IMG/VR virus record: IMGVR_UViG_3300035698_004242
Span: 1-20,320 of that record
Length of the DNA stretch: 20,320 nucleotides
Source of the DNA: a virus
Direction: 5' to 3' (one strand)
In this document: positions 1 through 20,320 of the stretch, piece after piece
Layout of the letters: each line of letters starts with the position of its first letter
Numbering within the stretch: the stretch's first letter is position 1
Program-made: the position numbers and the translations under genes
The notes under the pieces: model-generated
Seen by the model: the letters and a program-made list of their open reading frames with translations, nothing else
Database searches by the model: none
What the model was told of the DNA's origin: nothing

Positions 1-140
1 TGTCAATATCATTTTGTCAATATCATTCTGTCAATATCATTCTGTCAATATCATTCTGTCAATATCATTCTGTCAATATCATTCTGTCAATATCATTCTG
101 TCAATATCATTCTGTCAATATCATTCTGTCAATATCATTC
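1..140. repeat. Array of ten 14-bp tandem repeats (iteron-like)
   Basis: Ten head-to-tail copies of TGTCAATATCATTC; the first copy ends in T instead of C and the others are identical. An eleventh, degenerate copy begins at 141 (TGTCAATTTACA). The array touches the left edge, so the true copy number is unknown. There are no unique spacers, so it is not CRISPR. On the minus strand each unit contains the hexamer TTGACA. Iteron-like arrays are typical of initiator or ParB/centromere binding sites; that role is inferred from form and from the ParB-like gene in the window. Confidence 0.9.
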
Positions 141-202
141 TGTCAATTTACACAATAAGAATATCTTTACAAAATGATATTACTTTTTTGTCAATATCAT
201 TT

Positions 203-286
203 TATCAATTTACAAAATGGTATTCTTATTTATCAATTTACAAAATGGTATTCTTACTTATCAATTTACAAAATGGTATTCTTTTT
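203..286. repeat. Three 28-bp tandem repeats with TTTACAAAATGGTATT core
   Basis: Three units starting at 203, 231 and 259, each beginning TATCAATTTACAAAATGG and each exactly twice the length of the neighbouring 14-bp unit. The last unit decays at its right end into a T-run. The core TTTACAAAATGRKATT also occurs outside the array, at 166-181 and 351-366, giving five copies in the same orientation. The 28-bp unit may have arisen from two 14-bp units; this is inference. It may be the binding region of a phage or plasmid initiator, or a regulatory cluster at the end of the leftward gene train. Confidence 0.85.
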
Positions 287-338
287 TTGTCAAGGTTTCC
301 TGATAGGATATCCCACTTTGTAAATTGACAAAAAAAGA
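280..338. repeat. Perfect 14-bp inverted repeat with operator-like dyad
   Basis: The arms are 280-293 (TCTTTTTTTGTCAA) and 325-338 (TTGACAAAAAAAGA), perfectly complementary, with a 31-nt spacer. The right arm overlaps a second dyad, TTTGTAAATTGACAAA at 317-332, whose form is TTTGT-N-AATT-N-ACAAA. The spacer also holds the palindrome GGATATCC (306-313). The T-run in the arms could give a weak bidirectional terminator after the leftward genes, but the arms are almost only A/T, so a protein-binding site is at least as likely. Confidence 0.6.
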
Positions 339-363
339 TTTTTATTTTTCTTTACAAAATGGG

Positions 364-378
364 ATTTAAGCGATTAAA
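364..378. repeat. ATTTAAGCGATTAAA motif, copy 1 of 3
   Basis: This 15-mer lies just downstream of the last leftward gene. It recurs exactly at 16685-16699 and with one change (GCGG) at 16809-16823, all in the same orientation. It can fold as TTTAA-GCGA-TTAAA. Sharing between the two non-coding regions suggests one DNA-binding protein acts at both ends of the gene train (inference). Confidence 0.55.
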
Positions 379-392
379 TGAAAAATTTATTT

Positions 393-860
393 TCAGCTGT
401 TTTTGATACAATCAGCTATTTGGGCTTTCACCTCAGGCTTTTTTTTCATTGTGGTGGAGGTAGTGGCCGCGCTCGCGTTTGGTACGGACACAGATTCAAT
501 GTCCCATGTATTAGATATAAGCATTACTAATGAGTTATCATTAAGACAATTCTTTGGCAGAGTAAGCTTATCAAAGAATACATCATTGCAGTTTGCATAG
601 ACTACAGATTGAGAATATATACCTTTCACTCCTGCCATAGCAGCAGATTGTTGTTTATCAAATTTGACAGCTAACATCTTTTTAAGTTCAATCATTACCT
701 TCTTACCACTCAGATAAGCAGGATTGAGTTTACCATACATTGACCTAGCAGGACTTATGAATACTTTAGGCATGATGCCTAAAACTTGGAACATAGTTAA
801 GGCTTCAGGTGTCATTCTATATATTTTCTTACCTTCTAAATCAGTTGCTATATTCGACAT
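393..860 (-). CDS. Hypothetical phage protein with low-complexity linker
   Basis: This 155-residue protein is the last gene of the leftward train, ending in TGA; beyond it is only the repeat zone. I do not recognise the family. It is probably soluble: no signal peptide or membrane segment is visible. Residues 1 to about 125 look like one globular domain with a Lys/Leu-rich stretch near 55-65. A linker rich in Ala, Ser and Thr around residues 127-137 then leads to a short charged tail. The ATG is preceded by TTAGGAG at good spacing, one of the better ribosome sites here, so it may be translated independently of the upstream genes. The 93 nt upstream contain an open frame continuing from the small membrane peptide gene (see that entry). 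Confidence 0.8.
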   Translation of the reverse strand: MSNIATDLEGKKIYRMTPEALTMFQVLGIMPKVFISPARSMYGKLNPAYLSGKKVMIELKKMLAVKFDKQQSAAMAGVKGIYSQSVVYANCNDVFFDKLTLPKNCLNDNSLVMLISNTWDIESVSVPNASAATTSTTMKKKPEVKAQIADCIKNS

Positions 861-956
861 ATATTACACTCCTAAGAAATACTTTAGTTGAAAAATATTG
901 AAAAGATTTTTGACTTCTACCACTACGATGGGAAAGTCACCGAAAATTAACAGGTA

Positions 957-1043
957 CTATAGCTCACCCATTACTGCAGCTATAATAAATACTGCAATTA
1001 CTAGTATGATTATCATAAAGATTACTACCTTAAGTATTATCAT
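957..1043 (-). CDS. Single-helix small membrane peptide
   Basis: A 28-residue ORF whose ATG overlaps the TGA stop of the SEC-C gene (ATGA). It begins M-I-I-L-K and then runs as one strongly hydrophobic helix rich in Ile and Val from about residue 6 to 24, ending M-G-E-L before a TAG. Phages often encode such one-pass peptides, with roles ranging from holin accessory to inhibition of host membrane proteins; nothing here distinguishes between these. There is no good ribosome site near the ATG, so translational coupling is likely. The frame stays open for 30 codons after the TAG, to a TAA three bases before the next gene's start, so readthrough could give a 59-residue product. Support is composition, the ATGA overlap and position. 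Confidence 0.5.
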   Translation of the reverse strand: MIILKVVIFMIIILVIAVFIIAAVMGEL

Positions 1044-1198
1044 TTCAATTTTTTATACTCCCCACATTTACAGAACTTAGCTTTCTTACCACTGCCACAT
1101 TTGCATGGTGAATACTTTTCTACCTCGTCTCTATATTTAACAATGTCATCAGCTTTTCTCATACGATTTGGGTTATCTGGATTCTCAAATACCTTCAT
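1040..1198 (-). CDS. SEC-C motif mini-protein (zinc-binding)
   Basis: A 52-residue ORF. Residues 31-45 read P-C-K-C-G-S-G-K-K-A-K-F-C-K-C, the classic SEC-C zinc-binding pattern (CxCxSGKKxxxCxC) known from the C-terminus of SecA and from many small proteins, where four Cys (or Cys/His) hold zinc and mediate protein or nucleic-acid contacts. Here it is nearly the whole protein, after a charged N-terminal 30 residues. The ATG overlaps the TAA of the upstream nuclease gene (TAATG) and the stop overlaps the next ATG, so it sits in a translationally coupled chain. Function is not known; it may be an adaptor for a neighbour such as the RecB-like nuclease. The motif makes the reading frame certain. 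Confidence 0.8.
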   Translation of the reverse strand: MKVFENPDNPNRMRKADDIVKYRDEVEKYSPCKCGSGKKAKFCKCGEYKKLK

Positions 1199-2136
1199 TA
1201 GAACCATCTCTCTGCGTTAGCCATTAGTTCAGTGAACAGTCTAGTGCAACCCAACTTATCTGAGTAGCGTTCTTTACCTGTTTTACTAGTGATACTATCC
1301 CAACAGTGCAGGTATCTAGCTGCAACAAGTTTTTGAAACTCTGGTGTAATCGTGCCTTGGAACCGAAATATACGGACACCCAAAGTCTTAGCACCGTAAC
1401 AGATCTGATCTACAAATACTGTGAAAGGTTTAAACAATGGTCTACCACTAGCCCAACCATAAGTACAACACTGTGTTGCCCACTGCGAGTCAATAGTATC
1501 AAATGGAATGTTAATATCATTTTCAGGCTTCTCTAACTTCGCACCTTTAACTATAGAAAAACACCATCCTTTCTTAGGTGAACCAGAGGTGCACTTATAA
1601 TCCAATGGGCTGATTCCATCCTCTAACGTACCTACTAAAGCATCGGTTATACCGTAGATTGGAACGGTATGTCTTTTACCACCAATCACAACAGATAAGT
1701 TGTAAATGGTTTTAACATCTACATCATGCCATTGAGTTATATCTCTATCAATTAACTGTTTAATGTAGACCTTAGCAATATCTTTACCTGCTGTCAATAC
1801 TTCATCAGTCTTCAAGTGTGGCTCAACATTCTCATAATCAATATCGTAAAGATTTTTGTTCTCTTTCTCAGGCTGATACCAAGGTACATTAATAGTACGA
1901 TTATGTATTAAATCCTCAGCTAAAGCAGCAGTAGTGTACTTGTTTAGTAAACCCTGCTTCATTAGATATGTCTTAGCTTCAATGTCTACTATCGTACCTA
2001 ATGCAGCCGCCACACTCTGTGGTTCACGAGGACGAGGAGGTAGAGATAATCGTTGAAGAAAGAATTTGTTGGGCTCTTTTTCGAATTGGTTCAGACTACT
2101 CGGACTCAAGAATTTAGGTTGTTTATCAAATCTCAT
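1198..2136 (-). CDS. RecB/Cas4-like PD-(D/E)XK nuclease
   Basis: A 312-residue protein with the layout of phage RecB-family exonucleases. The N-terminal segment L-S-P-S-S-L-N-Q-F (from residue 10) is the usual opening of this fold. A-A-L-G-T-I-V-D near residue 45 stands where the family has G-x-x-x-H, with Asp replacing His. G-I-T-D-A-L near 160 supplies the first acidic ligand and L-D-Y-K-C near 178 the D-x-K pair. Q-W-A-T-Q-C-C-T-Y near 218 is the QxxxY-type helix. Such enzymes degrade linear DNA ends in recombination or host DNA breakdown and act in the cytoplasm. AAGGA precedes the ATG, which overlaps the TAA of the 50-residue gene. No iron-sulphur Cys cluster of the Cas4 type is evident. 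Confidence 0.82.
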   Translation of the reverse strand: MRFDKQPKFLSPSSLNQFEKEPNKFFLQRLSLPPRPREPQSVAAALGTIVDIEAKTYLMKQGLLNKYTTAALAEDLIHNRTINVPWYQPEKENKNLYDIDYENVEPHLKTDEVLTAGKDIAKVYIKQLIDRDITQWHDVDVKTIYNLSVVIGGKRHTVPIYGITDALVGTLEDGISPLDYKCTSGSPKKGWCFSIVKGAKLEKPENDINIPFDTIDSQWATQCCTYGWASGRPLFKPFTVFVDQICYGAKTLGVRIFRFQGTITPEFQKLVAARYLHCWDSITSKTGKERYSDKLGCTRLFTELMANAERWF

Positions 2137-2288
2137 TACAGTTCCTTACTAACTAGATAACTAGTTAATGGTTTAGTGTTTCTTTTATTTAGCATATCAG
2201 CTTCTTTTCTAGCCTCTTCTTCAGTAGCAAATATAATTATCTTATATTCCAGACAATCATCGAAGTACCTGCTGACGTTAAATCTCAC
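2136..2288 (-). CDS. Small hypothetical protein (GTG start, both ends overlapping)
   Basis: A 50-residue ORF filling the gap between the M15 peptidase and the nuclease. It starts at a GTG inside the last codons of the peptidase gene, with GGAGG about ten bases upstream, and its TAA overlaps the nuclease ATG (TAATG). The product has a short beta-like stretch (Y-K-I-I-I-F-A-T) followed by an amphipathic charged helix (E-E-E-A-R-K-E-A-D-M-L-N-K-R), typical of small phage accessory proteins with a beta-alpha unit. No family is recognised. Snug overlap at both ends plus helix-like composition make it likely real. Confidence 0.65.
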   Translation of the reverse strand: MRFNVSRYFDDCLEYKIIIFATEEEARKEADMLNKRNTKPLTSYLVSKEL

Positions 2289-2793
2289 TGTAGGTTTTTC
2301 CTCCATCAAAAGATTCTAGAAAATGTTTCTGAGTTAAATGTTCTTTCGTAAAATAAGAGTTATACACTATACTCTTTGGGTTAGAGATATGTATCCACTT
2401 ACTATCACCTCGCTCTTCATAAATGCATTGCCCTATCTGTACTGAAGTTTCAGGCAATCGTATCAAATCCCCACTGAATAAAGATTTAATACCTTTCCAT
2501 GCTACGTCTGCACCACAAAATGGCCAGATGTCTACTGCTCCAACAGTATGTCTACTATACTCACCGTAAAAATGATCACTATTTTCTGATGGATGATAAC
2601 CCTGATCTATCAGTCGATGGAAATCTTTTAAGTTACGTACACCAGAGTTAATAAATATCGGGCATTCAAGGTAGTGTCTCAATGGTTCCAGTATAGATAC
2701 AGCTAAATGTTTCATCATATATTCAACTGTATCCACTTGTGGAATTTTGGTAAACTCCTCAACACAAAAGTTGTTACTTAAATAATGCTTCAT
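2278..2793 (-). CDS. M15-family zinc peptidase (DD-peptidase/endolysin-like)
   Basis: 171 residues. Residues 35-55 (I-L-E-P-L-R-H-Y-L-E-C-P-I-F-I-N-S-G) match the start of the M15 D-Ala-D-Ala carboxypeptidase fold. S-R-H-T-V-G-A-V-D-I-W-P near 80-91 gives two zinc ligands (His, Asp), and W-I-H-I near 133 gives the third His. These enzymes cleave D-amino-acid peptide bonds of peptidoglycan; in phages they act as endolysins or remodel the wall. The ligand motif is one residue shorter than the usual HxxGxAxD, which could alter activity. There is no signal peptide, so it would need a holin or lysis. Its place among replication genes is unusual. The ATG follows AAAGGAG. Confidence 0.78.
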   Translation of the reverse strand: MKHYLSNNFCVEEFTKIPQVDTVEYMMKHLAVSILEPLRHYLECPIFINSGVRNLKDFHRLIDQGYHPSENSDHFYGEYSRHTVGAVDIWPFCGADVAWKGIKSLFSGDLIRLPETSVQIGQCIYEERGDSKWIHISNPKSIVYNSYFTKEHLTQKHFLESFDGGKTYSEI

Positions 2794-2869
2794 TCAATTC
2801 TCCTTTGCATAAATATTTTTACACCTTCTGGTGTCGTTTGATGCACATTAGAATGGTAAGATGTTTCGG

Positions 2870-3193
2870 TTAATCCCCAATAGTTAATTTAGGTAATTCT
2901 ATGTCTACATCAAAAGCCTTAAAGTCAGCTAATCTTTTAGCTTTTGTTTTCTCATTCTCTTCTCTTACCTTATTGATAAGTTTAGTGAGGTAGAAGTCTG
3001 CTTTATACAGATCTTCTAATCCATTTTTAAGAGAATAACGCCATACATATTTAATAACATTACCTACACATACAGCAGCAACACCACGCAATCCAGTTGT
3101 AGCAGCCTCGATAGCATCAATACATTCTATACCTCCTGCGGTATAGTGTGCAGGATTGTTCACTACATTCTTATTGATTTCTTTCTCTGACAT
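2870..3193 (-). CDS. DUF3310 protein (T7 gp1.7-like nucleotide kinase relative)
   Basis: 107 residues. The core starting V-N-N-P-A-H-Y near residue 10, with G-I-E-C-I-D-A-I, then G-N-V-I-K-Y-V-W-R-Y and a helix ending D-L-Y-K-A-D-F-Y-L, is the DUF3310 signature found across phages. T7 gp1.7, which carries this domain, is a nucleotide kinase that makes T7 sensitive to dideoxythymidine, so a role in dNTP supply is plausible but not proven here. A charged linker and short tail follow. The ATG is preceded by GAAGGAAG and does not overlap the peptidase gene; its end is followed by a 76-nt gap. Its start overlaps the TAA of no other gene but abuts the 144-residue gene's continuation in a TAATG arrangement. 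Confidence 0.85.
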   Translation of the reverse strand: MSEKEINKNVVNNPAHYTAGGIECIDAIEAATTGLRGVAAVCVGNVIKYVWRYSLKNGLEDLYKADFYLTKLINKVREENEKTKAKRLADFKAFDVDIELPKLTIGD

Positions 3194-3627
3194 TAATCTT
3201 CCTTCTTTCTATCATTAAAGACCATATCAACTAAACCCATTGCTCTGGACCAGGTATCAAGATCATGTTTCATCAGGGCTATCATGTTTTTCTGTTTCTT
3301 AAACATTTCTTTTCCACCTCCCTCTGTTTTCTTAACCTCTTCATGTATCTGATGAAAGATGAAAGTGATTTGATACATCATGTTCAACATCTTAATACCG
3401 AAATGTGCTTGGTCATCGAGATTAGTTAAGCCGTGCTCAATAAAATTGTATCTCACTAAGTTAGGAGGTAAGACTTTTACTGGTGTAGCATAAACCATCT
3501 CTCCATTCTGTAAGCTGAACAAATCTTTTTTAGTATCATAGTCTACCTCTGTCTCAGCTAAACCTAACGTACCATCTATGTTTTGTTTTAAGTACGTATT
3601 CCCTTCAAAATTAATAATACATTTCAT
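3193..3627 (-). CDS. Hypothetical phage protein, 144 aa
   Basis: I do not recognise this family. Residues 1-55 look beta-rich; residues about 70-140 are helical with many Met and Lys (M-L-N-M-M-Y-Q, K-K-Q-K-N-M-I-A-L-M-K), broken by a loop E-G-G-G-K. No cysteine cluster, signal or membrane helix is present, so it is likely cytoplasmic. Its TAA overlaps the ATG of the DUF3310 gene (TAATG), and its own ATG overlaps the TAA of the 75-residue gene, so it is in the middle of a coupled run of small genes between VRR-NUC and DUF3310. A role in nucleotide or DNA metabolism is only suggested by location. Confidence 0.78.
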   Translation of the reverse strand: MKCIINFEGNTYLKQNIDGTLGLAETEVDYDTKKDLFSLQNGEMVYATPVKVLPPNLVRYNFIEHGLTNLDDQAHFGIKMLNMMYQITFIFHQIHEEVKKTEGGGKEMFKKQKNMIALMKHDLDTWSRAMGLVDMVFNDRKKED

Positions 3628-3854
3628 TATAACCCCAACAGTTTAGATTTAAGACTAGCATAGCTAGACTCTATTAATGTGTCCATAGTGCCATCTTTAT
3701 ACAATACTCTATTAAGTTTATCACCCACCTCATAATGATGAGACCCATGACTAAAGTTATCAGGTTTGACAATAACGGTGAATGGTTTATCAATGTCTTC
3801 TATTCTGACAACTACCTCATTGCCACCAATCAAATCTAATCTTACCCAACTCAT
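3627..3854 (-). CDS. Hypothetical small beta-rich protein, 75 aa
   Basis: Alternating hydrophobic residues (W-V-R-L-D-L-I-G-G, V-V-V-R-I, F-T-V-I-V-K) indicate a small all-beta domain for about 60 residues, then a short helix. A His pair (S-H-H) lies near residue 39. No known family is recognised. The ATG overlaps the TGA stop of the VRR-NUC gene (ATGA) and the TAA overlaps the next ATG, so expression is probably coupled to the nuclease. It could be a partner or regulator of it, but nothing in the sequence proves this. Confidence 0.75.
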   Translation of the reverse strand: MSWVRLDLIGGNEVVVRIEDIDKPFTVIVKPDNFSHGSHHYEVGDKLNRVLYKDGTMDTLIESSYASLKSKLLGL

Positions 3855-4219
3855 ATTCCCATTCCTCTCAGTGAAGGTATTAAATAATATGCTGCATTTG
3901 GTGGGTTAAAAAGTTTATCATACATTCGCATACGTTTGTCATAGTTTCTTTCTCCTCTCAAGTCATCACTCTCACATATATAGAGAGGTACGTTATTGCT
4001 TAACAGTATTGGGAAAAACTTCTTCTGAGCAGTAGTGAAGCTGTGTCCTTTACGTTTGACCTCAACCCACTTACAAGAGTACTCAGGGTGGCTAATGAAT
4101 AGATCAGGGAAACCTTCTTGAAACTGGTTACCATGAGTCTTCATAACAAACCAACCTTTATGCACTAACAGATCAACAAAAGGATCAACCAATAAAACTG
4201 ATTCGCCTTGCCTAGCCAT
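3851..4219 (-). CDS. VRR-NUC domain nuclease (resolvase-like)
   Basis: The chosen start is an ATG with AAGGA upstream (122 residues); an in-frame GTG at 4270 lacks a ribosome site. The core runs G-W-F-V-M-K-T-H-G, then G-F-P-D-L-F-I (catalytic Asp), then K-W-V-E-V-K-R (E-x-K), followed by A-Q-K-K-F. That is the PD-(D/E)XK VRR-NUC pattern seen in phage stand-alone nucleases and at the C-terminus of FAN1. Related small proteins cleave branched DNA, so Holliday-junction or flap processing during replication is the likely job. The start overlaps the stop of the 70-residue gene by eight bases and its TGA overlaps the next ATG. Confidence 0.85.
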   Translation of the reverse strand: MARQGESVLLVDPFVDLLVHKGWFVMKTHGNQFQEGFPDLFISHPEYSCKWVEVKRKGHSFTTAQKKFFPILLSNNVPLYICESDDLRGERNYDKRMRMYDKLFNPPNAAYYLIPSLRGMGI

Positions 4220-4424
4220 GTATTCTTTCCTTCTTTTTAACCATATCTTTAATTTCTTGTAGGTCTCCACGCTTGTAGACTTCTAATATTTTAATTCTTT
4301 CTTCTTCATTAAGGTAATTAAAATATAATTTGATACTTTTGCCTAGAGTGACAATAGTCCGTAAACTATTGAATCGTTGCTTATGTGATCTGATTTGCCT
4401 TTCGAGCACTCGGAATTGATCCAT
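4212..4424 (-). CDS. Hypothetical small helical protein, 70 aa
   Basis: A highly charged, Lys/Arg- and Glu-rich helical protein with no recognised family. Segments such as L-N-E-E-E-R-I-K-I-L-E-V-Y-K-R and I-K-D-M-V-K-K-K-E suggest two or three helices; basic residues near the N-terminus (R-V-L-E-R-Q-I-R-S-H-K-Q-R) could touch DNA. It begins inside the last 44 bases of the ligase gene in another frame and ends in TAG overlapping the VRR-NUC start. The ribosome site before the ATG is weak (AGG only), so coupling to ligase translation is likely. A shorter version from the GTG at codon 6 is possible. Confidence 0.62.
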   Translation of the reverse strand: MDQFRVLERQIRSHKQRFNSLRTIVTLGKSIKLYFNYLNEEERIKILEVYKRGDLQEIKDMVKKKERIHG

Positions 4425-5367
4425 TACTACCTACTTCATTAAAGTTAATTGTTAGATATCCACCTATCGGGTAATGCTTTTTTACGTATGTGTAATCTCT
4501 CTCTTCATCACTGAACCCACCTCCTACATTAAAGAATACTGTTTCTCCTACCATGTTTTTATTGCCACCATGGAAGGTTTCAACTTCATCTCTCCACATC
4601 TTCTGGACTTTAAGGGATCCAAGACGTCCGACGTGTCTCCCTTCTCCATCATTGTAACCAATAATTCTTACCTCTGTATCATAAAGAGGCTTAACCTTCA
4701 ATAGACTGTTTGTTCTGTAAGGTGCGTATTCAGCTAATGGATTGGCAAAAATATAACCTTCCCAATTTCCTTTGTTTACATTTTCTTCCCAATCATTTAA
4801 CATTTTATCAATGCTTTTCCAATCAATTTCTTCTTGCAATGCTAAGACCATACTCTTAGACTTAGATATTTTTATGTATTCCTTAACACAACTTAACCGA
4901 TAAGCTAAAGTTGAATTAACCACCCAAGCAGGTACGAAATCATCATCGATTAATTCTTCATAATCCTCCCAAAAACAATATGGTTTAAGGTTGTAAGTCA
5001 TTAGCTTAGCTATATACCATCTATCATCATTACAGTCTTTGCAATTGCATACTGCCGCTACAGCTCTATCATCATTATACCATATCTCACCCTGTACTGG
5101 CATATACATAGGTAATTCATTAAGAAAGAAATCTGGAGCATAAATGATATGATTTTTACGTGTCCATAACCCAGTACATATAGGATTATCAACATCTATA
5201 TTTCTTTTCTTGTACCAAGGTACTTCATTAGCTCGTTTACCTCTTGATAAACCACCATCCCATACAGCAGAGAAACCATCGTACTTTCTACTTTTCCACC
5301 AACCGTAGTAAGACTTAATCTTATCTATAGTTGTACTATGAGCAGCAGTTAAAAATTCTTTTTTCAT
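4381..5367 (-). CDS. ATP-dependent DNA ligase
   Basis: 328 residues, in the size range of phage ligases. Motif I is K-Y-D-G with the adenylated lysine at K28. Motif III is at about 92-96 (V-Q-G-E). Motif IV is W-E-G-Y-I-F near 199 and motif V is L-L-K-V-K-P near 222. After it comes an OB-fold part (R-I-I-G-Y and G-R-L-G-S-L). The enzyme uses ATP to seal nicks, for example between Okazaki fragments. An insertion with C-x-C-x2-C between motifs III and IV is unusual and might bind a metal. AAGGAGGAG precedes the ATG, which overlaps the stop of the YopX-like gene (ATGA). All catalytic motifs are present, so it should be active. Confidence 0.88.
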   Translation of the reverse strand: MKKEFLTAAHSTTIDKIKSYYGWWKSRKYDGFSAVWDGGLSRGKRANEVPWYKKRNIDVDNPICTGLWTRKNHIIYAPDFFLNELPMYMPVQGEIWYNDDRAVAAVCNCKDCNDDRWYIAKLMTYNLKPYCFWEDYEELIDDDFVPAWVVNSTLAYRLSCVKEYIKISKSKSMVLALQEEIDWKSIDKMLNDWEENVNKGNWEGYIFANPLAEYAPYRTNSLLKVKPLYDTEVRIIGYNDGEGRHVGRLGSLKVQKMWRDEVETFHGGNKNMVGETVFFNVGGGFSDEERDYTYVKKHYPIGGYLTINFNEVGSNGSIPSARKANQIT

Positions 5368-5600
5368 CTGTTCTCCTCCTTTAATATTCTATCTATTATT
5401 TCTATTTCTTTAACCTCATGAAGGTAGTACGATGCTTGACCATCCGTAAATATAAAAGCACTTAGACTTTTATCATATCTTACCTCTCCTTTGAACGATT
5501 TAAACACATTGTCCCCAGCGATATTGACTAGACCTTTACATGCAATTATATCTCCTAGCTGTATCTCTCTCCCGCTAATATCTGTTCTACCGATTATCAT
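5364..5600 (-). CDS. YopX-like phage protein
   Basis: 78 residues from the ATG that overlaps the lipoprotein's TGA (ATGA) and has GGAG eight bases upstream; an in-frame TTG at 5615 lacks such support. The opening R-T-D-I-S-G-R-E-I-Q-L-G-D-I-I resembles the D-x-x-G-x-E-I-x-x-G-D-I-V segment of YopX proteins, followed by a G-E-V-R-Y-D strand and a C-terminal E-I-E-I-I-D-R-I, where the family has a V-I-G-N-I-like stretch. YopX proteins are very common in phages of many hosts, form small beta-barrels and have no established function. The family call rests on pattern memory and should be confirmed by profile search. Confidence 0.6.
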   Translation of the reverse strand: MIIGRTDISGREIQLGDIIACKGLVNIAGDNVFKSFKGEVRYDKSLSAFIFTDGQASYYLHEVKEIEIIDRILKEENR

Positions 5601-5971
5601 ATTGATATTCTCCAATATTGTGCTACTCGGCTACCTCTAAACTCTAACCTATGGAAAGAGCAGTAAGGTATAGTCAGAGTATCATGGAAGCGATAACCAT
5701 CTAGTGTATCCTCCCAACTAATATCACTCATCAGTACTAGTACGCTGTCTTTAAATTCCCATCTACCCGAATATTGTTGGTTGTGCCCATTCTTATGGCT
5801 GTATAGATTTGCATTATTGAAAACTAAAGTATCACCATTATTACCTTCCCACCAACCATACAGTACCTCTTTTGTTAATTCACCATCTAACATGTAAACG
5901 TATTCAGTATTTGAAAACATATCTGAACACGACAACATAAGCAACAACAATGATAAGACTAGATACTTCAT
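5597..5971 (-). CDS. Predicted lipoprotein, lipocalin-like beta domain
   Basis: 124 residues. The N-terminus M-K-Y-L-V-L-S-L-L-L-L-M-L-S-C-S-D is a lipoprotein signal peptide with the lipid-carrying Cys at residue 15. Asp at +2 after the Cys is lacking (it is Ser at +1, Asp at +2), so membrane sorting is uncertain. The mature part has W-W-E-G-N-N-G-D-T-L-V-F and Y-S-G-R-W-E-F-K-D-S-V-L-V-L, a pattern of beta strands as in lipocalin-like small bacterial lipoproteins. In a phage early region, surface or periplasmic lipoproteins often block superinfection; that is inference. AAGGAG lies eight bases before the ATG, and it overlaps its neighbours on both sides by ATGA. Confidence 0.72.
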   Translation of the reverse strand: MKYLVLSLLLLMLSCSDMFSNTEYVYMLDGELTKEVLYGWWEGNNGDTLVFNNANLYSHKNGHNQQYSGRWEFKDSVLVLMSDISWEDTLDGYRFHDTLTIPYCSFHRLEFRGSRVAQYWRISI

Positions 5972-6282
5972 ACTCCGTACTCCTTAGTTAATTTCTGCCA
6001 CACTTGATATTCACTCTTACCTTCATACTCAAATTTATATTTATTACTATCATAGTTCCTCTCTACATTGTCCTGATAGAACTCTCCATCAAATTCATTT
6101 TCATGGCCGTAGGTAAGATAGTAAGACCACTTCTTTTGTTTGCAACTATAAATTATATCCCTAACTCTTGCAGGGAAAGAACAGTTCTGTATTTCATGGT
6201 GTAGGTATACTACATCACCAATTCCAAATTTCAACTTCACCGATACAGTTCTAATTGTCTTCTTTCCATCCTTATACTGCAC
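5968..6282 (-). CDS. Hypothetical protein, SH3/KOW-like beta domain
   Basis: 104 residues from a GTG start with AAGGAG eight bases upstream, an arrangement that decides the start. The stretch K-F-G-I-G-D-V-V-Y-L followed by A-R-V-R-D-I-I-Y and W-S-Y-Y-L-T-Y resembles small SH3-like barrels that open with a G-D-x-V turn; the C-terminal third is acidic and aromatic (Y-K-F-E-Y-E-G-K-S-E-Y). No specific family is claimed. It overlaps the end of the methyltransferase gene by 11 bases and the lipoprotein start by ATGA. Confidence 0.72.
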   Translation of the reverse strand: MQYKDGKKTIRTVSVKLKFGIGDVVYLHHEIQNCSFPARVRDIIYSCKQKKWSYYLTYGHENEFDGEFYQDNVERNYDSNKYKFEYEGKSEYQVWQKLTKEYGV

Positions 6283-7219
6283 TTAGTACTCTCCTTACTT
6301 CTTTTGCTAGAGCTCTAGCTACGGTTACACTCCAAGCATTACCTACTACCATGTAGTTAGCTTGGACATTATCACTCAGTTTAAATGAATCTGGAAATCC
6401 TTGTAGTCTCGCACATTCTCTTGGCTTCAACCTACTTATAGTTACACCATTCAAATCATACCATAGTTTGTTTCTACCGGATTCAGTATCAAAACGCTTA
6501 ACTCTTACAGGTTGCTCACTAGCAAGAATAGTGTAAGAAGGCTCCCATGGAAAAACTTTTTCCTTACCTGTCGTACGTTTACGTAACGTCCATTCACTAC
6601 CATTAGTCTCCTCCCATTCATCACCCATTGCACAATCTAACCAACCACTGTACTGGTTACTATAATGATTTACTACTGGTCTACAAAATGAATACTCTAA
6701 GTCCTTTCTCATACCTACGAAGAATAGCCTCTCTCTGCTTTGAGGTAGTCCATAGTTAGTAGAATTTAATCTAAACATATGTACATTATAATCGTTCCAA
6801 CCATACTTGAATACTGTAAAAGCATGGTTAAGGGAATCATCTGCTAGCGTACCTACATTCTCACAGATGAACATCTTTGGTTTAATGTGATGTACAATAT
6901 CTTGCATTGCTTTAACATTCTTTAAGCCTGAAGCATCATGGGTTGAGTTAAAGGCACGAGTTCTAGCATTGCTAAATGATTGGCAAGGAGGTCCACCAAT
7001 TATGATGTCTGGATGTTTGCTCTCAACAGATTTATACTGATTTAACATACCTTTAGTTATTCTCGTTATATCCATACATAGAACAGGCTCATTAAAATTT
7101 AACTCATGTATATCACAACAAGCTTTATTTATATCTGAAGCGAAAATCAATTCAAATCCCTCTTGCCTGAATCCTAGATCAGCTCCACCACATCCAGAGA
7201 ACAATGACATTACCTTCAT
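6272..7219 (-). CDS. DNA cytosine-C5 methyltransferase
   Basis: 315 residues with all key motifs. Motif I is F-S-G-C-G-G-A-D-L-G-F at residues 7-17 (SAM binding). Motif IV is G-P-P-C-Q-S-F near 76, holding the catalytic Cys. Motif VI is E-N-V near 118. Motif VIII is Q-S-R-E-R-L-F-F-V-G near 160. Near the end come R-L-Q-G-F-P and motif X G-N-A-W-S-V-T-V-A. It transfers a methyl group from SAM to carbon 5 of cytosine. The target-recognition part between VIII and IX is short. No restriction enzyme partner is adjacent, so it is an orphan enzyme, probably protecting phage DNA from host restriction. AGGAGGT precedes the ATG, which overlaps the stop of the first tandem small gene. Confidence 0.92.
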   Translation of the reverse strand: MKVMSLFSGCGGADLGFRQEGFELIFASDINKACCDIHELNFNEPVLCMDITRITKGMLNQYKSVESKHPDIIIGGPPCQSFSNARTRAFNSTHDASGLKNVKAMQDIVHHIKPKMFICENVGTLADDSLNHAFTVFKYGWNDYNVHMFRLNSTNYGLPQSRERLFFVGMRKDLEYSFCRPVVNHYSNQYSGWLDCAMGDEWEETNGSEWTLRKRTTGKEKVFPWEPSYTILASEQPVRVKRFDTESGRNKLWYDLNGVTISRLKPRECARLQGFPDSFKLSDNVQANYMVVGNAWSVTVARALAKEVRRVLSAV

Positions 7220-7443
7220 CTCCTACCTCCTCTTGCGTCTATAGCTCTGTCTACCAGTTCTTTCCAATCAGTATTGCTATCTCCTTTCAAGAATAGAAAA
7301 CTTGAAACATCCGTACTCTCAACGTATACTTCTTTTTCTCTTCTCAAGGTACTATCACGAAGATTAGAGTATTTATATTCACAGGTAGTATAAAGATCAG
7401 GAAAAGCTTTTTTAAGTTTCTTTGTTGCTTGTAGAATATTCAT
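7216..7443 (-). CDS. Tandem small paralogue, copy 3 (most diverged)
   Basis: 75 residues, third in order of transcription of three adjacent copies of one gene. The shared plan is an N-terminal amphipathic helix (L-Q-A-T-K-K-L-K-K-A-F-P), a beta-like middle (K-E-V-Y-V) and a conserved end (D-S-N-T-D-W-K-E-L-V-D-R-A-I-D). This copy has the most changes in the middle (Y-S-N-L-R-D-S-T-L-R-R), suggesting it diverged first or is under different selection. No known family. Each copy has GGAGGTAAGAA-type ribosome sites and ATGA overlaps, so they are co-translated with the polymerase before and the methyltransferase after. Confidence 0.8.
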   Translation of the reverse strand: MNILQATKKLKKAFPDLYTTCEYKYSNLRDSTLRREKEVYVESTDVSSFLFLKGDSNTDWKELVDRAIDARGGRR

Positions 7444-7664
7444 TTCTTACCTCCTATTGCGTCTATAGCTCTGTCTACCAGTTCTTTCCAATCAGTATTG
7501 CCATCTCCTTTAGCAAGTATAAGTTTTTCACTGATGTCTGCAACATATACTTTTTTTTCTATTTTCAAAGTACCATTCTCCCGATTCACGTACTCTAGCT
7601 TGCAGGTAGTATAAAGTTCAGGAAAAGCTTTCTTAAGTTTCTTTATTGCTTGTAGGATAGTCAT
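7440..7664 (-). CDS. Tandem small paralogue, copy 2
   Basis: 74 residues, nearly identical to copy 1 in the first 50 positions (M-T-I-L-Q-A-I-K-K-L-K-K-A-F-P) and differing mainly in the middle (E-K-L-I-L-A-K-G-D-G). The ATG overlaps the TGA of copy 1, and GGAGGTAAGAA precedes it. The high nucleotide likeness to copy 1 indicates a recent tandem duplication. The unknown fold is probably a small alpha/beta domain with a buried Trp (T-D-W-K-E-L). Such multi-copy small genes in phages can come from dosage need or escape selection (inference). Confidence 0.82.
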   Translation of the reverse strand: MTILQAIKKLKKAFPELYTTCKLEYVNRENGTLKIEKKVYVADISEKLILAKGDGNTDWKELVDRAIDAIGGKK

Positions 7665-7897
7665 TTCTTACCTCCTCTTGCGTCTATAGCTCTGTCTATA
7701 GCTCTGTCTACCAGTTCTTTCCAATCAGTATTGCTATCTCCTTTCAAGAATATAAGTTTTTTACTGATGTCTGCAACATATACTTCTTTTTCTATCTTCA
7801 AAGTACCATTTTCCCGATTCACGTACTCTAGCTTGCAGATAGTATAAAGTCCAGGAAAAGCTTTCTTAAGTTTCTTTATTGCTTGTAGGATAGTCAT
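7661..7897 (-). CDS. Tandem small paralogue, copy 1 (with duplicated RAID)
   Basis: 78 residues, first of the three copies in transcription order, directly after the DNA polymerase gene (ATGA overlap; GGAG before the start). It is like copy 2 except near the end, where D-R-A-I-D is doubled to D-R-A-I-D-R-A-I-D by a 12-bp in-frame tandem duplication. The extra segment lengthens the final helix by about one turn. The small duplication points to ongoing slippage or recombination in this block. Function unknown. Confidence 0.82.
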   Translation of the reverse strand: MTILQAIKKLKKAFPGLYTICKLEYVNRENGTLKIEKEVYVADISKKLIFLKGDSNTDWKELVDRAIDRAIDARGGKK

Positions 7898-10185
7898 TTC
7901 TTACTCCAATCCAATAGGTTTGTTTTCCAAGTCATACTCATTAGTGGTATGAGTTTTTTCTTTTCTTCTATAAATTCATTTACTGTTTGCTTGACAGCTA
8001 AAGATATCTTCTTAGTAGTCATAGCCATAATCTCATCATGAACATTCATAAGTAACACTTTATACCTCTTGACTCCACATGGTTGGTATTCCCAAATCCT
8101 TGATTGCAACTCTTTAGTGAGTTGACCACCTGGACTTTGTATCTTATGGTTAGTTGCACTCCTCATAATCTGAGATTGTATATTGAATGCAGCTGCGAAT
8201 ATAGATGACATTGCTGCTCCACTACCTGTCTGAACTCTTTCTCTTCTAACTACCTTGATCTTCTTTCCCGCTTCCTTTATATCGTCAGGGAGGTCATTAG
8301 CCAATTCAAACAGAGTCCTGCAAATAGAATACTCAAGAGAAAAATCACGCTTAAAACCAAGAAAGGATTCCACAGCATACTTGGGTTGAACCCATTCAAT
8401 AGGAGAGCCAATATCGCCAAGTTGCCTAAGAGCCATATGATCAGTATACACTCTATCTTGTGCTTCCCTAACTCCTTTATACCTAGAGAAAAACCTCTCA
8501 TTCCCTGCATCAATTTCTTCCTCAGAGAGCCATAAAACTTCACCGAGTTTCTTGTTTTGAGCACCATATAATTTACCAAAGAAAGCGGTCTTACCTCTGC
8601 TGTACCATCCCTTGGGATGACCGGCACCGAACTCTTTGTACTGCATGATTTCGTCGTAAGGTATGTTGTACATAGCCTCTGCGTAGAGGGCATGGATTTT
8701 TTTACCTGATAATAAATCTTTCCTGAGCTCGGGATCGTTGTATTCGGCTTCTGCAATGCCAACTTCAAAACCATCAAAATCACCACCACTGAGAGGAAGA
8801 CCTGGGAAATGAAGCATAAATATCCCACGAATGGTTGGGCTCTTTTTGATACCTTGCGGATTAATAGAGCCTTTAGATGATACGAAAGACTCAGAACCAC
8901 CAGACATACGATTAGACTTAGTGCCGATAACTTTAAAAACAACATGTAACCTCCTAGCTATGATGAGTTTTTCCATTAAGTCGCGTTCTTTATCTAAGTG
9001 ACGCCACTTTAAAACATTTAAACACCTCTCTGTTACAGGCTCTTCAGCCCAATCAGGATCTTTAGTTATACCCTCTAATGTCTCCACTTTTGTATTAGGG
9101 ATAGCCTCGCACTCGAGAGGTGAACATACAGAGTGTAAGTACTTTAGTACCTGCTTTGGAGCATTAAAATTAATATCAGCACCCTCTAGCGACTTCTTAG
9201 TTTTAACCAGGTGATGCTTTGCTTTACCAACATCGATATTAAAACCATGCCAATAATTACAACCCACTGCCCAAGCCAAATCACTGTCACTATCGGGAGT
9301 AGTAAAAACGCTACCGTTGTCTCGAAGGAATTTCTCAACAAGAGGTAGGTAGATAACATCATTTTTCGCATATTCTAATCTTTCTATGTCGTTTGCCCAA
9401 GCCCATATATGTTCTCTAGCCACCTCCATCCATCCATGGTAGAATGGATTGTACTCATATTCTGCAGGCCTTTTTAAAGGCCGAAGCTCATCAAGAGTGA
9501 CAACTTTCTCACCTTTAATGTGCTCCACTATAGCCTTCAGTGCAGCGGTAGGTGAGAACGATAACTTTAAGTTGACAAAATCATTATCCAGTAGTATTGG
9601 ATACGCTTTAGGATCAGATTTAAATTTAGCTAACTCCTCTGGCGTGATCTCTTTACCATTGGCGTGTAGTTGTGATATCTTCCATTCATATCCTTTAGCA
9701 CTTCTACCAAAGTATATTGAAGGGATCTTTACTTTCTTATACAGTACAGCTAGTACCTGTTTCGCTATTGCTCTAGGTACTTTCTTTAGTACTATATCCT
9801 TCTGTCCCATCATCGGTTGGAACGTACCTTTCTTACCAACTATCAGTAGATCTAGAGCATGCTTTGGTTTACAGCAGTAGGTAAACAATCCTTCCTTGCC
9901 GTCCTTAACCCAAGATAATTCAGCATCTCTATATGTTAATATGTCCGGTGTTGCCATAGCCGGCAATTGTTTAAGAGTATTATAAGTTTTGTTTATGTGG
10001 TAAGAATCATGTGACAGATTGAAACCACATATAGTTTCTTCCATTAATAATTCAATAAGATTACAAGTCTCACCTGCAGGCTTATTGAATATACCATGCA
10101 GATTAACTGACTTGTCTTTTCGTCCCCATTGAATCAGAACTGTAGGCCCGTACAGGCCCACAGACTCTGTATCCAAATAAATCAT
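7894..10185 (-). CDS. Family A DNA polymerase with 3'-5' exonuclease domain
   Basis: 763 residues, T7-like size. The DEDD proofreading domain shows Exo I as Y-L-D-T-E-S (D5, E7), Exo II as G-F-N-L-S-H-D (to D60) and Exo III as Y-A-K-N-D near 271. The polymerase domain shows motif A G-G-D-F-D-G-F-E-V-G near 465, motif B R-G-K-T-A-F-F-G-K-L-Y-G near 528 and motif C N-V-H-D-E near 714. Catalytic aspartates are present in A and C, so both activities should work. It copies the phage genome in the cytoplasm. No separate thioredoxin-binding loop can be claimed. GAGGT precedes the ATG, three bases after the zinc-ribbon gene's TAA. Confidence 0.93.
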   Translation of the reverse strand: MIYLDTESVGLYGPTVLIQWGRKDKSVNLHGIFNKPAGETCNLIELLMEETICGFNLSHDSYHINKTYNTLKQLPAMATPDILTYRDAELSWVKDGKEGLFTYCCKPKHALDLLIVGKKGTFQPMMGQKDIVLKKVPRAIAKQVLAVLYKKVKIPSIYFGRSAKGYEWKISQLHANGKEITPEELAKFKSDPKAYPILLDNDFVNLKLSFSPTAALKAIVEHIKGEKVVTLDELRPLKRPAEYEYNPFYHGWMEVAREHIWAWANDIERLEYAKNDVIYLPLVEKFLRDNGSVFTTPDSDSDLAWAVGCNYWHGFNIDVGKAKHHLVKTKKSLEGADINFNAPKQVLKYLHSVCSPLECEAIPNTKVETLEGITKDPDWAEEPVTERCLNVLKWRHLDKERDLMEKLIIARRLHVVFKVIGTKSNRMSGGSESFVSSKGSINPQGIKKSPTIRGIFMLHFPGLPLSGGDFDGFEVGIAEAEYNDPELRKDLLSGKKIHALYAEAMYNIPYDEIMQYKEFGAGHPKGWYSRGKTAFFGKLYGAQNKKLGEVLWLSEEEIDAGNERFFSRYKGVREAQDRVYTDHMALRQLGDIGSPIEWVQPKYAVESFLGFKRDFSLEYSICRTLFELANDLPDDIKEAGKKIKVVRRERVQTGSGAAMSSIFAAAFNIQSQIMRSATNHKIQSPGGQLTKELQSRIWEYQPCGVKRYKVLLMNVHDEIMAMTTKKISLAVKQTVNEFIEEKKKLIPLMSMTWKTNLLDWSKK

Positions 10186-10428
10186 TTATTCTACCTCCGC
10201 TAGAAATAAGTGTACTTTCTTAGTACCAGAACATACCTTAAAATTTTTGTAACACACATGGCAGTTTTTAACTGTTCCAATTAAGTCTCCTGCTACTTTT
10301 AAAGGTATCTCATTTTCGCACCCTAGAAGTTCGCAAGATACTGTATTAGACTGGCAGCTTATAGAAGTTCCACAATTAGGACAGCGTAGGTAAACACTAT
10401 CATACATACCCATTATATACATACCCAT
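10186..10428 (-). CDS. Two-zinc-ribbon hypothetical protein
   Basis: 80 residues from the ATG overlapping the previous TAA (TAATG); in-frame codons run further upstream but overlap the preceding gene. It contains C-P-N-C-G near residue 16 and three further Cys pairs or singles (S-C-Q, S-C-E-L-L-G-C, N-C-H-V-C, V-C), enough for two zinc sites, as in small phage zinc-ribbon proteins that bind nucleic acid or protein. The first ten residues, M-G-M-Y-I-M-G-M-Y-D, come from a 15-bp tandem duplication, so the original start was probably the second M-G-M-Y. No function is assigned. Confidence 0.72.
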   Translation of the reverse strand: MGMYIMGMYDSVYLRCPNCGTSISCQSNTVSCELLGCENEIPLKVAGDLIGTVKNCHVCYKNFKVCSGTKKVHLFLAEVE

Positions 10429-10432
10429 TATA
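10403..10432. repeat. 15-bp tandem duplication over a start codon
   Basis: Two perfect, adjacent copies of TATAATGGGTATGTA on the minus strand. Each holds an ATG-GGT-ATG, so the gene has four in-frame candidate ATGs, two of them new. The TATAAT hexamers are also present, but no matching -35 box was seen. The duplication looks recent because the copies are identical. Confidence 0.9.
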
Positions 10433-10631
10433 CTAGCCCGCATAGCAAAATTTCTTCTGCTCCAAAAACTGTGCAACTGTCACACGATTCACACCTTATG
10501 TCTCTTGCATCTGGCTCACAACCGCTCTGCTGATTACCACACTCAGTACAGAAGCCAGGTGTATCATTATTAGCCATTGCATCCTGTGCCACTTTCATAA
10601 CTATATCAAAAGTAAGTCCACTTGCATTCAT
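10428..10631 (-). CDS. Zinc-ribbon phage protein of the CxECG...GAEE type
   Basis: 67 residues. F-C-T-E-C-G near residue 27 and C-E-S-C near 47 form the Cys4 zinc site; around them G-C-E-P-D-A-R and V-F-G-A-E-E-I-L-L follow a pattern very common in small phage zinc-ribbon proteins of unknown function. A helical N-terminus with A-Q-D-A-M-A-N precedes it. The ATG overlaps the TGA of the RMF-like gene (AATGA) with GAGGTAG upstream, and its TAA overlaps the next ATG. It probably binds nucleic acid or a host protein. Confidence 0.78.
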   Translation of the reverse strand: MNASGLTFDIVMKVAQDAMANNDTPGFCTECGNQQSGCEPDARDIRCESCDSCTVFGAEEILLCGLV

Positions 10632-10816
10632 TTTCTACCTCTTTCTTTTATTGCTGCATCATCACTACCGTCTTTCCAAGAACAATGCATTTGGAATCTA
10701 GTATCTGGGTTAAATGGATTTTTCAAATTACTTATTTCACCTCTACTGTATCGTCCTCTTGCTTGCATACCTGCATCATACGCTGCCCTTACACCTATAT
10801 TATCTACTCTAGCCAT
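10628..10816 (-). CDS. RMF/CrpP-like small protein
   Basis: 62 residues from the ATG that has AAAGGAG eight bases upstream; an upstream TTG in frame at 10876 has no ribosome site. A-A-Y-D-A-G-M-Q-A-R-G-R near residue 11, N-P-F-N near 34 and W-K-D-G-S-D-D-A near 47 follow the A-x3-G-x2-A ... N-P-F ... W-x2-G-x2-D-A pattern of ribosome modulation factor and CrpP-like proteins. RMF dimerises 70S ribosomes in resting cells; phage or plasmid relatives are often of unknown role. A role in host translation shutdown is inference. It is at the head of the zinc-ribbon pair. Confidence 0.65.
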   Translation of the reverse strand: MARVDNIGVRAAYDAGMQARGRYSRGEISNLKNPFNPDTRFQMHCSWKDGSDDAAIKERGRK

Positions 10817-10900
10817 TTTTAAAACTCCTTTAAAGGGTGTACTCTCTTCTTTCAATTGGATATTGTATTTTTTCAAATATCACACTTTTATTATCAGTCC

Positions 10901-10960
10901 TCATATCAGACCTACAAGATACTCACCTATACCATACTCATGGATCTCACGTACAATCAT
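10901..10960 (-). CDS. Possible 19-residue mini-ORF
   Basis: ATG two bases after the helicase stop, reading M-I-V-R-E-I-H-E-Y-G-I-G-E-Y-L-V-G-L-I to TGA. The nearest purine stretch (GGAG) lies in the helicase tail about eight bases upstream, giving acceptable initiation. It fills most of the 145-nt gap before the RMF-like gene. No family; it could be a leader peptide or chance. Confidence 0.3.
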   Translation of the reverse strand: MIVREIHEYGIGEYLVGLI

Positions 10961-10961
10961 T

Positions 10962-12650
10962 TTAAGACTCCATTTCGTCATAAAGGCTTTTCCACTCACC
11001 CATAGTTATGTTCTGTAAATCTTTCTTCAGCATTAATTGTTCTCTCATCTTATAGTCAGAAGGTAGAACACAGTAGTCTTTGATTAGTAATCCTCTATTC
11101 TTATCCATATTATTACTATGGCCACGATCCTCACTCTGCATACGAGACTCACCTTTATCTGTATTGCTATAATAAATAAACAGTGGAGCAGAAGAAAATT
11201 CCATACCAGTACTACCAGAATCCTGATTCATAACAATAGCTAACTTAATTATACTACCTGTGTCAGTTGATCTATCCATCTCATCTAAGCATAAGTCAGA
11301 AGTAATGGCTTCATCATCTGCACCAAAAACATTATATCCTCTGCCATCTACCTGTAGTACAGTCCAACCGGCTTTGACACAATGCTCTGTAACTATATCT
11401 ATACTACCCTTGTAGCCTGCATAGATAACAACTCTTCCTACATCTTCTATCTCTAACAAATCCTCTGTAAGTTGATCTAACTTAGGCGTACCTACGAAGG
11501 TAGAATCAATTCTCTTCTTAGTACCTGTACGCTCATCATACTCATCATATTTGTACTGGAAGCCATCACTGAGTTGTCTTAGTTTGTTTCTGGCTGCTAA
11601 ACCATTATCTTCATTTCTTGCAATTGTTTTAGCTACACGAAACAGCTCTTTACTGCAGGTAAGCTCAACAATCTCATACTGTTTATCTGGTAAGTCAAGG
11701 CAATCCTTCTTGAGAAATACAAAGACAAGAGGTTTAAGTCTGCGCCTCAACTTATCTAACTCAACCTTATTCCAGTCCTTTATGTTAATGTAGTTGCCGT
11801 AGTTACCTTCCTTCAGCTCAGTATGAGCATATCTCATTTTGAACTTAGCTAGAGATGGTTCACGAATAAATCCAGGTTGGATAATCTCACAGATACTCCA
11901 CCAATCTAATGGGTTCTTAGGAGCAGGTGTACCAGATAGACCTACCATAAAATACCCATCATAACCATATACACAATACATCCAGTTACTAAGTATCATT
12001 GCATTCTTCGTTACACCTGCTGTCCATGTTTTTAGCTTCTGTATCTCATCAAAGATAACAAATGAAGGTATCTGTCCTTTGTCCTTATCAACAGGATAGC
12101 CAATTGTTTCTTTCATAGACAATAGCTTATTCATGTGGATAGAAAATCCTTGATAGGAGAAAAGTCTTACCTCCCCATCTGGCACAAGATTAGCTTTAAT
12201 CTGTTCTCTGACTATAGATTTACAGCCAGACTTTGTACTAACGATCCATACTATTTTGGGATTGGTCTCTTTCAGTATTCTGAGAAGAGGTCGAGTTTTA
12301 CCAGTACGCATTTCTCCGGCAATAATACATTGCTTACGGGTCAACACTGCGTTCTGCATATCGTTTTGGTGAGACCAGTTGTCATCCCATACCTGCTCTG
12401 GTATAGGGAGGTCATACCGGTGTATTTTTTCTCCATTCTGAAGTATGTCTAGGGCAAACATATTCCTGCGATTGTTATTAATGATCCAAGTCTTAGTATC
12501 ACCATTAAAACAATCTCGTGGCTTATCCATTACCTTCATCTCAGCAACAAGATCCTTGTTATATGGAAACTTAACAGTCAACAATTCGTTGTTGTCTGGA
12601 TGAGGATGTATATCTAAATTTAGTCTTTTCTTACCTATTACTATTTGCAT
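10962..12650 (-). CDS. SNF2-like superfamily 2 helicase
   Basis: 562 residues. Motif I is G-E-M-R-T-G-K-T near 111, motif II F-D-E-I-Q near 203 (DEIQ in place of DEAD/DEAH), motif III L-S-G-T-P near 237, and a motif VI-like Q-S-E-D-R-G-H-S near 508. The first about 100 residues contain C-F-N-G-D-T-K-T-W-I-I, like the HARP-type region before SNF2 helicases of phages and SMARCAL1. Such enzymes use ATP to move on double-stranded DNA, anneal or remodel forks. The usual QxxGRxxR has changed to QxxDRxxS, so the second arginine is missing and the ATPase may be altered. The ATG follows AGAAGAGA and overlaps the coiled-coil stop by nine bases. Confidence 0.86.
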   Translation of the reverse strand: MQIVIGKKRLNLDIHPHPDNNELLTVKFPYNKDLVAEMKVMDKPRDCFNGDTKTWIINNNRRNMFALDILQNGEKIHRYDLPIPEQVWDDNWSHQNDMQNAVLTRKQCIIAGEMRTGKTRPLLRILKETNPKIVWIVSTKSGCKSIVREQIKANLVPDGEVRLFSYQGFSIHMNKLLSMKETIGYPVDKDKGQIPSFVIFDEIQKLKTWTAGVTKNAMILSNWMYCVYGYDGYFMVGLSGTPAPKNPLDWWSICEIIQPGFIREPSLAKFKMRYAHTELKEGNYGNYINIKDWNKVELDKLRRRLKPLVFVFLKKDCLDLPDKQYEIVELTCSKELFRVAKTIARNEDNGLAARNKLRQLSDGFQYKYDEYDERTGTKKRIDSTFVGTPKLDQLTEDLLEIEDVGRVVIYAGYKGSIDIVTEHCVKAGWTVLQVDGRGYNVFGADDEAITSDLCLDEMDRSTDTGSIIKLAIVMNQDSGSTGMEFSSAPLFIYYSNTDKGESRMQSEDRGHSNNMDKNRGLLIKDYCVLPSDYKMREQLMLKKDLQNITMGEWKSLYDEMES

Positions 12651-13738
12651 TCTCTTCTAGCCTCTTCATTTAAGAAATAATGTAAAGCAATCTGAAGTGT
12701 GTAGTTATCTTTGCACTTTTTACACATTTTAATACAGCTAGACAAATGCTTAGCACCTAATTTAGTGAATTTAATCACACGAGAATCAGCTGTTGTCCAT
12801 ATACCTTTAGTATACTCCAATATCGTATCCATATCTTTCAAGTCACACTTCTCTAACAAGGAAAGCAAAGCGTAGTTACATCTGTCACTAAACATTTGCT
12901 TGAGATTATGGTAAGTGATTGTGTCTCTAACCTTATTAATTTCATCTGGGATCAGTACCTTCCCTAAAGTCAGTACAGTCTCTGGATACATTTCTTTTGC
13001 ATGTCGTTCAGAAACAAGACATTCACCATATAATTTTCTTTGGATTTTACGATTTTTGGTACGTAATACGTTATTATCTCTATTGAGTTTGAAATTAGCA
13101 TTTAGCAATACCTCCTTCTCACTAGTGACAGTACGGAGTTTGAATGCTAGCGATATTGAGTCAAAACTCTCGTTACATTGTCTTACTGCCTTTTTCATTG
13201 TAGCTTCTTTCTTTAATCCAACTACCTTCTTAGTTTCGCTTCTGAGGTTAGCCTCCAGTTTGTGGTTATCAATTAAGAAGGTATCTCTTTCGCCTGCCAG
13301 TGCAAGTATAGAAGCCTCCAGTTCTTTGCTATGATTTTCTAGTCTCACATTATTGTTTTCTAGTTTTTTTAACTTCCCAATCACCCTTATTACATTGTCG
13401 GTTTCGCTTCTGAGGTTAGCTTCCAGTCTCTGGTTATCACCTAAGAAGTTATGTCTTTCGTCACAAACCTCGATGTATCTTTTAGTTAACTTATCATTCT
13501 CTTTCAGTAGCTCATCTACCTTCTTAGTTTCGCTTCTAAGGTTAGCATTTAGCTTAGCATAATTAACTATATCAGAATCTATTCTAACATTCAAACCTTC
13601 ATTTGCTTCTTTGAGTTCATCTACCTCTTCAGCAAGCTTACGGCTACACCCTCTTTCAAAATTAATGGCATACTTCAAGGTAGTGTTACTCTTCTCTAGC
13701 ATACTATAATTAGGACGCACATTAATTTTGTTTTTCAT
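12641..13738 (-). CDS. Repeat-built coiled-coil protein
   Basis: 365 residues from an ATG with AAGGA seven bases upstream (an earlier TTG is less likely). Residues about 15-200 are heptad-like with long Leu/Glu/Lys stretches and three copies of L-x-A-N-L-R-S-E-T. The DNA repeat GTTTCGCTTCT (seen on the plus strand) begins at 13233, 13401 and 13527: spacings of 168 and 126 bases, that is 56 and 42 residues, both whole numbers of heptads. A segment around R-Q-C-N-E-S-F-D-S-I recurs in the 79-residue protein 1 kb upstream. The last 150 residues are globular, with a C-x2-C near the end (M-C-K-K-C). Perhaps a structural or tethering protein; function unknown. Confidence 0.82.
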   Translation of the reverse strand: MKNKINVRPNYSMLEKSNTTLKYAINFERGCSRKLAEEVDELKEANEGLNVRIDSDIVNYAKLNANLRSETKKVDELLKENDKLTKRYIEVCDERHNFLGDNQRLEANLRSETDNVIRVIGKLKKLENNNVRLENHSKELEASILALAGERDTFLIDNHKLEANLRSETKKVVGLKKEATMKKAVRQCNESFDSISLAFKLRTVTSEKEVLLNANFKLNRDNNVLRTKNRKIQRKLYGECLVSERHAKEMYPETVLTLGKVLIPDEINKVRDTITYHNLKQMFSDRCNYALLSLLEKCDLKDMDTILEYTKGIWTTADSRVIKFTKLGAKHLSSCIKMCKKCKDNYTLQIALHYFLNEEARRECK

Positions 13739-14117
13739 CAAAAATTCCTTTTTTAATTATTTGCATTATACCATTAGTAAACTCATTTAACTCTTTTTCT
13801 ATACGTCTTACTTCATTGTAGTCGTAGTTACCATTGCTATCTGGTACTAAGTGTTGGCTGAATTGATAAAGAGGTATAGCTTTTCTCGTATACATTGGTC
13901 TTCCTTTTTTATCTTTTTTATTCTGATCATAAACCTCACTATACTTAAAAAGATAAAAATGACCTTCATTGAGCTTAGGCTGCATCTCAAGAGGTATGGA
14001 GAAGAAGTACACTCCATGTGATGGGAAGTCAGGTGTAGGCGACATATAACTATGTATTGTCGTACCATCACTATCTCGTTTAATTCGTTTCGATATAAAC
14101 TTTACATATCTAACCAT
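13722..14117 (-). CDS. Hypothetical protein, 131 aa
   Basis: No family recognised. The first 70 residues have beta-like strands (V-K-F-I-S, G-V-Y-F-F-S-I-P, F-Y-L-F-K-Y), a basic loop follows (N-K-K-D-K-K-G-R-P), and the C-terminal part is helical (V-R-R-I-E-K-E-L-N-E-F). Basic character suggests nucleic-acid contact, but this is only inference. GAGGTG lies five bases before the ATG, and the stop overlaps the coiled-coil gene's start by 17 bases. Confidence 0.75.
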   Translation of the reverse strand: MVRYVKFISKRIKRDSDGTTIHSYMSPTPDFPSHGVYFFSIPLEMQPKLNEGHFYLFKYSEVYDQNKKDKKGRPMYTRKAIPLYQFSQHLVPDSNGNYDYNEVRRIEKELNEFTNGIMQIIKKGIFDEKQN

Positions 14118-14118
14118 T

Positions 14119-14358
14119 TCACACCTCTATGCTATTTAATTTTTCTATTGCATACTTAACTATTTCTTCATCTGTAAAATCGTTTGGAGTACATTTAGCA
14201 ATTTCAGATTTCCTGCATACTAGCAATGCTAAGTCAAAGCTCTCGTTGCATTGTTTTAATACCTCTATCATTGTAACTGTACTATAGTACTCCTCTTGCT
14301 CTAATACTACAACCTCCTTTAATGCTCTAGCCATAACTGCTAGACTCAATGGCCTCAT
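14119..14358 (-). CDS. Small protein sharing a segment with the coiled-coil protein
   Basis: 79 residues from the ATG with GGAG nine bases upstream; an earlier ATG at 14391 lies inside the preceding gene. The middle, M-I-E-V-L-K-Q-C-N-E-S-F-D-L-A, is clearly related to the coiled-coil protein's M-K-K-A-V-R-Q-C-N-E-S-F-D-S-I; the likeness also shows in the DNA (13144-13200 versus 14224-14275, with a short indel). It ends in an acidic helix. Otherwise unknown; the shared element may be a docking motif for one partner. Confidence 0.7.
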   Translation of the reverse strand: MRPLSLAVMARALKEVVVLEQEEYYSTVTMIEVLKQCNESFDLALLVCRKSEIAKCTPNDFTDEEIVKYAIEKLNSIEV

Positions 14359-14362
14359 AATC

Positions 14363-14764
14363 TTATCTCCATTTGCACACCAGAGGTGCATTTCGTTTAA
14401 GTTTTCTGAATAGTATTTTACTACCAGATTCCATAGCCTGAGCTACATTGTATACCTCCACACTATCAGCGTTTAAAACATTTATATAGACTGAGTGCTT
14501 ACTAAATATCTTACCTCTACGTAGATCGTAGAACCTGACAAGATCATTGATAATTATATCATCTCTTTTAGCTTCAAGCCCCGCCACTAACAGGTCAATT
14601 GGTGAATACTCTTGCTTTCTCTTTATCCTACAATCACCATAGAAGACTGGTATAACATAACCTCCATTGTTTATCCCATCTGCTAGAGGTAGATGCAGAG
14701 GCAAAGCCTCCACATCCACTTGAGGCATAGACAATATAATTATATTATCTGTCTCGTTTGGCAT
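14363..14764 (-). CDS. Hypothetical protein, 133 aa
   Basis: No family recognised. After a short acidic N-terminus come I-I-I-L-S-M-P and V-I-P-V-F-Y-G-D-C, both strand-like, then a helix with A-G-L-E-A-K-R-D-D and a basic C-terminal part (L-F-R-K-L-K-R-N-A). It overlaps the end of the preceding gene by 20 bases. It sits directly after the possible ssDNA-binding protein, a place where phages often carry small replication accessory proteins. Confidence 0.72.
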   Translation of the reverse strand: MPNETDNIIILSMPQVDVEALPLHLPLADGINNGGYVIPVFYGDCRIKRKQEYSPIDLLVAGLEAKRDDIIINDLVRFYDLRRGKIFSKHSVYINVLNADSVEVYNVAQAMESGSKILFRKLKRNAPLVCKWR

Positions 14765-15491
14765 TCGTCTCGTCTTTACCTACAATTTCATCCATGTTTG
14801 GATTTTGAAATTGCTTGATATATTTGCCAAATAGATCAACAGGTAAAGCAGTAGTAGCTTTATAACCTTGAGAGGCGTAAGCACTACCCTCTAAACACTC
14901 TTGTGTCTGAACAATAGTTAGAGACACCCAAGACTTGTTTTGTTTACCTTCTTCTTTATTTCCTGTAACTTCTATAACACGGCCACCACGTGAGGCTTTG
15001 TACATAGGGCTACCATATCTTGCAAGAGAAGCCTTACAAAAGAATTGAGCAAAAGAGTTATGGTCGGGTAACCAGATAAGCAAATCAGAACCTTCAATCA
15101 ACTTCTCATTACTTCTAGTATCCTGAGACATAAAGTTGATATACTTCTCATTAGAAGAAAGAGGTTCTTTATTGGATGAAGGTATAAAAAACTCAGAAGT
15201 AAAAGAGTAATCATCTGTATTGTTTACAGCACAATGGACACGATAATCGAGGATTACCATCTTAACAATATTACCTAGAGTGGTTTTACCACCAAGAAAT
15301 AAGTCACCAATCTTTGCTAATCCATTTTCAAAAGCCTTAGACGTTTTGTAGACAATAGTGAGGTATGGCACATAGTCTGATGCACCTACCTGCTCAAGAG
15401 CAGTACTGTTATCGTCTTCCATCTGTCCTGCCATTAAAGCTGCAACAGAAGTGGCTTCATCTACTTTTTGTATTTCATTTTCCATTTTCAT
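14745..15491 (-). CDS. Possible ssDNA-binding protein (phage type)
   Basis: 248 residues. After an acidic, disordered 35 residues, a beta-rich region begins (Y-V-P-Y-L-T-I-V-Y-K, K-I-G-D-L-F-L-G, I-V-K-M-V-I-L-D-Y-R-V) with many aromatic residues further on (F-F-I-P, F-A-Q-F-F-C-K); the end is charged. The pattern recalls phage proteins that coat single-stranded DNA, and its position between ParB and the helicase genes fits, but I could not identify a defined OB signature. Two close ATGs (15491 and 15485) are possible; only AAAGAAAG lies upstream. The leader contains seven CAAAAC units, which may keep it unstructured and raise translation (inference). Confidence 0.55.
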   Translation of the reverse strand: MKMENEIQKVDEATSVAALMAGQMEDDNSTALEQVGASDYVPYLTIVYKTSKAFENGLAKIGDLFLGGKTTLGNIVKMVILDYRVHCAVNNTDDYSFTSEFFIPSSNKEPLSSNEKYINFMSQDTRSNEKLIEGSDLLIWLPDHNSFAQFFCKASLARYGSPMYKASRGGRVIEVTGNKEEGKQNKSWVSLTIVQTQECLEGSAYASQGYKATTALPVDLFGKYIKQFQNPNMDEIVGKDETNAKRDR

Positions 15492-15504
15492 TTTCTTTCT
15501 TTAC

Positions 15505-15546
15505 GTTTTGGTTTTGGTTTTGGTTTTGGTTTTGGTTTTGGTTTTG
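15505..15546. repeat. Hexanucleotide microsatellite, seven GTTTTG units
   Basis: Seven perfect tandem copies of GTTTTG on the plus strand (CAAAAC on the coding minus strand), filling almost all of the gap between the parB-like stop and the next start. No frame is affected, so copy-number change would alter only the length of the untranslated spacer. Not a telomere: it is internal and short. Confidence 0.95.
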
Positions 15547-15547
15547 G

Positions 15548-16531
15548 TTACGCTGCTTCGATATCATCAAGAGATTTGATACCTGCTTCTTTTAAGAACT
15601 TAACAGCATCAATTTTCTTTTTAGCTTGACTATCAGATTTACGTTTAGCTGCTTGATCTTCTTTAACCTTTTGTTTCTTGTCCCATTCAGTTTTCTGAGC
15701 TGAAACAGCTTTTTCATCGAGAGAAAGAATCTCAAGATAAGCAGCTAGATATCCTTTGTTGAAAGGTGTAGCTTCTTTTTCAAAGATAACTTTAGCTTTC
15801 TCAAAATTCAATTTAACTGTATCTTTACCGACAAACTTCTCAGCAGCAGAAAACTCAGGAGCCTTACCTACATTATCATCACGACGTGCTTTTGCTTGAT
15901 CAGCAAGAGTTTTAGCCACTGAAGCTCCGAATTTTTCACCAGTAAAAGTACAAGCATCTTCGATGTTTTTCTCAATGTCTTCATCTGTTTTTAACTTAGA
16001 CAGTTGAATTGCATTACCCAAAGACATTTTACCTGCTTGAAGAGCTACTTTAGCCAATTCAGGAAGGTTATTAATCTTCAACATTTTAGCAACATACTCA
16101 GTACTTTTAGATACTGCTTTAGCCAACTCTTTCAAGTTAAGACCTTTACCGTACATCAACTTCATAAGAAGTTTTGCATACTGAACAGGTTTGGTTGGGT
16201 CTTGATGTGCATTACCCACAAACATTGCTTCGATAGCACCAATGTCATCAACTTCGCTTACATTAACATTGATCTTCTGGAAGTCAGGATTACCTTCTCT
16301 ACAGAGAAGCATATTTGCAACAGCTCTACGTGAACCATCAAGAACCATAAACTTGTTATCAGGTTTTGGACAAACAGTAAACAGTGAAAGCATACCTTCT
16401 TTAGAGATACTGTCTTTCAAATTAAGAAGTCTTTCCCATGTATCTTTATCTTCTGGGCTTGGAGCAGGTCTGAGTGCAATGTCTTCTGATGGGAAAATAA
16501 GTTGTTTTGGCGAAATTGAAAGTGTTTTCAA
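15548..16531 (-). CDS. ParB-like partition/nuclease protein
   Basis: 327 residues from the TTG that has AAAGGA seven bases upstream; the TTG two codons earlier is only one base from that site, and no ATG exists until residue 47. The N-terminal domain shows L-D-G-S-R-R near residue 65 and the N-A-H-Q-D-P-T-K-P segment near 108, as in ParB/Srx-fold proteins (CTP- or DNA-acting box I and II). It is followed by a helix-turn-helix (L-A-K-A-V-S-K-S-T-E-Y-V-A-K-M-L) near 137-152. The C-terminal half is charged and helical. No ParA is visible. It may partition the element, bind the iteron arrays or act as a regulator; all three are inference. Confidence 0.82.
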   Translation of the reverse strand: MKTLSISPKQLIFPSEDIALRPAPSPEDKDTWERLLNLKDSISKEGMLSLFTVCPKPDNKFMVLDGSRRAVANMLLCREGNPDFQKINVNVSEVDDIGAIEAMFVGNAHQDPTKPVQYAKLLMKLMYGKGLNLKELAKAVSKSTEYVAKMLKINNLPELAKVALQAGKMSLGNAIQLSKLKTDEDIEKNIEDACTFTGEKFGASVAKTLADQAKARRDDNVGKAPEFSAAEKFVGKDTVKLNFEKAKVIFEKEATPFNKGYLAAYLEILSLDEKAVSAQKTEWDKKQKVKEDQAAKRKSDSQAKKKIDAVKFLKEAGIKSLDDIEAA

Positions 16532-16600
16532 TGTCAAGTCCTTTGGTTGTTGGTTGTTAGTTACACAAATTAATTTAGTTTACACTAGGTTTGACTGTCT

Positions 16601-16654
16601 TTAGTAGTCGGGATTCATGTCACTCACCTCCTTTAAATTTGTCTCTTTAAGCAT
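16601..16654 (-). CDS. 17-codon leader ORF before parB
   Basis: The ATG has AGGAGG six bases upstream, the strongest ribosome site on this strand, and the ORF ends in TAA 70 nt before the parB-like start. The peptide is M-L-K-E-T-N-L-K-E-V-S-D-M-N-P-D-Y. Inside it, AAAGGAGG stands eight bases before the in-frame ATG of codon 13, giving a 5-residue alternative. Two excellent sites for such a short product suggest a regulatory leader, or a ribosome-loading site that protects the mRNA. Confidence 0.55.
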   Translation of the reverse strand: MLKETNLKEVSDMNPDY

Positions 16655-16679
16655 TCTCTACCTCCTATTTTATTTAAAC

Positions 16680-16713
16680 TAGCTATTTAAGCGATTAAAC
16701 TACTATACAGCTA
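16680..16713. repeat. 34-bp direct repeat, copy 1
   Basis: Begins TAGCTATTTAAGCGATTA and ends ACTATACAGCTA. It matches the copy at 16804-16837 in all but four positions and includes ATTTAAGCGATTAAA (16685-16699). This copy lies in the untranslated leader of the leftward operon, between its promoter and the leader ORF. Confidence 0.8.
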
Positions 16714-16743
16714 TAAATAACTCTACAAATAATCCTATACTAT

Positions 16744-16772
16744 AATATAGTATATGGCAACTATACAAGCAA
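16744..16772 (-). promoter_or_regulatory. Leftward sigma-70-like promoter with palindromic -10 operator
   Basis: On the minus strand -35 is TTGCTT (16772-16767), the spacer is exactly 17 bases and -10 is TATATT (16749-16744). The -10 lies inside a perfect 19-bp palindrome with one central base, at 16736-16754 (arms TATACTATA/TATAGTATA). It would start transcription near 16737, serving the leader ORF and the parB train. Spacing and box matches are seen directly; activity is inferred. Confidence 0.7.
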
Positions 16773-16803
16773 ATAAAAAAAAAGAAATAAGTAATATAAT
16801 GTA

Positions 16804-16837
16804 TAGCTATTTAAGCGGTTAAACCACTATATAGCTG
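16804..16837. repeat. 34-bp direct repeat, copy 2
   Basis: Same unit as 16680-16713 with GCGG in place of GCGA. The changes complete an odd-centred dyad, AG-C-GGTT-A-AACC-A-CT, so this copy looks like the better protein-binding site. It lies between the two divergent promoters, upstream of both. Confidence 0.8.
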
Positions 16838-16950
16838 AATACTCTAATACTAACTAATCAATCTTTTAACTCTGCTTATATACTTATTTTATTTTTATTT
16901 TATTCTTTATACTCTAAGAAAAAAGATCAATTAGTTAGTACTAGAGTATT
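16838..16950. repeat. Imperfect 30-bp inverted repeat between the divergent promoters
   Basis: Left arm 16838-16867 (starts AATACTCTAATACTAACTAA) and right arm 16921-16950 agree in 27 of 30 positions after reverse complementing; the spacer is 53 nt of nearly pure A/T. The right arm runs into the -35 box of the rightward promoter. This may be the site of a dimeric regulator or a melting/initiation element of an origin; the sequence alone does not decide. Confidence 0.85.
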
Positions 16951-16977
16951 GACTATACATTGTGCATATACTATATT
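16949..16977 (+). promoter_or_regulatory. Rightward sigma-70-like promoter with palindromic -10 operator
   Basis: -35 is TTGACT (16949-16954), spacer 17 bases, -10 TATATT (16972-16977). The -10 lies in TATACTATATTGTAGTATA (16967-16985), the same 19-mer as in the leftward promoter with one base changed. Transcription would start near 16985 and reach the primase ribosome site about 45 bases later. Strong box matches make it a good promoter candidate. Confidence 0.75.
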
Positions 16978-17026
16978 GTAGTATAGGACAAATTACAGGT
17001 TAAAATAGTGTGGTCACATCTTTTTT

Positions 17027-17032
17027 AGGAGG
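17027..17032 (+). promoter_or_regulatory. Ribosome binding site that points to an AUC start
   Basis: AGGAGG followed by TAGAC and then ATC at 17038. The leader ORF on the other strand has AGGAGG-TAGAGA-ATG, nearly the same design. No ATG, GTG or TTG lies at usable distance, while the primase frame is open from here. See the primase entry. Confidence 0.6.
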
Positions 17033-17103
17033 TAGACATCGGAACACGAAGGTATGAAATAGGTACTTTTCTAAATCTTTTTGCTAAATCTCATTTATCC
17101 AAA

Positions 17104-19731
17104 TTGTATAATCCAGGTATGGAGGTACAAGTCAATGTAGCACAGGATGAAGGTGAGAAGTTGACAGGAGAGTATAAAGGTAAACGATGGAGAGGTTTTA
17201 CTGATAGTAAAACAGTTTGGAAGTCTTTTAGGATACCTTGGAATGCTTATAAAGAACCCAACTATAAAGATAGTAATCTAGCATTCAGTCTAGCTGACCA
17301 TGCAGAAGGTATAGGTCTGACGGGTTGGAATTGGGAAGAACGTAAATCTTACTTCTTTGGTTATGATTTTGATTCAATAGTGAACCATAAGGAAGGATTG
17401 AATGATGAGGAGTTAGAAGATGTATACAACAGAATTAAAGCTATACCTTATGCTACACTTCAATACAGTACATCTGGCCGTGGCTTCCATGTATATATTC
17501 ATTTAGATAAGCCTGTAGACACAGCGAATCATACAGAACATGCCGCTATAGCTAGAAGTATATTAAGTGTATTATCTTTAGATGCAGGTTATAATTTTGC
17601 TAATGCTATAGATGTTTGTGGTATGGTTTTATGGGTGTACCATAGAAAAAGTAAGGGTACACGTGGTTTATCATTGACCCAGAGAGGTGAGTTATTCGAC
17701 CATACACGTATACCAACAAATTGGAAACATCAAATCAATGTAACATCCGGTAGACGTAAGAAGGTAGCTTACGGAGATGAAGAAAATGAAAAGCTATTTA
17801 ATATCATGGCTATGTCAACAAAACAACATGAATTAGATACTTTTCATAGAGAAGTCTTAAATTGGTTTAAAGTGCATACCGGAGATAATAAAGATTCTTG
17901 GTGGGATAATGATTATAATATGTTAGTCTGCCATACTCATGATTTAAAGAGGTGCCATACTGAATTAAATCTTAGAGGATTTTTTGAAACATCTAGCTCA
18001 GGCAGTAGCTCCCAAAACTGTTATGCTTTTCCAGGTGACAATGGTTCATGGGTGATACGTAGACACAATCCAGGTGTGACAGAGAATCCATCTTGGGTTG
18101 TTGATCCATCTGGTTGGACTAGATGTCTGTTTAATGTCAAGGGAGATTTAGAAACCTTTGTCAGGGCATTTGGAGGTATGGAAAATGCTAGAGGTGACTT
18201 TGTATTTAGAACAGTATCAGATGGTTTAAAAGTGCTCGACGCTATGGATATTCAAGAGATAGGTAGAGATCTTAGGTCTGAACCATTATACGAAACACTT
18301 TTAGCTGATCGACAAATGACATTTAAACAGAAAACTGAAGGTAGACTTATCCTGCAGTTTGAAAGGCAAAAGGGATCTAAAGCTGAACCAGAGCTTACAG
18401 CTTTTGTAGCTTCTCCGAATGGCAAGTTATGGGAGAAGGTGATAACTATACCGAGGAGAAAAAAAGATTTTCAGTCCCCAGATCATTTGATTCGGCACGC
18501 TATATCTTTTCAATCTGAGGTTGGTTGGTTTATTCAAACTAGAAAACAATGGGTTATGCAGCCTAGAAAGAATGTCGAGACTGTTTTAGCTGCTCAGCAA
18601 GGTAATATGAATAAGCATGATGTTGAAAGTGTAATGAGTAAATCAATACTTGACCCATGGGAGATAGTGAATGTACCTTTCGCTGGGGAGTATCCAGGTA
18701 ATAGACAGTGGAACAAAGAAGCAGCCGCATTTTCTTGTATTCCAGAAGAAGGAGCTTGTGATACATGGATGAATATACTTGAACATTGTGGCAAAGATTT
18801 GGATATGGCTATAGCTGGAAATACTTGGTGTCAGCAGCATGGTGTGACTGAAGGTAAAGAATATTTATTATTGTGGGTGGCTAGTATGTTTCAAAAGCCT
18901 ACTGAGCCTTTACCTTACCTCTTCTTAGTAGGTCCGCAGAACTCTGGTAAAAGTACATTCCATGAAGCAATAAGTATATTATTGAAGAGTGGTTATGCTA
19001 AAGCAGATGGAGCTTTAGTCGATCAAAGAGGATTTAATAAACAAATATCCAAAGCTGTATTTTGTGTAGTAGAAGAGATAGATTTAGGTAGAAATCAGAT
19101 GGCATTGAATCGTATTAAAGAATGGGTTACTGCTAAATATATAAGTATACATATAAAACTTGTAGATATATATGATATTGTAAATACAACCCATTGGCTA
19201 CAATGTGCTAATGATCCTAATTACTGTCCTGTATTCCCAAATGATACTCGTATAGTTGTAATTAATGTAAACAAATTAGATTCAGATATACCTAAACATA
19301 AACTACTTGATGAACTAGAGAAAGAGAAACGAGCTTTTTTACATCTCTGCTTAACTACAAAACTACCTCCACCACCTGGCCGCTTAGGATTGCCAGTGTT
19401 AAAAACAGGTAGAAAGAAAGAGATGGAATTAATTAACAGAACACCATTAGAACAATTTATGGAAGAGGTATGTTATGAGCGTAAAGGAGCCTTAATTGGT
19501 TTTTCTGAGTTTTATGACAGCTTTTATAAATTCCTTGAACCAGATGATAAGATGATCTGGTCTAAGAAAAGAACTGCTAGACAATTTCCTAAGCTGGGTT
19601 TGATATGTAAAGGTAAGCAGGGATCAATGAACAAAACAATGTGTGGTAATCTCACATTTGATGCGAACTTAAAAGAAGAAGAAGAATGGTTTTGCGCCAG
19701 TGATGGCAGATTAAGGCAGGTAAAGAAATGA
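17104..19731 (+). CDS. Primase-helicase (AEP-type primase plus D5-like SF3 helicase)
   Basis: The position given is the first conventional start (TTG), yielding 875 residues, but the frame is open back to 17029 and the only ribosome site (17027-17032) points to ATC at 17038, which would give 897. The added residues include A-K-S-H-L-S-K-L-Y-N-P-G-M-E, a segment I recall as conserved in related phage proteins. The primase part shows F-G-Y-D-F-D near 85-90 (acidic metal ligands) and S-T-S-G-R-G-F-H-V-Y near 122-131. The helicase part shows Walker A G-P-Q-N-S-G-K-S-T near 610, Walker B V-V-E-E-I-D near 655 and sensor W-L-Q-C-A-N-D-P near 699. It would make primers and unwind the fork. It is followed by DnaQ with an ATGA overlap. 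Confidence 0.88.
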   Translation: MYNPGMEVQVNVAQDEGEKLTGEYKGKRWRGFTDSKTVWKSFRIPWNAYKEPNYKDSNLAFSLADHAEGIGLTGWNWEERKSYFFGYDFDSIVNHKEGLNDEELEDVYNRIKAIPYATLQYSTSGRGFHVYIHLDKPVDTANHTEHAAIARSILSVLSLDAGYNFANAIDVCGMVLWVYHRKSKGTRGLSLTQRGELFDHTRIPTNWKHQINVTSGRRKKVAYGDEENEKLFNIMAMSTKQHELDTFHREVLNWFKVHTGDNKDSWWDNDYNMLVCHTHDLKRCHTELNLRGFFETSSSGSSSQNCYAFPGDNGSWVIRRHNPGVTENPSWVVDPSGWTRCLFNVKGDLETFVRAFGGMENARGDFVFRTVSDGLKVLDAMDIQEIGRDLRSEPLYETLLADRQMTFKQKTEGRLILQFERQKGSKAEPELTAFVASPNGKLWEKVITIPRRKKDFQSPDHLIRHAISFQSEVGWFIQTRKQWVMQPRKNVETVLAAQQGNMNKHDVESVMSKSILDPWEIVNVPFAGEYPGNRQWNKEAAAFSCIPEEGACDTWMNILEHCGKDLDMAIAGNTWCQQHGVTEGKEYLLLWVASMFQKPTEPLPYLFLVGPQNSGKSTFHEAISILLKSGYAKADGALVDQRGFNKQISKAVFCVVEEIDLGRNQMALNRIKEWVTAKYISIHIKLVDIYDIVNTTHWLQCANDPNYCPVFPNDTRIVVINVNKLDSDIPKHKLLDELEKEKRAFLHLCLTTKLPPPPGRLGLPVLKTGRKKEMELINRTPLEQFMEEVCYERKGALIGFSEFYDSFYKFLEPDDKMIWSKKRTARQFPKLGLICKGKQGSMNKTMCGNLTFDANLKEEEEWFCASDGRLRQVKK

Positions 19732-20303
19732 AGAAGAAAAAAATCAATGCAGCTATAGATACTGAGACGACTGGATTAAATTCACAGGTCAATTGTATTA
19801 TTGATTTTGCAGTAGTGATACTAGATGATGATTTTAACCCAACAGGTGCACATTTCTCATCTCATATCAAACCTATACACACTGCAGGTATAGATCCTGA
19901 AGCTATGAAGGTAAATGGTTTAGACCTTGATATTCTAAACAACTCACCAACATCTAATCAAGTATTACAATCATTCTGTGAATGGAAACTTGATTTGTTC
20001 ATGGATGCTATTCTCGTACCTCTTGGTCAAAACTACTCTTTTGATATTAATTTCTTAAAGGTTTGGATGGATGAGCTTTATAATAAGATGTTTCACTATA
20101 AGTATAGAGATAGTGGAATAGTAGCAGACTTCTGCAAGGATACCGGTTTGATTGACTTACCATCGGTTAGTTTAGGGCCTCTAGTTGAATACCTACAGCT
20201 AACTGATGAGTATGAGTTGCACACTGCTTTAGATGATGCAAGAGCTAGCGCAGCTGTGTATAGGGAATTGGTAACTCGTGCAAAAATGTATATGAGCAGA
20301 TAA
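19728..20303 (+). CDS. DnaQ-like DEDDh 3'-5' exonuclease
   Basis: 191 residues with Exo I I-D-T-E-T-T-G near residue 10, Exo II G-Q-N-Y-S-F-D near 101 and Exo III H-T-A-L-D-D-A-R near 164, the full DEDDh set. Such enzymes remove 3' nucleotides, as the proofreading subunit of polymerase III or as stand-alone phage exonucleases. The polymerase here already has its own exonuclease domain, so this one likely acts in recombination, DNA degradation or primer trimming. Its ATG overlaps the primase TGA (ATGA). It ends with TAA whose last bases merge into the terminal A-run, so what follows is unknown. Confidence 0.92.
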   Translation: MKKKKINAAIDTETTGLNSQVNCIIDFAVVILDDDFNPTGAHFSSHIKPIHTAGIDPEAMKVNGLDLDILNNSPTSNQVLQSFCEWKLDLFMDAILVPLGQNYSFDINFLKVWMDELYNKMFHYKYRDSGIVADFCKDTGLIDLPSVSLGPLVEYLQLTDEYELHTALDDARASAAVYRELVTRAKMYMSR

Positions 20304-20320
20304 AAAAAAAAAAAAAAAAA
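20302..20320. other. Homopolymer run of 19 A at the right edge
   Basis: The last two bases of the DnaQ stop codon begin an unbroken run of A to the end of the window. It may be a contig-end artefact or a real A-tract of unknown length; no terminator hairpin precedes it. Confidence 0.9.

Follow-up and report, generated by a model that had tools for sequence, protein, structure and literature searches.

In lambda-type control regions, divergent early promoters are co-regulated by one dimeric protein at shared dyad operators, beside the replication genes. On the plasmid RK2, the ParB-family protein KorB regulates transcription together with KorA, whose operator covers the -10; at the RK2 promoters under KorA/KorB control, OA lies over the -10 and OB lies near or far (PMC11790492). 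Bidirectional promoters with symmetric -10 elements give rise to divergent transcription in E. coli (Warman et al., PMC12825309). In a cluster O mycobacteriophage, 17-bp dyad repeats occur in more than 30 copies genome-wide, mostly away from promoters (PMC4351075). For mirrored promoters that separate a ParB-like gene from a primase gene, the literature searched offered no precedent.

Such an arrangement is described here for a 20,320-base IMG/VR virus record (the window, meaning the whole stretch of DNA that was analysed), which derives from a phage of a poorly known clade. From its sequence and that of its relatives, we consider it probable that both replication operons are transcribed from mirrored promoters of the sigma70 type and that a stand-alone ParB-like protein autoregulates at 14-bp sites in a KorB-like manner.

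Gene context of the proposed control region

Up to about 16.5 kb the genes point leftward and encode the ParB-like protein, then, among others, an SNF2-type helicase and a DNA polymerase; from 17.0 kb on they point rightward and encode a primase-helicase (DUF5906) and an exonuclease. Between the ParB-like and primase genes lies a 500-bp gap (16538-17037) with an A+T content of 73%. The genes and the possible leader next to it are as follows.

15548-16537, minus strand: ParB-like protein, encoded by the first large gene in the leftward operon; Pfam HTH_ParB (PF17762) at 39 bits, cut-off 22.6
16601-16654, minus strand: possible 17-codon leader ORF (MLKETNLKEVSDMNPDY) of the leftward operon, read from sequence, with a strong AGGAGGT Shine-Dalgarno; possibly a leader peptide
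17038-19731, plus strand: primase-helicase (DUF5906 / D5-like), encoded by the first gene in the rightward operon; the aligned reading frame opens at 17038

At 17038-17040 the window reads ATC after a good Shine-Dalgarno sequence, and relatives have ATG or GTG at the aligned position; either ATC is a rare start, or a later TTG start at 17104 is used, or the letters contain an error. Just past the stop of the ParB-like gene, about seven GTTTTG hexamers form an array (15505-15549). Further left, three tandem paralogous small genes (74-78 aa) form a repeat with a 233-bp period (7226-7904), and the protein encoded on the minus strand at 6272-7219 carries a GGPPCQ motif and is probably a C5 cytosine DNA methyltransferase.

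Predicted mirrored promoter cores and the palindrome

The first-pass annotation had described divergent promoters with nearly identical cores in opposite orientation, each core containing a palindrome that is perfect on the left and has one mismatch on the right. Every base that it named was found at its position.

16744-16772, minus strand: predicted leftward promoter; -35 TTGCTT (16772-16767), N17, -10 TATATT (16749-16744), the -10 register fitting the family motif
16949-16977, plus strand: predicted rightward promoter; -35 TTGACT (16949-16954), N17, -10 TATATT (16972-16977), fitting the family motif
16733-16756, minus strand: left 24-bp mirrored promoter core, with a perfect 19-bp palindrome (16736-16754) over the -10
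16965-16988, plus strand: right 24-bp mirrored promoter core, with the palindrome (16967-16985, one mismatch) over the -10

The two 24-bp arms are inverted with respect to each other and match in 23 of 24 positions (96% complementary). Treated as a separated inverted pair, they reach a score of 21, whereas 60 dinucleotide shuffles gave 9.6 on average and 13 at most. The 19-bp palindrome itself, TATACTATA-N-TATAGTATA, has with up to three mismatches only one extra match, a shifted overlap at 16731-16749; 0.07 matches are expected. A perfect palindrome of such length anywhere in 500 bp has a probability of 0.022 in this A+T-rich region. The mirrored pair is thus a robust fact and the palindrome a weaker one, because the pair lies far outside chance and the palindrome only modestly so.

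A consensus promoter scan of 7.3 kb gave 24 matches where 26 are expected, which is not significant. The promoter assignment is better supported by the -10 motif of the family: motif discovery on the right arms of relatives alone placed the TATATT of the window in register with the family -10, and the motif trained on right arms scored above shuffles on left arms. Its advantage on left arms over the inward strand was not significant, and on average the cores scored alike as outward and as inward promoters; the predicted promoter direction therefore rests on individual cases.

The palindrome might be the mere self-symmetry of an A+T-rich extended -10, each site being a bidirectional promoter of the kind reported by Warman et al., with no repressor bound. 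A TATAAT on the plus strand of the left core (16741-16746) fits this reading, as do the modest palindrome probability, the non-palindromic promoter cores of most relatives and the documented divergent transcription from symmetric -10 elements in E. coli (PMC12825309). However, it leaves unexplained both the 24-bp match of two distant cores and the mirror symmetry seen in 45 phages, and the near relative L004 has a different palindrome over its -10 boxes. This reading appears rather unlikely.

Recurrence of the mirrored design in relatives

Primase-based searches yielded about 70 loci, on contigs of metagenomic viruses and on three that belong to metagenome-assembled genomes. Neither primase nor ParB queries found an isolated phage of this clade, the isolate matches being partial and distant. 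The ParB-like gene is divergent from the primase gene in all loci of the first set with enough upstream sequence; four loci of the second set (L056, L062, L068 and L074) gave no divergent ParB-like match.

Mirror symmetry was scored in 52 intergenic regions by an unbiased test, in which the optimisation of the split was applied equally to the controls. The score exceeded all 60 of a region's own dinucleotide shuffles in 45 of the 52, and the 99th percentile of 1000 coding windows in 43; seven phages showed no mirror signal exceeding all shuffles. The records are fragmentary. The 52 phages of the motif statistics are mutually related, so that these counts are not independent trials. When halves were split where the within-phage score is best, the reverse complement of a left arm scored a median of 47 against its own right arm and 18 against the arms of other phages, and the within-phage score topped every cross-comparison in 29 of 37 cases. 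The mirror design thus recurs in about 45 relatives, with letters that differ from phage to phage, and it usually holds a predicted promoter core.

Arms that match within phages and not between them are what concerted evolution would give, and the identity of the arms might then go back to a recent duplication or to gene conversion acting on the inverted repeats, with no joint regulation. This seems improbable. In many phages the identity is concentrated on the -10 region and the downstream dyads, while flanks and spacing diverge, and a mirror kept with unrelated letters in 45 phages requires a cause that maintains it.

The mirrored sequence contains two kinds of element. Element 1 is a predicted promoter core with an outward -10, which recurs in many phages (e.g., TGTGCTATAATAG in L044 and CTGCTATAATAG in L018, whose conserved cores hold outward -10-like hexamers such as TGCTATAAT); in L015 and L019 a CGTATTATA-like element is kept in both arms where much else has diverged. 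Element 2, which follows each promoter downstream, is a short dyad or repeat, of the GATTTGATTTT type in many phages, TTGTTAAGCTTAACAA in L044 and L038, and AACTTAAGTT in L003. L013 and L049 share an identical right-hand -10 (GTATAGTATTATGG) and have wholly different second elements, yet the two arms of each phage carry the same one, as expected if one protein reads both arms. The helix-turn-helix of ParB is unsupported as the reader of these downstream palindromes, being nearly identical in the two phages while the palindromes differ; a protein other than ParB may read them.

The first-pass annotation had also proposed a search of related phages for the same palindrome upstream of parB and primase. 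The palindrome proved not to be family-wide. L004, a near relative of the window (primase 50%, ParB 37%), has TATATTATATAATATA over the right -10 and TATATTATATAGTA over the left, which is a related form, and L075 keeps GCATATACTATATTA(G)TAGTAT at the left promoter only. Of 36 top shared segments, five were palindromic, and those that could be identified were dyads other than the promoter. Since most other promoter cores are not palindromic, the -10 palindrome is regarded as a local feature, clear in the window, related in L004 and one-sided in L075.

A possible replication origin

The sign of the GC skew flips at the gap between the ParB-like and primase genes, and the gap, taken as single-stranded DNA, folds better than shuffles (z -3.9). 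An Rfam search of the hairpin returned only a microRNA match below threshold (32.8 bits, gathering cut-off 83), which was dropped as an artefact. The centre of the gap holds a further repeat.

16838-16950, no strand: central inverted repeat whose arms (16838-16880 and 16908-16950) match at 79% and enclose a strongly A+T-rich tract; contains the TTAGTTAGT tetranucleotide repeat

The tetranucleotide form at about 16930 of the window is shorter than the AGTNAGTNAG type of its relatives. Of 54 phages, 11 have repeats of the latter type between their ParB-like and primase genes, at about 40-fold the level of the flanks. Furthermore, DnaA boxes occurred only in L021, L024 and L025, whose corresponding regions contain two to three perfect copies (TGTGGATAA), in a single orientation and nowhere else in their loci, which makes them candidate DnaA-dependent origins.

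Together with the skew and the central inverted repeat, these features would suit a region that is mainly a replication origin. The mirrored DNA, together with the A+T-rich centre and the repeats, would then supply initiator sites and an unwinding element for bidirectional replication, with promoters that are incidental or serve origin activation. However, the skew is confounded with gene direction, a DnaA box with at most one mismatch was not found in the region of the window or of L004, and the most conserved arm segments often contain a -10-like hexamer. We rate an origin as the main function somewhat short of an even chance. Origin function and the mirrored-promoter reading are compatible and do not exclude each other.

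The ParB-like protein and the 14-bp dyad

As candidates for the regulator, the first-pass annotation had named the ParB-like protein and the small zinc-ribbon proteins. Nothing was found in favour of the latter, neither of which has a Pfam or PHROGs match. The ParB-like protein stands as a likely candidate. A better candidate site for it than the -10 palindrome is a 14-bp dyad, YTTAANCGNTTAAR, that had been overlooked. The protein matches Spo0J (1vz0) with an E-value of 8e-11 over residues 21-186. As regards an N-terminal domain of the ParB/Spo0J CTPase type, a GSRR box is present, the ENxxR-type box reads GNAHQ, and Pfam gives the helix-turn-helix only.

No ParA partner (AAA_31) was matched in 23 records, which may be fragments, and the control search was positive in 14 of 14 cases; a regulatory rather than a partition role would fit, because ParA was not found in these possibly fragmentary records. 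A general domain scan gave no KorA-like match among the leftward-operon proteins that were profile-scanned. A single-subunit phage RNA polymerase was considered as the reader of the cores and set aside, with no match in 24 records, a weak negative since the control genomes were silent too.

The three copies of the dyad in the window are as follows.

16686-16699, no strand: 14-bp dyad TTTAAGCGATTAAA, lying downstream of the leftward promoter and forming the core of the 33-nt repeat at 16680-16712; candidate operator for the ParB-like protein
16810-16823, no strand: 14-bp dyad TTTAAGCGGTTAAA, lying between the promoters and forming the core of the repeat at 16804-16836; second candidate operator
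365-378, no strand: third copy of the 14-bp dyad, TTTAAGCGATTAAA, in a repeat-rich non-coding region past the end of the left operon

The 33-nt repeats in the gap are direct. Shuffles of the whole window contain the dyad at a mean of 0.000 exact copies and of 0.34 with one mismatch. The third copy adjoins non-coding tandem arrays at 1-287, past the left operon (a 14-bp unit repeated 10.5 times and a 28-bp unit repeated three times).

Beyond the window, YTTAANCGNTTAAR occurs three times in the control region of the L004 locus and once in that of L005, and was absent from every other locus scanned. The full records of L004 and L005 each hold one extra, distant copy, so that all three records have the dyad in the replication control region and at one distal hub. 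The distal copies all lie in non-coding DNA, and in the window and the L004 record this DNA is rich in repeats; the copy of L005 sits ahead of an ORF (725-1330) that, judged by sequence alone, is taken as terminase-like. The pattern rests on three phages and was picked after the window, L004 and L005 had been seen; the distal copies of L004 and L005, found later, are more independent support. We infer that YTTAANCGNTTAAR is the likely site of the ParB-like protein, and a better ParB-type candidate than the -10 palindrome, because it is limited to the nearest phages and its form resembles that of known ParB/KorB sites.

Proposed control of both replication operons

The region 16538-17037 would act as the master control region for replication of the phage. 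Most likely, the two mirror-image promoters fire early from host RNA polymerase, and would thereby drive together the leftward operon, with its ParB-like, SNF2-type helicase, polymerase and other genes, and the rightward operon of primase-helicase and exonuclease. Any protein that binds one promoter core would bind the other, because both cores are the same sequence. As the first product of the leftward promoter, the ParB-like protein would most likely bind the 14-bp dyads (TTTAANCGNTTAAA) that lie next to the two promoters. Once bound, it may repress both operons or retune them, the sign of regulation being conjectural, and past the left operon it would act at a second hub.

The palindrome over the -10 would be the site of a second dimeric repressor, in the manner of KorA with KorB, or else an extended, self-symmetric -10. 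The earlier proposal that one dimer at the cores rules both operons holds in part. That mirrored promoters jointly control the two replication operons is well supported by the divergence of ParB-like and primase genes and the mirror symmetry that recur in the clade; the palindrome as an operator is less certain and could partly be -10 self-symmetry.

A wider reading can be offered tentatively, and with more doubt than confidence. A widespread clade without isolates in the searched collections would carry two inverted promoter-operator copies that change in concert, one protein setting both operons, perhaps with an origin between them, and its ParB-family protein would be a transcription regulator that works without ParA, both here and at a distant hub. 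Divergent control regions are known from a few model phages, and about 50 mostly metagenomic relatives appear here to share one design. The phage-specific letters that change together on both sides open the coevolution of operator and regulator to direct testing. In addition, the design points to a role for the stand-alone ParB-like proteins of phages; what these do is generally unclear.

Comparison with known systems

The lambda-type region resembles the window in having divergent promoters with dyads that adjoin replication genes, whereas in the window a cI/Cro homologue was not identified and the promoter core itself is mirrored. Like the cluster O mycobacteriophage, the window has a ParB-like protein and repeated short dyads, but its dyads number three and lie at control or non-coding regions. 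The dyad-symmetric -10 of the window could allow transcription both ways, as in the bidirectional promoters of Warman et al.; unlike those, the window has two separate predicted promoters at a distance of about 230 bp, and both have an outward -35 of their own.

The KorA/KorB system of the IncP-1 plasmid RK2 (korABF) shares with the window a ParB-family regulator, here a candidate, a dyad over the -10 along with a separate dyad, and control of replication functions, which is predicted for the window (PMC11790492). It differs in that no ParA was found in the 23 phage records and no KorA homologue was identified, and the sites of the window are candidates read from sequence. In contrast to the RK2 promoters, those of the window are mirror copies of each other within one divergent phage region.
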